Shown: piece after piece, positions 1 to 64,000 of the stretch
How the letters are laid out: each line of letters begins with the position of its first letter
Numbering within the stretch: the first letter of the stretch is position 1
Assembly (NCBI RefSeq): GCF_000270245.1
Contig: NC_015635.1
Location: forward strand, 1,054,001-1,118,000
Direction of reading: 5' to 3'
Source: Microlunatus phosphovorus NM-1
GTDB taxonomy: Bacteria; Actinomycetota; Actinomycetes; Propionibacteriales; Propionibacteriaceae
Length of the DNA: 64,000 nt
The notes under the pieces: generated by a model
Seen by the model: only the letters and a program-made list of their open reading frames with translations
Database searches by the model: none
What the model was told of the DNA's origin: nothing
Translations under genes and position numbers: made by a program

Positions 1-457
1 TGCGGTCGACGATGACGACCGGGATGTTGCGGTGGCGCATCTGAGCGATGCGATCGTTCAGGGCGCCCACGGGTGTGTAGAGGACACCGCGGACCCGTTG
101 CTGTTCGAACAGCAGCAGTTGCTCACTCTCCCGCACCGGTTCTGACCGGCTGTTGCCGACCTGCAGTGTGTAGCCGTGGTCATAGACCGCGGTCTCGGCG
201 CCGGCCAGCACGTCGGCGAAGAACGGATTGCTGATGTCCATCACCACCATGCCGATGGATCGGCTCCGACCGGCGCGCAACTGCCGGGCCGACTCGTTGG
301 GCACCCAGCCGAGCTTGGCGATCGCCACCTCGACCCTGGCCCGCGTCGCCTCGCTGACCAGTTGTGGCGAGTTGACCACATTGGACACCGTGCCGAGGGA
401 GACGCCGGCGAGCGCAGCGACATCCTTCATGCTGACGGAGGCGGCGGTGCGCGCCAC
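1..457 (-). CDS. LacI-family transcriptional regulator, 3' end beyond the left edge
   Basis: N-terminal 152 residues of a LacI-family repressor. The helix-turn-helix is visible near residues 10-35 (MKDVAALAGVSLGTVSNVVN, then SEATRARVEVAIAKLGW), followed by the hinge and the start of the periplasmic-binding-like sugar domain (IGMVVMDISNPFFADVLAGAE). The GTG at 457 is preferred because GGAGG lies at 467-463; in-frame ATGs exist at 472, 469 and 430. The gene follows the sugar permease genes on the same strand, and a TGAAACG operator-like site lies upstream at 521-532, so it probably controls the rhamnose locus and itself. Its C-terminal effector-binding part lies outside the window, so the ligand cannot be judged. 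Confidence 0.85.
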   Translation of the reverse strand, partial: MARTAASVSMKDVAALAGVSLGTVSNVVNSPQLVSEATRARVEVAIAKLGWVPNESARQLRAGRSRSIGMVVMDISNPFFADVLAGAETAVYDHGYTLQVGNSRSEPVRESEQLLLFEQQRVRGVLYTPVGALNDRIAQMRHRNIPVVIVDR

Positions 458-520
458 GCCACCTCCCATCATTCAGCTGTCGAGTCGCCGGTTCGTAGGC
501 ACGTCATCCTAGCGGAGCAC

Positions 521-532
521 TGAAACGTGCCA
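521..532. promoter_or_regulatory. LacI-type operator-like site
   Basis: TGAAACGTGCCA, an imperfect dyad between the permease stop codon and the first LacI gene. It shares TGAAACG with sites at 3789, 7268 and 7423. Low information content, so this is only suggestive on its own. Confidence 0.4.
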
Positions 533-559
533 ATGTCCTCTCGAAGCCGGACCTGCGGG

Positions 560-1387
560 CTAGCCCTTCACCGAGCCGGCAGCCATCCCCTCGACGATCT
601 TGCGGTTGAAGAAGATGAACATGACCAGTGGCGGGATGGTGACCAGCAGGATAGTGGCGAACAGCAGGTTGTACTGCGTGGTGAACTGGCTCTGGAAGCT
701 GAGCAGGGTCAGCTGGATGGTCGCATTCTGCGTACCGGGCAGGAAGTACAGCGGGTTCTGGAAGTCGTTGTAGACGAACACCGTCTGCAGGATGATCACC
801 GTCACCATCACCGACCGCAGCACCGGGAAGACGACCCGGAAGAAGATCTGGACCGGATTCGCACCGTCGACCAAAGCCGCCTCGTCCAACTCGCGGGGCA
901 CGCCGGCGATGAACGCGCGGAACAACAGGATGCAGAACGGCAGACCGTAGGCGACCTCGATCAGGATGAGCCCGGGCATGGTCTTGAACAGACCGACACC
1001 CTGCAGGACCCAGATCGTCGGCACGACCGCCGGGGGAACGATCAGACCGGTCAACACCAGGCCGTTGATCAGACCGCTGAGCGGACCGGATCGCCGCTGC
1101 CAGACATAGGCGACCATGGCGCTGAGGAATACCAGCAGAGTGACACTGGCCACGGTCAGGATCAAGCTGTTGATGAACGCGATGACCATCAGATAGTCAC
1201 GCGCGACAAAGGCCTCGCTCAGATTCTGGAACAAGACGAAGTTCTTCGGCCAGGAGAATTCGAGCAGATTGGCCTCAGCCCGGTCTTTGCTTGCCGTGAC
1301 CAGAATGAAGGCAAACGGTACGAGGAAGAAGACAGCCGACACCACGATCGAAACGACACCGGCGACGACGCCACGAGCGTTCTTCAT
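560..1387 (-). CDS. Carbohydrate ABC transporter permease (MalG/UgpE type)
   Basis: A 275-residue inner-membrane permease of the binding-protein-dependent sugar importer family. It has about six hydrophobic segments, the first near residues 8-30 (VVAGVVSIVVSAVFFLVPFA). The EAA loop that contacts the ATPase reads ELDEAALVDGANPVQIFFRVVFP. The start is the ATG at 1387, which overlaps the TGA of the upstream permease by one base (TGATG), so the two are translationally coupled. No ATPase gene is nearby, as is common for actinobacterial sugar importers that share an MsmK-type ATPase. Context suggests L-rhamnose or a rhamnoside as substrate, which is inference. Confidence 0.9.
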   Translation of the reverse strand: MKNARGVVAGVVSIVVSAVFFLVPFAFILVTASKDRAEANLLEFSWPKNFVLFQNLSEAFVARDYLMVIAFINSLILTVASVTLLVFLSAMVAYVWQRRSGPLSGLINGLVLTGLIVPPAVVPTIWVLQGVGLFKTMPGLILIEVAYGLPFCILLFRAFIAGVPRELDEAALVDGANPVQIFFRVVFPVLRSVMVTVIILQTVFVYNDFQNPLYFLPGTQNATIQLTLLSFQSQFTTQYNLLFATILLVTIPPLVMFIFFNRKIVEGMAAGSVKG

Positions 1388-2316
1388 CAGGATTCCTCTC
1401 CGCGATTGAGCCATCTGGTCAGTGGCACGACGATGACGGTGACGAGCACGAACAGCACCACGCTGCCGGCGGTGGACAAGCCGTAGAAGCCGGCTTGGTA
1501 CTGCTTGTAGATCACCGAGGCGATCACGTCCGAGGCAAACCCGGGTCCGCCTTTGGTCATCGACCAGATCAGATCGAACGAACGCAGACCGCCGATCAGC
1601 GACAGGGTGATCACCGACGCGGTCGCCGGACGGGCCAGCGGGAGCATGATGTGTCGAAACACCTCCCATTTGCTGGCGCCGTCGACCGACGCCGCCTCGT
1701 AGTACTCACCGGGGATCGAGACGAGACCGGCGATGTAGATCACCGTGGCGAGGCCGACGCCCTTCCAGACGTCGACCAGGGCCACCGACAACAGCGCCAG
1801 GCTGGGGTCGGTGAGCCAGCCGGGACCGTCGACGCCCACGCCGGCCAGCGCCTTGTTGATGAGACCCTTCTCCGGATCCATCAAGACGGTGAAGGTCAGG
1901 CCGATCCCGATCGCGCTGACCAGCACCGGGAAGAAGATCACCGAGCGCAGGTAGCCGCGAGCGATGATCTGAGAGGTCAGCAGCAGCGCCAGTGCCATCC
2001 CGAGGACCACTTTGAGACCCGAGGTGAGCACGGCGTAGATCAAGGTGTTGCGCAGCCCGATGACCAGTGCCTGCTCTTGGAAGAAGGTCTGGTAGTTCTT
2101 CAGACCGATCCACTGCGAGGTGAACAGGTCCCACCGGGTGAAGGAGAAGTAGAACGAGAAGACGGTCGGAACGAGGAAGAACACCCCATAGATCAGAGCG
2201 GGGATCAGCAGGAACCACAGCGGGTACGGACCCGGCCGCTTGCGGCCCGACCTCGGGTTGCCCGCTGTGGCCGCTGCCCCACGGGATGCCTCGGCACTGC
2301 TCAGTGTGCTCGCCAT
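1387..2316 (-). CDS. Carbohydrate ABC transporter permease (MalF/UgpA type)
   Basis: A 309-residue first permease of the sugar importer. A polar N-terminal tail of about 30 residues (GRKRPGPYP) is followed by about six membrane segments, starting at LWFLLIPALIYGVFFLVPTVF. The EAA-type loop is EYYEAASVDGASKWEVFRHIMLP. It sits 24 bp downstream of the binding-protein gene and overlaps the second permease gene by one base, giving the usual order binding protein, MalF-like, MalG-like. Specificity cannot be read from the sequence; the neighbouring rhamnosidase and isomerase suggest rhamnose-containing sugars. Confidence 0.9.
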   Translation of the reverse strand: MASTLSSAEASRGAAATAGNPRSGRKRPGPYPLWFLLIPALIYGVFFLVPTVFSFYFSFTRWDLFTSQWIGLKNYQTFFQEQALVIGLRNTLIYAVLTSGLKVVLGMALALLLTSQIIARGYLRSVIFFPVLVSAIGIGLTFTVLMDPEKGLINKALAGVGVDGPGWLTDPSLALLSVALVDVWKGVGLATVIYIAGLVSIPGEYYEAASVDGASKWEVFRHIMLPLARPATASVITLSLIGGLRSFDLIWSMTKGGPGFASDVIASVIYKQYQAGFYGLSTAGSVVLFVLVTVIVVPLTRWLNRGEES

Positions 2317-2340
2317 CGCGAAGCCCTTTCGTGTAGGCGA

Positions 2341-3690
2341 TCAGTCCCAGCCCGGCAGACCCAGCTGCTGAGCCTGCTTCTTGACGTCGGCGTCGTACAA
2401 CGCCGCAGCCTTCTCGGCGGTCTCCTGGCCGGTGCCGACCTGGATGCAGATCTGCTCGAGATTCGGGCCCTTGATCGGGGACTTGAACTCCAGCGCCGGG
2501 CTGGCCTTGCCGGCGTCGATATAGGCCTGGGTGTCCTTGGCCACCTGGGAGACATCGGCCGGCAGCTTGCATGCCTTGGACAGGAACGGTCCCTGCGGCG
2601 GATTGCCCGCAATGGCCGCGTCACAGCCCTCCTGGGTGGCGGCGAAAGCGACGAACTTCTTCGCCGCATCGAGCTTGTCGCCTTCCACCGACTTCGGCAC
2701 ATAGAGCGCGGAGGTGCCCGGCCAGATCGTGAGCCCGTTCGCCTCGGCATTGTCGCCGGGCAGTGCGAAGAAGCCGACGTCATTGGTGTTGCCCGGAGCA
2801 ACGTTCTCGATGTTGCTGGCCGAGCCACCCAGCTGGGGGTAATGCGCCGCCTCGCCCGTAGCCACGGCCTTGATGCCATCGTTCAGTTTGGCCGAGGCGA
2901 AGTCCTTGTTGAGGTAGCCGGCGTCCTTGACCTCCTGGATGTGTTGGAAACCGGCCAGGGCTGCTGGGGTATCGGCGTAGTGCGCTTTGTTCGCGGTGTA
3001 GTCGGCCGCGAAATTCGGCGCTTGGGCTTCGACATTGTGATAATCGCCGAGTACGAACAACTGCGACGTCCAAGTCTCGCCGTAGGTCTGCTCGACGGGA
3101 GTCACGCCGCCGGCGTCCTTGATCGCTGAGTTGTTGGCCATGAACTCGTCCCAGGTCTTGGGCACTTCGAGGCCGAGCTTCTTGTAAACCGGGATGTTGT
3201 AGAGCACACCGCCGCCGAATGCCGTGCCGAGTGGCGCGCCATAGAGCTTGCCGTCGGTCCCCTTGGAGGAATTGGCGAAGTTCTCGTCCAGCTGGCCGGC
3301 CCAGGACTCACCGTCCAGTGGAGTCAGGTTCTGCTCGGGCTTGATCGCCTGCAGCAGCGAGCCGTTGTTGTAGGAGAAGACCTCGGCCATGTCCCCGGTC
3401 GCCAGCCGGGTCTTGACCAGATTGTCGCCCTCGGAGCCCCCGGGTCGGGTGTCGGACTTCACGGTGATGTCCGGATTGGCCTTCTGGAATGCCGCGATGA
3501 GTGCCTTGGCGCTGGCCACCTCGGTGTCGGTGGAGCCGGACAGGAAGGTGATCGTGGTCGTGGCGCCGCCGTCCTCGCCGCCGGAACTGCTGCCGAGACT
3601 GCCGGCACTGCAACTCGTGAATGCCAGCGTCGCCGACGCCGCCAAGGCGCCGACGGCAAGCAACCGACGCGCCGCGGGATGAGATCGCAT
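2341..3690 (-). CDS. Sugar ABC transporter substrate-binding lipoprotein
   Basis: A 449-residue extracytoplasmic binding protein of the SBP_bac_1 family. The start is the ATG at 3690, with GGAGGG 7-8 bp upstream. A signal peptide (RRLLAVGALAASATLAF) ends in a lipobox-like FTSC, so lipid anchoring at the conserved Cys is expected. The mature part begins with a Gly/Ser linker and then TITFLSGSTDTEVASAKALI, typical of the family. It is the first gene of the importer operon and diverges from the second LacI gene. Two LacI-type operators lie 70-115 bp upstream, so repression by one of the LacI proteins is likely. Confidence 0.9.
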   Translation of the reverse strand: MRSHPAARRLLAVGALAASATLAFTSCSAGSLGSSSGGEDGGATTTITFLSGSTDTEVASAKALIAAFQKANPDITVKSDTRPGGSEGDNLVKTRLATGDMAEVFSYNNGSLLQAIKPEQNLTPLDGESWAGQLDENFANSSKGTDGKLYGAPLGTAFGGGVLYNIPVYKKLGLEVPKTWDEFMANNSAIKDAGGVTPVEQTYGETWTSQLFVLGDYHNVEAQAPNFAADYTANKAHYADTPAALAGFQHIQEVKDAGYLNKDFASAKLNDGIKAVATGEAAHYPQLGGSASNIENVAPGNTNDVGFFALPGDNAEANGLTIWPGTSALYVPKSVEGDKLDAAKKFVAFAATQEGCDAAIAGNPPQGPFLSKACKLPADVSQVAKDTQAYIDAGKASPALEFKSPIKGPNLEQICIQVGTGQETAEKAAALYDADVKKQAQQLGLPGWD

Positions 3691-3762
3691 AGGACCCTCC
3701 AGGTCGAAGTGAGTCTGGCGAGAAGCGGGTTCGGGCGGGCCGATCGGCCTCATCGCCTTGAT

Positions 3763-3777
3763 CGTTTCAACGAAACG
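3763..3777. promoter_or_regulatory. Perfect inverted repeat CGTTTC-AAC-GAAACG, LacI-type operator
   Basis: Perfect 6 bp arms around AAC in the divergent interval between the binding-protein gene and the LacI gene. The arms match the GAAACG core of the other sites in this locus. Confidence 0.6.
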
Positions 3778-3788
3778 TAGCGGACGAA

Positions 3789-3802
3789 TTGAAACGCGTC
3801 AA
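3789..3802. promoter_or_regulatory. LacI-type operator TTGAAACGCGTCAA
   Basis: Near-palindromic 14 bp site 11 bp beyond the first one, in the same divergent interval. Two close sites allow control of both divergent promoters. Confidence 0.6.
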
Positions 3803-3889
3803 CCCTCTCCTCTCCGATCCCTCGACCTACCGCTAGGCTGACCCGGAGTCGATCGAGATCGGCACCGCTGCGTGCGATGAGGAGGTTGA

Positions 3890-4897
3890 GTGACCAGACC
3901 GGCGAACCCGCGAATCCAGGACGTGGCACGGCGTGCCGGGGTGGCGACCGGAACCGTTTCAAACGTCCTGAACAACCCGCACAAGGTGGCCGAGTCGACC
4001 CGGGTGCGAGTCGAGCAGGCCATCGACGAGCTGGGTTTCGTCCGCAACAACGCCGCACGGACGCTAGTGTCCGGCCGCAGCGACACCGTGGGGATGGTGG
4101 TGATCGATCTCGGCAACTCGCTGTTCGTCGACATCGCCCGGGGGGCGGAGGCGGCCGCCGCAGCGGCCGGGTTCCACCTGTGGATCGCCAACGCAGATCT
4201 GGATCATCCCAAGCAGGAGACCTATGTCGGCCGCTTCGAGGAGGCTCGGGTCGCCGGCGTCATCCTGGCCCCGGTGGACGGGCCGCTGGACGCCTTGCGT
4301 GCTGCTCGTCGTCGCAGGCTGCCGGCCATCCTGGTCAATGCACCCGACTCGCATCCCGATCTTTGTTGCGTGATGGTGGACGAGGAGCAGGGCGGATTTC
4401 TGGCCGCCCAACATGTGCTCGATCAGGGCGCCCGCCGGCTGGTCTATCTCGCCGCCCACCTGGGCCTATCCGCCATCGCCCGCCGGCGGCGGGGAATCGA
4501 GCGGGCGGTCGCGGCCGCCGGTGCCGACCTCGAGATCGTGCGGGCCAAGGATCTGTCGATCGTCTCCGGCCAGGAGTCGGGTCGCCGGATCTTGAGCGAG
4601 TCAGCCGTGGACGCCGTCATCTGTCCGTCGGATCCGCTCGCGATCGGTGTGATCCAGGCTGCGGCCGGGCTCGGTCTGAGCGTGCCCGACGATCTGCTGG
4701 TCATCGGCTACGACGACAACCATTTCGCTGCCGAGAGCCGGGTCCCGGTCTCCACGGTCAGCCAACCCGGGCGCGAGATGGGCCGGACTGCGATGGGTCT
4801 GCTGCTCGAGGAGCTGCGCGATCCGGACCACGTCCACCGTACGGTTGTCACCCAGCCTGAGTTGATCATCCGGCAGAGCACTACGCCGCTCGCCTGA
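3890..4897 (+). CDS. LacI-family transcriptional regulator
   Basis: A 335-residue full-length LacI-family repressor. The helix-turn-helix spans residues 7-27 (RIQDVARRAGVATGTVSNVL) and the hinge helix follows (NNAARTLVSGRSDTVGMVVI). The sugar-binding core ends with the typical ...VIGYDDNHFAAESRVPVSTVSQP and MGRTAMGLLLEEL. The start is the GTG at 3890 with GGAGG at 3881-3885. It diverges from the sugar-binding lipoprotein gene, with two operator-like palindromes between them. It is a likely repressor of the rhamnose importer and enzymes. Which of the two LacI proteins binds which site is not decidable from sequence. Confidence 0.92.
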   Translation: MTRPANPRIQDVARRAGVATGTVSNVLNNPHKVAESTRVRVEQAIDELGFVRNNAARTLVSGRSDTVGMVVIDLGNSLFVDIARGAEAAAAAAGFHLWIANADLDHPKQETYVGRFEEARVAGVILAPVDGPLDALRAARRRRLPAILVNAPDSHPDLCCVMVDEEQGGFLAAQHVLDQGARRLVYLAAHLGLSAIARRRRGIERAVAAAGADLEIVRAKDLSIVSGQESGRRILSESAVDAVICPSDPLAIGVIQAAAGLGLSVPDDLLVIGYDDNHFAAESRVPVSTVSQPGREMGRTAMGLLLEELRDPDHVHRTVVTQPELIIRQSTTPLA

Positions 4898-4908
4898 CGC
4901 ATTCATCG

Positions 4909-4976
4909 ACTGGTGCGCCAGGGTTGCTTCGCGTGACTTGAAGCCACCACAGGGCACCAGTGAGTGACCACTCACT
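4909..4976. terminator. Stem-loop region between convergent genes
   Basis: Two overlapping inverted repeats: ACTGGTGC at 4909-4916 pairs with GCACCAGT at 4954-4961, and AGTGAGTG at 4959-4966 pairs with CACTCACT at 4969-4976. They lie between the ends of the LacI gene and the convergent rhamnosidase gene, as a bidirectional terminator would. No T-tract. Confidence 0.4.
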
Positions 4977-4998
4977 ACTCAGCAATCGCGGATTCGGG

Positions 4999-7236
<2,238 letters not shown>

Positions 7237-7253
7237 ATCACTCCTAGGCAGAA

Positions 7254-7279
7254 TTGAAGCGCTGCAATGAAACGATCAA
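7254..7279. promoter_or_regulatory. Tandem LacI-type operators upstream of the rhamnosidase
   Basis: Two adjacent sites: TTGAAGCGCTGCAA (7254-7267, near-palindromic) and TGAAACGATCAA (7268-7279). They lie just upstream of the rhamnosidase start and resemble the sites at 3763-3802 and 7423-7434. Confidence 0.6.
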
Positions 7280-7385
7280 CGATCGTAGTCATCGGAACCC
7301 GAGCAGTGTCAACCGGGGGCCTTGATGAGCTTGCTGATCAGCCAGCACGGATCAGTCCTCGCCCGAAGGGCCGTCGAGCTGGCCA

Positions 7386-7414
7386 TTGCGTTGCCTCAGC
7401 TGGTCGCCTAGAAT
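7386..7414 (+). promoter_or_regulatory. Candidate sigma-70 promoter of the rhamnose isomerase gene
   Basis: TTGCGT at 7386-7391, a 17 bp spacer, and TAGAAT at 7409-7414. The predicted start of transcription falls near 7421, directly at the operator at 7423-7434. Confidence 0.5.
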
Positions 7415-7422
7415 CCTTGGTC

Positions 7423-7434
7423 TGAAACGTCTCA
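7423..7434. promoter_or_regulatory. LacI-type operator TGAAACGTCTCA
   Basis: Closest match in the locus to the classic TGAAACGTTTCA palindrome. It lies just after the candidate -10 box and 20 bp before the isomerase start, a repressing position. Confidence 0.65.
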
Positions 7435-7453
7435 AATTTTCCGAGGAGCTGCT

Positions 7454-8620
7454 GTGCCCGTCTTCGCCGACATCACCGACCGACTCGCTCGGCTGTCGAT
7501 CGAACTGCCGTCGTGGGCGTTCGGCAACTCCGGCACCCGGTTCAAGGTGTTCGGCACGGCGGGGACGCCGCGGACAGTGCAGGAGAAGCTGGCCGACGCG
7601 GCGAAGGTGAACGAGCTGACCGGGTTGGCGCCGACCGTGGCGCTGCACATCCCGTGGGACAAGGTCGAGGACTATGCGGCGCTGCGGTCGCACGCGGAGG
7701 AGCTCGGCGTCACGCTGGGGACGATCAACTCGAACACCTTCCAGGACGACATCTACAAGTTCGGGTCCTTGACGCACGTCGATGACGCCGTGCGACAGAA
7801 GGCGATCGACCATCACCTGGAGTGCATCGAGATCATGGGGCTGACCGGGTCGCAAGACCTGAAGATCTGGTTGGCCGACGGCACCAACTATCCGGGCCAA
7901 GGCGATATCCGTGGCCGGCAGGATCGGCTCGCCGACAGCCTTTCCCAGATCTACGCGCAGCTCGCCGACGACCAGCGGCTGGTGCTGGAGTACAAATTCT
8001 TCGAGCCGGCGTTCTATCACACCGACGTGCCGGACTGGGGCACCTCGTACGCCCAGGTGACGGCGCTGGGTGACCGGGCCATGGTGTGTCTGGACACCGG
8101 CCATCACGCGCCGGGCACCAACATCGAGTTCATCGTTGCGCAACTGCTGCGGCTGGGGAAGCTCGGCTCGTTCGACTTCAATTCCCGGTTCTATGCCGAC
8201 GACGACCTGATCGTGGGAGCGGCCGATCCGTTCCAGTTGTTCCGGATCCTCTACGAGGTGATCCGAGGCGGTGGGCTCGACGAGGATTCGCCGGTGGCCT
8301 TCATGCTCGATCAGTGTCACAACGTCGAGGACAAGATCCCTGGGCAGATCCGGTCGGTGCTGAATGTGCAGGAGATGTTGGCACGGGCATTGCTGGTGGA
8401 TGTTGCCGCTTTGTCTGATGCGCAGGAGGCGGGGGATGTGTTGGGGGCGAACGGGATCGTGATGGACGCGTTCTATACCGATGTTCGTGCTGATCTTGCG
8501 GCTTGGCGCGAGTCGCGAGGTCTTGCTGCTGATCCGATGCGTGCTTATGCGGAGTCTGGGTATCAGGGGCGGATTGAAGTGGAGCGGGTTGGGGGGCGGC
8601 AGGCTGGTTGGGGGGCCTGA
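7454..8620 (+). CDS. rhaI: L-rhamnose isomerase (RhaI, xylose-isomerase-like TIM barrel)
   Basis: A 388-residue sugar isomerase converting L-rhamnose to L-rhamnulose. It belongs to the RhaI type with an AP-endonuclease/xylose isomerase TIM barrel, not the enteric RhaA type. Metal-site and substrate motifs are visible: LVLEYKFFEPAFYHTDVPDW, VCLDTGHHAPG and FDFNSRFYADDDLIVG. The start is the GTG at 7454 with GAGGAG at 7443-7448. It is the first gene of the forward rhamnose operon and sits behind a LacI-type operator. From about 8380 its codons shift to a more T-ending, G-rich style that continues into the next gene. Confidence 0.92.
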   Translation: MPVFADITDRLARLSIELPSWAFGNSGTRFKVFGTAGTPRTVQEKLADAAKVNELTGLAPTVALHIPWDKVEDYAALRSHAEELGVTLGTINSNTFQDDIYKFGSLTHVDDAVRQKAIDHHLECIEIMGLTGSQDLKIWLADGTNYPGQGDIRGRQDRLADSLSQIYAQLADDQRLVLEYKFFEPAFYHTDVPDWGTSYAQVTALGDRAMVCLDTGHHAPGTNIEFIVAQLLRLGKLGSFDFNSRFYADDDLIVGAADPFQLFRILYEVIRGGGLDEDSPVAFMLDQCHNVEDKIPGQIRSVLNVQEMLARALLVDVAALSDAQEAGDVLGANGIVMDAFYTDVRADLAAWRESRGLAADPMRAYAESGYQGRIEVERVGGRQAGWGA

Positions 8621-8650
8621 CCTGTTGTGGTTGCTTCCGGTGTGGGGACT

Positions 8651-8736
8651 CTGGGGGTCGTTCGGGACAGCCATCCGCGCCTCCGCAAGCTCCGGCGCTC
8701 CCGCCAGGCCCATCCACGTCCCTTCACGACCCCCAG
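8651..8736. repeat. Long-spaced 11 bp inverted repeat in the rhaI-aldolase gap
   Basis: CTGGGGGTCGT at 8651-8661 is exactly complementary to ACGACCCCCAG at 8726-8736. The 269 bp gap between the two genes otherwise shows no ORF I trust and no clear promoter. A leader or attenuator structure is possible but unproven. Confidence 0.3.
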
Positions 8737-9127
8737 CGACCCCACACCTCTGCGTTGATGTCACCCCCCCGGAGGGGATGGTTGGTGGTGGTGGCCCTCA
8801 TACGAGCGTGTCGGCTCTGGGCGGGTCGACGCCACACGCGCACCGTTGCCCTTTGAGCACTGCCTGTATCTGAATGAGAAGAGAAGTTGATGACTAACAC
8901 CACTGTTGATGAGTTGATTGGGCGGTCGAACCGGTTGGGGGCGGAGCCGAAGAACACGAACTATGCCGGGGGGAATACGTCGGCGAAGGGGCGTGAGGTT
9001 GATCCGGTGACGGGGGAGGCCGTTGAGCTGGTGTGGGTCAAGGGGTCGGGGGGTGATCTGGGGACCTTGAAGCCCGGTGGCCTGGCGGTGCTGCGGCTGG
9101 ATCGACTGCGGTCGTTGGTGGGGGTCT

Positions 9128-9131
9128 ATCC
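9128..9131. repeat. Left target-site duplication ATCC of the IS element
   Basis: ATCC here is repeated at 10422-10425 directly outside the right inverted repeat. Its presence shows a simple transposition without later rearrangement. Confidence 0.8.
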
Positions 9132-9198
9132 TGGACTTCCCCCCGTTTGACGGACACCTGACCTGAGGTGGCCACTGGTCACCAGGGAGGATGTCGTT

Positions 9199-9492
9199 GT
9201 GCCTGCTCCTCACCCGCCTGAGTTCCGCCGTCGTGCGGTCGAGCTTGCTCGTGAGCGGTCCAAGCCAGTTGCTGAGTTGGCGAAAGATCTGGGAATTTCC
9301 GAATCGTGTCTGCGTCGCTGGATGGAGCAGTCCGAGACCGACGCTGCCGGTGGTAGCGAGACGGCGTTGACCAGTCGGGAGAAGAAGGAGCTGGTCGAGC
9401 TGCGCCGGGATAAACGGCGCCTGGAGATGGAAGTCGAGATCTTGAAAAGGGCGGCCGCCTATTTTGCCCAGGAGAATGTTCTCCCAAAATAG
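9199..9492 (+). CDS. IS3-family transposase OrfA (helix-turn-helix subunit)
   Basis: A 97-residue DNA-binding subunit of the IS3 transposase. A helix-turn-helix is visible in the first 50 residues (VAELAKDLGISESCLRRWM), followed by the leucine-zipper-like coil LVELRRDKRRLEMEVEILKRAAAYFA. The start is the GTG at 9199 with GGGAGG at 9185-9190. The slippery heptamer CCCAAAA at 9483-9489 precedes its TAG stop, so ribosomes slipping -1 would continue into orfB and make the active OrfAB transposase. Confidence 0.92.
   Translation: MPAPHPPEFRRRAVELARERSKPVAELAKDLGISESCLRRWMEQSETDAAGGSETALTSREKKELVELRRDKRRLEMEVEILKRAAAYFAQENVLPK
9483..9489 (+). promoter_or_regulatory. Programmed -1 frameshift site CCCAAAA
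   Basis: Reads C CCA AAA TAG in the orfA frame, fitting the X XXY YYZ pattern. A -1 slip joins orfA to orfB. No stem-loop was examined beyond this. Confidence 0.7.
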
Positions 9493-10382
9493 TGTACGGG
9501 CTGGTCCATGAAATGGCCGATGACGGGATTGATGTCGCGGTGGCTTGCCGGGTGCTGAATGTGTCGCGGTCGGGATACTACGACTGGCGCGGCCGGCCTG
9601 CATCGGCACGGGAACAGGAGAACACGCTGCTGTTGAAGCTGATCGAGGAGATCCATGCCGATGAGGACATGAAGACGTACGGGGCGCCGCGGGTGCACGC
9701 CGAGCTGGTCTTGGGGCACGACCTGCAGGTGAACCAGAAGCGGGTCGCCCGGCTGATGCGCCAGGCCGGCATCCAGGGCCTGTACCGGCGGCGTCGGTCG
9801 TGGACCACGATCCGGGACCCGCACGCCATCCCCGCCAAGGACCTCGTCAACCGCCGGTTCACGGTGGACGGTCCGAACCGGTTGTGGCTGACCGACATCA
9901 CCGAGCACCCGACGGTGGAGGGCAAGGTGTACTGCGCCGCGGTCATGGACGCCTGGTCCCGCCGGGTCCTGGGCTGGTCCATCGACGACAACATGCGGAA
10001 GGAGCTCGTGGTCGACGCGCTCGGGATGGCGGTGCTGCGGCGCAACCCGATGGACGTCGACAATAACACGATCATGCATTCCGATCACGGGTCGCAATTC
10101 ACATCGTGGGCATTCAGTCAGAAAGTCTATGATGCCGGGCTGGTGCCGTCGATGGGCAGTGTGGGCGACTGCTACGACAATGCGATGATGGAGTCCTTCT
10201 GGGAGAGAATGCAACTCGAGCTGCTCGATTCGCAGGTATGGTTCACCCGGGACGAGCTTGCCAACGCGATGTTTCGATGGATAGAATCATGGTATAATCG
10301 GAGACGTCGGCATTCGAGTATTGGAATGCTGTCGCCGATAGAGTTTGAAACCCGTTCCACAGGGTCAGACCGTCCGGGCTGA
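9492..10382 (+). CDS. IS3-family transposase OrfB (DDE integrase core)
   Basis: A 296-residue catalytic domain with the retroviral-integrase fold. An HTH_21-like segment (YGAPRVHAELVLGHDLQVNQKRVARLMRQ, in part) comes before the rve core. The DDE residues are visible in WLTDITEH, MHSDHGSQF and DNAMMESFW. It lies in the -1 frame relative to orfA and starts at a GTG overlapping the orfA stop, so it is probably made mainly as a frameshift fusion. It is full length with no internal stop. Confidence 0.93.
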   Translation: MYGLVHEMADDGIDVAVACRVLNVSRSGYYDWRGRPASAREQENTLLLKLIEEIHADEDMKTYGAPRVHAELVLGHDLQVNQKRVARLMRQAGIQGLYRRRRSWTTIRDPHAIPAKDLVNRRFTVDGPNRLWLTDITEHPTVEGKVYCAAVMDAWSRRVLGWSIDDNMRKELVVDALGMAVLRRNPMDVDNNTIMHSDHGSQFTSWAFSQKVYDAGLVPSMGSVGDCYDNAMMESFWERMQLELLDSQVWFTRDELANAMFRWIESWYNRRRRHSSIGMLSPIEFETRSTGSDRPG

Positions 10383-10447
10383 CCCTCAACCCCGAGTGTC
10401 CGTGGAACAGGGGGAACCTCAATCCCGGGGTCGACCGGGAGGACGAG

Positions 10448-12244
10448 ATGGTCGCGGCGTTCGACTATTGCCTGCATGGCAAGGGTGGGGCTGCGCCGAG
10501 CATCGACACCGCGATGCACGGTCTCGTGGACGCGGCGCATGTCGATCACCTGCACCCGGACTCGGGCATTGCGATCGCGACCGCCGCCGATGGGGAGCAA
10601 CTGACAGCTGAGATCTTCGGAGACAACGTGGTCTGGGTGCCGTGGCGGCGGCCGGGATTCCAGCTGGGCTTGGACATTGCCGCGATCAAGGCGGCCAATC
10701 CGCAGTCGATTGGCTGCATCCTCGGTGGTCATGGGATCACCGCCTGGGGCGATACCAGCGCGGAGACCGAGGCCAACTCCTTGTGGATCATCGACACCGC
10801 TGCCGCCTACATCGCTGAGCACTCCAAGACCGAGCCGTTCGGGCCGGCACTGGACGGCTACGGCGCGCTGCCGGAAGCCGAGCGGCATGCCAAGGCCGCC
10901 GCACTGGCCGCGACGCTGCGTTCGATTGCCTCGGCCGACGCGCCGATGGTCGGGCACTACAACGACGACGAGCGGGTGTTGGAGTTCCTCGCTTCGGCCG
11001 AGCACCCGCGGCTGGCGGCGCTGGGCACCTCCTGCCCGGATCACTTCCTGCGGACCAAGGTGAAGCCGTTGGTGCTGGACCTGCCGGCGGACGCGAGCGT
11101 CGAGGACTCGATCGCCCGGCTGAAGGAGCTGCACGAGAGCTACCGGGCCGACTACCAGGGCTACTACGACCGCAACGCCGCCGCCGGCTCTCCGGCGATC
11201 CGGGGTGCCGATCCGGCGATCATCCTGATTCCCGGCGTCGGGATGTTCTCGTACGGCAAGAACAAGCAGACCGCCCGGGTGGCAGGCGAGTTCTATCTGA
11301 ACGCGATCAACGTGATGCGCGGTGCGGAAGGACTGTCGACGTATGCGCCGATCGACGAGGCGGAGAAGTTCCGGATCGAGTACTGGGCGCTGGAAGAAGC
11401 CAAGCTACAGCGGATGCCGAAGCCGAAGCCGCTGGCGACCCGGATCGCGCTGGTCACCGGCGCCGCCTCCGGTATCGGCAAGGCCATTGCCACCCGGCTC
11501 GCCGCCGAGGGTGCCTGCGTGGTGATCGCCGACCTGGATGCCGAGAAGGCTCAGGCGGCGGCCGCTGAGGTCGCCCGCGCCGCAGGCGCCTCGAAGAACA
11601 CCGCTGACGTGGCCGTCGGGATCGCCGCGAACGTGACCGACGAGGATGCCGTCCAGGCCGCGGTGGACGCCACCGTGCTCGCCTTCGGTGGACTGGACAT
11701 CGTGATCAACAACGCCGGACTGTCGCTGAGCAAGGCGTTGCTGGACACCACGGTCGCGGACTGGGATCTGCAGCACAACGTGATGGCCAAGGGCTCGTTC
11801 CTGGTCTCCCGGGCCGCGGCGAAGGTGCTGATCGAGCAGGGTCTGGGCGGCGACATCGTCTATATCTCCAGCAAGAACTCGATCTTCGCCGGACCGAACA
11901 ACATCGCCTACTCCGCGACCAAGGCCGACCAGGCGCACCAGGTGCGGCTGTTGGCCGCCGAGCTCGGGGAGCACGGGGTCAAGGTGAACGGCATCAATCC
12001 TGATGGCGTGGTGCGGGGATCGGGGATCTTCGCCGGTGGCTGGGGGGCGAAGCGAGCCGCCGTCTACGGGGTGGCCGAGGAAGATCTGGGCAAGTACTAC
12101 GCCCAGCGCACCCTGCTGAAGCGGGAAGTGCTGCCGGAGCACGTCGCCAACGCGGTGTTCGTGCTCTGCTCCGCCGATCTGTCACACACCACCGGGCTGC
12201 ATGTCCCGGTTGACGCCGGCGTCGCTGCCGCCTTCCTGCGATGA
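10448..12244 (+). CDS. C-terminal fragment of the disrupted aldolase/dehydrogenase, still translatable
   Basis: This 598-residue open frame starts at an internal ATG that follows GGGAGG by chance with good spacing, so the fragment may be translated if transcription passes the IS. It keeps the aldolase zinc segment but lacks the N-terminal GGNTS phosphate-binding part, so aldolase activity is unlikely. The SDR domain is complete: nucleotide-binding GAASGIGKA, the NNAG motif, and the catalytic Ser-Tyr-Lys in ISSKNS and YSATK. It therefore could leave an orphan aldehyde dehydrogenase/reductase activity. This is inference. Confidence 0.5.
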   Translation: MVAAFDYCLHGKGGAAPSIDTAMHGLVDAAHVDHLHPDSGIAIATAADGEQLTAEIFGDNVVWVPWRRPGFQLGLDIAAIKAANPQSIGCILGGHGITAWGDTSAETEANSLWIIDTAAAYIAEHSKTEPFGPALDGYGALPEAERHAKAAALAATLRSIASADAPMVGHYNDDERVLEFLASAEHPRLAALGTSCPDHFLRTKVKPLVLDLPADASVEDSIARLKELHESYRADYQGYYDRNAAAGSPAIRGADPAIILIPGVGMFSYGKNKQTARVAGEFYLNAINVMRGAEGLSTYAPIDEAEKFRIEYWALEEAKLQRMPKPKPLATRIALVTGAASGIGKAIATRLAAEGACVVIADLDAEKAQAAAAEVARAAGASKNTADVAVGIAANVTDEDAVQAAVDATVLAFGGLDIVINNAGLSLSKALLDTTVADWDLQHNVMAKGSFLVSRAAAKVLIEQGLGGDIVYISSKNSIFAGPNNIAYSATKADQAHQVRLLAAELGEHGVKVNGINPDGVVRGSGIFAGGWGAKRAAVYGVAEEDLGKYYAQRTLLKREVLPEHVANAVFVLCSADLSHTTGLHVPVDAGVAAAFLR

Positions 12245-12254
12245 GCTTCCGTCG

Positions 12255-13706
12255 ATGAGTTCGACACTGGGGGCAGGGCGGGCCGGCTGGGTCGCGGCGG
12301 TTGATCTGGGCGCCACCAGCGGTCGGGTCATGCTCGGTCAGGTCGGCCCCGATCGGCTCGCCCTCGACCTGGTGCACCGGTTCCCGAACAACCCCGTCCG
12401 CACCGCCGACGGGCTGTGCTGGAACATCCTCGAGCTCTATCGCAACGTTCTCCTCGGGCTGCGGATCGCGTTCGATCGGGAGCCGTCCATCAGCAGCATC
12501 GCGATCGACTCCTGGGCCGTGGACTACGCCCTGCTGCGGGGCGATCGGATGATCAGCACCCCGCATCACTACCGCGACGAGGCGCGTGTCGCCGGCGTCG
12601 ACCTGGTGCACGGGATCGTCTCGCCTGAGGAGCTGTACGCCGCCTCAGGGCTGCAGTTCCTGCCGTTCAACACGATCTATCAGCTGGCGGTCGACCAGCG
12701 TGACGGTGTGATCGACGAACACACCTCGCTGCTGATGATCCCCGACCTGATCGCGTTCTGGCTCACCGGCGAGCAGCGGGTCGAGCAGACCAACGCGTCG
12801 ACGACCGGGCTGCTGGATGTCGCCACCGGCGACTGGAGCCGGACGCTGATCGACAAGCTCGGGCTGCCGGAGAGTCTGTTTCCCCCGATCGTCCCCCCGG
12901 GCAGTGTCATCGGCGGTCTGCGCTCGTCGGTGGCCGTGGAGATCGGAGCGCCCGAGTCGGTGCAGGTGGTCGCAGTCGGTTCACACGACACCGCTTCCGC
13001 GGTCGTCGGCGTACCGCTGGCCGATCACGGAGCGGCATACCTGTCCTCGGGCACGTGGTCGCTGATCGGCGTGGAACTCGACGAGCCGGTGCTGAGTGAG
13101 GCGAGTCGGGCGGTGAACTTCACCAACGAGGGCGGGGTCGACGGCCGGATCCGCTATCTGCACAACGTGATGGGTCTGTGGCTGCTCAGCGAGTCGGTCC
13201 GGACCTGGGAACGCGACGGGCACGAGATCGACCTCACCAGCCTGATCGCCGACGCGACCGCGGTCACCGGGACGATCCCGTTGTTCGACACCAACCACGA
13301 CAGTCTGCTCCCACCCGGTGATATGCCGACCCGCATCGCGGCGCTCTGTCGGGCCACCGGGCAGCCGGTCCCCAGCACCCCGGCCGTCGTGGTGCGCAGC
13401 ATCCTGGAGAGCCTGGCCGCCGCGTACGCGGATGCCATCACGACCGCCGAGGAATTGGCCGGGGTCAGCGTGGACACGGTCAACATCGTCGGCGGGGGCA
13501 GCCAGAATCCGCTGCTCTGCCAGCTGACTGCCGACTACACCGGCCGAATCGTCGAAGCCGGCCCGGTCGAGGCCACTGCGATCGGCAACGTCTTGATCCA
13601 GGCCCGCGCCGCCGGACTGCTGACCGGCACCCTGGAAGAGCTGCGTCGGCTGGTCGCCGACACCCACCCGCCCCTTCGGTATCAGCCGCGTTCACCTGGC
13701 GCGTAA
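12255..13706 (+). CDS. rhaB: Rhamnulokinase, FGGY carbohydrate kinase family
   Basis: A 483-residue kinase that phosphorylates L-rhamnulose at C1. FGGY motifs in order: VAAVDLGATSGRVMLG at the N-terminus (phosphate 1), IAIDSWAVDYALL, the hinge SSGTWSLIGVE and the C-terminal adenosine motif NIVGGGSQNPLLCQL. The ATG at 12255 is 10 bp after the stop of the fused aldolase gene; an earlier ATG at 12241 meets a stop within six codons. With the aldolase broken upstream, an active kinase would let rhamnulose 1-phosphate build up, unless IS polarity silences it. Confidence 0.93.
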   Translation: MSSTLGAGRAGWVAAVDLGATSGRVMLGQVGPDRLALDLVHRFPNNPVRTADGLCWNILELYRNVLLGLRIAFDREPSISSIAIDSWAVDYALLRGDRMISTPHHYRDEARVAGVDLVHGIVSPEELYAASGLQFLPFNTIYQLAVDQRDGVIDEHTSLLMIPDLIAFWLTGEQRVEQTNASTTGLLDVATGDWSRTLIDKLGLPESLFPPIVPPGSVIGGLRSSVAVEIGAPESVQVVAVGSHDTASAVVGVPLADHGAAYLSSGTWSLIGVELDEPVLSEASRAVNFTNEGGVDGRIRYLHNVMGLWLLSESVRTWERDGHEIDLTSLIADATAVTGTIPLFDTNHDSLLPPGDMPTRIAALCRATGQPVPSTPAVVVRSILESLAAAYADAITTAEELAGVSVDTVNIVGGGSQNPLLCQLTADYTGRIVEAGPVEATAIGNVLIQARAAGLLTGTLEELRRLVADTHPPLRYQPRSPGA

Positions 13707-13716
13707 GGTGCTGCCG

Positions 13717-14706
13717 GTGAGCGCCGATGCCGATCTCGAGGAATATCTCGGGGTCGTGCGCCGGCTCGCCGAGGAGCAATTGCCCGTCGGAGAGCGGGTC
13801 CTGAGCCCTGATCGGCTGGGTACCCTGCGTCGGCTGCTGGACCAGGCCGGAGTCCTCGAGCTGGGGGCGGAGACCGAGCTGGATGGCGCGGTCCGTTGGC
13901 TCAGCAGCGTGATCACGACGATCGCCCGGCGGTCACCGGCCATCGCCTTCGCGCTGGCCAGCCGGTATGCGGCGCAACGAGCACTGGTGGCGATCGACAC
14001 CGATGCCACGAGTGCGGTGGCAGGTCGGGCGGCAGGACTCGATGACGCGGGTCGCTTTCGGCCGATCGAGGACTCCGACGTCGCCCTGCCGGTCGTGCTC
14101 GATCCGGCGTCGGTCGTGATCCTCGATGGTCAGGGTCGGTCCGGTGTGATCGTCGCCCGTTCGTTCCTCCGTGACAAGGAGGTCGCCAGGTCCGGGCTCG
14201 ACGGAGCTCACCTGCGGACGTTCCAGCTGAGTCGAGACGGTGCCGCGGCCCTCCCGGCACCGGTAGCCGTCGCGGCCTCTCGTGACCTGGAGTTGTTGCT
14301 CACCGCGGCGATGCTGGGCACGGCCGAAGGCGCGCTGCAGGTGTCGGAGGACTATGCCCGAGAACGTCGGCAGTTCGACGCACCGATCGGCTCGTTCGCG
14401 GGTCTGCGCGCGATCCTCGCCGAGATGCGGCATCGGGCCGGTGCCGTACGCGGCCTGCTCGAGTCCGCCCTCACAGCGGAGGGCGTGCAGTCGGAGGTAC
14501 GGGTCCTCGAGGCTTCGGCGGCGGCCGGGCGGGCGGTGGTCCAGGTGGCGATCGACGCCATCCAGGTTCACGGTGGGTACGGCTACATCGAGGAGTATCC
14601 GGTGGCCGGTCTGCTGCGCGATGCGGTGAGTCTGCGAGCCGCGGCGCTGCCGCGCCGCCTGGTGATGGCCCGGCTGGCCGACGACCGGCTGGGGGCTCTG
14701 GCATGA
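13717..14706 (+). CDS. Acyl-CoA dehydrogenase-like protein lacking the usual catalytic motif
   Basis: A 329-residue protein of the acyl-CoA dehydrogenase fold, shorter than the usual 380-400. The C-terminal helical domain is clear (AEGALQVSEDYARERRQFDAPIG, in part, then VHGGYGYIEEYPVAGLLRDA). Where active enzymes have an E-G-T catalytic motif this one reads SLRAAALPRRLVMARL, so it probably lacks the base. Such subunits form mixed complexes with an active partner in actinobacteria, and the next gene is a good candidate, overlapping by 4 bp (ATGA). The GTG at 13717 has AAGG at a fair distance; a GTG at 13708 is an alternative. Confidence 0.8.
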   Translation: MSADADLEEYLGVVRRLAEEQLPVGERVLSPDRLGTLRRLLDQAGVLELGAETELDGAVRWLSSVITTIARRSPAIAFALASRYAAQRALVAIDTDATSAVAGRAAGLDDAGRFRPIEDSDVALPVVLDPASVVILDGQGRSGVIVARSFLRDKEVARSGLDGAHLRTFQLSRDGAAALPAPVAVAASRDLELLLTAAMLGTAEGALQVSEDYARERRQFDAPIGSFAGLRAILAEMRHRAGAVRGLLESALTAEGVQSEVRVLEASAAAGRAVVQVAIDAIQVHGGYGYIEEYPVAGLLRDAVSLRAAALPRRLVMARLADDRLGALA

Positions 14707-15941
14707 GCGAGATCGAATCCCCTGCGTACGACGTTTCTGTGCATGAATCCCCTGCGTACGACGTCTCTGGGCCAGCGACCGCGTACCTGTCCGCGCTGCA
14801 ACCCGTGCTGGACGAGGTCATCGTGCCGGCGGCCGAGGATGTGGACCGGGATCACCTCTTCCCTCGGCAGGGCGTCCAGGCGCTCGTCGACGCGGGGCTC
14901 GGCGGTCTGCTGATTCCTCGGGAGTTCGGCGGGCCGGATGCCGGACTGGTCGTCTATGCCGAGGTCCTGGCGCGGATCGCCGCCGCGTGCGGGTCAACAT
15001 CCACCGTCTACATGACGAATCTGCACTGCGCCCATCCGATCGTGCTTGGCGGCCGAGTGGATCAGCAGCGGCGCTGGGTCCCGGCGCTCGGATCGGGTCA
15101 GGCCTTCGGTGCGACGGCCCTCACCGAGTCCGAAGCGGGTTCGGACGTCGCCTCGATGCGGACGTACGCGCGCCGCGACGGCGACAGCTATGTCATCAAC
15201 GGCAGCAAGATGTTCATCTCCAATGGCGACGTCGCCGACGTCCTCGTCCTGTTCGCCACCGTCGACCCGGCGCTCGGTCGGGACGGGATCACGGCCTTCT
15301 TGCTGGACACCGCCCACCTATCGGGATTCGGCGTCGGCCGGCCGATGGACAAGCTCGGGCAGCGCGGCGCCTCGACGGTGCCGCTGAGCTTCGACCACTG
15401 CCGGGTACCGGCGGACGCCGTGCTCGGGGAGGTCGGGCGGGGCTGGGCCCTGCTGCTCCAGGCGGTGCTCAGATCTCGGATCAGCGCCGCCGCCCAAGGG
15501 GTCGGCTTCGCGACCGGTGCCTTCGAGACCGTGGTCGCGTACTGCGCCAAGCACGGCCTGCTGACCGCGCGGAACCGAGCAGCCCAGGATCTCCAGTTCG
15601 ACCTGGCCGCGCTGCGGGCGGAGATCAGTGCGGCCCGCGCGCTGCTGCTGCACGCCTGCGCGGCCACGGACGCCGTCGCTGCTGCCGGCGGTGCCGATCC
15701 CACCGCGCTGCTGGCGGAGGTGAAGCTGCACTGCACCCGCGTGGGCGTCCAGGTCGCTGCCCGATGTCTCGAGCTGCTGGGTGGGGAGGCAGATCGACTC
15801 GACGTCGGGCTCGAGCGCCGGCTGCGGGATGCGAAGATCACCGAGATCTACGACGGCACGAACCAGGTCCAGAGCATGCTCATCGCGCGGGATCTCAGGT
15901 TCTCGCCGACCGCGATGTCGGCTCTCGACACTCGGCCCTGA
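14703..15941 (+). CDS. Acyl-CoA dehydrogenase
   Basis: A 412-residue FAD-dependent acyl-CoA dehydrogenase that introduces an alpha,beta double bond into an acyl-CoA. Visible motifs are the flavin-binding TALTESEAGSD and MFISNGDVADVLVLF, and the C-terminal KITEIYDGTNQVQSMLIAR. The usual EGT catalytic position reads DGT, with Asp instead of Glu. The N-terminus has an odd 10-residue duplication, ESPAYDVSVH then ESPAYDVSGP, coded by a 30 bp tandem repeat before the first helix. It overlaps the shorter paralogue upstream, so a heteromeric enzyme is likely. The substrate is unknown. Confidence 0.88.
   Translation: MSEIESPAYDVSVHESPAYDVSGPATAYLSALQPVLDEVIVPAAEDVDRDHLFPRQGVQALVDAGLGGLLIPREFGGPDAGLVVYAEVLARIAAACGSTSTVYMTNLHCAHPIVLGGRVDQQRRWVPALGSGQAFGATALTESEAGSDVASMRTYARRDGDSYVINGSKMFISNGDVADVLVLFATVDPALGRDGITAFLLDTAHLSGFGVGRPMDKLGQRGASTVPLSFDHCRVPADAVLGEVGRGWALLLQAVLRSRISAAAQGVGFATGAFETVVAYCAKHGLLTARNRAAQDLQFDLAALRAEISAARALLLHACAATDAVAAAGGADPTALLAEVKLHCTRVGVQVAARCLELLGGEADRLDVGLERRLRDAKITEIYDGTNQVQSMLIARDLRFSPTAMSALDTRP
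14715..14769. repeat. 30 bp-period direct repeat in the acyl-CoA dehydrogenase 5' end
   Basis: Two 25 bp copies, 14715-14739 and 14745-14769, differ at a single base. The repeat sits right after the start codon and adds an unexplained N-terminal extension. Confidence 0.8.
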
Positions 15942-15979
15942 CGCAGCAGGTCCCGGGCCAGCGCCGGAGCGGATCCGGG

Positions 15980-17398
15980 TTAGCCTCTCGAGATCGACAG
16001 CGGGTCGAACGGGTCGGCAGGCACGTCGACGCCGAGGTCGGTGAAGCCCTGTGCCAGACACTCGACGAACAGATCCGGCTGCTCGACCGCCGCTTCGTCG
16101 ACGGTGACGCCGATCGAGCACCACTTTCCGGCGTACGACAGCAGGGTGATGTTGGCCGCCGCACCCATGGTCGCGACCACCGGATAGATGCGTTCCACCC
16201 GGGAACCGCCCAGCCGGACCGGCATTGGCGGGCCGGGGACATTGCTCGCGGTCAGGTCGCTGCCTCGGCTCATCGCCACGATGGCGTCGATCGGCAGGAG
16301 CTTGCTGGCCTCGGCCACCAGGTCCATGTGCGGCAGGAGCGGCTCACGCCGAGCCGCCGCCATCGCCCGTTGGGCGGCGGCGAACCGGATGTCGTCGTTG
16401 GCCTCGCTCGCATCCAGCACGATTCGAGCGATCGCCTGGGTGTTGTCGTCCACTCGATCGGTCTCGCGGCGAAAGCTGACGGGTACGTTGATCCGCAGCT
16501 TGCCGGCGGGCGAGCCGGAAGCCTCGTGGTAGCGGCCGATACCTCCGCTCAGACCGGTCAGGAATGCGTCGTTGATGCTGCCGCCGTGCTGCTTGGCGAC
16601 CGCCCGGAGCGAGGGGAACACGAGGTCGAGCGTGCGAGCGGCGTACGTCGCGCTGCGCCCGGTGAGCAAGGTCGACAGCGGCGCGGAGTGGATCTGCCCG
16701 ATCTGACGGGTTGAGCCGGCCAGCCGCAGCACGCCGGACGCTCGGGACCGACTGGCGATGACTCTGCGAGCATGCTTGGACATCGCCTCATGTGCCTGCG
16801 CGGCTCGTCCGTGACGGACGTGATCGACGCCTGGAGATCGGAACGAGGACTTCGATTGGCTCGAGCCCGCCGGCACCTGCACCCCGGTGGCGAGATCGGT
16901 GTCCGTGTGGTCGTGGTCGAGGAGCCCCGTGATGATCTTGACCAGCCCTTGACCGTCGCAGATGGCGTGGTGCACGACGAGGATCACCGCCGACCGGGCG
17001 TCGTGGAGCCCGTCGATCAGGGTGGCCCGCCACAGAGCCCGATCTCGATCCAGATCAGTCAGGCTGTGGCGACGTACGTGCTGCAGCACCTGCTGCCAGC
17101 TGCCGGGAGCCGGCATCAGATAGTGAGCGAGATGCAGCGAGAGATCGAAGGCGGGGTCCGGCACCAGCCGTGGTGAGCCGAATTGGGAAGGCGAGTCGAT
17201 GATGCGGCTCCGCAACGCAGGGAACTGTCGAGTGATCCCCTCCATCCGTACGCGCAGTGCGTCGGGGTCGGGCGCCTCATCCAGGACGAAGACGCCAGTC
17301 ATCGCCGATCGCAAAAGCGGTCTGTGCACCGCAGCCCGCCAGGTCGCGGCGCTCATACCTCCCAGACGTCGTCCGTCCACCGATGTCGGGTCGGTCAT
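15980..17398 (-). CDS. WS/DGAT-type acyltransferase (wax ester synthase/diacylglycerol acyltransferase family)
   Basis: About 472 residues. The condensation-like catalytic motif HHxxxDG is present as VVHHAICDGQG, preceded by RALWRATLIDGL. The C-terminal half has the family's NVPVSFR and SNVPGPPMPVRLGG motifs. Members use acyl-CoA to make triacylglycerol or wax esters at the membrane, but several actinobacterial paralogues have no proven activity. The ATG at 17398 suits the GGAGAGG site better than the ATG at 17404. It follows a TetR gene and a FAD monooxygenase gene on the same strand, so it may belong to their operon. Confidence 0.85.
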   Translation of the reverse strand: MTDPTSVDGRRLGGMSAATWRAAVHRPLLRSAMTGVFVLDEAPDPDALRVRMEGITRQFPALRSRIIDSPSQFGSPRLVPDPAFDLSLHLAHYLMPAPGSWQQVLQHVRRHSLTDLDRDRALWRATLIDGLHDARSAVILVVHHAICDGQGLVKIITGLLDHDHTDTDLATGVQVPAGSSQSKSSFRSPGVDHVRHGRAAQAHEAMSKHARRVIASRSRASGVLRLAGSTRQIGQIHSAPLSTLLTGRSATYAARTLDLVFPSLRAVAKQHGGSINDAFLTGLSGGIGRYHEASGSPAGKLRINVPVSFRRETDRVDDNTQAIARIVLDASEANDDIRFAAAQRAMAAARREPLLPHMDLVAEASKLLPIDAIVAMSRGSDLTASNVPGPPMPVRLGGSRVERIYPVVATMGAAANITLLSYAGKWCSIGVTVDEAAVEQPDLFVECLAQGFTDLGVDVPADPFDPLSISRG

Positions 17399-17425
17399 AG
17401 CCATATCCTCTCCGGTCCCTGGCTA

Positions 17426-18052
17426 TCACGCTGCCACCGGTCGGACCGCACCACGGATCATCTCGATCAGGGCGCTGATCAGCCGTGGCAGCTCATCGCG
17501 GTCGGGTTCCTCGATCAGCAGCCAGGTGTCCATCGCCTGGCCCATGCCCGACACCACCGCGATCAGCAGCGCGGGCGGCAGGTCGGTACGGATCGCGCCC
17601 ACCCGTTGACCGGCGGCGAGCGCTTGCTGCAGCCAGGGCCCGAGTGCGAGTTCCGCCTCCTGCTGGGCACGGCGCAGGGTCGGATTGGCTGACGTGGCGA
17701 TCCACCCGCGGATCAGAGCCGCCAGCTGAGGAGAGTCGACCAGCGCTGACATCAGCATGAGGTAGTAACGCTCCACGGTGGACCAGAACGTGTCGGCATC
17801 TCCCTCGCTGGGCAGCGGGAACGGTCCCAGACGGGTGAACAGCGCCTGGAGCTCGGTCTGCACCGCATAGACGTACAGATCGTCCTTGCCGTCGAAGTAG
17901 TAGTAGAGAGAGCCCTTGGAGATGCCGGCTGCCTCGATCACCTGATTCAGCGAAGCGTCGTGGAAGCCGTGCTCGGCAAACTCGTCGACAGCCGCCTGCA
18001 GGATCCTCTGCTGCTGCGCTGGCGCCAGCTTGGCGAATCGGGGTCGGACCAT
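17426..18052 (-). CDS. TetR/AcrR-family transcriptional regulator
   Basis: A 208-residue repressor-type protein. The N-terminal helix-turn-helix is typical: QQRILQAAVDEFAEHGFHDASLNQVIE (in part), then GISKGSLYYYFDGKDDLYVYAV. The C-terminal ligand domain ends GAVRPVAA. It lies 9 bp downstream of the FAD monooxygenase gene on the same strand. A perfect palindrome, TAGACC-GAT-GGTCTA, upstream of that gene is a likely operator for this protein, which would make the operon autoregulated. The ligand is unknown. Confidence 0.9.
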   Translation of the reverse strand: MVRPRFAKLAPAQQQRILQAAVDEFAEHGFHDASLNQVIEAAGISKGSLYYYFDGKDDLYVYAVQTELQALFTRLGPFPLPSEGDADTFWSTVERYYLMLMSALVDSPQLAALIRGWIATSANPTLRRAQQEAELALGPWLQQALAAGQRVGAIRTDLPPALLIAVVSGMGQAMDTWLLIEEPDRDELPRLISALIEMIRGAVRPVAA

Positions 18053-18061
18053 GCGCTCAGG

Positions 18062-19243
18062 TCAGGCTCGTGCGGCGTGGAACGCAGGCAACTCGACGGC
18101 GTCGCGGAAGCTCCGGCCCATTGCGAGGTCGGCGACCTTGGGGAGACCCATCAGCTTCATCACCGTGTTCCGTAGGAGAAGCTGGAGCCTACTCTTCGGG
18201 GCGAACGCGAGGCCAAGTCCCGCGGCCGCGTCCTGTTTCGACACCAGCAGGGGAACGAGCCGCTGCTGATAGCGGCCGAACGCCTCACGGTGATCGCGGC
18301 ACTGGGCCAGCTCGGCCGCCAGCGTGTATGCCTCCACCATCGCGAGTGCTGATCCCTGACCGGCAAGAAACGAGGGGCCGGCCGCCGCGTCGCCCACCAG
18401 CGCGATTCGCCCACGCGTCCAGGTCGGCATCCGGATCTGGCTCGCCGCGTCGAAGTAGAAGGTCTTCGCTTGGGACAGCCGCTCCAGCATCGCCGGCACC
18501 TCCCAGCTCGCCTTGGCCAACCTGGTCCGCAGCAACATCTCCTGCGCGGCGCGGTCGTCGGTGGGCACGGGTCCATCGTGGCGAACCGTCAGCAGACAGA
18601 GCGTGACGTCGTCGCGCAAGGACACTCGAACCGCCTGGAAGCCGACCTCGGCGTACAGCTTGGCGATCAGTTCGTCGCGGGGGCGGTACCCCTCGACCTC
18701 GAAGGCCGACACCACGATGCCCAGATAACGCTCGAACTGCTCATCCGGCCCGAACGCCAGTCTCCGGACACGGGAGTGCAGCCCGTCGGCACCGACGACC
18801 AGGTCGACGTCCCGCGTCTGGCCGCTCTCGAGCATGACTCGTACGCGATCACCGTCGTCCGTCAAGTCCGTCACGGTGTCGTCCACGATCAGCTCCGCGG
18901 CGCCATCGAGCGACCGGTAGATGATGTCGGCCAGGTCGGAGCGGGCGATGCTGACGTACCGTTCGGTCGGGCCCATGATCTTGGTCGGCTTGATCGAGGC
19001 GATCCGACGCCCCTCGCGGTTGACGGCGCGTGCCTCGGTCATCACATAGCCACGCCGTCGCAGCTCGGGGACGATGCCCATCTGGTCGGCGACATCGAAG
19101 CCGGCACCCCAGAAGTCGACCAGGTAGCCGCCGCAGCGCAGCTCCGGCGCCCGTTCGACCAGAGTCACCTCGTGCCCGGCCTGCAACAGCCAGTACGCCA
19201 ATGTCGGGCCGGCGATCCCGGCTCCCACGATCAAGACATGCAT
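18062..19243 (-). CDS. FAD-binding monooxygenase (PHBH/aromatic hydroxylase fold)
   Basis: A 393-residue flavoprotein. The N-terminal Rossmann motif is HVLIVGAGIAGPTLAYWLLQ, followed by the conserved DLVVGADGLHSRVRRLAFG and the second FAD motif RIALVGDAAAGPSFLAGQGSA (in part). This is the group A monooxygenase plan, which uses NAD(P)H and O2 to hydroxylate or oxidise small organic molecules. The start is the ATG at 19243 behind GGGAG. It heads the group with TetR and WS/DGAT downstream. A TetR-type operator lies 42-56 bp upstream. The substrate cannot be inferred. Confidence 0.88.
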   Translation of the reverse strand: MHVLIVGAGIAGPTLAYWLLQAGHEVTLVERAPELRCGGYLVDFWGAGFDVADQMGIVPELRRRGYVMTEARAVNREGRRIASIKPTKIMGPTERYVSIARSDLADIIYRSLDGAAELIVDDTVTDLTDDGDRVRVMLESGQTRDVDLVVGADGLHSRVRRLAFGPDEQFERYLGIVVSAFEVEGYRPRDELIAKLYAEVGFQAVRVSLRDDVTLCLLTVRHDGPVPTDDRAAQEMLLRTRLAKASWEVPAMLERLSQAKTFYFDAASQIRMPTWTRGRIALVGDAAAGPSFLAGQGSALAMVEAYTLAAELAQCRDHREAFGRYQQRLVPLLVSKQDAAAGLGLAFAPKSRLQLLLRNTVMKLMGLPKVADLAMGRSFRDAVELPAFHAARA

Positions 19244-19284
19244 CTCCCATACCTCCGTCCAGACTGCTAGTTCGACCACTAGTG

Positions 19285-19299
19285 TAGACCGATGGTCTA
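19285..19299. promoter_or_regulatory. TetR-type operator, perfect palindrome TAGACC-GAT-GGTCTA
   Basis: 6 bp arms with a 3 bp centre, upstream of the monooxygenase gene. The TetR gene of the same transcription unit is the obvious candidate binder. CTAG also occurs on both flanks. Confidence 0.65.
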
Positions 19300-19340
19300 G
19301 AATCTGGGCGGGGTTCAACGTACTCGACAGTGACGCCCCT

Positions 19341-19780
19341 TTAGCCGGTGGATGCGGCGCCTGCGACCAGGTGGCGCAGCACACGCTGGGTCTTGTTCTC
19401 TTGATCCGGCTCCACTGTCAGCTGGTGATCGGCGAGGAAGCCATGCAAGGCAGTCTGGTCCTTCTCGGCCCGGCCCAGTCGGCCTCGATCTTGAGCTCGT
19501 TCCCGTCGAGCTTCTGGTCGGTGAAGTACCTCTCGCTCAGCTGCGACCACCGGCATGGGCGCAGCTTTACCGTGGAGTCACCCTTGGTGCCGGACTTTCC
19601 GCGGACGCGGAGGACGATGCCGATGTCGAGCAGTGGTGTCGAAGGTACGACGCCGAGCGTGACGTCTTCACAGAAGGCAATTCGCCACTGTTTGTCCACG
19701 GCCAACGACAGTGCAGCAACGGCGCGCTCGACGTCGGCTCCGACCAGGGTGGCTTTGATCTCGATTGACTTCGGACGCAT
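19341..19780 (-). pseudogene. CYTH-like (triphosphate tunnel) small protein, frameshifted
   Basis: The first part, starting at the ATG at 19780 with GGAG upstream, reads MRPKSIEIKATLVG and later LLDIGIVLRVRGKSG, STVKLRPCRWSQL and NELKIEADW, resembling a CYTH-type tunnel fold with alternating charged strands. After NELKIEADWAG near 19470 the same frame runs into an unrelated tail and stops at 19418. The neighbouring frame continues sensibly from AEKDQTALHGFLADHQLTVE to a stop at 19341. One single-base shift would make a continuous protein of about 145 residues. It may be a true pseudogene or a sequencing error. The fold assignment is tentative. Confidence 0.55.
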
Positions 19781-19826
19781 GAGCGGGCTCCTTCGTCGTG
19801 GCTGCTCGAACTGGAAGCCTGATCGG

Positions 19827-20129
19827 CTACTGAGTCACTGATCCCATCACCGGTGCGATCGGCGCCGTCGTTCCCTGCGCGACCCCTTGCGTGCCGTTGG
19901 GCGTGGTGACCTTGCCCAGGCCGAAGAAGCGCATCACGTACGACAAGACGGCGACGGCGATGGTCTTCCCGAACAGGAATCCGAGGACGGCCCAGTCGAA
20001 GTCGGCAAGCGACTTCGCGTTGGCTATGACCGGCAGCAGGACCAGGATCGATGCCGCCAGGACATCGAAGGCCAGACCCTGGAGGAAGGTGCGGATCGCC
20101 CGGTTGCGGGCGTCGGCTCGAGGTTTCAT
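19827..20129 (-). CDS. Small membrane protein, function unknown
   Basis: 100 residues with a basic N-terminus (MKPRADARNRAIRTF) and two hydrophobic segments near residues 17-37 and 47-70, then a Thr/Gly/Pro-rich tail. It has a strong AGGAGG site before the ATG at 20129. The size and plan resemble small membrane proteins and holin-like proteins of actinobacterial phages, but no other phage gene is near. It lies directly upstream of the frameshifted CYTH-like gene on the same strand. Confidence 0.6.
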   Translation of the reverse strand: MKPRADARNRAIRTFLQGLAFDVLAASILVLLPVIANAKSLADFDWAVLGFLFGKTIAVAVLSYVMRFFGLGKVTTPNGTQGVAQGTTAPIAPVMGSVTQ

Positions 20130-20280
20130 CGTCAGGCCTCCTGACTCGGTTGCTGTGGTCGAATACCGAGATGACCGCGGGGACCGGGATGGTGATACCG
20201 CTCAGGGGAAGGTGCTTTCCTTCGTTTGGCCCGGCAGGCGGGTGATTTGTCGCCCTTCGGCGCCGTACCGACCAGCCAGA

Positions 20281-21753
20281 TCAAACAGATTCAGTTGGCT
20301 GTCCGGCCTCGGACAAGACGGTGGTGAACGCCCGGACCGCCGGCACGACGTGGGGCGTCGGAACGCCGGCGAATCCGAGGAGGTAGCCGACGGCCGGCTC
20401 GGAGAACTGATAGCTGGGCTCGAGCGGAGAGAACAGCAGTCCCTGCCGTCGCAGGGCACGACGAGTCTCGGGAACCTCCGTGCGAGCCGAGTGGTCGGCT
20501 CGCACGGTGAGGTGCAACCCGGCCACGGCGGGTAGCCGCCGGTAGCCGGCCGGCAGCAGCTCGCCCATGGTTTCCCACATCAGCCGGTGCCGTTCGGTGT
20601 AGACCGTACGAGCTCGCCGGAGATGACGGTCGAGGTGTCCACCCGCGATGAACCCGGTGAGTGCTGCCTGGGTGGTCGTCGGAGGACACCAGTCGCTCAC
20701 CTGTCGGATGGCGCGCAGAGCGGAGAGCAGACTCGCCGGTGCAACCAGAAAGCCAAGCCGGAGCCCGGCCGACAAAGTCTTGGCGAAGGTGCCGACATAG
20801 AGCACCCGGCCATCGCGGTCGAGGCGCTGCAACGGTTCCAGCGGCCGCGCGGTATAGCGGAACTCGCTGTCGTAGTCGTCCTCGATCACGGCCGCGCCGT
20901 TGGCGGTGGCCCAGTCCAGCAGCGCGAATCGGCGCCGGCGAGACATCACCATGCCGAGCGGAAACTGATGGGAAGGGGTGACATAGACGAGTCTGGCCTC
21001 GGCGGGCAGCGCGTCGACCACGATGCCCTCGTCGTCGACCGGGATCCCGACCACCCGCAGCCCCTGGCTGCGGAGCAGTGCGGCGACCACCGGATAGCCC
21101 GGCTCTTCCAGGGCGACTGTGTCGCCTGGTTCGAGAAGCACGCGAGCGACCAGATCTATGGCATGGCCGGCGCCGGCTGTGACGAAGATCTGTTCCGCGA
21201 TGGCTGCTACGCCGCGTGATCGGACCACCCAGTGCGCCAACGCGGCACGCAGGTCTGGCGATCCGGCCGGGTCTCCGTACTGGCCGGGCGACCCATCCAA
21301 GGCCGCCATCATGCAACGCCGCCACGCGGCCATCGGAAACAGGGTTGGATCCACCCGTCCGGGTCGGCAGTCGTACGTCGCCGCGACGTCCGCGAACTCC
21401 GCGTAGGGCTCGACGGCGGCCGCTCGGGCCGTCGGCTGGAGAGCGGCGGACACGGGTCGGGAGCGGACTGGCCCCGGCGCGGCAGCGACCACGCTCCCGC
21501 CGCCCGCACGGCCCTCGATGTAGCCCTCGGCACCGAGGCGCCCGTACGCCTCCGTGACCGTCGATCGGGACACCCCGAGCTCGCGCGCCACGATCCGTGA
21601 CGGAGTCAGCCGGTCTCCCGGGTCGAGCCGACCGTCGGCGATGGCATCCCGCAGCTGGTCATACAGCTGGCTGGCGCGGGGGCGAGGATCGCCCGGATCG
21701 AGGAACAGTTCCACCAATACAGCCTGCAACCGCCAACTTGGTCTGGTCAACAT
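20281..21753 (-). CDS. MocR/PdxR-family regulator (GntR winged helix fused to aminotransferase-like domain)
   Basis: 490 residues. The N-terminal GntR winged helix spans about residues 28-95 (LYDQLRDAIADGRLDPGDRL, then ARELGVSRSTVTEAYGRL). A fold-type I aminotransferase domain follows with the PLP lysine in YVGTFAKTLSAGLRLGF and the cofactor motif EDDYDSEFRY. Members sense pyridoxal phosphate or amino compounds and often control a divergent gene. Here the divergent neighbour is a P-loop ATPase starting 92 bp away, which is not a usual PLP-related target. The start is the ATG at 21753. Confidence 0.92.
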   Translation of the reverse strand: MLTRPSWRLQAVLVELFLDPGDPRPRASQLYDQLRDAIADGRLDPGDRLTPSRIVARELGVSRSTVTEAYGRLGAEGYIEGRAGGGSVVAAAPGPVRSRPVSAALQPTARAAAVEPYAEFADVAATYDCRPGRVDPTLFPMAAWRRCMMAALDGSPGQYGDPAGSPDLRAALAHWVVRSRGVAAIAEQIFVTAGAGHAIDLVARVLLEPGDTVALEEPGYPVVAALLRSQGLRVVGIPVDDEGIVVDALPAEARLVYVTPSHQFPLGMVMSRRRRFALLDWATANGAAVIEDDYDSEFRYTARPLEPLQRLDRDGRVLYVGTFAKTLSAGLRLGFLVAPASLLSALRAIRQVSDWCPPTTTQAALTGFIAGGHLDRHLRRARTVYTERHRLMWETMGELLPAGYRRLPAVAGLHLTVRADHSARTEVPETRRALRRQGLLFSPLEPSYQFSEPAVGYLLGFAGVPTPHVVPAVRAFTTVLSEAGQPTESV

Positions 21754-21845
21754 TGCCTGACTTGGATCTGTGGCCAGGCCATTGTGGATCCTACGGTGGA
21801 TCTGCGGTGACGAGATCGAAACCTCGATGGGAACGTGAGCAGCAG

Positions 21846-23945
21846 ATGACGGTGGCGAGGATCGACGACCTCGGTGAGCGGTTGCAGCGAGAACGCGTTC
21901 GCCGTTTCGTCGGGCGCGCGGCCGAGCTGGAGATCTTCGCTGAGCACCTGGTCACGGGTGGTCCGGAGCACACGCCCGCTGTGCTGTGGGTGTACGGACC
22001 CGGAGGGGTGGGCAAGTCGAGCCTGCTCGCCGCATATGCACGTCGAGCCCGGGCCGCCGGCCGCCGCGTCGCTGAGATCGCGGGCGGTGCCGACCCGGCC
22101 GCGGTCCGCGCTGCACTGGTCGACGCATTGGGATTCGCCGGCCCGGGCCTGACCCGTGCCGACCGGCCGGTGGTGCTGCTCGACGCTGTGGAGCATTGGC
22201 CGGTCGGCGAGGACTGGTTGCGCGAGGAGTTGCTGCCGGCTCTGCCGGCGCAGAGTCTGGCCGTGGTCGCGCACCGCAGACCTCCCGGCCACCGTTGGTT
22301 GGCTGATCCCGGTTGGCGACAACTGCTGCGGATGCTCCCTCTTGATGACCTCGAGCCGGCTGCGGTCGGGGCGCTTCTCGCGGCCGAGGGTCTGCCACAG
22401 CGGCACCTGCCCGCGGTGATGCGGCTGACCTTTGGTCATCCGCTGGCCGTCGCTTTGTGTGTGGAGGAGCTGCGCCGAGCCGACGCCGGTCAGATCCCGG
22501 CCAGTCTGGCGGAGGTGCCCGCCTTGATCGACGGGCTCTTGTCCGCGGTCGTGGACCGACCCCCTGGCGGCGCGCACCGGATCGCGCTGCAGGCGAGTGC
22601 GCACGCCGGGATCACCACCGAAGCTGTCCTGCGAGCCGCGATGCCGGATGTCCCGCCGACGGAGGTGTCGCAGTTGTGGGACTGGCTGCGCGAGCTGTCC
22701 GTCGTCGAGGAGACGCCGACCGGGCTGCGTCCGCTGCCGTTGGCCCGCAGCCTGATCGATGCCGATCTGCGGCGCCGCGACCCGGAGGGTTATGCCCTGC
22801 TGCATCAGCGGCTGCGTGGGCACCTGGTCGAGCAAGTGCGCCGGTCGGCCGGTCATCCGGCGGCGGCGCACCAGGCGTTGCGTGAGCTGCTGTTCTTGGC
22901 CCGGCCGCTGCTGGGCGACACGACAAGCCGGTGTGAGGCCAACTCCCGACCCGCCCGGGCGACCCGGGTCGGTCCCAGCGATGTCCAGGACGTCGTCGAT
23001 CTCCTGGGCCGACTCCGCGGCGGCGCTGCCGCACGAACCGCCGGTTGGTGGCTGGACCGCTATCGGGAGTCCTTCCGGGTGGTGCGAGACGAAGCCGGCG
23101 GCCTGATCGGGGTCGGGGCAAGGCTGCCGCTGCACCTGGTGCGGTCCGAGGATCTCGCCGCGGACCCGGCAGCGGCCCGCATGCTCAGGTACGTCGAGCA
23201 ACACGCGCCGGCTCGGCCGGGCGAGCAGGTGCTGGCCTGGCGGTTTCTGATCGGCGGGCGAGACGATGCTGATCGGCAGCGGGGCGTGGCAGAGGTCTTC
23301 CGCGGCTGGCACCTGGAAGACATCCTGCTGCGGTCGCCGGCAGCCTGGGAGTTCGTCACCGTCGACGGGGGATCGCGGTCCTGGTCGGCGCTGCTGCAGA
23401 GCTGGGACTTCGCCGAGATTCTGGGCGACGATCGCCCCGCGGGCCGCGAGATCACCTACGCCCACGACTGGCGCCGGGTCGGCGTGGCCGCCTGGCTGGA
23501 GCGTACGGCTGCCCGCGAACTCGGCGAGCGCATCGACGACGAACCAGTCGCCCACGTGGCGACGCTGCCGTACGAGGACTTCGCGGGATCGGTGAAGCAG
23601 GCGCTGCGGGATCTGCACCAACCATCCGCTCTGCTGCGCAATCCGCTGCTGGGGTCGGGAATCGCTCGGGCACGGCGACGCGCTGACCCCGAGGTCAGCC
23701 CGGATCGGGTGCTGCGCGGCCTGGTGTCCGACGCCGCGCAGGTGTTGAAAGAGGACCCGCGGAATCAGCATCTCTACCGAGTCCTGGACCGCACCTACCT
23801 CAGGCCGGCAGCCAGCCAGGAGAAGGCGGCTGAGCTGCTCGACCTGCCCTTCACGACGTTTCGTCGTTATCGCGACCGGGCTGTCGCGTCGGTCAGTGAC
23901 TGGTTGTGGGAACTCGACGTCGACAGCGGAGTGCGCTCTGCCTGA
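21846..23945 (+). CDS. STAND-like P-loop ATPase with C-terminal helix-turn-helix-like segment
   Basis: 699 residues. An N-terminal FVGRAAELEIFAEHL lead-in and Walker A GPGGVGKSSLLAAYARRA mark an AAA/STAND signalling ATPase, and PVVLLDAVEHW is a plausible Walker B. The middle is helical and of unknown function. The C-terminus (EKAAELLDLPFTTFRRYRDR) looks like a helix-turn-helix of the sigma-region-4 type. The ATG at 21846 is the first convincing start. It diverges from the MocR regulator and converges on a methyltransferase gene. It is probably a signal-responsive regulator; its target and signal are not visible. Confidence 0.7.
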   Translation: MTVARIDDLGERLQRERVRRFVGRAAELEIFAEHLVTGGPEHTPAVLWVYGPGGVGKSSLLAAYARRARAAGRRVAEIAGGADPAAVRAALVDALGFAGPGLTRADRPVVLLDAVEHWPVGEDWLREELLPALPAQSLAVVAHRRPPGHRWLADPGWRQLLRMLPLDDLEPAAVGALLAAEGLPQRHLPAVMRLTFGHPLAVALCVEELRRADAGQIPASLAEVPALIDGLLSAVVDRPPGGAHRIALQASAHAGITTEAVLRAAMPDVPPTEVSQLWDWLRELSVVEETPTGLRPLPLARSLIDADLRRRDPEGYALLHQRLRGHLVEQVRRSAGHPAAAHQALRELLFLARPLLGDTTSRCEANSRPARATRVGPSDVQDVVDLLGRLRGGAAARTAGWWLDRYRESFRVVRDEAGGLIGVGARLPLHLVRSEDLAADPAAARMLRYVEQHAPARPGEQVLAWRFLIGGRDDADRQRGVAEVFRGWHLEDILLRSPAAWEFVTVDGGSRSWSALLQSWDFAEILGDDRPAGREITYAHDWRRVGVAAWLERTAARELGERIDDEPVAHVATLPYEDFAGSVKQALRDLHQPSALLRNPLLGSGIARARRRADPEVSPDRVLRGLVSDAAQVLKEDPRNQHLYRVLDRTYLRPAASQEKAAELLDLPFTTFRRYRDRAVASVSDWLWELDVDSGVRSA

Positions 23946-23947
23946 CC

Positions 23948-24982
23948 TCACGGCTTCCGGCCGATGACGGCGCCGTTCGCCCCGGCGGCCTCGAACCAGA
24001 CCGTGCGGATGTCTTGGCAGCCAAGCTCGGCCAACCAGGCGCCGTACTCGGCCGGGGTGTAGTTGCGGCCCTCGGTCTCGACCAGCATGTTGAGGCTCAT
24101 CAACGCTGCGGCGGGCGGACCGGTTCGCGTGTCGTTGACGAGCAGTTCGGCGACGATCACCTGTCCACCGCTCGGCAGGGCTGCCCAGCATTTCCGGAGG
24201 ATCGTGCGGCACCGGTCCTCCGCCCAGTCGTGCAGAATCATGGACAGCAGGATCGTGTCGTGCCCACCGGGCAGCGAAGGATCGGCGAAGAAGTCACCAG
24301 CCACAGTCTCGATCCGGTCCGAGAGGTCTGCTTCCTTGACTTTCCCGGCGGCGATGTGGGCGATCTGCGGCAGCTCGTAGACGGTTGCGGCGAGGTCGGG
24401 ATAGAGCCGGCATAGTTCGATGTCGAATGCTGCGGAGCCACCGCCGACGTCCAGCAGCTTGCGGGCACCGCTCAGATCGACGCTTTCGCCCAGGGCGCGA
24501 GCGGTGAACGTCGAGATCGAGTGCATCGCCTCCCAGAACACCGAGAGCAGCTCGGGATCCTCGCCGTCGAAGAGCGAGCTCTGCCGGTCCGGATCCCAGG
24601 TGGTCGGGCGGTTGGTCCGGATCGCCTCAGCCAGCCGGCCCCAGCCCGGATAGAGCCGCTGGTCGAGCATCTGTACGAAGCCGCCGAAGTAGTAGGGCTT
24701 GCCGCGCACCAGGAACTCGTCGGCAAGCGGGCTGTTGACATAGCGGCGGCCGTTCTTCACGAGCAGTCCGAGCGCTGCGCATCCGGTGAGCAGCATGTCC
24801 GCCGGTCGCTCCTCGATCGCGAGTGCCTCGGCAAGCTCTCCTGCCGTCGTGCCGGGCGTGCCGGACAGACGAGAGAACAGGTCGAGCTCGTGGGCTGCGG
24901 CGAGCGTCTTGGATGCCCAGAAGCCGGTCGTCAATTGCATCAAGGGGACGGGCGAGAGTGCTCGATCGGCGTCCGTGGTCAT
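23948..24982 (-). CDS. SAM-dependent O-methyltransferase family 2 protein
   Basis: 344 residues in the plan of small-molecule O-methyltransferases such as hydroxyneurosporene or acetylserotonin methyltransferases. The N-terminal dimerisation/winged-helix part (LMQLTTGFWASKTLAAAHEL) precedes a Rossmann domain with LLDVGGGSAAFDIELC (SAM loop), VAGDFF and the catalytic-site motif LSMILHDWAEDRC with its conserved His. The ATG at 24982 follows GGAGGTGCC. It diverges from the DHFR-like gene. The acceptor substrate is unknown. Confidence 0.88.
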   Translation of the reverse strand: MTTDADRALSPVPLMQLTTGFWASKTLAAAHELDLFSRLSGTPGTTAGELAEALAIEERPADMLLTGCAALGLLVKNGRRYVNSPLADEFLVRGKPYYFGGFVQMLDQRLYPGWGRLAEAIRTNRPTTWDPDRQSSLFDGEDPELLSVFWEAMHSISTFTARALGESVDLSGARKLLDVGGGSAAFDIELCRLYPDLAATVYELPQIAHIAAGKVKEADLSDRIETVAGDFFADPSLPGGHDTILLSMILHDWAEDRCRTILRKCWAALPSGGQVIVAELLVNDTRTGPPAAALMSLNMLVETEGRNYTPAEYGAWLAELGCQDIRTVWFEAAGANGAVIGRKP

Positions 24983-25166
24983 GGCACCTCCACAAGGTGT
25001 GTTGTCGGCGACCGTGATCGGCCCCGAAGCGTTGGTTGCGCTGCCACGCTGCGCCGGATCGGTGTCCAACAGCCAGACCAGGTCCTGCCCACTTGCTGCC
25101 GTCGTGAGGTAGTTCGGCACCAAATGGTCTGCAGCTGGCCTGTTTGTTGGGCAGACCGGGGGGAGA

Positions 25167-25200
25167 GGGTCGAACGATCGACCTCGTACGAACGGTCGAC
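25167..25200. promoter_or_regulatory. Inverted-repeat cluster in a divergent promoter region
   Basis: GGTCGA-ACGA-TCGACC at 25168-25183, plus another GGTCGAC immediately to the right. It lies 25-58 bp before the DHFR-like gene, a plausible operator. The binding protein is unknown. Confidence 0.35.
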
Positions 25201-25224
25201 CCCTCACCTGAAAGGTGCAAGCGC

Positions 25225-25812
25225 ATGGGGCGCGTGGTTTTCGACATCAGCATGTCCTTGGACGGCTACATGACTGCCGCCGGGCAGACCGCGGACGAGC
25301 CGTTGGGTCCGGGCGGTCAGCGGCTCAACGAGTGGGCCTTCGGGACGGACGAGCAGAACCAGGACTACCTGGCCAGCCAGGTCGCCGGGCTGGGTGCGGT
25401 CATCACCGGTCGGACGACCTACGACACGTCCCTGCCCTGGTGGGGTGCGGACGGTCCGAGCGGGCCGGCCCGGCGACCGGTGTTCGTGCTCACCCACTCC
25501 GCGCCGCAAGATCCGCCGACCGGGGGCGTCTACACCTTCGTGGTCGACGGCATCGAGAGTGCCCTGAGCCAGGCCCAGGCCGCCGCCGGTGACCAGGCGG
25601 TCTGCATCATGGGCGGCGCGAACATCGGGCAACAGTTCCTGGCGGCCGGTCTCGTCGAGGAGATCTCGGTGCATCTGGTCCCGGTGCTGTTCGGTGCCGG
25701 TACCCGCATGTTCGACCACCTCGGTCCTGACCACCTGCAACTGGAGGCCCTGGGCGCGGTGGCCACACCGGCCGCCATCCACACCCGGTTCGGTGTCCCG
25801 CCGCGGCAGTAG
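25225..25812 (+). CDS. Dihydrofolate-reductase-like protein (RibD C-terminal domain family)
   Basis: A 195-residue single-domain NADPH reductase fold. The start MGRVVFDISMSLDGYM is typical, as are GLGAVITGRTTYD, VCIMGGANIGQQFLAAGLVEEI (in part) and HLVPVLFGAGTRMFDHL. These stand-alone proteins are often annotated as deaminase/reductase or YyaP-like; few have a known substrate. The ATG at 25225 is chosen because upstream in-frame sequence does not resemble the family. It is followed by alanine dehydrogenase on the same strand 121 bp later. Confidence 0.88.
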   Translation: MGRVVFDISMSLDGYMTAAGQTADEPLGPGGQRLNEWAFGTDEQNQDYLASQVAGLGAVITGRTTYDTSLPWWGADGPSGPARRPVFVLTHSAPQDPPTGGVYTFVVDGIESALSQAQAAAGDQAVCIMGGANIGQQFLAAGLVEEISVHLVPVLFGAGTRMFDHLGPDHLQLEALGAVATPAAIHTRFGVPPRQ

Positions 25813-25933
25813 CACCGCACACTGCTCGAGGACACCATCAGAGCCGCCGAATGTGCGGCCTGACATACTCACTATTGACCACCCGGCAACACGCAACCAG
25901 CCATCCTCATTGGACCTCTTGTTTAGGAGCCCC

Positions 25934-27052
25934 ATGTCCCTTGTCGTCGGTGTCCCCAAAGAGATCAAAGACAACGAGAACCGCATCTCGGTGGTGCCCG
26001 ACGGCGTTGCCGAGTTGGTGCACCACGGTCACTCCGTTCTCGTCGAAGCCGGTGCTGGAGCCGGCTCGCGGTTCAGTGACGAGGAGTATGCGGCCGCGGG
26101 CGCGACCGTGGTGTCGAGTGCCGATGAGGTGTTCGCAGGTGCCGACCTGATCGTCAAGGTCAAGGAGCCGATCCCGGCCGAGTACCACCGGTTCCGCGAG
26201 GGTCAGCAGCTGTTCACCTACCTGCATCTCGCGGCCGACAAGCAGCTCACCGAGTTCCTGCTCGAGCGCAGGATCGACTCCATCGCGTACGAGACCGTGC
26301 AGACCGCGGACCGGCGACTGCCGCTGCTCACCCCGATGAGCGAGGTCGCCGGCCGCATGTCGGTCCAGGCCGCCGCCCGGGCGCTGGAGTCTCCCGCCGG
26401 CGGTGCCGGGATTCTCCTCGGCGGCGTACCCGGCACTCCGGCGGCAAAGGTGACGATCATCGGTGGTGGTGTCTCCGGCACGGAGGCGGCGAAGATCGCG
26501 ATGGGCATGCGCGCCATCGTCCGGGTCCTCGATACCAATCCGGTCCGCCTGGCGTACTTGTCCGATGTGTTCGGTGGCCAACTCGACCTGGTCGTGCCGA
26601 ACCGGGCCGTCACCGCCGCGTACGTCGCCGAGTCCGACGTGGTGATCGGCGCCGTGCTGGTGCCCGGCGCGAAGGCCCCGAAGCTGGTGAGCCGGGAGAT
26701 GATCGCCAGTATGCGACCCGGCAGTGTCGTGGTCGATATCGCGATCGATCAGGGCGGCTGCTTCGAGACCAGCCGAGCGACCACCCACTCCAACCCGACG
26801 TACGTCGAGGAAGGGGTCGTGCACTACTGCGTCGCCAACATTCCCGGCGCTGTGGCCCGCACGTCCACCCTCGCGCTCACCAACGCCACGCTTCGCTATC
26901 TGGTCACCGTGGCGGGCCGGGGTGTCCGCGGTGCCGCGGCAGCCGATCCGGCGTTGGCTCTGGGACTCTCCACCCTCGACGGCAGCCTCTGCAATCTCGC
27001 GGTCGCCGAGGCTCACGGACTGCCCTTCCACGACGCCGAGCTTGCGCACTAG
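25934..27052 (+). CDS. ald: Alanine dehydrogenase
   Basis: A 372-residue NAD-dependent enzyme interconverting L-alanine and pyruvate plus ammonia. The N-terminal substrate domain has VGVPKEIKDNENRISVVPDG with its conserved Arg and Lys, and FTYLHLAADKQL with the catalytic His. The NAD domain shows VTIIGGGVSGTEAAKIAMGM and SVVVDIAIDQGGC. The length matches the family. The ATG at 25934 has AGGAG at a good distance. It may feed nitrogen from amino acid or amine catabolism; no operator was recognised. Confidence 0.95.
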   Translation: MSLVVGVPKEIKDNENRISVVPDGVAELVHHGHSVLVEAGAGAGSRFSDEEYAAAGATVVSSADEVFAGADLIVKVKEPIPAEYHRFREGQQLFTYLHLAADKQLTEFLLERRIDSIAYETVQTADRRLPLLTPMSEVAGRMSVQAAARALESPAGGAGILLGGVPGTPAAKVTIIGGGVSGTEAAKIAMGMRAIVRVLDTNPVRLAYLSDVFGGQLDLVVPNRAVTAAYVAESDVVIGAVLVPGAKAPKLVSREMIASMRPGSVVVDIAIDQGGCFETSRATTHSNPTYVEEGVVHYCVANIPGAVARTSTLALTNATLRYLVTVAGRGVRGAAAADPALALGLSTLDGSLCNLAVAEAHGLPFHDAELAH

Positions 27053-27122
27053 TCGGACTGGAAGTTCTCCAGCGAGGGGTCGTCTTAGTGGCCGACGTTC
27101 GTGACGACGTTCAAGATGCGCT

Positions 27123-28043
27123 TCATGCCTGAACTCGCTGGATCGAGGTCGGGACGGGCATGTGCAGGGCCAGTTGGCCGTTGGTGACCACATCAAGCTG
27201 GATGGTCCTGATCGGTTGCAAGGATCGGACGTCGTCGGCCATTCGGCCGATTCCGAGCTGCAGGTTCACTCCACGAGGGAACCGGGTGGTGCCGGCACTC
27301 AGCAGGTTGGTCTGACTGAGGGTGGAGTGCCATGCGCCGCCGATGGACGTGTACGAGGTCAGTGTCGCGACGTGCTCGCCGGTGCCGGCCGTGGCCTGTC
27401 GCGGTGTTGCCGCCGAGAGCGCGATGTCGGTCTCGCCGTCGTCGTTCGCCACGCGGGCGGAGGTCCGGGTGGTGTCGATCTCGACGTCCAGGTCGGTGAC
27501 CCACTTCGGGAACCCGTAGCCGTCGTGGCCGCGCACGTGGGCGATCTCGGTGCTGACCGGCAACGACAGCACGTACGAGTGCAAGTGCTCGTTCTTCAGA
27601 GCGGCGACGGTGTCGACCAGACCGAGACCACCGTGCCGGGCGGGTCGAACAGCGATCCCCACAGCTGCTTCGGTGTAGAAGTCGATGTCGCATACGTCGT
27701 AGCGGAAGAACATCACCGACACGAGGCCAAGACCCGGCGCGACCTCCAGCGGCGACAGCTCCTTCGGCAAACGACTGCGGATCGCTCGCGACGGCGCGAT
27801 CATCGTGAGTCGGGCGGTGGAGATCCGGTAGTAGAAGTTCGGCGTCAGCGTCGGTCCGATGGGGGAATCGACCCGGACCTTGGGCAGCCGGCGAAAGAAG
27901 TCCACGCTGCTCACCCGCGGGTCGGCGGCGACCACGTCGAGGTCGGTATCCATGCGGAAGCGGTCGTACAGGCCACCCTTCGGTACGTCGACCGCACGAC
28001 CGCCCAGGTCGACGGTGACGGTCTGCTCGGTGCTGACGGACAC
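27123..28043 (-). CDS. Acetoacetate decarboxylase-family protein
   Basis: 306 residues of the ADC fold. The catalytic lysine region is recognisable as HDGYGFPKWVTDLDVEID, and LTMIAPSRAIRSRLP and SVMFFRYDVCDIDFYTE fit the beta-cone core. Family members decarboxylate acetoacetate or related keto acids through a Schiff base, but many have other reactions. The GTG at 28043 is used because GAGGAG lies 7 bp before it. A 19 bp operator at 28057-28075 sits directly upstream and recurs upstream of the neighbouring TetR gene, so that TetR protein probably represses it. Confidence 0.8.
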   Translation of the reverse strand: MSVSTEQTVTVDLGGRAVDVPKGGLYDRFRMDTDLDVVAADPRVSSVDFFRRLPKVRVDSPIGPTLTPNFYYRISTARLTMIAPSRAIRSRLPKELSPLEVAPGLGLVSVMFFRYDVCDIDFYTEAAVGIAVRPARHGGLGLVDTVAALKNEHLHSYVLSLPVSTEIAHVRGHDGYGFPKWVTDLDVEIDTTRTSARVANDDGETDIALSAATPRQATAGTGEHVATLTSYTSIGGAWHSTLSQTNLLSAGTTRFPRGVNLQLGIGRMADDVRSLQPIRTIQLDVVTNGQLALHMPVPTSIQRVQA

Positions 28044-28056
28044 AGGCTGCTCCTCA

Positions 28057-28075
28057 ATGTTTACGTTGCTTACAT
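28057..28075. promoter_or_regulatory. 19 bp TetR operator, copy 1
   Basis: ATGTTTACGTTGCTTACAT, 14 bp upstream of the decarboxylase-like gene start. It matches the copy at 28771-28789 (opposite strand) at 18 of 19 positions. Confidence 0.7.
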
Positions 28076-28149
28076 CAACGTTGCTAGTGGTTGATGTGAG
28101 CAGTGTCAACACTGTGCTTCGGGCGGTGGCGTGCGTAGCCCCTGGCGCG

Positions 28150-28746
28150 CTAGTCGGGCGTCGGTGACTGGGCCGAGCGAATTGCCAGCAAAGCGGCGAG
28201 TGCTGCGCGTACGTGGTCGGCGACCTCCTCCGTGGAGCGCGCGGTCAACTTGCCGTCCGCATACAGGCAGGCCATCCCATGTGCGAAGGCCCACCCGGCC
28301 GCGGCGAGCGCCTTGGCGTCGCCGCCGGGAAAGACACGAGCCATGGCGGACTCGAGCAGGGAGTGGATCCGTCCCGCGGCCTCGACGCGCTGCTCATTCC
28401 CCTCGTCGCACGCGTTGGTGAACATCACTCGGAACAGCGCCGGCCTGCGCAGGGCGAAATCGACGTAGGCCACTGCGAGATCGCCGAGATCCTCGGCTGT
28501 TGCCGGCGGCTCCTCGTGGGCGGTCAGGTCGGCCAGCAAGTCGCGTAGCCCCGCGGCTGCCAGGGCAGACTCCAGTGCGTCCCGATCGGTGAAGTGCCGA
28601 TACAACGCGGTGGGTGAGACTCCCGCTTCCCGTGACACTGCGCGCAAGGAGAACTGTTCCCCGGCCTCCAGCATGCGCATGGCCGTGGCCAGTGAGGCGG
28701 CGCGCAGGTCGCCGTGATGGTAGCCACTCTTCGTCGAAGTTGACAC
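28150..28746 (-). CDS. TetR-family transcriptional regulator
   Basis: 198 residues. The N-terminus reads YHHGDLRAASLATAMRMLEAG followed by FSLRAVSREAGVSPTALYRHF, the typical helix-turn-helix, then DRDALESALAAAG and a TetR_C_33-like ligand domain. It lies upstream of the decarboxylase-like gene on the same strand, 106 bp apart. Identical-length operator copies sit upstream of both genes, which supports autorepression and control of the decarboxylase. The ligand is unknown. Confidence 0.92.
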   Translation of the reverse strand: MSTSTKSGYHHGDLRAASLATAMRMLEAGEQFSLRAVSREAGVSPTALYRHFTDRDALESALAAAGLRDLLADLTAHEEPPATAEDLGDLAVAYVDFALRRPALFRVMFTNACDEGNEQRVEAAGRIHSLLESAMARVFPGGDAKALAAAGWAFAHGMACLYADGKLTARSTEEVADHVRAALAALLAIRSAQSPTPD

Positions 28747-28770
28747 GGTGCACGTCGCTCCTCAGCGCTT

Positions 28771-28789
28771 ATGTGAGCAACGTAAACAT
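28771..28789. promoter_or_regulatory. 19 bp TetR operator, copy 2
   Basis: ATGTGAGCAACGTAAACAT, upstream of the TetR gene. Its reverse complement differs from the copy at 28057-28075 at one position. Confidence 0.7.
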
Positions 28790-28916
28790 ATCTCATCCCG
28801 GAGGCGCTGGCCGCAGCTCGCCAGATTCCCTGGGGATTCGCTGCGTGTGACCTTGCCAGGTCGTACGCTCACCGCCATCTCCCCGCGGGGGCGGGGAGTG
28901 GGGACGGGAGGACTTG

Positions 28917-30314
28917 GTGTCGATGCGGCGGGTGCGTGACTGGCTTCGACCGGCGAGGGTAGGGCTGCTGGTGGCGGTGATCGTGCTCGCGCTGCTCAAT
29001 GTCCCGGGTTGGGTGCTGCGACTCCAAGGTCCGGCATCGCTCGATCCGCCACGGTTCCCATCGACGATCGCCAGCTATTCCTGGCACACGAACTCGCTGG
29101 CCGACGGGGAGATGGAGGCGGCGTCGTTGCTCTATCAGAACGGTGTCGGAGTGGAGTTCGGTGACAGCCCGATGGCTGTGCTGCTGGGTGCGGACGGCGC
29201 CACCTATCGGCGACTCGCTCAGGCGGAGGCTCGGTCGACGCCGATGGATCAGGGGGATCCCGGCCCGAGCGTCCTGTCACCAGACGGTACGTTCGTGGTC
29301 ATCGGCAGCTCCGGGGCCACCGGCGATATCGATGTCGTGACATTGCGCGACGGGCACCGTCGCACGCTCTCGGTGGGCGATGGTCGTACCGCGATGCCGG
29401 CCGCGATCGGGCCGGACTCTCAAACAGTCCTGCTCGCGGTGAGCGATGAAGAGGTGAACAGATATGCCGAGGGGGAGCGCCTTGGGCTGGCCAGCATCGA
29501 TCTGGCCACTGGTCGTATGCGGGAGTATCCCGGCATCAGCGACGTCGGAGGAGCTGCGCTGTCGCCGGATGGGAATCGCATCGCGATCATCCGCGGTGAC
29601 ACCTTCGAGGTGATTGATGCCGACTCTGGCCGGCGCATCACGCAGCTCCCGGTCGAGATCGAGCGCGACTCTCGTTGCTACGAGGACGAGGGATACGAGG
29701 ACGAGGGATACGAGGACGAAACCGTGGACGACGGTGAGGAGAGCGAGGACGGTGAGGAGGCGGAGACGAGTCCCGACGCCGAGAATGGCGCGACTGCTGA
29801 TGACGCGAGTGAGGATGACGATGGCTACACCTGCCCCGAGCTCAGCCTGGATGGTGATGCCTGGTCGCCCGACGGACGTCGGATCGCGGCGACCCTGGGT
29901 ACCACGGTCCTCGTCGCGGATTTCTCCGGTGCCGAGCCATCGCTTCGGCGGTTGCCGCTGGAGACACCTGACTACTGGGGAGCCGTGCTCGGCTGGCGCG
30001 ATGACTCGACGGTTCTTGTGCATGCACCAACTGACGGCGACGCGAACAACGCCGAGCTGCTCTGGGTTGACGTCGTGAACGGCAGCTGGCAGACCTTTGC
30101 GACCTATCGGCCCAACTTCACCGGTGCAGCAATGGCGTCCGTCGACGCGGCCCGTGACCTGATCCCGCGGTGGCAGGTCGAGTCGCGGCCCGTCGACCGC
30201 GGTCCGTTGCCGTGGTGGGCCGCCCTCTTGCGTGCGGTGGCTGCCGGCCTCCTGGCGATGCTGCTCACTGCCGTCGTGCGACGCCGGCTGCTTCGGCCGG
30301 GCGCGCCGCACTGA
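28917..30314 (+). CDS. Membrane-anchored beta-propeller-like protein with acidic loop, function unknown
   Basis: 465 residues. One hydrophobic segment near residues 16-34 (LLVAVIVLALLNVPGWVL) and another near the C-terminus (WWAALLRAVAAGLLAMLLTAVV) would place the middle outside the cell. The middle has repeated TolB/WD40-like blades: SVLSPDGTFVVIGSS, AALSPDGNRIAIIRG and DAWSPDGRRIAATLG. Between two cysteines (Cys254 in SRCYEDEG and the Cys of GYTCPEL) lies a loop of about 50 residues made mostly of Asp and Glu, partly coded by a 15 bp tandem repeat. The GTG at 28917 follows GGGAGG. No enzyme motif seen; cation binding or cell-wall sensing is a guess. Confidence 0.75.
   Translation: MSMRRVRDWLRPARVGLLVAVIVLALLNVPGWVLRLQGPASLDPPRFPSTIASYSWHTNSLADGEMEAASLLYQNGVGVEFGDSPMAVLLGADGATYRRLAQAEARSTPMDQGDPGPSVLSPDGTFVVIGSSGATGDIDVVTLRDGHRRTLSVGDGRTAMPAAIGPDSQTVLLAVSDEEVNRYAEGERLGLASIDLATGRMREYPGISDVGGAALSPDGNRIAIIRGDTFEVIDADSGRRITQLPVEIERDSRCYEDEGYEDEGYEDETVDDGEESEDGEEAETSPDAENGATADDASEDDDGYTCPELSLDGDAWSPDGRRIAATLGTTVLVADFSGAEPSLRRLPLETPDYWGAVLGWRDDSTVLVHAPTDGDANNAELLWVDVVNGSWQTFATYRPNFTGAAMASVDAARDLIPRWQVESRPVDRGPLPWWAALLRAVAAGLLAMLLTAVVRRRLLRPGAPH
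29679..29723. repeat. Three 15 bp tandem repeats coding YEDEG units
   Basis: Two exact copies followed by a third that diverges at its end. They code the start of the acidic extracellular loop. Confidence 0.85.
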
Positions 30315-30423
30315 CTGTCAGCAGGGTGGCATTGACAGGGCCTCCCACCGTCGCTGCTCGGCTGGTTGAGTAGGCCGGGGACCTGACCAGTCCCGGACAG
30401 CGAGCAGTCGGAGGAGAGAATCG

Positions 30424-31440
30424 ATGCGCGGAACGATCTTGTACGGACCAGGCGATGTGCGAGTCGAGGACCGGCCCGATCCGGTGATCAAGGAACCCAC
30501 TGACGCGGTGATCCGGACGGTCGCGACCTGCGTCTGCGGCTCGGACCTGTGGCCGTACCGCGGGATCGACCAGCTCGCCAAGCCACGGCCGTACGGACAC
30601 GAGTACGTCGGCATCGTCGAAGAGGTCGGCGAGCGGGTCACCACGCTGACGCCCGGGCAGTTCGTGGTCGGCGGCTTCTATGCCTCCGACGGCACCTGTG
30701 CCCACTGCCGCGCCGGTTTCCAGTTCTCCTGCGTCAACTCCAGCCCGTTCGACGGCTGCCAGTCCGAGCTGATCCGGATTCCGCAGGCGGATGGCACCTT
30801 GTTCGCCACCCCGACGTTGCCGGACGAGGAACTGATCCCGAGCTTGCTCGCCCTGTCGGATGTGATGAGCACCGGTTGGCATGCCGCGGTCAGTGCGAAC
30901 GTCCAGTCGGGTGCGACAGTGGTCGTGGTGGGCGATGGGGCCGTCGGACTCTGCGCGGTGCTTGCCGCCCGCGAGCTGGGTGCCGAGCGGATCATCGCGA
31001 TGAGCCGGCACGAGTCCCGGCAGCGGATCGCCACCGATTTCGGTGCCACCGACATCGTTGAGACCCGCGGTGACGAGGGAGTCGCCGCGGTCATGGAGCT
31101 GACCGATGGCGTTGGCGCGGACGCGGTCTGTGAGGCGGTCGGCACCGGGGAATCGATGACTCAGGCGGTACGGGTGGTCCGACCCGGTGGCATGGTCGGG
31201 GTCGTCGGCGTGCCGCACGGCGTGGAGTTGCCGCTGCGACAGATGTTCTTCGGCAATGTCGGAGTCAAAGGTGGCCCGGCGTCGGTGGCTCAGTATCTGC
31301 CGACACTGCTGGACAAGGTGCTCAGCCGGCAGATCGAGCCGGGCAAGGTGTTCGATCTGGAGTTGCCGCTGGAGCAGGTCGCCGAGGCGTACGCGGCGAT
31401 GGACGAGCGTCGTGCGATCAAGGTCCTGCTTCGGCCCTGA
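30424..31440 (+). CDS. Zinc-dependent alcohol dehydrogenase (MDR superfamily)
   Basis: 338 residues. Catalytic-zinc residues are in TCVCGSDLWPYRG and YGHEYVGIVEEVG. The structural-zinc lobe has Cys residues in DGTCAHCRAGFQFSC. The nucleotide fold shows VVVVGDGAVGLCAVLAARELGA, in part. It oxidises an alcohol or reduces an aldehyde with NAD(P). The ATG at 30424 is preceded by GGAGGAGAG. It stands alone, followed by a strong terminator and then a carboxymuconolactone-decarboxylase-type gene. The substrate is unknown. Confidence 0.9.
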   Translation: MRGTILYGPGDVRVEDRPDPVIKEPTDAVIRTVATCVCGSDLWPYRGIDQLAKPRPYGHEYVGIVEEVGERVTTLTPGQFVVGGFYASDGTCAHCRAGFQFSCVNSSPFDGCQSELIRIPQADGTLFATPTLPDEELIPSLLALSDVMSTGWHAAVSANVQSGATVVVVGDGAVGLCAVLAARELGAERIIAMSRHESRQRIATDFGATDIVETRGDEGVAAVMELTDGVGADAVCEAVGTGESMTQAVRVVRPGGMVGVVGVPHGVELPLRQMFFGNVGVKGGPASVAQYLPTLLDKVLSRQIEPGKVFDLELPLEQVAEAYAAMDERRAIKVLLRP

Positions 31441-31459
31441 TGTGCTATTCCGGCACAAG

Positions 31460-31500
31460 CTGCGTGTTCGTCTCCGATGACGGTGACGAACACGCAGTTT
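31460..31500 (+). terminator. Rho-independent terminator after the alcohol dehydrogenase gene
   Basis: Perfect 13 bp stem CTGCGTGTTCGTC / GACGAACACGCAG (31460-31472, 31485-31497) with a 12-base loop, followed by TTT. Confidence 0.75.
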
Positions 31501-31552
31501 GTTGCCGCTGAACGACCGAATCTGTAGCAACGACGAAGAGGAAGGCATGCTC

Positions 31553-32275
31553 ATGGCGTATCTCGATGACTACCCGACCCTGGCGACAACGGATCCGGAG
31601 CTGGTCGAGTATGTCGACCGCTTCGTCGCCGAGGAGGTGCTGCCGCACGGCAGCCTCGATGATCGGACACGGCTGATCGTCCAGCTCGCCGCGCTGATCG
31701 CCGGTCAGGCACACGGCGCGTACCGGGTGCTGCTCGGCACTGTGCTCGCATCCGGGGTCAGCCCGGTGGAGGTGCGGGAGATCGTCTATCAGGCGGTCCC
31801 GTACGTCGGGTTGGGCAAGGCGCTCGACGCCCTGACCATCACCAACGAGGTCTTCGTCGAGCGAGGTGTCGCGCTGCCGCTGCCGGCACAGTCGACCACG
31901 ACCCCGGCAAACCGGCTGGCTCGCGGGCGCCAGGTGCAGGGTGAGGTGGTAGGGCACGCCGGGGTCGACGCGATGTATGCCAATGCACCGGCTGATCTGG
32001 CCCACATCCAGGTCTATCTGTCCGGTAACTGCTTCGGTGACCACCTGACCAGGACCGGGCTCGACCTGCCTACGCGCGAGCTGATCACGTTCGCGTTCCT
32101 GGTCGCCCAAGGCGGCTGCGATCCGCAGGTGAAGGGCCACGTCCGGGGCAACCTGAATGTCGGCAACGACCGGGCTCGGCTGATCGACGTCGTCACCCAG
32201 CTGCTGCCGTACATCGGCTATCCGCGCTCGTTGAACGCGATCAATGCGATCAACGAGGTCATTCCTCCCGCCTAA
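31553..32275 (+). CDS. Carboxymuconolactone decarboxylase-family protein with two CMD domains
   Basis: 240 residues made of two AhpD/CMD-like helical repeats. The first spans about residues 15-100 (LDDRTRLIVQLAALIAGQAHGAYRVL, in part) and the second about 125-235 (LPTRELITFAFLVAQGGCDPQVKGH). The redox CxxC of AhpD is absent; the second domain has a single Cys, so a decarboxylase-like or unknown role is more likely than peroxidase. The ATG at 31553 is better spaced from GAGGAAGG than the ATG at 31547. It converges with the IclR gene. Confidence 0.85.
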   Translation: MAYLDDYPTLATTDPELVEYVDRFVAEEVLPHGSLDDRTRLIVQLAALIAGQAHGAYRVLLGTVLASGVSPVEVREIVYQAVPYVGLGKALDALTITNEVFVERGVALPLPAQSTTTPANRLARGRQVQGEVVGHAGVDAMYANAPADLAHIQVYLSGNCFGDHLTRTGLDLPTRELITFAFLVAQGGCDPQVKGHVRGNLNVGNDRARLIDVVTQLLPYIGYPRSLNAINAINEVIPPA

Positions 32276-32280
32276 CGACC

Positions 32281-33063
32281 TCAGCCGGGTTTGGGCTGGC
32301 CGTTGCGCTGGGAGATCTCGTCGGCCGCCTCGATCACCGCCGGCGCGAGAGCGGGGATGGTCTCGGCGTTGATCCGGAAGTTGGGGCCGGAGATCGAGAT
32401 GGCGCCCACGACCTGACCATTCATGTCGCGGATCGGCGCGGCGATGGCCGCCAGGCCGATCTCGAACTCCTCCATCGTGGCGGCGAAGCCCTGGTCGCGT
32501 ACCTGCGCCAGCTCGGCTTCCAGTTCCCGCCGACCGGTGATCGTGTGCTCGGTGAATCGCTGTCCGGGCCGCTCGAAGTACGCGGCGCGCTGCTCTGCCG
32601 GCATGAACGCCAAGAAGATCTTGCCGGAGGAGGTGGCGTGCATCGGGGTGCGCTTGCCCGCCCAGTTGACGCTGGTCACAGAGGCCGCTCCGATCACCTG
32701 ATCGAGGCTCAGCACCGAGTCGCCGTCCGCGATATCGACGCTCGCGCTCTCGCCGACTCGTTCGGCCAGATCCTCGCAGATCCTGCGGCTCACCTGGGAC
32801 AGATCGAGCTTGCGGGACGCGCCGGCGGCGAGCTGCACCACCCCGTAGCCCAGCTGATAGCGGCCGCGTGCGCCGGTCTGGTCGACCAACCCGCGGGCCT
32901 CGAGCGTGTACAGCAACCGGAACACGGTTGACTTGTGAATGCCCAATTCGTTGGCGACATCGGTCACCGCCGTCGGACCGCGACGAGCCAGCACCTGCAG
33001 GATCGACACCGCCCGGTCGACGGAGTGCACCGACATGTCTCGCTTGGCGGCACCGTCTCCCAT
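32281..33063 (-). CDS. IclR-family transcriptional regulator
   Basis: 260 residues. The N-terminal winged helix is clear (SVDRAVSILQVLARRGPTAV and ANELGIHKSTVFRLLYTLE), followed by the IclR effector domain (GKRTPMHATSSGKIFLAFM, then GFAATMEEFEIGLAAIAAPI). IclR proteins control aromatic and other carbon catabolic operons as repressors or activators. A palindrome of IclR type (TGTTTCGCA-A-TGCGGAACA) lies upstream of the Rieske oxygenase gene at 38943, so this protein may control betaine demethylation. That link is inference. Confidence 0.92.
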   Translation of the reverse strand: MGDGAAKRDMSVHSVDRAVSILQVLARRGPTAVTDVANELGIHKSTVFRLLYTLEARGLVDQTGARGRYQLGYGVVQLAAGASRKLDLSQVSRRICEDLAERVGESASVDIADGDSVLSLDQVIGAASVTSVNWAGKRTPMHATSSGKIFLAFMPAEQRAAYFERPGQRFTEHTITGRRELEAELAQVRDQGFAATMEEFEIGLAAIAAPIRDMNGQVVGAISISGPNFRINAETIPALAPAVIEAADEISQRNGQPKPG

Positions 33064-33088
33064 GGTGAAACTCTATGCGACCCAATCC

Positions 33089-33163
33089 CCACTTCGCACC
33101 ATTTCGGTCTACTTCGCATGGGGTCTACCTGGTGCGCAGTAGCAGGGAAATGGTGCGAAGTGG
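33089..33163. repeat. 75 bp imperfect palindromic repeat, copy 1
   Basis: A perfect 17 bp outer stem, CCACTTCGCACCATTTC (33089-33105) with its complement at 33147-33163, encloses a smaller dyad and the segment TGGGGTCTACCTGGTGCGCA. A related copy with inverted centre lies at 61100-61172. It is intergenic, between the IclR and DapA-like genes. Confidence 0.8.
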
Positions 33164-33242
33164 AGGGAGGGAGGGGCGCCGGGTCGGGACTGAGTTGGCG
33201 CGGAGTGGGAATCGACGGGACCGCGAAGCCGAAGTAGTCGAG

Positions 33243-34133
33243 CTACGAACGGAAGGCGGAGGCCAGCTCGGTGATCCGGGCGGCATCTGCCGGGTCGAGC
33301 GGGGAGATCGGCTCGCGGGTCGGACCGGCGGGGAAGCCGACGACGTCGAGAGCCAGCTTGACCGCGGCGACGTAGTTGACCGAGAGCGAGCCGTCCAGCA
33401 GCGGGTAGATCCGCGCCCAGGCCTGGCGAGCAGCCGCCAGGTCCCCGGCCTGAATGGCGTCGTAGACGGCGACGATCTCGGCCGGGATGACGTTGGCGGT
33501 GCCGGCCATCACGCCCGCCGAGCCGGAGGCCAGCGAGGACAGGATCAGGCTGTCCCAGCCGAGGAAGAGCCCGAGTCGGTCGCCGTAGTAGTGGATCAGC
33601 TGCGCGGCCTGCGCCATGTCGGGGGTGGTGTTCTTGATGTAGCGGATGTTCTCCACCGAATCGGCGAGCTCGGCGACCAGGCTTGGCGGCAGATCGACGC
33701 CGGTGGCACCTGGCAGGTTGTAGATCATCACCGGGATCTGCACGGAGCTGGCGACCCGACGCAGATAGTGAGCGGTCTCGTCCAGCGACAGCGGCTCGTA
33801 GAACGGTGCGACCGGCATCACCACGCTGGCGCCGACGGACTCGGCATGCTGAGACAAGGCGATGGCCTCGGTGACGCTGGTCGAGCCGGTCTGCGCGACC
33901 ACAGGCACGCGGCCGGCGGCGTGGTCGACGACGGTCTCCACGACCTGACGGCGCTCGTCAGAGCTCAGGGCGCTGAACTCGCCGGTGGAGCCGCAGGCGA
34001 CGACGCCGTGTACGCCGCCGTCGATCGTGCGATCGACCAAGGCGCGGAGGGTCGGCACATCGAGGGCGCCATCGGCGGTGAACGGGGTGGCCAGGGCGAC
34101 GAGTACGCCGTGCAGTGCGGTGTCGGAGGTCAT
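33243..34133 (-). CDS. Dihydrodipicolinate synthase-family aldolase/lyase (DapA/NanA type)
   Basis: A 296-residue class I aldolase TIM barrel. It has the GSTGEFSALS phosphate-like loop motif, the catalytic Tyr in VMIYNLPGATG and the Schiff-base Lys in IRYIKNTTPD. True DapA is usually a housekeeping gene elsewhere; here the neighbours are catabolic regulators and a FAD oxidase, so a lyase, deaminase or dehydratase for a keto acid is more likely. It is followed by the FAD oxidase on the same strand with a 112 bp gap that holds nothing recognisable. Confidence 0.88.
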   Translation of the reverse strand: MTSDTALHGVLVALATPFTADGALDVPTLRALVDRTIDGGVHGVVACGSTGEFSALSSDERRQVVETVVDHAAGRVPVVAQTGSTSVTEAIALSQHAESVGASVVMPVAPFYEPLSLDETAHYLRRVASSVQIPVMIYNLPGATGVDLPPSLVAELADSVENIRYIKNTTPDMAQAAQLIHYYGDRLGLFLGWDSLILSSLASGSAGVMAGTANVIPAEIVAVYDAIQAGDLAAARQAWARIYPLLDGSLSVNYVAAVKLALDVVGFPAGPTREPISPLDPADAARITELASAFRS

Positions 34134-34245
34134 GAGCGGAGGGTCCTTCCGGGGTTGAATGAGGCTCGGTGGGTAGTCGGTTGTGGGGCTGTGTACGCGA
34201 ACTGGCGGTGGTGCGCGGGCTGGTCGAGAAGCGACCCGCGGACTC

Positions 34246-35634
34246 TTAATCCGCTGCGTGCTGGGTGATGGCGGGGACGTGGCGCTGGCGATCGGTCGCC
34301 AGCAGGCTGGCCGCCTCCTGCGCGGCGGCGAAGCCCGAGGTGATCGCAGACTCGGTATACAAGGTGCCGAGGTAGTCGCCGGCCAGGAACACCCGGCTCG
34401 AGGGACGGGTCAGGATCGGCTGTAGCTTGGCCCGGCCCGGCGCGCAGTAGGGCGAGCCGTCCTGCCAACGGGAGGCGTTGGCCTCGACCACGCTGTCGGC
34501 GAATCCATGGCCGAGCACCTCTTCCAGGTCGGCGAGGTGGGTGTTGACGATCTCCTCGTCGGACTTGTCGAGCAGAGCTCGGCCGAGGCTGGCGGGAGAG
34601 AAGGTCATGATGCTGCCGCCGGGCTGGCGGACCGACTCGCTGCCGCGCACGATGCTGGCCTGGTTGAGGGCGATGGCGAACGACCGCTTGGGGCAGGCGA
34701 TGGCGTACACGTCGTCCCAAGGACGAGCCGAGGTCTCGTTGGTCAGGAACGCTGCCGACACGTGCGGGCCGTAGACGATCTGGCCGAGCGCGCCGCGTAC
34801 CTCTTCCGGCAGGTCGACGGCCACCCGATGGGAGACCGTGGCTGGGGTTGCCAGCACGACCGTACGCGCCTCCACCTCGTGATCGGCATCGCCTTGGCGA
34901 TACCGCACCACGACGGAGTCGCGTCGGTGCACGATCTCCTGCACCTGAGCGCCGAGTTGTACGCGATTGCCGAGAGCCACGGCGACGGCCTCGGTCAGGG
35001 TCGACGGTCCGCCGACGATGCCGCGGCCGAGTCCTTGTCCGCCGCTCAGCACCAGGCTGAAATAGCCGATGCCCGACCCGGCGGAGATCTGGTCCATGTC
35101 GCCGGCCGAGCGGGTCACCGTGACCTTGAACAGCTCCGCGGCATCGGAGGGGATATCGCCGACGAAGTCGGCGAAGGTCCGCTCGTTCTCGAAGTCGTAG
35201 ATCCGCTGCTGTCGCTGGGCGCCGGACTCGCCGGGCCGCTGGCGGACCACGCGGGAATACCGGAGCACCGCGGCGGCGATCTTCGCGCCGGAGGTGAACA
35301 CGGCCGCTCGGTTGGCCATCGACATCGGCACCCGGAGGGGATAGGTCTCGATCCGCCCACTCGGGACGAAGGCGCCGTTCATCGACAGCGCCTTCAACGA
35401 GCCAGGAACATCGACGGCGGTGACGCCGACCTCGTGCAGCAGGTCGTCGGTCGAGCTGCCCGGGCCGGCGAGCACATGGGCGCCCCAGTTGAGCCAATAG
35501 GCTCCCCGTCGCTCCGATCGGATGCGACCGCCGACGCGATGATCGGCCTCCAGCAGAACCGAGTCCCAGTGGCGCAATCGCCAAGCGGCTGCCAGCCCGG
35601 CAATACCGCCGCCGACGATGACGACGTCTCTCAT
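34246..35634 (-). CDS. FAD-dependent amine oxidase/protoporphyrinogen-oxidase-like protein
   Basis: 462 residues. The N-terminal dinucleotide motif VVIVGGGIAGLAAAWRLRHW and the following LLEADHRVGGRIRSER place it in the flavin amine oxidase/UDP-galactopyranose mutase-like superfamily. The C-terminal FAD motif is VFLAGDYLGTLYTESAITSG. The ATG at 35634 is chosen because AAGGGG is 6 bp upstream; an ATG at 35640 also exists. It lies between a DapA-like gene and a GntR regulator, which suggests a catabolic oxidase. The substrate is unknown. Confidence 0.82.
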   Translation of the reverse strand: MRDVVIVGGGIAGLAAAWRLRHWDSVLLEADHRVGGRIRSERRGAYWLNWGAHVLAGPGSSTDDLLHEVGVTAVDVPGSLKALSMNGAFVPSGRIETYPLRVPMSMANRAAVFTSGAKIAAAVLRYSRVVRQRPGESGAQRQQRIYDFENERTFADFVGDIPSDAAELFKVTVTRSAGDMDQISAGSGIGYFSLVLSGGQGLGRGIVGGPSTLTEAVAVALGNRVQLGAQVQEIVHRRDSVVVRYRQGDADHEVEARTVVLATPATVSHRVAVDLPEEVRGALGQIVYGPHVSAAFLTNETSARPWDDVYAIACPKRSFAIALNQASIVRGSESVRQPGGSIMTFSPASLGRALLDKSDEEIVNTHLADLEEVLGHGFADSVVEANASRWQDGSPYCAPGRAKLQPILTRPSSRVFLAGDYLGTLYTESAITSGFAAAQEAASLLATDRQRHVPAITQHAAD

Positions 35635-35673
35635 GAGCATCCCCTTAGCTCGGTCACATCACTGGACCGACAA

Positions 35674-35685
35674 CTGATATTTCAG
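35674..35685. promoter_or_regulatory. Dyad CTGA-TATT-TCAG upstream of the FAD oxidase
   Basis: Short palindrome 40 bp upstream of the oxidase start. The neighbouring GntR protein is a possible binder. Weak evidence. Confidence 0.3.
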
Positions 35686-35782
35686 AACGTAGATCACCCG
35701 ATGTCGGGTGTCAATAGTGCGCAGTTGGTCTGTAGGTCGGCGCCTCAGCGAAGCAACCAGGTCAGCGAATCGACTCAGTGCT

Positions 35783-36418
35783 TCAGCGAATCAACAGGGA
35801 CCGGACGGCGACGGAGTAGTCGCCGAGATGGGCCCGGGCGGCCAGTGTCGCAGCCTCCGCATCGCCGGCCACGATTGCCGCCACCACCTCCTGCTGATCG
35901 CGTCCCACCGAATGCTGCCTGGGGACCCGCCGCAGGCCGTAGTGCCAGATGCGCATCATCAAGTTGAGGTACTGCGTGAGGCTGGCCTCGAGATACGGAT
36001 TGTGCGCCGCGACGTAGACCGCCTTGTGAATCTCGTAGTCCAGCAGGTGGTACTCGCTGGTGATGTGGTTCATCCGATCGTCGTCGAGCCGCGCGGCCAA
36101 CGTGGACAGTGCGTCACGCTCGTCCGGTGTCGCCCGCGCGGCCGCGAGCGCCGCCGCCAGCCCTTCCAGGTTCAGCCGGATCTCGGTCAGCCACTGCTCG
36201 TCGCTGACGGTGATCTCGGCGACGAACGTGCCTCGACGCGGATAGGTGACGACCAGCCGCTCGAGGGTGAGCCGCTTGAGCGCATCACGGATCGGGGACA
36301 TGCTCATCCCCAGCTCTGCGCTCAACTCCTTGTCGTCCAGTGGTGCGCCCGGTTCGACTCGGAGGAAGACGATGTCGTCGCGAATCCGCTCGTACGCCTG
36401 CTCAGCCAACCCGACCAC
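35783..36418 (-). CDS. GntR-family regulator, FadR/FCD subfamily
   Basis: 211 residues. The winged helix runs over residues 4-70 (AYERIRDDIVFLRVEPGAPL, then AELGMSMSPIRDALKRLTLE). The C-terminal FCD domain shows the metal/ligand His pattern in DYEIHKAVYVAAHNPYLE and HLGDYS. Such regulators respond to organic acids. The start is the GTG at 36418. It lies between the FAD oxidase and the Rieske reductase genes on the same strand and may control either. Confidence 0.9.
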   Translation of the reverse strand: MVGLAEQAYERIRDDIVFLRVEPGAPLDDKELSAELGMSMSPIRDALKRLTLERLVVTYPRRGTFVAEITVSDEQWLTEIRLNLEGLAAALAAARATPDERDALSTLAARLDDDRMNHITSEYHLLDYEIHKAVYVAAHNPYLEASLTQYLNLMMRIWHYGLRRVPRQHSVGRDQQEVVAAIVAGDAEAATLAARAHLGDYSVAVRSLLIR

Positions 36419-36464
36419 GCCATGAGGATAAGTCAGTGTTGAGCTGATAGCTGGGGTCGACAGG

Positions 36465-37607
36465 TCAGGCGTCGATCTTCAGATCGCTCAGCGGTGTGGA
36501 GCAGCAGATCAAGATCTTCCCCGCGGCCACTTCCTTGGGTCGGATGCCACCGTTGTGCTGCATGTCGACCGAGCCATCCAACATCACCGTCTTGCAGGTG
36601 CCGCACATGCCCTGGCTGCACGACGACGGAGGTCGTAGCCCGGCAGTGAGCGCCGCATCGAGGACAAACTGTTTTGCTCCGCAGGTGACCGTCTTACGAC
36701 TGCGCACGAACTCGATGTTGAAGGTCGCCTGCTCTGCTTCGGCTTCGCCGCCGTCCTGGGGCACCTCGATCTCGCGGGCCTGCTGCTCACCTGCAGGCAG
36801 GCTGTCGAAGTCGAAGCTCTCCTCGTGATAGTTGGCCATGTCGTAGCCCAACGCCGTCACGATGCGTCGAACTGCGGCCATGTACGCCGGCGGACCGCAG
36901 GTATAGGTGACCCGCTCGTTCAGATCGGGCACGATCGCCTCCAGTGCCGCCGCGCTCAGTCGGCCCCGAAGACCCATCCACCGTTCGGAGGGATAGTCGC
37001 CCTCGCAGATGTGCACGACCTTGATGTTCGGCATCACCGCGGCGATCGCCTCCAGCTCGCGCCGGTAGATGATGTCCGCCGGGGTGCGGGCATTGTGGAT
37101 GAAGATGATGTCGGCCGCGGAGCCGAGATCGGTGAGTGTCCGGGTCATCGACATGACCGGTGTGATGCCGCTGCCGGCGGACAGGAACAGATACTTGTCC
37201 GCCATCGGGCTGGCCAGGGTGAACTGTCCGAGTGGCGCCAGCACGGTCACCTCGGTGCCGGCTACGAGGTTGTCGTGCAGCCAGTTGGAGACCGGCCCGC
37301 CGAGCACCCGCTTCACCGTGATCGAGATCAGGTGCGGTCGGGTGGGCGGCGACGAGACCGTGTAGCAGCGGTTGATCGGCTGTCCGTCGATCTCCAGCTG
37401 CAGGGTGATGAACTGCCCGGCCTCGAAGTTGAAGACTCTTCCGTCGGGTGCACCGAAGAGAAACGTCTTGACATCGTGGGTGATCTCCCAGACGCCCCGG
37501 CAGACCAACGTGGTCTGGTCATCCTCCGCCCAGCACTCGGGCGAGGAGAGCGGTGGCAGGAGCCCCGGGGACCGAGGATCCACTGCACGGGAAGTAGTGG
37601 TGGTCAC
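36465..37607 (-). CDS. gbcB: Rieske oxygenase reductase component (GbcB-like flavodoxin reductase-ferredoxin)
   Basis: A 380-residue electron-transfer partner of the oxygenase. The flavin domain has NRCYTVSSPP (flavin motif RxYS-like), the NAD domain has LFLSAGSGITPVMSM and YTCGPPAYM, and a C-terminal plant-type 2Fe-2S domain has Cys330, 335 and 338 in SSCSQGMCGTC plus a Cys in ILICCSTP. This order is that of GbcB and related reductases, which move electrons from NAD(P)H to the Rieske protein. The GTG at 37607 overlaps the oxygenase stop by 4 bp (GTGA), so the pair is coupled. The symbol is by similarity of plan and context. Confidence 0.85.
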   Translation of the reverse strand: MTTTTSRAVDPRSPGLLPPLSSPECWAEDDQTTLVCRGVWEITHDVKTFLFGAPDGRVFNFEAGQFITLQLEIDGQPINRCYTVSSPPTRPHLISITVKRVLGGPVSNWLHDNLVAGTEVTVLAPLGQFTLASPMADKYLFLSAGSGITPVMSMTRTLTDLGSAADIIFIHNARTPADIIYRRELEAIAAVMPNIKVVHICEGDYPSERWMGLRGRLSAAALEAIVPDLNERVTYTCGPPAYMAAVRRIVTALGYDMANYHEESFDFDSLPAGEQQAREIEVPQDGGEAEAEQATFNIEFVRSRKTVTCGAKQFVLDAALTAGLRPPSSCSQGMCGTCKTVMLDGSVDMQHNGGIRPKEVAAGKILICCSTPLSDLKIDA

Positions 37608-38872
37608 CGGAACGCCGCCACGTGGTGCTGCAGGCGGGTGATGTACCAGTTGGCGAACGCCTCGACGTCGTCCTCGACCAGCGAGTACGGACCAGGGATA
37701 TAGCCCGGGTTCATGACGCCATTCTGGGTGTCGGCAACGAGCTCTCGGTCCTCCCGGTTGGTTGCCTCCCAGACCGCGGTCAGTGACTCGACGTCGTAGT
37801 CGACACCCTCGACCGCATCCGGGTGCACCAGCCAGGTGGAGCGCACGATGCTCTTCTCCGGCGAGATGGGCAGCACGCGAAACACGACGGCATGGTCGCT
37901 GAGGAAGTGGAACCAGGAGTTCGGTTGCAGGTGCAGCGAGAGGTCGCCGAACCTCGGCTCGGTCATCGTGCCGAGCAGCTTCTTGCACAGCTGGGCGCCG
38001 CCCTCGGAGAAGCTGATGCCTGCTCCGTCGAGCGCCAGGTGGCTCAGCTGGAAGCCGGTGGCCCGGGTGTCCAGCTCGCGGCGCTCCTCCTGCGGAAAGC
38101 CGCGCAGCAAGCAGACCCGGTCCAGATCGGCACGGGCCGCCTGATAGCGCTCGAACACCGGCCGCAGCCGGGGGGTGATGTCGTCCTCGGAATAGCCGAA
38201 CAGTGGGAAGTAGGCGCTGACCAGCTCGGGATGGGCGCCGTCGCAGTGCTGGCACTCGCGGTTGTTCTCCATCACCAGCTTCCAGTTGCCCTCTTCGACC
38301 AGGTCGGTCTGGTGGGCGACCTTGGCGTTCGTCAGGTCGTACGGCGCCAGGTAGGGCTCGAGGAACTCGGCGACCTCGTCGAAGTCGTCCGGTGGGTTGT
38401 CGGAGAAGCAGACGAAGATCAGCCCGGCGACCACCTTGACGTTGACCGGATTGAGACCGAAGCGCGATTTGTCGAAGGTGTCCGGTTGGGACTCGGCGAA
38501 GATCAGGTCGCCGTCGGGGCGGTAGGTCCACTGGTGGTAGGGGCACACGATGTTGCCGACCGAACCGCAGGCATCCTTCAGCAGCCGCGAGCCGCGGTGC
38601 CGGCAGACGTTGTGGAATGCGCGGATCTCCTCGTCGTCGTCACGGACGATGATGACCGCGTACGGGCCGATGTCGATGGTGAGGTAGTCACCGGCGTCCG
38701 GGATCTCGGCGGTCACGGCGCTGAACAGCCAGTGCCGGCCGAAGATCACCTCGAGATCCAGGTCGAAGATCTCCTGGCTGGCGTAGAAGGGGGCGGCCAA
38801 GCTGTAGCCCACAGCTCGGTCCCTGACGAGCGTCTCGAGCTCGACGGGTGGGGTCTGGATTGCCAGGCTCAC
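37604..38872 (-). CDS. gbcA: Rieske-type oxygenase, probable glycine betaine (or related quaternary amine) demethylase
   Basis: 422 residues. The Rieske 2Fe-2S ligands are Cys90/His92 and Cys110/His113 (CRHRG and CPYHQW). The mononuclear-iron motif NWKLVMENNRECQHCDGAHPEL, in part, closely matches the GbcA/stachydrine demethylase group. These enzymes remove a methyl group from glycine betaine or proline betaine, releasing formaldehyde. A ProVWX-like importer and formaldehyde dehydrogenase nearby support that role. The GTG at 38872 follows GAGGAG; a TTG at 38887 is less likely. An IclR-type palindrome lies 71-89 bp upstream. The exact substrate is inferred. Confidence 0.85.
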   Translation of the reverse strand: MSLAIQTPPVELETLVRDRAVGYSLAAPFYASQEIFDLDLEVIFGRHWLFSAVTAEIPDAGDYLTIDIGPYAVIIVRDDDEEIRAFHNVCRHRGSRLLKDACGSVGNIVCPYHQWTYRPDGDLIFAESQPDTFDKSRFGLNPVNVKVVAGLIFVCFSDNPPDDFDEVAEFLEPYLAPYDLTNAKVAHQTDLVEEGNWKLVMENNRECQHCDGAHPELVSAYFPLFGYSEDDITPRLRPVFERYQAARADLDRVCLLRGFPQEERRELDTRATGFQLSHLALDGAGISFSEGGAQLCKKLLGTMTEPRFGDLSLHLQPNSWFHFLSDHAVVFRVLPISPEKSIVRSTWLVHPDAVEGVDYDVESLTAVWEATNREDRELVADTQNGVMNPGYIPGPYSLVEDDVEAFANWYITRLQHHVAAFR

Positions 38873-38942
38873 GGGGACTCTCCTCAATGTCCGGGGGTCG
38901 CACCTGCCGAAGCTCTGGCTCGCGTGACGATCGCGCTACAGG

Positions 38943-38961
38943 TGTTTCGCAATGCGGAACA
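38943..38961. promoter_or_regulatory. IclR-type operator, palindrome TGTTTCGCA-A-TGCGGAACA
   Basis: 9 bp arms with one mismatched pair around a single central base, upstream of the Rieske oxygenase gene. The form resembles known IclR-family sites, and an IclR gene lies 6 kb away in the same region. Confidence 0.55.
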
Positions 38962-39014
38962 GTTTCAACAGGATAGACAAAGTGTAGATCCCGGACTCTG
39001 CGGCTGCAACAGGG

Positions 39015-39986
39015 TCAGCCGGCCGCGTGGCGAAGCCGGTCCAGGAGGGCCGGGTCGAGGTCAGCCTGCTGAGCAATCTCCGTGACTTCCAGGGCGGGCA
39101 GCCGTACCTGGTGTTCGGCGGTGAGGCGATCGAGGTAGGTCGTGATCCGATCGAGCGAGCCGCCGAAGACCTGCGGGTCGATGCAGAGGATGAAGACGCC
39201 GATGGCGGGGGATTCCGTGCCGCGGTCGAAGGGTGGCGAGTCCAGGGAGAACGAGGCGCCGGACAAGGTGGCGAGCAGTTCGACCAGGAGGGCGATGTTG
39301 CCGCCGCGGTGACCGCCGAACGGCAGCAAGGTGCCGTGCAACGCTGTCTTGGCGTCCTCGGTCGGTCGTCCATCCGGACCAAGTGCCCATCCTGGCGGGA
39401 TCGACCTGCCGCCCGCCGCGGCGGCGCGGATGTTGACGTACGCGGTGGCGGAGGACGCCTGGTCGATCACCAGTGGGAGTTGGCCAGGACGTGGTACGGC
39501 GTACGCGACGGGGTTCGTCCCCAACACCGAGTGTGGTGCCCCACCGAGTGACATCAGCGCAGTCGCGTTGGCGACGGCTAGGCCCAAGAGCCCTTGCCGG
39601 GCGAGCGACCGGGGGTAGTAGCCGAGCTCGCCGCAGGTGAAGGAGCCCTTGATCCACAGCGCCGCGATCCCGGAGCTGGTCGTCGCCGACAGCAGCTCGG
39701 CTCGAGCTTCGGCGAAGGCGACCTGAGCCAGTCCCCGATCAGCATCGACCTCGACGACCGCCGGGGCGACCCGGCGTACCACTGGCCGAGCGCCGGCAGT
39801 GATCCGGCCCTCCCGATAGCCGGCCAGATAGTCGAAGAGGTGCGCGACGCCGACTGCACGGATGCCGAGCAGTTCGGCCTCGACGGTCGCTTCCGCCAGG
39901 GTTGTCGCGGCGGTCTGCTCCGCGCCGACTTGAACCAGCGCGTCGACGCACAGTCTGATGAGTTCGTCCTGCTGAACCACGGTCAC
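39015..39986 (-). CDS. Malate/L-lactate dehydrogenase-family oxidoreductase (Ldh_2 fold)
   Basis: About 323 residues of the NAD(P)-dependent MDH/LDH-like family that is unrelated to classic LDH. Motifs: AEATVEAELLGIRAVGVAHL at the N-terminus, LGTNPVAYAVPRPGQ and PFGGHRGGNIALLVELLA with the conserved GxKG-type region altered to GGHRG. Members reduce keto acids or oxidise hydroxy acids, including ureidoglycolate and imine acids (proline/pipecolate type). The GTG at 39986 fits family length; an ATG at 40040 would add a tail that does not look homologous. It diverges from the betaine importer. Confidence 0.82.
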   Translation of the reverse strand: MTVVQQDELIRLCVDALVQVGAEQTAATTLAEATVEAELLGIRAVGVAHLFDYLAGYREGRITAGARPVVRRVAPAVVEVDADRGLAQVAFAEARAELLSATTSSGIAALWIKGSFTCGELGYYPRSLARQGLLGLAVANATALMSLGGAPHSVLGTNPVAYAVPRPGQLPLVIDQASSATAYVNIRAAAAGGRSIPPGWALGPDGRPTEDAKTALHGTLLPFGGHRGGNIALLVELLATLSGASFSLDSPPFDRGTESPAIGVFILCIDPQVFGGSLDRITTYLDRLTAEHQVRLPALEVTEIAQQADLDPALLDRLRHAAG

Positions 39987-40059
39987 TCGGCGAATCCTGC
40001 CACCTGGGTTGAAGTCGCTCGGCGGTGCCGAACCAGCCATGCTGGAAAAAAACGTGTTT

Positions 40060-40110
40060 AAATCTTCACGAACGAATCTCTTGACGCACGGCTCAGGCTG
40101 CTTTTAGTGT
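40060..40110 (+). promoter_or_regulatory. Promoter of the betaine-type importer with upstream box
   Basis: TTGACG at 40081-40086, an 18 bp spacer and TAGTGT at 40105-40110. Upstream lies AAATCTT at 40060-40066, 11 bases, then CTC abutting the -35. The same arrangement occurs at 46318-46368 before the MFS gene. Confidence 0.6.
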
Positions 40111-40231
40111 CGAGCCCGGCGTCCAGTCGGTCGGGACGATGCCCGTGTGGCATTGGTCCGTCCTCCCGCCTGGGCCTTGGTCGACCGGCTCAGACGTGCT
40201 GCCCCAACGACCCTCGACGGGAGGTCTGACA

Positions 40232-41239
40232 TTGAACGCGATCGTGGCTAACGGCACCTACAAGGTGTTCGGGAAGCGTCCCGAGCAGGCCGTCGCCCGG
40301 TTGCGCGCTGGGGCCACTCGCGACGATCTCCGCAAGGAGGGGAGCACGGCGGCTGTCATTGATGCCTCTTTCGACGTGCGTGCGGGCGAGATCTTCGTCG
40401 TGATGGGACTGTCGGGGTCGGGCAAGTCGACGCTGATCCGGATGGTCAACGGGCTGCTCGAGCCGACGGCAGGCGAGTTGCTGGTGCACGGCAACGACAT
40501 CGCGAAGATGAACGCCGAGCAGTTGCGGCGGATCCGCCGGGACAACGTCAGCATGGTCTTCCAACACTTCGCACTGTTCCCACACCGGACGGTGGGGGAG
40601 AACGCCGCGTACGGACTGCAGATCCAGGGCCTGCCCAAGGACGAGCAGTGGCGGCGGGCCCTGGCAGCCCTGCGCATGGTCGGTCTGCAGGGTTGGGAGG
40701 ACTCCATTCCCAACCAGCTGTCCGGTGGCATGCGGCAGCGGGTCGGCTTGGCCCGCGCGCTCGCGACCGGTACCGACATCTTGTTGATGGATGAGGCGTT
40801 CAGTGCCTTGGACCCGCTGATCAAGCGCGAGATGCAAGACCAGCTGGCCGGACTGCAGCACAAGCTCGGCAAGACGATCCTGTTCATCACCCACGATCTG
40901 AACGAGGCGATGCGACTCGGCGACCGGATCGCGATGATGCGGGACGGGCGGATCGTGCAGATCGGCACACCGGAGCAGATCCTCAACGATCCGGCCAACG
41001 ACTACGTCGCCAAATTCGTGCTGGATGTGGACAAGACCAAGGTGCTGACGGCGGCGGCTGTGATGGCGCCACCGATCCTCGCCAAGGAGGACGCCGTCCG
41101 GGTCGGCCAGGACGCCCGTCTCGCCGACCTGCTGGGGATCAGCGCTGCCCATCCGGAGGCTCTCGCTGTGGTCGACCAGGACCAGCGGGTGGTAGGTGCC
41201 CTGGACAGGGTGACCCTGCTGGAAGCGCTGGCCCGATGA
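40232..41239 (+). CDS. proV: Glycine betaine/proline-type ABC transporter ATP-binding protein (ProV/OpuAA)
   Basis: 335 residues. Walker A GLSGSGKSTLIRM, the signature LSGGMRQRVGLARA, Walker B ILLMDEAFSALDP and switch His THDLNEAM are all present. A C-terminal CBS-like tail follows (VRVGQDARLADLLGI to VGALDRVTLLEAL), as in the osmoregulated ProV/OpuAA ATPases, though only one CBS unit seems present. The start is the TTG at 40232 because GGGAGG lies at 40219-40224 with ideal spacing. It overlaps the permease gene by 4 bp (ATGA). Confidence 0.92.
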   Translation: MNAIVANGTYKVFGKRPEQAVARLRAGATRDDLRKEGSTAAVIDASFDVRAGEIFVVMGLSGSGKSTLIRMVNGLLEPTAGELLVHGNDIAKMNAEQLRRIRRDNVSMVFQHFALFPHRTVGENAAYGLQIQGLPKDEQWRRALAALRMVGLQGWEDSIPNQLSGGMRQRVGLARALATGTDILLMDEAFSALDPLIKREMQDQLAGLQHKLGKTILFITHDLNEAMRLGDRIAMMRDGRIVQIGTPEQILNDPANDYVAKFVLDVDKTKVLTAAAVMAPPILAKEDAVRVGQDARLADLLGISAAHPEALAVVDQDQRVVGALDRVTLLEALAR

Positions 41240-42276
41240 CCACGCAACCGTTGGACGTGCAGCTCCTGGGCCTGCAGCCACTCGAGTTGATCCCCCGGAT
41301 CGAGCTGGGCGCTGTCGTGGAGAGCGCCTTCAACTGGCTGAAGACCAACTTCGACGCGTTCTTCGACGCCCTGGCCAGAGTGATCGGGGTGCCGACGGAT
41401 GGCCTGATCGAGCTGCTCCAGGCGCCACCACCGGTGGTCATGGTGCTGATCTTCGCGCTGATCGGACTGTTGTTGCGCGGCTGGAAGTTCGCTCTGGGTG
41501 CCCTGTTCGGCCTGTTGCTGATCGTGAGCATGGACCAGTGGGAGGCGGCGATGGAGACGCTGGCCCTGGTTGTCGTGGCAAGTGTGATCGCCATCGTGAT
41601 CGGGATCCCGGTGGGGATCTGGGCGGCTCGGGTGCGAGCCGCGAGCACGGCGGTCAGACCACTGATGGACCTGATGCAGACGATGCCCGCTCTCGTCTGG
41701 CTGGTCCCGGTCGTCACCTTGTTCAGCATCGGTGTCGTTCCCGGTGTCGTCGCGACGATCATCTTCGCGCTGCCGCCCGGCGTCCGGCTGACCGAGTTGG
41801 GGATTCGCAACGTGGATCCCGAGATAGTGGAAGCCGCCAACGCCTTCGGCGCCAAGCCCCGCCAAACGCTGTTCGGCGTGCAGCTGCCGCTCGCGCTGCC
41901 GACGATCATGGCCGGGATCAACCAGGTCATCATGCTCGCCCTCTCGATGGCGGTCATCGCCGGTCTGGTGGGCGCGGCCGGTCTCGGTGGGCAGGTGACC
42001 GCGGCGCTGGCCACCCTGAACCTCGGACTGGGCTTCGAGGCCGGCATCTCGGTGGTGATCCTGGCCATCTTCTTGGACCGGCTCACCATGGCCATCGGTC
42101 AGGGAAGGGCGAACCCCGGGCTGCTCAGCCTGGTGTTCCGCCGCCGTACGGACCCTTCGAAACCGCTCGTCACGGCCGGCGCGGAGGAGCCGGCTGCCGG
42201 CATCGAACGGGCACACGATATGAACCATCCAGAGCCAACACAGATCTCAACATCCACTATGGAGAGGACATCATGA
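41236..42276 (+). CDS. proW: Glycine betaine/proline-type ABC transporter permease (ProW/OpuAB)
   Basis: 346 residues with a long N-terminal segment before the first membrane span and about seven hydrophobic segments (VVMVLIFALIGLLLRGW; LVVVASVIAIVIGIPVGIWAA, in part). The EAA-like loop is IVEAANAFGAKPRQTLFGVQLPLALP, in part. The plan matches ProW. The ATG at 41236 overlaps the ATPase stop, and its own stop overlaps the binding-protein start at 42273 (ATGA), so all three genes are coupled. Confidence 0.92.
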   Translation: MTTQPLDVQLLGLQPLELIPRIELGAVVESAFNWLKTNFDAFFDALARVIGVPTDGLIELLQAPPPVVMVLIFALIGLLLRGWKFALGALFGLLLIVSMDQWEAAMETLALVVVASVIAIVIGIPVGIWAARVRAASTAVRPLMDLMQTMPALVWLVPVVTLFSIGVVPGVVATIIFALPPGVRLTELGIRNVDPEIVEAANAFGAKPRQTLFGVQLPLALPTIMAGINQVIMLALSMAVIAGLVGAAGLGGQVTAALATLNLGLGFEAGISVVILAIFLDRLTMAIGQGRANPGLLSLVFRRRTDPSKPLVTAGAEEPAAGIERAHDMNHPEPTQISTSTMERTS

Positions 42277-43181
42277 CCAAGCGAAAGCACATTGCCCTAC
42301 GTGGGGTGGCCGTGATGGCTGCCCTGCTGCTGGGGCTGGCCGGTTGCAGCACCGGCAGCAGCGGCGAATCGGAGGCAGGTGGCGACAAGAATGTCACGCT
42401 CGGCGCCGTCGACGGCTGGACCGACATGACCAGCACCACTGCGGTGTTGAAGGCGGTCTTGGAGCAGAACGGGTACACCGTCAAGGTGACCAAGCTGTCC
42501 GACAACACCCCGCTGTACGCCGGGCTGGAGAGCAACGACATCAATGTGCTGTCCTCGTCCTGGATGGAGCGCACCCACAAGGACTACTGGATCCGCTACG
42601 GCAACAAGATCGAGGATGTCGGGGTCTGGTATCAGGGTGCCCAGAACTTCCTCGCGGTGCCGGACTATGTCGACGTCAAGTCCATCCCCGAGCTGGCCAG
42701 CAAGGCAGGCGAGTTCAACAACACGATCACCGGCATCGAGCCCGGTGCGGGTCTGACCCAGACGACGCAGAAGGCCACCATCCCGGCCTACGACCTGCAG
42801 GACTTCAAGCTGGTGACCTCGTCCACCGCGGCCATGCTGACCGAGTTGAAGACCAAGATCGATGCCAAGGAGCCGATCGTGGTGACCTTGTGGAAGCCGT
42901 TCTGGGCCAACCAGACCTTCCCGGTTCGTGCGCTGGAGGACCCGAAGAACGTCTACAAGCCGGAGAACCTGCACACCGTGGCGAACAAGGAGTTTGCCGC
43001 CGCGAATCCGAAGGTCGTCGAGATGCTGGCTGCCTTCAAGCTGACCGACGAGCAGTTCGCCGCCCTGGAGGACTCCGTCGTCAATGAGTTCGGTCAGGAC
43101 AAGGAGGACGAGGCCGCGAAGGCATGGCTGGAGAAGAACCCGGACGTCAAGGACACGCTCACGAAGGCCCTGACGGGCTAG
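42273..43181 (+). CDS. proX: Glycine betaine/proline-type ABC transporter substrate-binding lipoprotein (ProX/OpuAC)
   Basis: 302 residues. The signal peptide ALRGVAVMAALLLGLAGC ends with a good lipobox (GLAGC). The mature protein belongs to the OpuAC family: VTLGAVDGWTDMTSTTAVLKAVL near the N-terminus and LSSSWMERTHKDYWIRYG in the middle, with several Trp and Tyr residues that could form the aromatic box for a quaternary amine (WTDM, WMER, YWIRY, WKPFW). The ATG at 42273 has GGAGAGGA upstream. A strong terminator follows the gene at 43250. Confidence 0.92.
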   Translation: MTKRKHIALRGVAVMAALLLGLAGCSTGSSGESEAGGDKNVTLGAVDGWTDMTSTTAVLKAVLEQNGYTVKVTKLSDNTPLYAGLESNDINVLSSSWMERTHKDYWIRYGNKIEDVGVWYQGAQNFLAVPDYVDVKSIPELASKAGEFNNTITGIEPGAGLTQTTQKATIPAYDLQDFKLVTSSTAAMLTELKTKIDAKEPIVVTLWKPFWANQTFPVRALEDPKNVYKPENLHTVANKEFAAANPKVVEMLAAFKLTDEQFAALEDSVVNEFGQDKEDEAAKAWLEKNPDVKDTLTKALTG

Positions 43182-43249
43182 TTCGTCGCTGCCCGGGGTC
43201 CGAACGGATTCACAGCACAGGCAGCTAGCGGTATTACCCAGGCAAGTCA

Positions 43250-43298
43250 CCCGACGTGCCGGTGCAGCATGACCAGCTGCGCCGGCATGTCGGGTTTT
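43250..43298 (+). terminator. Rho-independent terminator of the importer operon
   Basis: A 19 bp stem at 43250-43268 and 43276-43294 with two G-U wobble pairs and a 7-base loop, followed directly by TTTT. Confidence 0.85.
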
Positions 43299-43374
43299 CC
43301 ATCAAGTCAGCGGTGGCCACATCAGCGGCCAGCGGTCACGTGGCTCCGAAGAGCGGAGCAGGAGGAGAACAGCC

Positions 43375-44589
43375 ATGGCAGGCAACAGAGTCGTCGTCTA
43401 CAAGGGTCCCGGCGAGGTCGCGGTCGAGAGCATCGACTACCCGAAGCTCGAGCTACCCGATGACGTGGTCAACGGTCTCGGCATCAAGAAGGCGGCGCCG
43501 CATGCGGTGGTGCTGAAGCTGGTGACGACCAACATCTGCGGCAGCGATCAGCACATGGTCCGCGGCCGTACGACGGCGCCGATCGGCCAGACCCTGGGCC
43601 ACGAGATCACCGGCGAGGTGGTCGAGGTCGGCGACGACGTGCTGTTCGTCAAAGAGGGCGACATCTGCTCGGTGCCGTTCAACATCGCCTGTGGCCGTTG
43701 TCGGATGTGCAATGAGGGCAAGACCGGCATCTGCCTCAACGTCAACCCGGCCCGCGCCGGTGCGGCGTACGGCTACGTCGACATGGGCGGCTGGCTGGGC
43801 GGTCAGGCGGAGTACGTGATGGTGCCCTTCGCCGACTTCAACCTGCTGAAGTTCCCCGATCGGGATGCGGCACTGGAGAAGATCCTCGATCTGACCATGC
43901 TGTCGGACATCTTCCCGACCGGCTACCACGGTGCCTACACCGCCGGCGTGACCACCGGCTCCACGGTGTATGTCGCCGGTGCCGGGCCGGTCGGCCTCGC
44001 GGCTGCGTACTCCGCGCAGCTGTTGGGTGCTTCGGTAGTGATCGTCGGTGACATGAATGCCGACCGACTGGCCCAGGCGCGCAGCTTCGGTTGCGAGACC
44101 GTCGACCTGTCCACCGGTGCCGGGTTGGCCGACATGATCGCCGAGCTGGTGGGCGAGCCCGAGGTCGATGCCGCGGTGGACGCGGTCGGCTTCGAGGCCC
44201 GTGGTCACGGGGCCGGCGCTGCTGAGGCGCCGGCGACCGTGCTGAACGACGCGATGACCGTCGCGCGGGCGGGGGCGGGGATCGGCATCCCAGGCCTGTA
44301 CGTGACCGGTGATCCGGGTGCGGTCGACGACAACGCCAAGGTAGGCCAGATCGGGGTCCGTCTCGGCCTGGGTTGGGCGAAGTCGCACGTGCTGGCCACC
44401 GGTCAGTGTCCGGTCAAGCAATACAACCGGCAGCTGATGAACATGATCCTGGCTGATCGGGCGCACATCGCCAAGGCTGTGAACGCGGTCACCATCGGCC
44501 TCGATGATGCCCCACAGGGCTACCGGGAGTTCGATGCCGGCGCTGCCAAGAAGTATGTGATCGACCCTCATGGAATGGTAAAGAGCTGA
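43375..44589 (+). CDS. fdhA: Glutathione-independent formaldehyde dehydrogenase
   Basis: 404 residues, close to the 398 of the Pseudomonas putida enzyme. The catalytic zinc site is in TTNICGSDQHMVRGR and LGHEITGEVVEVG. The structural zinc lobe has four Cys in CGRCRMCNEGKTGIC. The NAD fold shows YVAGAGPVGLAAAYSAQLLGA, in part, followed by VIVGDMNADRL. It oxidises formaldehyde to formate with NAD and tightly bound cofactor. In this setting it would remove formaldehyde made by the Rieske demethylase. The ATG at 43375 follows AGGAGGAG. Confidence 0.93.
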   Translation: MAGNRVVVYKGPGEVAVESIDYPKLELPDDVVNGLGIKKAAPHAVVLKLVTTNICGSDQHMVRGRTTAPIGQTLGHEITGEVVEVGDDVLFVKEGDICSVPFNIACGRCRMCNEGKTGICLNVNPARAGAAYGYVDMGGWLGGQAEYVMVPFADFNLLKFPDRDAALEKILDLTMLSDIFPTGYHGAYTAGVTTGSTVYVAGAGPVGLAAAYSAQLLGASVVIVGDMNADRLAQARSFGCETVDLSTGAGLADMIAELVGEPEVDAAVDAVGFEARGHGAGAAEAPATVLNDAMTVARAGAGIGIPGLYVTGDPGAVDDNAKVGQIGVRLGLGWAKSHVLATGQCPVKQYNRQLMNMILADRAHIAKAVNAVTIGLDDAPQGYREFDAGAAKKYVIDPHGMVKS

Positions 44590-44721
44590 CACGCTCCGTA
44601 CGCGGGCACGTTACAATCGCTTTACGAAACTTCAGTGGCGATTTTTTGTGCACACGTACAACCTGGTGCCAACTCCAGATCGTGGGATCTGGAGCTGGCT
44701 CACTGGTCGAAGGGTCACGAG

Positions 44722-46281
44722 ATGTCCTTGGCTGCCACTAGCACTGGCTCCGATGATCGGCCTCGCTCGGCAGCAGCCGGCATCGACGCGCTGCGGCCGT
44801 TCGACGGTCGCGCCACTGCGGCGGCCGCGGCGACGAAGCGTGTGCTGCTGGGACGTCTGCACACCGAGGATGCCGCCTCCGCGGTCGCCCGGCGGCTGCG
44901 GACAGCGATCGGTCTGGGGGTCTTGGCGAACGGGGAGAAACTGCCGCGCGAGATCGATCTCGCCAGGCAGCTGGGAGTCACGGCGTTCTCGCTGCGCGAA
45001 GCGTTGGGCACCCTGCGGGCCGAGGGGCTGATCGTCACCCGGGTGGGCAAGAACGGCGGCAGCTATGTCGCCCACACGCCGGTCGGCGATGCGGTGGTCG
45101 GCGAGGAGCTGCTGCGTTGGTCGGCGACCGAGCTGCGCGATCTCGGCGACTGGCGGGCAGCACTGACCACGTACGCCGCCTGGCTGGCGGCACGGCGAGA
45201 TCCGGTGGTGACTGCGGACCGGCTGCTGGCCTGCGCAGCGGAGTTGGCGGCGGCCACCGGCGCGGCCGAAGGACGACGGGCGATGGGTCGATTCCATGTC
45301 GAGCTCTCCGCTGGTGCCCAGTCCATGCGACTTACCCGTGCCGAGCTGGTTGCCCACGAGGAGTTCGACTGGCTGGTTCAGGTGCTGCTGCGTGGGCCGG
45401 TGCACCGCCGGGTCATCGCGGGCAAGATGCGGATGGTCGCTGACGCGGTGCGCTCCGGCGATCCCGCCCAGTCATGGGCGGCTGGGCAGATGATGGTGTC
45501 CTGCGTCGTGACCGAGCTGCTGCGTACCCGACTGCAGCTGATCGCGCTGCAGTACGCCAAGACGCGCGACGACGACCTGTTGGGGGACGGCGATCCGGCC
45601 GCCGAGATCCGGACGGTCTTCGAACGAGTGGTCGGCCAGCTGGACGAGATGGGTCGCGATGTCGCTGCTGCCTTCGATCAGCCCCTGGGCAGGCAGCCGT
45701 TGAGTGCTCAGTTGCTCGGCGCCGAGGTGGCTCGCAGCGTCCTGCCACGGATGAGCCAGCTGGACGACCTCGTGTACGGACTCGGGTTCATGGCTGAGGT
45801 CGGTGTGGTGCCCGACGCACAGTATTGGCTGGAGTGGTGGCAGCGTGCCGCGGATGGCACCTTCGATCGCGACTTCCGTCATGAGCTGGACCCCAGCCGC
45901 GACGACTTCTACGAGTATGGATCCAAGGGTTACATGGCCCGGCCACGCGAGACCGGGGAGCCGACCGCCATGGGTCCCTACATCGATCACGGTGGTGTCG
46001 ACGACTATCTGGTCACGGTCTCGATGCCGGTGCAGCACGACGGCTCCTTCGTCGGCATCATGGCCGCCGATATTCGGGTGGCCGACCTGGAGCGAGTGCT
46101 CTCGCCTTGGCTGGCGCGGGCGAACGGCATCGGTGTCGTGTTGAATGCCGAGCGGAGGGTTCTGGTCTCGAACTCCGTGCGCTTCGAGGTGGGCGACGTC
46201 GTTCCGCCCGAGGCCGACCCGGGGCTGACCGAGGTGGGTTGCTTCGGCTGGTTGATCGGGCGGACGGCAGACGCCCCCTGA
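44722..46281 (+). CDS. One-component regulator: GntR winged helix joined to a soluble Cache-like sensor (paralogue 1)
   Basis: 519 residues. A GntR winged helix occupies residues 50-116 (EDAASAVARRLRTAIGLGVL, then ARQLGVTAFSLREALGTLRA). A helical FCD-like region follows. The C-terminal part, about residues 330-500, looks like a PDC/dCache sensor: YWLEWWQRAADG, HELDPSRDDFYEYG, MGPYIDHGGVDDYLVTVSMP and GIMAADIRVADLERVL. There is no membrane segment, so the sensor is cytoplasmic, unlike most Cache proteins. The aromatic cluster YWLEWW could suit a quaternary amine, which is inference. A TACAAT at 44612-44617 is a possible -10. The ATG at 44722 is chosen; an in-frame start at 44635 would add 29 residues. 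Confidence 0.8.
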   Translation: MSLAATSTGSDDRPRSAAAGIDALRPFDGRATAAAAATKRVLLGRLHTEDAASAVARRLRTAIGLGVLANGEKLPREIDLARQLGVTAFSLREALGTLRAEGLIVTRVGKNGGSYVAHTPVGDAVVGEELLRWSATELRDLGDWRAALTTYAAWLAARRDPVVTADRLLACAAELAAATGAAEGRRAMGRFHVELSAGAQSMRLTRAELVAHEEFDWLVQVLLRGPVHRRVIAGKMRMVADAVRSGDPAQSWAAGQMMVSCVVTELLRTRLQLIALQYAKTRDDDLLGDGDPAAEIRTVFERVVGQLDEMGRDVAAAFDQPLGRQPLSAQLLGAEVARSVLPRMSQLDDLVYGLGFMAEVGVVPDAQYWLEWWQRAADGTFDRDFRHELDPSRDDFYEYGSKGYMARPRETGEPTAMGPYIDHGGVDDYLVTVSMPVQHDGSFVGIMAADIRVADLERVLSPWLARANGIGVVLNAERRVLVSNSVRFEVGDVVPPEADPGLTEVGCFGWLIGRTADAP

Positions 46282-46610
46282 GCTACCGGCGGTGCAACGC
46301 TCAAAAGGTCTGTAACTAAATCTTAGTGTTCACAACTCTTGACGACCGCACAGCGATCCTCCTACAGTCATCCCGACCAGCAAGAGACCTGTAAGGCCCT
46401 ACCCACGACGGGGAGTCGACCGACCCGACATCGCTTGCGCGCTTGCGGAGTCTGTCGACACCGCGTCGTCAGCTACGCCAGAACACCGTCCAACCGCTCG
46501 GCACGCTCGTGCCCCAGACCTGGAGGTCACTAGATGCTCACCCGCCAATCCCCCCGCGCCGTTGGCCGGGGGAGACCGCTGCCCAGGACTGTTTCCCGGA
46601 GGTGTGACTG
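46282..46610 (+). promoter_or_regulatory. 329 bp leader region upstream of the MFS gene
   Basis: Holds the AAATCTT box and promoter (46318-46368), then about 165 bp without recognised features, then a leader-peptide ORF from 46534. CCCCC at about 46551 and GGGGG at about 46568 could pair inside the leader ORF. Confidence 0.5.
46318..46368 (+). promoter_or_regulatory. Promoter of the MFS gene with upstream box
   Basis: AAATCTT at 46318-46324, 11 bases, CTC, TTGACG at 46339-46344, an 18 bp spacer and TACAGT at 46363-46368. It shares the box, the 11-base gap, CTCTTGACG and the 18 bp spacer with 40060-40110. Confidence 0.65.
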
Positions 46611-46611
46611 A
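46534..46611 (+). CDS. Arg-rich leader peptide coupled to the MFS gene
   Basis: A 25-residue ORF starting MLTRQSPRAVGRG with GGAGG 7 bp upstream at 46522-46526. Its TGA (46609-46611) overlaps the ATG of the MFS gene (TGATG). It has 7 Arg residues and a Cys as its second-last residue. The ribosome binding site of the MFS gene (GGAGG at 46598-46602) lies inside it, so translation of the leader should control access to that site. No homologue is known to me. Confidence 0.55.
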   Translation: MLTRQSPRAVGRGRPLPRTVSRRCD

Positions 46612-47948
46612 TGACTGTGACCGAAAGCGCGGCCGCGCCGCGGGAGGTTTCCTCGCCGCAGTTCAAGAAGCGGTTCATGACCCGCCTGATCATCGTCCTG
46701 ATCGGCGGCATGCTCCTGGACGGCTACATCCTCGGTATCGTCGGCCCGGTCAACGAGACGATGTCCGCGGATCTGGCGATCACCCCGGCGGTCGAGGGTT
46801 TGATCGCCGCAGCGGCCCTGATCGGTATCGGTGTCGGCTCCCCGATCGGTGGCTGGGCCGGTGACAAATTCGGTCGCAAACCATTGTTCATGATCGACAT
46901 CTCGCTGTTCGTCGTCGCGTCGGCCTTGCAGCTTGTCGTCCATTCGCCCGAGATGCTGATCATCGTCCGACTGCTGATGGGCATCGCCATCGGGATGGAG
47001 TATTCGGTCGGCTGGCCGATGCTGTCCGAGTTCGCCCCGGCCAACATCCGTGGCTTGTTGCTGGGCGCGACCAACATCGCCTGGTACGGCGGCTTCATGC
47101 TCGCCTTCATGGTCGGCACCCTCCTGATCAGCAGCACGCACCTGAGCTGGAACTTCATTCTGTTCACCAGCACCTTCATCGCGATAGCGCTGCTCATCGG
47201 CCGACTCGGCATGCCGGAATCACCACGCTGGCTGTGGAACCAGGGCCGCAAGGAGGAGGCCCGGGCGATCGTGGACAAGTACATGGACCCGACCGAGTTC
47301 GCCGACATGGAGCACACCGAGGCCGTCAAGGGCAAGTTCTCCCAGTTGTTTGCGACCCCGGCGGCCCGCAAGGCGACCTTGTTCGTCTGCGGCTTCTGGT
47401 TCGCCAACGTGGCCCCGTACTTCGCGATCGCAACCTTCGCCGTCACGGTGATGAAGCAGTACGGCATGGACGGCGGCATCTGGAGCACCCTGGTGTCGGT
47501 CTTCTCCTTGCTCGGCGTCATCGTCTGCACCGTTCTGGTGGACAGGCTCGGTCGCCGCACCCTGGCCATCCCGTCGTCTTGGGCGGTCTTCGTGATGCTC
47601 GCCATCCTCGGCTTCTGGACCGGCGCACCGGGCATCATCGTGGTGATCCTGCTCTACATCTACTCCTTCATGAACGGCTTGGGCGGCGCCTTGTCCGGCA
47701 TCTTCCCCGGCGAGGTGTTCCCGACCTCGATCCGCGGCGTTGGTACGGGCTTCGCGGCGGCGATCTCCCGGGTTGGTGCTGCACTGGGCACCTTCCTGCT
47801 GCCGATCTCGATGGTGGGTCTCGGTGCTGGCGTCACGATGCTGATCGCGGCCGGCGTCGCTCTCGCCGGTGCCGTGATCACCCAGCTCCTGGCACCGGAG
47901 ACCAAGGGCATGAGCCTGGCCGAGGCGGCGAAGAACTTCTCGCACTGA
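46611..47948 (+). CDS. MFS transporter, sugar/metabolite porter type
   Basis: 445 residues with 12 predicted membrane segments. The signature loop between helices 2 and 3 is GGWAGDKFGRKPLF, repeated in the second half as VDRLGRRTLAIP, and the mid-protein motif PESPRWLWNQGRKEEA is typical of the sugar-porter/metabolite:H+ symporter group. It probably imports a small organic compound with protons. Context suggests a compound related to the betaine pathway, which is inference. Its promoter shares a box with the ABC importer. It is flanked by two paralogous GntR-Cache regulators. Confidence 0.9.
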   Translation: MTVTESAAAPREVSSPQFKKRFMTRLIIVLIGGMLLDGYILGIVGPVNETMSADLAITPAVEGLIAAAALIGIGVGSPIGGWAGDKFGRKPLFMIDISLFVVASALQLVVHSPEMLIIVRLLMGIAIGMEYSVGWPMLSEFAPANIRGLLLGATNIAWYGGFMLAFMVGTLLISSTHLSWNFILFTSTFIAIALLIGRLGMPESPRWLWNQGRKEEARAIVDKYMDPTEFADMEHTEAVKGKFSQLFATPAARKATLFVCGFWFANVAPYFAIATFAVTVMKQYGMDGGIWSTLVSVFSLLGVIVCTVLVDRLGRRTLAIPSSWAVFVMLAILGFWTGAPGIIVVILLYIYSFMNGLGGALSGIFPGEVFPTSIRGVGTGFAAAISRVGAALGTFLLPISMVGLGAGVTMLIAAGVALAGAVITQLLAPETKGMSLAEAAKNFSH

Positions 47949-48002
47949 TTCAGCCAGATTCCCAAAGCCCGAAGTGCAAGTTCGTCCTCGGCTCGCGAAG
48001 CT

Positions 48003-48041
48003 CGAGCAGAACCTGGGGCACGCCGCCCCAGGTTCTGCTCG
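48003..48041. terminator. Strong stem-loop after the MFS gene
   Basis: Perfect 17 bp stem (48003-48019 with 48025-48041) and a 5-base loop. There is no T-tract, so it may be a partial terminator or RNA-stability element between the MFS and stress-protein genes. Confidence 0.6.
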
Positions 48042-48096
48042 GACCGCTGGCTAGCCTCGATCTGCATTCCGTCAACACATTCGAAAGGCTCTATCC

Positions 48097-48486
48097 ATGA
48101 CGATCGCCGTCGCACACAGCGACTCCGCCCGCGGCAAGGCCGCGCTGCGCGCCGGTGCGGAGGAAGCTCTGCGCCGCAACCAATCACTTGCCGTGCTCCA
48201 GATCGTTCCCGGTGTCGATGAACCGACCAAGGTGGACGAGAAGCTGAAGGCCGAGGTCGCGGCCCAGCTCACCGACTTTCCCGACCTGCAGTGGGAGGTG
48301 TTGAACGCGCCCGAGGGCTTCGACACCGCAGAGGCCATTCTCGAACTGGCCGAGGACGCCGGTGCCGAACTGCTGGTGATCGGTTCGCGCAAGCGTCGCC
48401 CGGTCGGCAAGCTGATTCTCGGCTCCGTCGTGCAGCGTGTCCTCCTCGAGTCGCACATCCCGATCCTCGTGGTGAAGGCCAGCTGA
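48097..48486 (+). CDS. Universal stress protein (UspA family)
   Basis: A 129-residue single-domain Usp. It starts TIAVAHSDSARGKAALRAG and has the ATP-binding pattern GxxxxR-x9-GS-type at VIGSRKRRPVGKLILGSVVQ, then LLESHIPILVVKAS. The residues fit the ATP-binding branch. It follows the MFS gene by 148 bp and may be co-transcribed past the hairpin at 48003. It ends before a bidirectional terminator. Confidence 0.9.
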   Translation: MTIAVAHSDSARGKAALRAGAEEALRRNQSLAVLQIVPGVDEPTKVDEKLKAEVAAQLTDFPDLQWEVLNAPEGFDTAEAILELAEDAGAELLVIGSRKRRPVGKLILGSVVQRVLLESHIPILVVKAS

Positions 48487-48529
48487 CCGATCCAGCTTGG
48501 CGTGCCGGTTCAGCCGGCGTACGACAAGG

Positions 48530-48563
48530 ACACCTGCCCACGGAGATCGTGGGCAGGTGTTTC
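48530..48563. terminator. Bidirectional rho-independent terminator
   Basis: Perfect 13 bp stem ACACCTGCCCACG / CGTGGGCAGGTGT (48530-48542, 48548-48560), a 5-base loop, followed by TTT on the plus strand. It serves the stress-protein gene and the convergent GntR-Cache gene. Confidence 0.8.
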
Positions 48564-50109
48564 AGTTGTGGGGCATATCGCCGGCTGCTCGTCCGAGCCG
48601 CCAGCCGAAGCAACCGAGATCGGTGAAGACCAGGCCGGCATCCGGCGGGATGAGGTCCCCGACGTTGAACTGAGCCGAGTTCGACAACAGGACTCGTGAG
48701 TCGGCGTTCAGCACGACCGAGTCGCGCTCGGCCTGGGCCAGCCAAGGAGACAACGACCGTTCCAGGGTGGCGATGCGCAGATCCGCGGCCATGATGCCGA
48801 CGAAGTTGCCCTCGCCTCCTTCACCGACCCGCGTGACCGGCACCGACACCGTGATGATCGTCTCTCCGACGCCGCCGTGGTCGACGTAAGGACCCACAAC
48901 GCTGGGCTTGCCCATCAGCCGGGGTTGCGTCAGGTAGTCCTTGATGCCGTAGTCGTAGAAGTCATCGCGGGACGAGTCCAGCTGATGGGTGTAGTCGCGA
49001 TCGAAGGCGCCATCAGCTGCCCGCTGCCACCATTCCAGCCAATACGGAGCCTCCGGCAGCATGCCGACCTCGGCCATGAAGCCGAGCCCGTACACGACCT
49101 CCGGCAGATCGGCGAGCTGGGGCAGCACGCGGCGCGCAACCTCGGCGTTGAGCGCCTGGGCGGTGGGCTGACGCTCGAAGAAGGCGCCCAGCTCCGCGGC
49201 TATCGCCTGCAGTGTATGGACGGTCCGGTCGAGGATGGACCGGAGCTCTGCGGCCAGGTCACCGACACGGTCGTGCTCGGTGCCCCCGGACCTGGTGCGG
49301 GTGGCGATCATCTGCAGACGAGTCCGCATCAATTCGGTGACTTGGTAGGACACCAGCTGCTCACCCGCCTGCCACGCCGCGGACTCATTGCCGGCCCCGA
49401 CCGACGTGGCGATGGCCTGCATCCGGGTTGCCACAGCCTGACGGTGAGCCTCGTCGTGCAACAGCACTTGGACCAGCCAGTCGAACTCTTCGTGGGCGGC
49501 CAGCTCGGCGCGAGTGAGCCGCATGGATTGCGCGCCCGCAGACACCTCGACCTGGAACCGCCCCAGCGCGCGGCGTGCCCCTGCCGAGCTGTCGGTGGCG
49601 ACCATCTCCTCGACATAGGTGGTGAGGAGGTCACCGGTGGTCTTGGGCGCTCGCCTGGCAGCGAGCCGCGCAGCGTAGGTGGTCAACGCAGAGCGCCAGT
49701 CACCGAGATCACGCAGCTCCGTTGCCGACAACCGCACCAGTTCCTCGCCGGCCATCGACTCACTACTGGGCGGGCGCTCGACGTAGCTACCGCCGTTCTT
49801 GCCCACCCGAGTCACGATCAGGCCCTCGCTGCGCAGGATGCCCAATCCCTCTCGCAGGGAGAAGGCCGTGACACCCAGCTGCTTGGCCAGGTCGACCTCC
49901 CTCGGCAGCTTCTCGCCGTCACTCAGCACCCCGATCCCGATGGCCGTACGCAACCGTCGGGCGACCGCTGACGCCACGTCCTCGGTCTGCAGGTGGCCGA
50001 ACAGCACACGCTTCGTGGTCGCGCTGCCGGACTGCGGGCTACTCCTTGGCAGCTGGATCACCCCCTGCTCGATGCGGCAGGGGGATATCCCGACTGCCGA
50101 GACTCGCAT
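48562..50109 (-). CDS. One-component regulator: GntR winged helix joined to a soluble Cache-like sensor (paralogue 2)
   Basis: A 515-residue paralogue of the protein at 44722, similar along its whole length: winged helix (EDVASAVARRLRTAIGIGVL, then KQLGVTAFSLREGLGILRS), the middle LRLTRAEL/AAHEEFDWLVQVLL region, and the Cache-like end (YWLEWWQRAADGAFDRDYTH, VVGPYVDHGGVGETIITVSV, GIMAADLRIATLERSL). The YWLEWWQRAADG cluster is conserved in both copies. No membrane segment. The ATG at 50109 lies only a few bases after a TATGAT -10 box, so the mRNA may be leaderless. Confidence 0.82.
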   Translation of the reverse strand: MRVSAVGISPCRIEQGVIQLPRSSPQSGSATTKRVLFGHLQTEDVASAVARRLRTAIGIGVLSDGEKLPREVDLAKQLGVTAFSLREGLGILRSEGLIVTRVGKNGGSYVERPPSSESMAGEELVRLSATELRDLGDWRSALTTYAARLAARRAPKTTGDLLTTYVEEMVATDSSAGARRALGRFQVEVSAGAQSMRLTRAELAAHEEFDWLVQVLLHDEAHRQAVATRMQAIATSVGAGNESAAWQAGEQLVSYQVTELMRTRLQMIATRTRSGGTEHDRVGDLAAELRSILDRTVHTLQAIAAELGAFFERQPTAQALNAEVARRVLPQLADLPEVVYGLGFMAEVGMLPEAPYWLEWWQRAADGAFDRDYTHQLDSSRDDFYDYGIKDYLTQPRLMGKPSVVGPYVDHGGVGETIITVSVPVTRVGEGGEGNFVGIMAADLRIATLERSLSPWLAQAERDSVVLNADSRVLLSNSAQFNVGDLIPPDAGLVFTDLGCFGWRLGRAAGDMPHN

Positions 50110-50114
50110 CCCGG

Positions 50115-50120
50115 ATCATA
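50115..50120 (-). promoter_or_regulatory. -10 box TATGAT for a probable leaderless transcript
   Basis: TATGAT on the minus strand ends 5 bases before the ATG at 50109. The usual distance from -10 to transcription start puts the first base at or next to that ATG. No good -35 seen. Confidence 0.5.
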
Positions 50121-50153
50121 GCCGTTGGGCTCGCTCGGTTTGCCCACGACGAA

Positions 50154-50191
50154 CGAAGGGCTCGGCGGGCGAATGCCCGCCGAGCCCTTCG
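50154..50191. terminator. Strong stem-loop, 17 bp
   Basis: Perfect stem CGAAGGGCTCGGCGGGC with its complement (50154-50170, 50175-50191) around GAAT. It lies downstream of the LQR-motif operon and upstream of the GntR-Cache gene, insulating the two. Confidence 0.75.
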
Positions 50192-50256
50192 TCTCGAGTC
50201 CTTCCGGCTACAGCCGATCCGTTCACGAATGGATTCAAGGTCGGAGACATCTGGGC

Positions 50257-50289
50257 CTGAGCAACCTCCATTCCTGGTGGGTTGCTCAG
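50257..50289 (-). terminator. Stem-loop at the end of the LQR-motif operon
   Basis: CTGAGCAACC (50257-50266) pairs with GGTTGCTCAG (50280-50289). The stop codon of the small LQR-motif gene lies inside the stem. Confidence 0.55.
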
Positions 50290-50492
50290 CTGCCCGCCTC
50301 CTCCTCCGGATCCAGAGTGTGACGTTGAACGGCGAGCAGGTTGGCCACGGCAGCGTTGCCGGCGTCGCGTTGTAGCTGCAGGAGAGGGTTGGCGAGGATC
50401 TCGCTGCCTGCTTTGGACGGCTGGTCTGACTCGGTGTCTCGACGCTCAGCCCTCGCGGGCCGCCGCTGGTGCTCGGATTCCATGCTTTCCAT
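50286..50492 (-). CDS. Small LQRxxGNxAV-motif protein (injection-system-associated motif)
   Basis: 68 residues, highly charged at both ends. Residues 40-53 are LQRDAGNAAVANLL, followed by AVQR. This motif is known from N-terminal regions of many bacterial proteins found with extracellular contractile injection systems, often beside DUF4157. Apart from the motif there is no recognisable domain, so the protein might act as a tag, adaptor or regulator. The ATG at 50492 follows GAGG; an ATG at 50483 is possible. It is the last gene of a three-gene operon, with a gap of 5 bp. Confidence 0.75.
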   Translation of the reverse strand: MESMESEHQRRPARAERRDTESDQPSKAGSEILANPLLQLQRDAGNAAVANLLAVQRHTLDPEEEAGS

Positions 50493-50497
50493 AGGTT

Positions 50498-51019
50498 TCA
50501 CCTCGATCGAGTGGGGGTGGTGAACGCTCCGGTCCGCTCCGCGTACGCCTCCTGCGTCATTGGCGGATACAGCCAAACAGCCTGATATCCGAGACCGGCG
50601 CCGTCGAAGACGGTGAGGCCGCGGCTGAGGTAGCAACGCTGCTCGCTGCCTGGGAACACGCCGCTGCCATGCGGATGGACGACGGTGGGGTCGCCGAGCT
50701 TGTCGATCACCTCGGGCCACGACGGCACCGCCGGTGGTTGGGAGAGCTGTACGAGCTCGAGCCGACCGTCGAGTTGCCAATGCCAGCGGACCGGGTACGG
50801 CTGGGTTGGGATGGACGTGACGGCGCCAAGCAGGTCGCGGCCCATGAGCCGTGCGGGGCCCGGGGTGAGCGCAACGCCGAGCGCTTCGCCCACGACGTCA
50901 GGGCTCAGCCCCGGCGACCACCGCCAGCGGTCGTACTGTCCGGCGAGGGCTGCGAGGAGCAGTGGCACACCGTCCGGCTGCGCTGTAGGTGGCGGTTCTG
51001 TGCCGGTGGTTGGCGTCAT
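50498..51019 (-). CDS. Hypothetical protein in the LQR-motif operon
   Basis: 173 residues, Pro- and Trp-rich, without signal peptide or membrane segment. It reads like a small soluble alpha/beta protein (YPVRWHWQLDGRLELVQL; VPSWPEVIDKLGDPTVVHP). I do not recognise a family. The ATG at 51019 overlaps the stop of the metallopeptidase-like gene by 4 bp (ATGA), so the two are translationally coupled. A chaperone, loading factor or immunity partner for the large protein is conceivable but unsupported by motif. Confidence 0.7.
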   Translation of the reverse strand: MTPTTGTEPPPTAQPDGVPLLLAALAGQYDRWRWSPGLSPDVVGEALGVALTPGPARLMGRDLLGAVTSIPTQPYPVRWHWQLDGRLELVQLSQPPAVPSWPEVIDKLGDPTVVHPHGSGVFPGSEQRCYLSRGLTVFDGAGLGYQAVWLYPPMTQEAYAERTGAFTTPTRSR

Positions 51020-52851
51020 CGTGGCAACCTCCCTCCGCCGAGCACGGCGGTATCGCCGCGGAAGTAGGCGGCCTTCATGTTGGCGGCACCGAAGTAGTTC
51101 TCGAGCGCGATCGCCTCCGTCAGCTCAGGGTAGTGCGAAGGGGCTCCGCCGACCGCGGCCATGTCCACCGCGGTGTCGGCCGGCCCCTGCACAGTGGTGC
51201 GGAGTGCCTGGTTGGCTCTGATCTCCTGCGGGTAGACGCTCTGCCAGGTTCGAAGCGTGAAGAGATCCGTGAAACCCTCTTGGTACGTCGTCACGTGGTG
51301 CGAGTCGCGCAGCGCGCCGTACCAGGCGTTGTAGGTGGGGTGTGCAGTGGTGTGCAGATACTCGTGGATCATCGTCTTGAACAGGCCCCAGTAGATGCCC
51401 CGGGTCGCCGCTGGAGTGGCTCCTTGCCGGGCGGCCACCGAGACTCGGCCCATCGTCTGCACGCCGGGCCACATCCGATCGATCACGCCCAGCCGACGGG
51501 CTCGCTCCGCTCCGGCGACCCCGGTGCCCGTCATCGCTGCGATCTCGTTGGGTGCCGCCGGCGCGGACCGGTTCGAGTAGTGGTCGATGACCCGATCCTC
51601 GATCGCGCGAGCTGCCGTGGCGTCCTCGAAGGAATGATGCGCGTCCTGCACCGCGCCGACCGCATCGCCGCCACCACCTTCCCGGACCATCCATCGGGCC
51701 ATGTCGTAGGGGTCGCCGACGATCGTGCCACGGTCCTCCAGAGTGCCCGCGGAGAACGTCATGCTCGGTGCGGCGGCTGACCCGAACATCCCGTAGAGCG
51801 CATCCACCCGGCGCTTCGCTTCGGCCGCGATGCCTTCGACATGGCCTCCCGCCGCCGTGTCGAGACCTGCTCGGGCGTCCATCGGTCCGGCCCACGCCCA
51901 GTTGCTCATCATCTGCGCGTGCAGCGCTGTGGTGAGGTCCTCGTAGTACTGCGCCGGCTGGAATGTCGGGGCCGGACCGCCTGAGGCGGCAGCGGCAGCC
52001 CGGGCGGCCCGCGTCGTCGGTGGCGTGAGGATCTGCTCGACTCCCAGTTCGCGCGCAGCGTCCGAGGCGGTCACGCCGGCGGTCGTCGGGGCGGCGATCT
52101 CCTGGGCGAGGCGTGCCAGGAAAGCGCGGACCGGTGTCAGACCGGCGGGCAGTCCGGCGCTCGGGTTCCGGGTCAGCACGGCATTGATCGCGGCCAGCTT
52201 GGTCGGACTTTGAAGTGCGGCTCGCAGCCGGTCCTCGGACACCCGGGAGGCGACGACCAGGCCGTGCTGGGGTCGAGTCGAGCTCGAGAACAGCGTCGCG
52301 AGCCGGTTGCCGAGGTCGGCGGTGGTCCGGGTCCCGGCAACCTCGGACTCCTCCGTCGCGAACAGGCCTTCGATGGTGACCAGCGCGGCTTCCTTCTGCG
52401 CGTCCAAGGCGCTCGTCCACCAACCTCCTGCCTGGTGCGCCCGCCACCTCGCGATAGCCGTTTCCAGATCGCGCAGCGTACGGCTTCGTCCCGCCATGTC
52501 GTCCGCGCGGAGGGCGCTGTATGCGGCGACAAGCGTCTGGATCGGCTGCCAGTAGGTGGCCGACCCGGCATATCCGGCGACCAGCCCGACGGCCGGACTT
52601 GCGGACCAGATCGCGGGGCTGCGTTGCAGGTGGGGACTGGGTCCGATTGCTCCGGTTCGCGCCTGCCCTGCCAGGAGTGAGGCCACGGCGCCGTTGCCCG
52701 CCGTGCGTTGCAGTGAGGCCAGCCAGCTCTGTTGGGTGACGGCGGTCGCAGCCGGTGTGATGCCATCCAGCTGATCGTGCCCACCGGGGATCGCCTGCCG
52801 CGATGTCGGCCTCGACCTATCAGGTGGGGTGTCTTGCTTGGGGCCGGCCAC
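51016..52851 (-). CDS. LQR-motif protein with HExxH metallopeptidase motif, candidate injection-system cargo
   Basis: 611 residues. A disordered N-terminus is followed by LQRTAGNGAVASLL at 47-60 and a further HLQRSP. The middle is Ala-rich and helical. Near the C-terminus, HEYLH at 496-500 and Glu525 in TTYQEGFTDLF fit a gluzincin zinc protease. No signal peptide, so export by a special route or intracellular action. The LQRxxGNxAV motif links it to proteins associated with extracellular contractile injection systems, but no sheath, tube or baseplate gene is in the window. The GTG at 52851 has a weak ribosome binding site, so the start is less certain. Confidence 0.75.
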   Translation of the reverse strand: MAGPKQDTPPDRSRPTSRQAIPGGHDQLDGITPAATAVTQQSWLASLQRTAGNGAVASLLAGQARTGAIGPSPHLQRSPAIWSASPAVGLVAGYAGSATYWQPIQTLVAAYSALRADDMAGRSRTLRDLETAIARWRAHQAGGWWTSALDAQKEAALVTIEGLFATEESEVAGTRTTADLGNRLATLFSSSTRPQHGLVVASRVSEDRLRAALQSPTKLAAINAVLTRNPSAGLPAGLTPVRAFLARLAQEIAAPTTAGVTASDAARELGVEQILTPPTTRAARAAAAASGGPAPTFQPAQYYEDLTTALHAQMMSNWAWAGPMDARAGLDTAAGGHVEGIAAEAKRRVDALYGMFGSAAAPSMTFSAGTLEDRGTIVGDPYDMARWMVREGGGGDAVGAVQDAHHSFEDATAARAIEDRVIDHYSNRSAPAAPNEIAAMTGTGVAGAERARRLGVIDRMWPGVQTMGRVSVAARQGATPAATRGIYWGLFKTMIHEYLHTTAHPTYNAWYGALRDSHHVTTYQEGFTDLFTLRTWQSVYPQEIRANQALRTTVQGPADTAVDMAAVGGAPSHYPELTEAIALENYFGAANMKAAYFRGDTAVLGGGRLPR

Positions 52852-52907
52852 ACCGTTATTAGTTCGCCAAGTGAAGACATGGTCAAGAGGTGGGCGGCAA
52901 CATCTCA

Positions 52908-52945
52908 GTGAAAGATTTGGTGCGACGTCGCACCAAATCTTTCAC
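52908..52945. terminator. Perfect 38 bp palindrome at the TetR stop codon
   Basis: The left half GTGAAAGATTTGGTGCGAC is followed at once by its exact complement, with no loop. It overlaps the stop codon of the TetR gene and lies 57 bp upstream of the LQR-motif operon start. It is either a terminator for the TetR gene or a binding site. Confidence 0.65.
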
Positions 52946-53568
52946 AAGCTTCGGCTGTTCGTGGTCCGCAGGGCGCCCAGGGCCATCTGCTGGAGAAGAT
53001 CGGCCATTTCGGCCCGGCGCAGCCGTGCGCTGTGGGGAGTGGAGTTGATCAACCCGAAGGTGGCGTGCGCGGCCGAACGGGCGCGGGTCTCGTCTCCTCC
53101 CACGGCTGCGCGGATGGCGCGTACCCAGAGCTCGACATAGCGTCGCTGCAGGTCCCGCACGGAGTGGCGGTCGGGTTCGGCCAGGCTGGCGACGTCGCGA
53201 AGCTGCACGGTGATGAGGGCCGGGTGCGCCAGCGCGAACTCCACGTGCCAGCCGATGAGTGCCTGCAGCACCGCGTCCGGACCTGCTGCCGCCGCCTCGT
53301 CAGCTCGGCGCTGACCCTCCGACAGCAGCCGTTCGCTGATGCCGACCAGCATCTCGCCGAGCAGCGCCTCCTTGCTGGCGAAGTGCTTGTAGAGGGCGGC
53401 GCCCGAGATACCCAGGGCAGCGCCGAGGTCATAGACCGAGACGCCGTGAAAGCCGCGCTCGGCGAACTGGGTCGCGGCCACCGCCAGGATCTGTTCCCGG
53501 CGCGATGTGCTCGGGCGGGTCTCGCCGCTGCTGCGGCCTGAGTTGGCGGTGCGGCCTGGGTTGGGCAT
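52942..53568 (-). CDS. TetR-family regulator of the branched-chain acyl-CoA operon
   Basis: 208 residues. The helix-turn-helix is ILAVAATQFAERGFHGVSVYDLGAALGIS (in part), then GAALYKHFASKEALLGEML. The ligand domain is all-helical. It diverges from the fadE-maoC-citE-accD1-accA1 operon, and the 85 bp between them hold TTAACC inverted repeats that look like its operator. TetR proteins at such operons commonly respond to acyl-CoA. The start is at 53568. Confidence 0.92.
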   Translation of the reverse strand: MPNPGRTANSGRSSGETRPSTSRREQILAVAATQFAERGFHGVSVYDLGAALGISGAALYKHFASKEALLGEMLVGISERLLSEGQRRADEAAAAGPDAVLQALIGWHVEFALAHPALITVQLRDVASLAEPDRHSVRDLQRRYVELWVRAIRAAVGGDETRARSAAHATFGLINSTPHSARLRRAEMADLLQQMALGALRTTNSRSL

Positions 53569-53588
53569 GGCGTCAGCCTAGACGAGCA

Positions 53589-53621
53589 GGTTATCGAGTG
53601 TTAACCTCGAAGTCGGGTTAA
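53589..53621. promoter_or_regulatory. TetR operator region with GGTTA/TTAACC inverted repeats
   Basis: GGTTA...TAACC at 53589-53606 and TTAACC-N9-GGTTAA at 53601-53621 overlap in the divergent promoter interval. Likely target of the adjacent TetR protein. Confidence 0.6.
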
Positions 53622-53653
53622 TGATCGTTAACTGGCTCAGTGAGGAGACTCCG

Positions 53654-54844
53654 ATGTTCGACCTGTCGCCCGAGCATGAGGCGTTTCGTGCCTCGGTGCG
53701 CGACTTCGCCGAGCAGGAGATCGCGCCCTATGTCGAGCAGTGGGATCGAGATCACCACTTCCCGGTGGACGTGGTCATCAAGATGGGCCGGTTGGGCCTC
53801 TTCGGGCTGACCGCTCCGGAACGGCTGGGCGGCATCGGAGACAGCGGAGACTTCACCGCACTCTGTGTGGCGATCGAAGAACTGGGCCGGGTCGACCAGT
53901 CCATGGGCATCACGCTGGAGGCGGCGGTCAGCTTGGGCATCAACCCGATCCTGGCGTTCGGCTCCTCGGAGCAGCAGGACCGCTGGCTGCCTGACCTGGT
54001 GGCCGGAAGGGCGTTGGCTGCCTTTGGGTTGACCGAGCCGGACGCCGGCTCGGATGCCGGGGCGACGCGGACCAGGGCCGACCTCGTCGAAGGGCGCTGG
54101 GTGGTCAACGGAGCCAAGCAGTTCATCACCAACTCCGGGACGGCGATCACGAGTCTGATCACGGTCACCGCCAGGACCGGCACGCTCGCCGACGGACGAC
54201 CGGAGATCAGCGCCATCGTCGTGCCGGCAGACACCCCGGGATTGGTGGTGGAACCGACCTATCGAAAGCTCGGCTGGCACAGCTCCGACACTCACCCCCT
54301 GACCTTCATCGATTGTCGGGTCCCGGAGTCGAACCTGCTCGGCGCTCGTGGACGCGGCTACGCGCAGTTCCTGTCCACCCTCGATGACGGCAGGGTGGCG
54401 ATCTCGGCCCTGGCCGTCGGGCTGATCCAGGCATGCCTGGATGCCTGCCTGCCGTATGCGAACCAGCGGCACACCGGCGGTGGCCCGATCGGTCGCAAGC
54501 AAGGCGTTGCCTTTCAGATCGCGGATCTGGAGGTGATGCTCCAGGCTGCGCGTGGCCTGACCTATCGGGCGGCGGCGATGAAGGACGCCATGCTTGCCGG
54601 TGGATCTGGGGCGCCGTCAGCAGCACAGTTCAAGCGGGCCGCGGCCGTCGCCAAGCTCTACAGCTCGGAGTCGGCCGTCGCCGCGACCCGGATCGCGACC
54701 CAGGTGTTCGGTGGCTACGGCTTCATGGAGGAGTATCCGGTCGCTCGCTTCTATCGCGACGCCAAGATCCTCGAGATCGGCGAGGGGACCTCCGAGGTGC
54801 AACGCCTGGTCATCGCCCGCGGACTCGGCCTCCCGGTGGAGTGA
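53654..54844 (+). CDS. Acyl-CoA dehydrogenase (FadE19-like, branched-chain acyl-CoA)
   Basis: 396 residues with all standard motifs: FGLTEPDAGSDAG, GAKQFITNSGTA, and the catalytic Glu in ILEIGEGTSEVQRLVIARGL. It forms the 2,3-double bond of a short or branched acyl-CoA such as isovaleryl-CoA. It heads an operon whose gene set (acyl-CoA dehydrogenase, MaoC, CitE, biotin-dependent carboxylase) matches the mycobacterial fadE19/accD1/accA1 cluster for leucine breakdown. The ATG at 53654 follows GAGGAG. Confidence 0.92.
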   Translation: MFDLSPEHEAFRASVRDFAEQEIAPYVEQWDRDHHFPVDVVIKMGRLGLFGLTAPERLGGIGDSGDFTALCVAIEELGRVDQSMGITLEAAVSLGINPILAFGSSEQQDRWLPDLVAGRALAAFGLTEPDAGSDAGATRTRADLVEGRWVVNGAKQFITNSGTAITSLITVTARTGTLADGRPEISAIVVPADTPGLVVEPTYRKLGWHSSDTHPLTFIDCRVPESNLLGARGRGYAQFLSTLDDGRVAISALAVGLIQACLDACLPYANQRHTGGGPIGRKQGVAFQIADLEVMLQAARGLTYRAAAMKDAMLAGGSGAPSAAQFKRAAAVAKLYSSESAVAATRIATQVFGGYGFMEEYPVARFYRDAKILEIGEGTSEVQRLVIARGLGLPVE

Positions 54845-54871
54845 GCCGATGACACCTGAGAGGCTCCACTC

Positions 54872-55450
54872 ATGACCGGACAACAGCGCCAGCAGAAGAG
54901 GGTCGTGCAGCGTGGTCTGTGGTTCGAGGAGTTCGAGATCGGCGTCGTCTACGAACATCGGCCGGGCCGGACGCTGACCGAGGCCGACAACGTCTTGTTC
55001 ACCACCTTGACCATGAACACCCAGCCGCTGCATCTGGACGCGTACGCAAGCGGACAGCAGCCGCCGTTTCACGAGCGGCTGGTCAACTCGATGCTCACCT
55101 TGTCCACGCTGGTCGGACTCTCGGTGGCGCAGCTGACTCAGGGCACCATCGTCGCCAACCTCGGTTTCACCGACATCTCTTTCCCGGCGCCGGTCAGGAT
55201 CGGCGACACCATCTATGCCGAGACACTCGTGCTCGACAAGCGTGTTTCGGCGAGTCGGCCGGGGGAGGGGGTCGTGACTCTGGAGCACAGCGCCCGCAAC
55301 CAGAACGGGGTGGTGGTCGCAAAGGCGACTCGGACCACGTTGGTCCGGCTGCAACCGGCCGCAGCTTCCACTATGGATAGCTTCATCCCCGATGTCGGAG
55401 AAAATCCTATCCATAGAGCGCCGGGCGATCAGGCGGCACGCGATGAGTGA
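54872..55450 (+). CDS. MaoC-family hydratase (hot-dog fold)
   Basis: 192 residues. An early [30 protein letters not shown] segment (in part) and [13 protein letters not shown] carry the Asp/His pair of MaoC-type hydratases. It would hydrate an enoyl-CoA; in the homologous mycobacterial cluster a MaoC-like protein lies at the same place, with uncertain substrate. The C-terminus overlaps the next gene by 8 bp. The ATG at 54872 is 27 bp after the dehydrogenase stop. Confidence 0.88.
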
Positions 55451-56282
55451 CTGGTTTCCGGGCCCGGCCTGGCTGTTCTGCCCGGCTGACCGGCCCGATC
55501 GCTATGCCAAGGCCCTCAGCCGAGCTGACCTGGTGATCGTCGACCTCGAAGACGCCGTGGCCCCGGCGAATCGACCTGCTGCCCGTGACGCACTCCGTCG
55601 GCTGGCGCACGACGGGGTGCTCGACCCCGACCGGACACTCGTCCGGATCAATGGCACCCAGAGCGGCGATCATCCGCTCGATCTGGCCGTGCTGGCTGAA
55701 GTCGGCTTGCCGCGGGCGATGTTGGCCAAGAGTGAGGATCCGGTCCAGCTGGCCGCCATCGAGCACGAGGTGGTGCTGCTGGTCGAGACCCCCCGAGGCA
55801 TCGAGCGCATTGCCGAGCTGGCCGCCCAAGACAACGTCATCGGCGCCATGTGGGGTGCCGATGACCTGGTCGCCGGGTTGGGTGGCACGACCAGTCGACA
55901 CCCCGACGGCCGCTATCGCGATGTGGCGCGCTTTGCCCGATCCAGAGCGCTGATTGCCGCAAAGGCCGCCGGCCGCCTCGCCGTCGATGCCGTGCACATG
56001 GACATCGCCGACACCGCCGGGCTCGCCGCGGAATGTGAGGACGCCGTGGCCAGCGGATTCGATGCGACGGCAGCGATCCATCCTTCTCAGGTGCCGATCA
56101 TCCGGACGGCATACGCGCCATCTCCCGGCCAGGTCGACTGGGCCACGCGGCTGCTGGCTCACGTGGGCGAGGACCGGGGGGTGACCACCTTCGAGGGGCG
56201 GATGGTCGACGGACCGGTCTACACCCAGGCCGAGCGGGTACTCCGGCTCGCCGCTACCGCCATTCCAGCTGGGGACAGCTGA
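55443..56282 (+). CDS. citE: HpcH/HpaI-family CoA-ester lyase (CitE-like)
   Basis: A 279-residue TIM barrel. It begins [22 protein letters not shown] (in part), with [14 protein letters not shown] (metal ligand Glu/Asp), [13 protein letters not shown] and [11 protein letters not shown]. CitE-like lyases cleave beta-hydroxyacyl-CoA such as citramalyl-, malyl- or HMG-CoA; the mycobacterial homologue in this cluster has been linked to HMG-CoA-type substrates in leucine breakdown. The ATG at 55443 lies inside the MaoC 3' end, and the stop overlaps the next start by one base (TGATG). Confidence 0.9.
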
Positions 56283-57814
56283 TGGTGAGCCTGCGCGACC
56301 TCGCCGACGAGCTGCGGGACCGACTCGCCGTCGTGCGACAAGGCGGCAGCGAGGCAGCCCGGACCCGGCACACTGAGCGCGGCAAGCTGCTGGTCCGGGA
56401 CCGGGTCGATCGGCTGCTGGATCCGGGCAGCCCTTTTCTCGAACTCAGCCCACTGGCCGCGTACGAGATGTATGGCGGCGCGGTGCCCAGCGCCGGCCTC
56501 GTCACTGGCGTTGGCCGGCTGAGCGGGCGCGAGGTGATGGTGGTCGCCAACGACGCGACGGTCAAGGGTGGCACCTACTATCCGATGACGGTCAAGAAGC
56601 ACCTGCGTGCCCAGGCGATCGCGGCCGACAATCAGCTGCCGTGCATCTATCTGGTCGACTCCGGCGGCGCCTTCCTGCCGTTGCAGGATGAGGTGTTTCC
56701 CGACCGGGAGCACTTCGGTCGGATCTTCTTCAACCAGGCCACGCTTTCCGCTCGGGGGATCCCGCAGATCGCCAGTGTGATGGGCTCGTGCACGGCCGGC
56801 GGCGCCTACGTTCCTGCGATGAGCGACGAGACGGTGATCGTGCGTAATCAGGGCACCATCTTCCTCGGTGGCCCGCCGTTGGTGAAAGCGGCGACCGGTG
56901 AGATCGTCACCGCCGAAGAACTCGGCGGCGGCGACGTCCACGCCCGGTTGTCCGGCGTGGTCGACCATCTCGCCGACGACGACGCGCATGCGCTGGCAAT
57001 CGTCCGTAGCATCGTCGGCACCATCGAGCGCCGTCCCACTGGGCCGCCCTACGAACTGGCCCAGGTCGAGGAGCCACACGAGGATCCGGAGACCCTCGAC
57101 GATGTGGTGCCGACCGACACCCGTACGCCGTACGACGTTCGCGGGGTGATCCGGCGGATTGTCGACGGCAGCCGGCTGCACGAGTTCAAACGGCTGTATG
57201 GCGAGACGCTGGTCTGCGGTTTCGCCCACATCTGGGGGCACCCGGTCGGCATCATCGCCAACAATGGCATCCTGTTCAGCTCGTCAGCGCTGAAGGGTAC
57301 GCACTTCATCGAGCTGTGCAATTCCCGTGGGATCCCGCTGGTCTTCCTGCAGAACATCAGCGGCTTCATGGTCGGCCGCGAGTACGAGAACGGCGGTATC
57401 GCCAAGGACGGTGCCAAGCTGGTCACGGCGGTCGCCTGCTCGGTGGTGCCCAAGTTCACCGTCGTCATCGGCGGCTCGTTCGGGGCCGGCAACTACGGCA
57501 TGTGCGGCCGTGCCTTCGATCCTCGCTTCCTGTGGATGTGGCCGAACGCGCGGATCTCGGTGATGGGTGGCGAGCAGGCAGCCTCGGTGCTGGCTACCGT
57601 GCGAGGCTTCACCGACCGGGACGAGGAAGAGGCGTTCAAGGAGCCGATCCGAGCCCAGTACGAGCAGCAAGGCTCACCCTATTATTCGACCGCGCGGCTC
57701 TGGGATGACGGCATCATCGACCCGGCCGACACCCGCCGGGTGCTCGGGCTGGGCCTGGCCATCGCCGCCAACGCCCCGACCCCGGCGCCGTCCTACGGCG
57801 TCTTCCGGATGTGA
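56282..57814 (+). CDS. accD1: Acyl-CoA carboxylase beta subunit (carboxyltransferase), methylcrotonyl type
   Basis: 510 residues with the two crotonase-like halves of a biotin-dependent carboxyltransferase. Seen are [20 protein letters not shown]-type text near residue 125, [17 protein letters not shown], and the second half [24 protein letters not shown] (in part) with [15 protein letters not shown]. The EYENGGI signature is typical of methylcrotonyl-CoA carboxylase beta chains. It pairs with the alpha subunit gene that overlaps it by 4 bp. Confidence 0.93.
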
Positions 57815-59766
57815 GCGTGATGCCTGCCATCGGAACACTGCTGATCGCCAACCGCGGCGAGATCGCGATCCGGGTGATGCGCACCGCCCGCCGGATGGGC
57901 ATCCGGACGGCCGCCATCTACACCGATCTCGACCGAGCGGCTCCACACGTCGCGGCCGCCGACGAGGCCTGTTGGGTGCCGAGCTATCTCGACAACGAGG
58001 CCGTCATCGCGGCTGCCCGGACGACGAAGGCGGATGCCATCCATCCCGGGTACGGGTTCTTGTCCGAGCGGGCCTCCTTCGCTCAGGCCGTCGAGACCGC
58101 CGGCCTCACCCTGGTCGGGCCGCCGGCCGCAGTGATGGAGGTGATGGGTCGCAAGGACGCTGCCCGAGAGATCGCGGCGGTCGCGGGCGTGCCCGTCGTG
58201 CCCCGCGGCGAGGACGTCGGCTATCCGATGCTGATCAAGGCCGCGGCCGGTGGCGGCGGCAAAGGCATGCGGATCGTCCGTTCGCCGGCCGACCACGACG
58301 AGGCAGCGACCGCGGCCCGCCGGGAGGCGAAGGCGGCGTTCGGCGACGACACGATCCTGGTGGAGGCCTACATCGAACGGGGCCGGCACATCGAGGTCCA
58401 GATCCTGGCCGACGCCCACGACGAGGTGCTGCACCTGTTCGAGCGGGACTGCTCCAGCCAGCGGCGCTATCAGAAAGTCGTCGAGGAGGCACCGGCTCCA
58501 ACGATCGGTCCCGAGACACGCGAGCTGGTCACTTCGAGCGCCGTGGCGCTGGCCAAACAGGTCGGTTATCGGAACGCAGGCACGGTCGAGTTCCTGGTGG
58601 ACGAGGAGACCGGTCGGGCGTACTTCCTGGAGATGAACACCCGGCTCCAGGTCGAACATCCGGTCACCGAGGCGATCACCGGGCTCGACCTGGTCGAGCT
58701 CCAACTGCGCATCGCGGCTGGGGAGCCGCTGCCGATCAGTCAGTCCGAGGTCACGGTCACCGGTCACGCGATCGAGGCCCGGGTGTATGCCGAGGACTCC
58801 TTTCACGGCTTCCTGCCGCAGGCTGGTACGGCGTCGACGGTGCGGTGGCCGACCGGTGTCCGGGTCGATCACGCGCTCGTCTCGGGACAGGTGGTCAGTA
58901 CCGCGTACGACCCGATGCTGGGCAAGATCATCGCGTACGGTCCGGATCGTGACTCCGCTCGGCAACGGCTGATCGCGGCCCTGGACCGGACGGCGATCCT
59001 GGGGCTGACCACCAACACCGGCTTTCTCCGCGAACTGGTGGCCGGTGACGCCTTCGCTGCGGCGGAGATCGACACCACCTGGCTGGATCGGCATCAGCTG
59101 GCGCTGCCCGACGACACCGTCCCGCGGGTTCTCGCCGCCTGGGCCGTGGCGGCGTCCGTCAGTGGGGAGTCTTGGTCAGAAAACCCCATGGGAGGGGGCT
59201 CTTGCGCCAAAAGTCCGGACCCGTTCCAGGCTGATGGATGGCGGTGCGGGGGACCACCGGCCCCGATGATCGTGGACCTGGACCGGCCGGTGGTGGTCGA
59301 TCGAGAGGCTGGCCGGGTGGATGGTCTGGAGGTCCATGCGCTCGCTGTCCCGGACGGAACCGGGGACGGCTGGCTCAGTCTGGAGATCGATGGCGTACGG
59401 CAGGTTGGTTTGGTCGAGTTGACCAGGCATGGCGCCGAGGTGGTCTACCGCGGACAGCGGTGGGTGTTCGAGCGGCCCGATGTCTTCTCCGATCATGCGG
59501 GAGCTGCGGACAGTGGGGCGATCCGCGCGCCGATGCCCGGCACCATCGTGGCTGTCCGGGTGGCCGAGGGCGAGCTGGTGGCGGTCGACCAGGTGTTGGT
59601 CGTGCTCGAGGCGATGAAGATGGAGATGCCGCTCCGAGCGCCGTTCGCAGGCACAGTGACTAACCTGAGCGCGGCCACCGGGATGCCGGTCGCGCTCGGA
59701 GCCGTGCTGTGTGACATCCAGCCGCTCGATGACATTCAGGGCGCTGATGAACCCCAGGCCGGGTGA
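57811..59766 (+). CDS. accA1: Acyl-CoA carboxylase alpha subunit (biotin carboxylase and biotin carrier), methylcrotonyl type
   Basis: 651 residues. The biotin carboxylase domain has [18 protein letters not shown], the ATP-grasp glycine loop [14 protein letters not shown], the catalytic [14 protein letters not shown] and RVYAEDS. After a linker, the carrier domain has the biotinylated Lys in EAMKMEMPL near the C-terminus. The GTG at 57811 overlaps the beta-subunit stop (GTGA); an ATG at 57820 is an alternative. In the linker, 17 codons (59166-59216) form an imperfect palindrome that looks like an in-frame insertion between GESW and [10 protein letters not shown]. Confidence 0.93.
59166..59216. 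repeat. 51 bp palindromic element inside accA1
   Basis: GGAGTCTTGG at one end matches the complement of CCAAAAGTCC at the other at 8 of 10 positions, with CCCC-ATGGGA-GGGG in the middle. The length is exactly 17 codons and the frame is kept. Confidence 0.5.
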
Positions 59767-59814
59767 GGCAGGCGAGACTGTAGCCACGCGCTGGTGATTG
59801 AGGAGGAGGGCGGG

Positions 59815-60510
59815 ATGCTCGGCTCACTGAGTCAGCTGCTGACCGTGGGCTTGGCTGCGGCGTTCAGCTCGGTGCCGATCACGGTCCTGCTGGTGATCCT
59901 GGTCTCGCCGCGCCGCTCGGTTTCTGCGTTCCCCTACGCCATGGGTTGTGTGGCCGGCACGCTGGGCGTGGTGCTGGCTGCGGTAGCCGCGGCTCAACTG
60001 ATGCCGGAGCCACGCCCCCGGCAACCGAGCGTCACCATCGCGATCGTCGAGTTCGTGCTGGGTGCGGCGCTGATCGGGCTGGGAATTCGCGCCTGGGTAC
60101 GCCGCCGGCGGCCTCGCCACACCCGGAAGCTGCCGAACTGGGCCGCGACGGCGCTCGAGGGGATGGGCCCGTTTCGAGCCTTCGTCATCGGAGTGATCCT
60201 GGAGTTCCGGGCCAAGAGCATCGTGCTCGCGTTGGTCGTCAGCCTGCAGGTGCACGCGACCGCCAACCGCACCTTGGCCATCTTGGTGATCGTGATCTAC
60301 GTCGTCATCTCTACCGTGACGATCACGATCCCGGCGCTGGCGATGCTGATGGCGCCGCAACGTACCGAGCCCTGGCTGACCGCCGCGACCGCCCGCCTGG
60401 CCACCGCCGGACCGGTGATCAGCGCGGCTGCTCTGTGTCTGCTGGGGCTGGGTCTGCTCGGATTGGGTCTGGTCGGGCTCGGTGTCGTCGGCGCCGGGGT
60501 GTCCAACTGA
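59815..60510 (+). CDS. GAP-family membrane protein (Sap/LysE-like)
   Basis: 231 residues with about six membrane segments and little else. The start LTVGLAAAFSSVPITVLLVILVSP and the central GMGPFRAFVIGVILEFRAKSIVLAL (in part) fit the GAP (peptidoglycolipid addressing) family, a relative of LysE exporters. The C-terminus is a run of GLGLLGLGLVGLG repeats. The ATG at 59815 follows GGAGGAGGG. The exported substrate is unknown. It follows accA1 by 48 bp and may be part of that operon. Confidence 0.8.
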   Translation: MLGSLSQLLTVGLAAAFSSVPITVLLVILVSPRRSVSAFPYAMGCVAGTLGVVLAAVAAAQLMPEPRPRQPSVTIAIVEFVLGAALIGLGIRAWVRRRRPRHTRKLPNWAATALEGMGPFRAFVIGVILEFRAKSIVLALVVSLQVHATANRTLAILVIVIYVVISTVTITIPALAMLMAPQRTEPWLTAATARLATAGPVISAAALCLLGLGLLGLGLVGLGVVGAGVSN

Positions 60511-60520
60511 GGTGGACTGC

Positions 60521-60892
60521 TCAGGTCCAGACCCAGTACGCCGCCACGGCCATCGGGATCAGCCCCAGCACGAGCAACGGTGAATACGGATGGCGCCGGT
60601 TGATCACCAGCACCGCCGCTGCCGTCAGGATGCCGGCGACGCCACCCATCACCCACAGCCCGATCCGGCTGCCAGCATCGAAGTCGAGGGCGTTCAACGC
60701 CGTCAGGGTGGACAGCAGGACAGCGATGCCGCCGCCTACGACCAGAGCCAGGACCGACGCCACGATCCGTTGGACCAGATCCAGACTCTGTTCATCCTTC
60801 TCTTGCTCGGCTCGCTCGAGATCCTGCGCGCGCTGGGGATCCGCGAGCGGCTGCTCCTCGACTGCTCGGTCCTTGACGTGATGACGCCTCAT
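60521..60892 (-). CDS. Small membrane protein, function unknown
   Basis: 123 residues. A charged N-terminal stretch of about 45 residues, likely a short coiled coil (RAQDLERAEQEKDEQSLDLV), precedes three hydrophobic segments (ASVLALVVGGGIAVLLSTL; LWVMGGVAGILTAAAVLVI; LLVLGLIPMAVAAYWVW). The ATG at 60892 has GGGAGGG upstream, a strong site. It converges with the GAP-family gene, with 10 bp between the stops. No family recognised. Confidence 0.75.
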   Translation of the reverse strand: MRRHHVKDRAVEEQPLADPQRAQDLERAEQEKDEQSLDLVQRIVASVLALVVGGGIAVLLSTLTALNALDFDAGSRIGLWVMGGVAGILTAAAVLVINRRHPYSPLLVLGLIPMAVAAYWVWT

Positions 60893-61228
60893 GTCGCACC
60901 CTCCCGGTTGCGTGGTAACGCTCTTCGGTGCGGTGTTCGTCTGGTCGCTCGACGTGCCCGTCAAAGCCTGCTGGCTCGGCGGTCGCGCTGGGGCACGGGC
61001 GAATACCTCTTGCTCCAAACGTACCCGCCCGTCGGGAGACCCGCGGATCGGCGGATCGGGCATCCCCGTGCAGGTGAATCGGCGGCGCTGGCCCCTTTCC
61101 CACTTCGCACCAACTGCGTCTACTGCGCACCAGGTAGACCCCATGCGCAGTCGCATCAAATGGTGCGGAGTCGAAACGGAGATGGTGCGCAGAACGGGAC
61201 CCGGACCCGATCTCAGTCCTAGCCGATC
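60893..61228. other. 336 bp intergenic region
   Basis: Contains the second 75 bp palindromic repeat (61100-61172). It separates the start of the small membrane protein gene from the end of the carboxylase gene. I see no other gene or clear promoter beyond the ribosome binding site at 60892. Confidence 0.6.
61100..61172. repeat. 75 bp imperfect palindromic repeat, copy 2
   Basis: CCACTTCGCACCA at the left pairs imperfectly with TGGTGCGGAGT at the right. The centre, TACTGCGCACCAGGTAGACC onward, is the reverse complement of the centre of copy 1 at 33110-33141 with about one change. Confidence 0.8.

Positions 61229-64000
<2,772 letters not shown>

Follow-up and report, generated by a model that had tools for sequence, protein, structure and literature searches.

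Organization of the three-gene operon

What might a three-gene operon whose first and third products share the short motif LQRxxGNxAV be doing at a chromosomal site remote from any contractile injection system? The operon lies at 1104-1107 kb of the chromosome, inside the 64-kb stretch of DNA analyzed here (the window; 1054-1118 kb). An initial annotation had described three coupled genes with the motif in the first and third products, and this arrangement was confirmed on the minus strand, with the following features:

51016..52851, minus strand: 611-aa gene, GTG start; predicted tagged effector
52684..52713, minus strand: tag LQRTAGNGAV, residues 47-56 of the 611-aa protein
52621..52629, minus strand: second element LQR (hydrophobic-Gln-Arg), residues 75-77, 28 residues past the tag
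51352..51366, minus strand: HEYLH zinc-site motif, residues 496-500 of the 611-aa protein
51265..51279, minus strand: EGFTD, residues 525-529; Glu525 is the candidate third ligand
50498..51019, minus strand: 173-aa gene; its start codon and the stop codon of the 611-aa gene share an ATGA
50286..50492, minus strand: 68-aa gene, ATG after GAGGTGA, 5 nt beyond the 173-aa gene
50346..50375, minus strand: tag LQRDAGNAAV, residues 40-49 of the 68-aa protein

Predictions over positions 50050-53100 returned no promoter and one terminator, the latter at chance level. A mechanically called open reading frame (ORF) for the third gene reaches back to a TTG and encodes 164 aa, but position 50492 offers the more reasonable start, an ATG.

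The 611-aa protein consists of a hydrophilic N terminus, the LQR tag, a middle region of unknown fold, and a C-terminal HExxH metallopeptidase-like domain. Its closest relative (60%) is encoded in Ornithinimicrobium, where all three genes of the operon are also kept. Two further relatives were found, one in genome G481 (31% over the alignment) and one in the same genome as the window (672 aa, at 225.8 kb; 25% over 294 residues, E value of 1e-11). HEY(L/I)H and the Glu-Gly of the EGFTD site are conserved in all four aligned family members, the window protein included, which bears out the earlier observation of an HEYLH motif and downstream Glu as in gluzincins. The C-terminal domain is most probably a zinc peptidase, and the envelope of a competitor would be its target. 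We rejected assignment of the 611-aa protein to the DUF4157 (eCIS_core) family, as PF13699 is not present in it; in this genome PF13699 occurs only at 404.6 and 2430.8 kb and nowhere near the operon. A plasmid search with the 611-aa protein gave no match, a search of a genome contig collection gave one locus, and among 293 genomes of the order the protein matched its own genome only.

In each of the four family members (window, Ornithinimicrobium, G481, and the 225.8-kb locus), a small gene directly follows the effector gene. Pfam and NCBIfam contained no match for the 611- or 173-aa protein or for the third protein (queried as the 164-aa ORF), and neither the 611- nor the 173-aa protein was matched in PHROGs, PADLOC, or the PDB sequences (two of these searches, the PDB one among them, used family profiles). 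The 173-aa partner matches no known family in Pfam, NCBIfam, or PHROGs, as had been proposed. It aligns with its Ornithinimicrobium counterpart at 57%. Homology of the partner beyond Ornithinimicrobium was unsupported, with an hhalign probability of about 1% against the genes following the G481 and 225.8-kb relatives; a BLASTP E value of 0.001 (single comparison) links those two small genes to each other and not to the 173-aa protein. This protein is probably an immunity protein or a loading partner of the 611-aa protein. If the 611-aa protein has a cell-wall target, an exported immunity protein would be needed.

The 68-aa protein comprises the tag and an acidic, QR-containing tail, AVQRHTLDPEEEAGS. 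The Ornithinimicrobium counterpart is 65 aa (L005:12207-12404) and is preceded by the same 5-nt gap and ends in nearly the same tail. The description of the protein as almost only the motif stands, with the correction that it is the product of a conserved third gene. Because it carries no cargo domain beyond the tag and short tail, the 68-aa gene could be read as a remnant of a lost effector, which would be compatible with an effector role for the other two genes; given the Ornithinimicrobium counterpart in the same place, with the same gap and nearly the same tail, we regard this as improbable. The protein may instead be a loading helper.

A complete eCIS is encoded elsewhere on the chromosome

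The initial annotation had noted that no structural injection genes are nearby. Indeed, sheath, Pvc16, and eCIS_core are absent from 1054-1118 kb, and their matches in this genome are confined to 402.7-408.1 kb and 2430.8-2460.1 kb. The same annotation had proposed a genome-wide search for an extracellular contractile injection system (eCIS) and further motif proteins; this recovered a full eCIS and, using profile A4, 15 motif proteins. The complete eCIS lies about 0.7 Mb from the operon, with its main structural families at 390-408 kb, and includes a sheath, two gp19 tubes, CIS_tube, spike, gp25, baseplate J, Tail_P2_I, AAA, Pvc16, and eCIS_core.

The eCIS_core (DUF4157) protein of this genome itself bears the tag, 96 residues ahead of its HExxH. 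A scan of 33 loci, of which 31 were eCIS_core loci, found the motif in 12; the tag-to-HExxH spacing was 93-97 in 11 of these and 130 in the other. Five clusters were read, and in these a long low-complexity protein encoded between the tube genes contains 9-18 copies of the hydrophobic-QR element, against an expectation of 0.3-0.9.

Tagged proteins within the genome

The motif profiles are 28 residues long and include both window rows; the window tags thus score high by construction. The 15 motif proteins retrieved by A4 are the eCIS_core protein and 14 others. Thirteen of the 15 are encoded >40 kb from any Pvc16 gene, although one of these, at 2415.8 kb, sits 15 kb from the second eCIS_core match. 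Profile A3, built from window, Ornithinimicrobium, and eCIS_core-locus sequences, retrieved nine further proteins from this genome at E < 0.001, none of which is among its rows. Outside the tag, similarity was limited to one pair among the 14 proteins compared. No Pfam match above the cutoff was obtained for 13 of the 14 tagged proteins (the 68-aa protein being queried as the 164-aa ORF), which makes them candidate new enzyme families as well. The excerpts of the eCIS literature available contain no description of an LQRxxGNxAV motif.

The second hydrophobic-QR element is present in 12 of 13 tagged proteins of this genome (absent from 1); of 55 tagged ORFs, 23 lack it. The disorder mentioned in the initial annotation was assessed through hydropathy. 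The N termini are hydrophilic (median GRAVY of -1.11 for 14 tagged proteins versus -0.09 for 165 background genes), and the computation showed nothing strongly hydrophobic ahead of the tag. A classic amphipathic alpha-helix is poorly supported as a description of the tag, with moments of 0.30-0.74 at 100 degrees and maxima at 75-120 degrees.

The motif tracks one eCIS lineage

In the order sample, where scoring in larger genomes was capped at 28 first-look candidates, profile A4 at E <= 0.001 had no match in 280 of 293 genomes; the tag is thus more than a chance occurrence. Pvc16 was found in all 13 motif genomes, compared with 47 of 293 genomes overall, and the motif in none of the 246 Pvc16-negative genomes. 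In the class sample, which partly overlaps the order sample, Pvc16 was found in 13 of 14 motif genomes, compared with 30 of 202. Hypergeometric values for this co-occurrence overstate independence, as the genomes are related. Within the genus of the window, Pvc16 occurs in 2 of 14 genomes, the same two that encode motif proteins, and the Ornithinimicrobium genome has Pvc16 together with six motif matches. G702 has one weak motif match (4.4e-4) and no Pvc16 match. G481 encodes the effector relative, the small gene after it, and four motif matches at E <= 0.01, with no Pvc16 match in an assembly of 270 contigs that is 94% complete.

Motif genomes cluster within one Pvc16 subtype. Among genomes with a best Pvc16 score of at least 120 bits, 12 of 18 in the order sample and 12 of 16 in the class sample had the motif; among those scoring lower, 1 of 29 and 0 of 10 did, respectively. 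The class counts leave out the genome of the window and three overlapping genomes. The high-scoring subtype occurred without a motif match in 6 of 18 (order) and 4 of 16 (class) genomes. The earlier statement that the motif marks eCIS-associated proteins holds for one eCIS lineage but not for eCIS generally. Many of the motif matches have a Pvc16 gene no more than 40 kb away (15 of 51 in the order and 14 of 35 in the class). One tagged protein of ~1330 aa is encoded inside the eCIS cluster in G002, 353 kb from the cluster in G230, 740 kb from it in G516, and on another contig in G275.

One alternative is that the operon encodes a conventional cell-wall peptidase set and that its tag is a functionless leftover of domain shuffling. 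A PG_binding_1 domain in two of the four family members of the 611-aa protein is in keeping with such a set. However, the tag and the motif-only protein are conserved in two genera, the hydrophilic N termini have no strongly hydrophobic stretch ahead of the tag, and Pvc16-negative genomes in the order sample have no motif match (0/246), which together make this explanation very unlikely.

Toxin and enzyme domains in tagged proteins

Among 55 tagged ORFs that were not classed as core, 25 contain HExxH where 0.55 would be expected; with six core-like ORFs removed, 19 of 49 do. These counts include homologous copies from different genomes. In G275 (L124), a 181-aa tagged protein contains a CdiA-CT RNase domain (PF18431), and the next gene encodes CdiI_2 (PF18593). 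Also among relatives, a tagged PT-HINT (pretoxin-HINT) protein adjoins an Imm26 gene.

A cytoplasmic CIS mediating cell death has been published for Streptomyces, according to the available text of that report (PMC10066040), and tagged proteins could likewise act inside the producer, in programmed death or development, with an intracellular CIS as in Streptomyces coelicolor. The CdiI_2 and Imm26 genes beside tagged toxins, plus the PG-binding domains, indicate competitors as targets, and we consider an intracellular role unlikely. The motif might also mediate an accessory contact with DUF4157 (eCIS_core) or the spike, as in chaperoning, storage, or baseplate tethering, so that tagged proteins would not be in the particle. 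Here the tag is common to eCIS_core and cargo, and the accessible part of a report on Streptomyces lividans describes binding of a small DUF4157 protein to the effector N terminus as well as to the tube initiator (PMC13277306). That DUF4157 partner is itself tied to cargo, however, so this reading shades into loading, and toxin-immunity pairs suit delivery more than storage; we consider an accessory contact unlikely as well.

A probable remote cargo cassette

We conclude that the operon is probably a remote cassette supplying cargo to the eCIS whose genes lie about 0.7 Mb off. This reading, raised in the initial annotation, is the best supported: an eCIS is present, the motif tracks eCIS, and the Ornithinimicrobium relative occurs with Pvc16. 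The hydrophilic N terminus with LQRxxGNxAV and the following hydrophobic-QR element would be the loading tag of the 611-aa effector, perhaps docking on the AAA ATPase, tube, or spike. The HExxH...EG domain would be the active part, presumably cleaving a competitor's envelope as a zinc peptidase. The 173-aa protein would either confer cognate immunity to the effector or be its partner in loading, and the 68-aa protein would perhaps assist loading. Because the tag is common to 14 mostly unrelated proteins and eCIS_core, one syringe would load and inject an arsenal dispersed over the chromosome.

More tentatively, and with somewhat less than even confidence, LQRxxGNxAV plus hydrophobic-QR could be the loading code of this whole actinobacterial-class eCIS lineage, such that any protein acquiring it becomes cargo wherever it is encoded; the QR-repeat protein between the tube genes might then be a multivalent rail or processing substrate, and motif-only proteins adaptors in trans.

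Should the tag prove to be a loading signal, a 28-residue profile could locate eCIS cargo at any genomic position, and the candidate arsenal of this bacterium would rise to 14 proteins besides eCIS_core. Cargo choice by actinobacterial eCIS would become testable with a short, defined sequence.

Comparison with known systems

The MIX motif of type VI secretion effectors is a short conserved marker that revealed effectors scattered over the genome. The machine and the motif differ from those considered here, and no homology is claimed. The G275 tagged protein and the next gene correspond to a CdiA-CT RNase A toxin/CdiI immunity pair, except that the toxin domain, in a protein of 181 aa, is preceded by an LQR tag rather than by the CdiA stem.

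Searches for eCIS-associated toxins (EATs), as described in the available portions of two reports, were guided largely by proximity to eCIS core genes and by DUF4157 (PMC8213781, PMC11297309). EATs so described resemble the window cassette in their hydrophilic N terminus, toxin domains, immunity genes, and presumed particle loading. Unlike them, the window gene is about 0.7 Mb away, lacks DUF4157, and was recognized via a short motif. Sle1/Sle2 of the S. lividans SLP likewise belong to an actinobacterial CIS in which cargo is connected with a small DUF4157 protein; unlike the window effector, Sle1 is encoded beside the structural genes and is tape-measure-like, and the accessible description of Sle1/Sle2 contains no LQRxxGNxAV motif (PMC13277306). 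PVC/Afp signal peptides, from the text available, are N-terminal leaders that load cargo, as the tag would be, with involvement of the AAA ATPase Pvc15 (PMC11297309, PMC10598620, PMC11495950). Those leaders are described there as defined by composition (polarity, charge, and disorder), unlike the conserved LQRxxGNxAV of the tag.

Operon architecture and the family of the 611-residue protein

The genome of Microlunatus phosphovorus NM-1 is a single contig of 5,683,123 bases, in which the window occupies positions 1,054,001 to 1,118,000. The operon-like block on the minus strand consists of a gene for a 611-amino-acid (aa) protein, a 173-aa gene that overlaps it at ATGA, and a 68-aa gene after a 5-nt gap. 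The motif LQRxxGNxAV (the tag), which the initial annotation had read in two of the three coupled genes, is present as LQRTAGNGAV in the 611-aa protein and as LQRDAGNAAV in the 68-aa protein. Profile searches against Pfam and NCBIfam returned zero matches for all three proteins (the third entered as a 164-aa ORF) and assigned no family. Elsewhere in the window, two similar GntR regulators (44635-46281, plus strand; 48562-50109, minus strand), with an FCD match and Cache-like C-terminal matches below cut-offs, flank an MFS transporter and a universal stress protein.

The 611-aa protein shares 60% identity with a relative in Ornithinimicrobium (genome G687), 31% over the alignment with one in genome G481, and 25% over 294 residues (E = 1e-11) with a 672-aa tagged protein at 225.8 kb of its own genome. 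The HEYLH and downstream Glu described previously hold up across this family, as HEY(L/I)H and a later Glu-Gly are invariant in all four aligned members. Because PG_binding_1 occurs in the 672-aa and G481 proteins, our guess is that the family might target the cell wall. In a phylum search (396 genomes), the family was matched in its own genome, G481, G599, and G673, the last two by the N-terminal part alone. A small gene follows the family gene in all four members. The 173-aa partner is 57% identical to its Ornithinimicrobium counterpart; its homology to the small genes of the G481 and 672-aa relatives is unsupported by profile comparison (hhalign probability, about 1%), and those two show a weak mutual match (BLASTP E = 0.001, single comparison).

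The earlier description of the 68-aa protein as almost only motif stands with the addition of a short tail, and this minimal form is not peculiar to the operon: the third Ornithinimicrobium gene encodes a 65-aa protein with LQQQIGNQAVSRLIAVQRHSLDPEEEAGG, where the window counterpart has LQRDAGNAAVANLLAVQRHTLDPEEEAGS. Over the last 30 codons, the two genes show 10 silent differences and 10 residue changes. Taken together, tag and tail resemble the ends of eCIS_core proteins (DUF4157, PF13699) of extracellular contractile injection systems (eCIS), with the tag ahead and QR-acidic repeats behind.

Injection systems and tagged proteins in the genome

Injection-system structural genes, which the initial annotation did not see near the operon, were found by whole-genome search. 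A complete eCIS at 390 to 408 kb (cluster 1) comprises Tail_P2_I, baseplate J, gp25, spike, CIS_tube, two gp19 tube proteins, sheath, eCIS_core, AAA ATPase, and the marker Pvc16 (PF14065). A second, eCIS-like set of sheath, Pvc16, and eCIS_core lies at 2.43 to 2.46 Mb (L009-L011). The cluster 1 eCIS_core carries LQRSVGNAGV 96 residues ahead of HELTH; a locus scan found the motif absent from the second eCIS_core locus. The scan covered 33 loci, 31 of which were eCIS_core loci, mainly the top scorers of the eCIS_core search; the motif is present in 12 and absent in 21, with a tag-to-HExxH spacing of 93 to 97 residues in 11 of the 12 and 130 in the other.

A tag profile (A3) with two rows from the window, one from Ornithinimicrobium, and eight from eCIS_core loci matched 22 places in the genome at E ≤ 10. 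Twelve had E < 0.001, nine of which were absent from the profile rows; two weaker places (E = 0.013 and 0.024) also bear the motif, one at E = 1.6 is a protein with LQSAAGNRAV, and the remaining seven contained no motif by regular expression. The genome does encode LQRxxGNxAV proteins beyond the operon. In all, a second profile (A4) retrieved 15 tagged proteins at E ≤ 0.001, most by construction, as 14 of its 15 rows come from this genome; the 15th match, the LQSAAGNRAV protein, is not an A4 row. LQTAAGNAAV, visible by eye in the G481 family protein, was unreported by A4.

Besides eCIS_core, the tag starts at residue 33 to 67 in the 14 tagged proteins of the genome. After removal of the tag region, an all-against-all comparison of 13 proteins plus eCIS_core (the 68-aa protein, of which too little is left, being excluded) gave one similar pair, the 611-aa and 672-aa proteins. 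HExxH occurs in 5 of the 13 tagged proteins scored (expectation, ≤0.03 each). Of the 15 A4 matches, only eCIS_core and a protein at 445.8 kb, the latter at 38 kb, have a Pvc16 gene within 40 kb; of the remaining 13, the one at 2415.8 kb is separated from the second eCIS_core match by 15 kb. Small genes without a Pfam match directly follow two tagged genes (L070:8399-8857 and L079:6085-6510) and are possible immunity genes.

A second element, hydrophobic-QR, occurs 9 to 106 residues after the tag in 12 of 13 tagged proteins of the genome (≤60 residues in 11 of these), compared with a background of 12/191 genes with the element in their first 120 residues. The element also recurs in a low-complexity protein (731 to 1488 aa) encoded between tube genes in all five eCIS clusters read (this genome, G160, G002, G230, and G516):

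L007:1732-6198 (this genome), minus strand, low-complexity protein between tube genes; similar in L177, L180, L181, and L182

These five proteins hold 9 to 18 hydrophobic-QR copies versus 0.28 to 0.92 expected, and none has a Pfam match. We can offer the guess that they form a rail or a processing site.

A PAAR gene (1.4e-18; L076:2766-3083) lies at about 151.8 kb, far from both eCIS regions and one gene off from a 700-aa tagged protein with HEYGH at 155 kb. PAAR-like ORFs lie inside the clusters of G160, G002, and G230. Single-sequence searches, which may miss distant PAARs, found none at 375-415 or 2420-2480 kb of this genome or in 20 kb of G516, a stretch that may not span the whole cluster.

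Co-occurrence of the tag with Pvc16

The initial annotation had tied the motif to injection systems, and its distribution supports this link. In an order sample of 293 genomes, 47 had Pvc16, 43 eCIS_core, and 13 the motif; every motif genome was Pvc16 positive and 12 of them were eCIS_core positive (hypergeometric value for the overlap, 1e-11, with related genomes not independent). At the genus level, the motif occurs in 5/37 genera and Pvc16 in 10/37; within the window's genus, both occur in the same two of 14 genomes. A partly overlapping class sample (n = 202) contained the motif in 14 genomes and Pvc16 in 30, with both in 13 of the 14; the exception, G702, has one motif match (4.4e-4). The counts are lower bounds, since no more than 28 or 41 first-pass candidates were scored in any one genome.

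Motif genomes cluster in a high-scoring Pvc16 subtype. At a best Pvc16 score of ≥120 bits, 12/18 (order) and 12/16 (class) genomes carry the motif, versus 1/29 and 0/10 below 120 bits; the class figures leave out this genome and three genomes shared with the order sample. Relative to a Pvc16 gene, the 51 order matches comprised 15 within 40 kb, 26 at a greater distance on its contig, and 10 on a different contig; the 35 class matches (own genome excluded) comprised 14, 2, and 19, respectively, the other-contig class including G702 and carrying no distance information. Of four genomes searched individually, Ornithinimicrobium and G673 have both Pvc16 and motif matches, G481 has four motif matches at E ≤ 0.01 and zero Pvc16 matches, and G599 has neither.

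Tagged proteins in other genomes

Of 66 loci, 61 yielded a motif ORF, which was classed as core in 6 and as not core in 55. HExxH occurs in 25 of the 55 (0.55 expected from shuffles) and in 19/49 once six core-like ORFs are dropped, a count that takes in homologous copies and three ORFs from this genome or the operon relative. Hydrophobic-QR follows the tag within 80 residues in 32/55, versus 2.1 expected.

In G275, a CdiA-CT RNase A domain (3.2e-29) is part of a 181-aa tagged protein whose next, overlapping gene matches CdiI_2 (3.6e-6; 28.1 bits versus a cut-off of 26.7). The pair sits roughly 0.6 Mb into a contig of 2.63 Mb, different from the one with the G275 Pvc16 gene. An in-cluster tagged protein of G516 (variant MQATAGNAAV) matches PT-HINT (1.9e-7) and is followed by an Imm26 gene (7.2e-5, barely over cut-off). 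When ten tagged proteins of other genomes were compared with Pfam, one exceeded the cut-off (DUF922, G230); a second G230 protein matched DUF922 just below it. Two neighborhoods are recorded separately: a run of three Phage Tail Collar domain genes close to an 899-aa tagged protein (L119:7386-8967, G160), and a 98-aa tagged ORF with short ORFs behind it, which may be a disrupted effector gene (L126:2550-3800, G023).

A tagged protein of ~1330 aa is found both near and far from the cluster. It lies between the AAA and sheath genes in G002 and, by coordinates only, <10 kb from Pvc16 in G016, G046, G087, and G099 and 17 kb from it in Ornithinimicrobium. The distance is 353 kb in G230 and 740 kb in G516, and the G275 copy is on another contig. 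The G230 copy is 96% identical to that of G275 and 52 to 71% to the other named copies over 370 to 579 residues (ORFs cut at locus ends); a further relative (46%) lies near the Pvc16 gene of G695.

Standing of the proposed cargo assignment and comparison with known systems

With a complete eCIS in the genome, a dispersed set of tagged proteins, and the co-occurrence of tag and Pvc16, the remote cargo cassette first suggested for the operon has gained ground, and we consider it probable that the operon is remote eCIS cargo. From its distribution and neighbors, the tag may serve as a loading signal. Counting against the cargo assignment are G481 and G702, with motif matches and no Pvc16 match; motif-less genomes within the same Pvc16 subtype; and partner-family homology unsupported beyond Ornithinimicrobium.

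Searches for the motif strings, for LQR with contractile injection, and for Microlunatus with contractile injection found no matching publication, and the accessible portions of the literature on unlinked or scattered eCIS effectors contained no description of LQRxxGNxAV or dispersed eCIS cargo. In the portions available of three reports, known effectors are placed near the eCIS operon or near DUF4157 (PMC8213781, PMC11297309, PMC12961389). In Streptomyces lividans, a DUF4157 protein is reported to link the effector to the tube initiator (PMC13277306); in M. phosphovorus, the cluster 1 DUF4157 protein itself bears the tag, and by this analogy this tagged eCIS_core could plausibly form part of a loading route.
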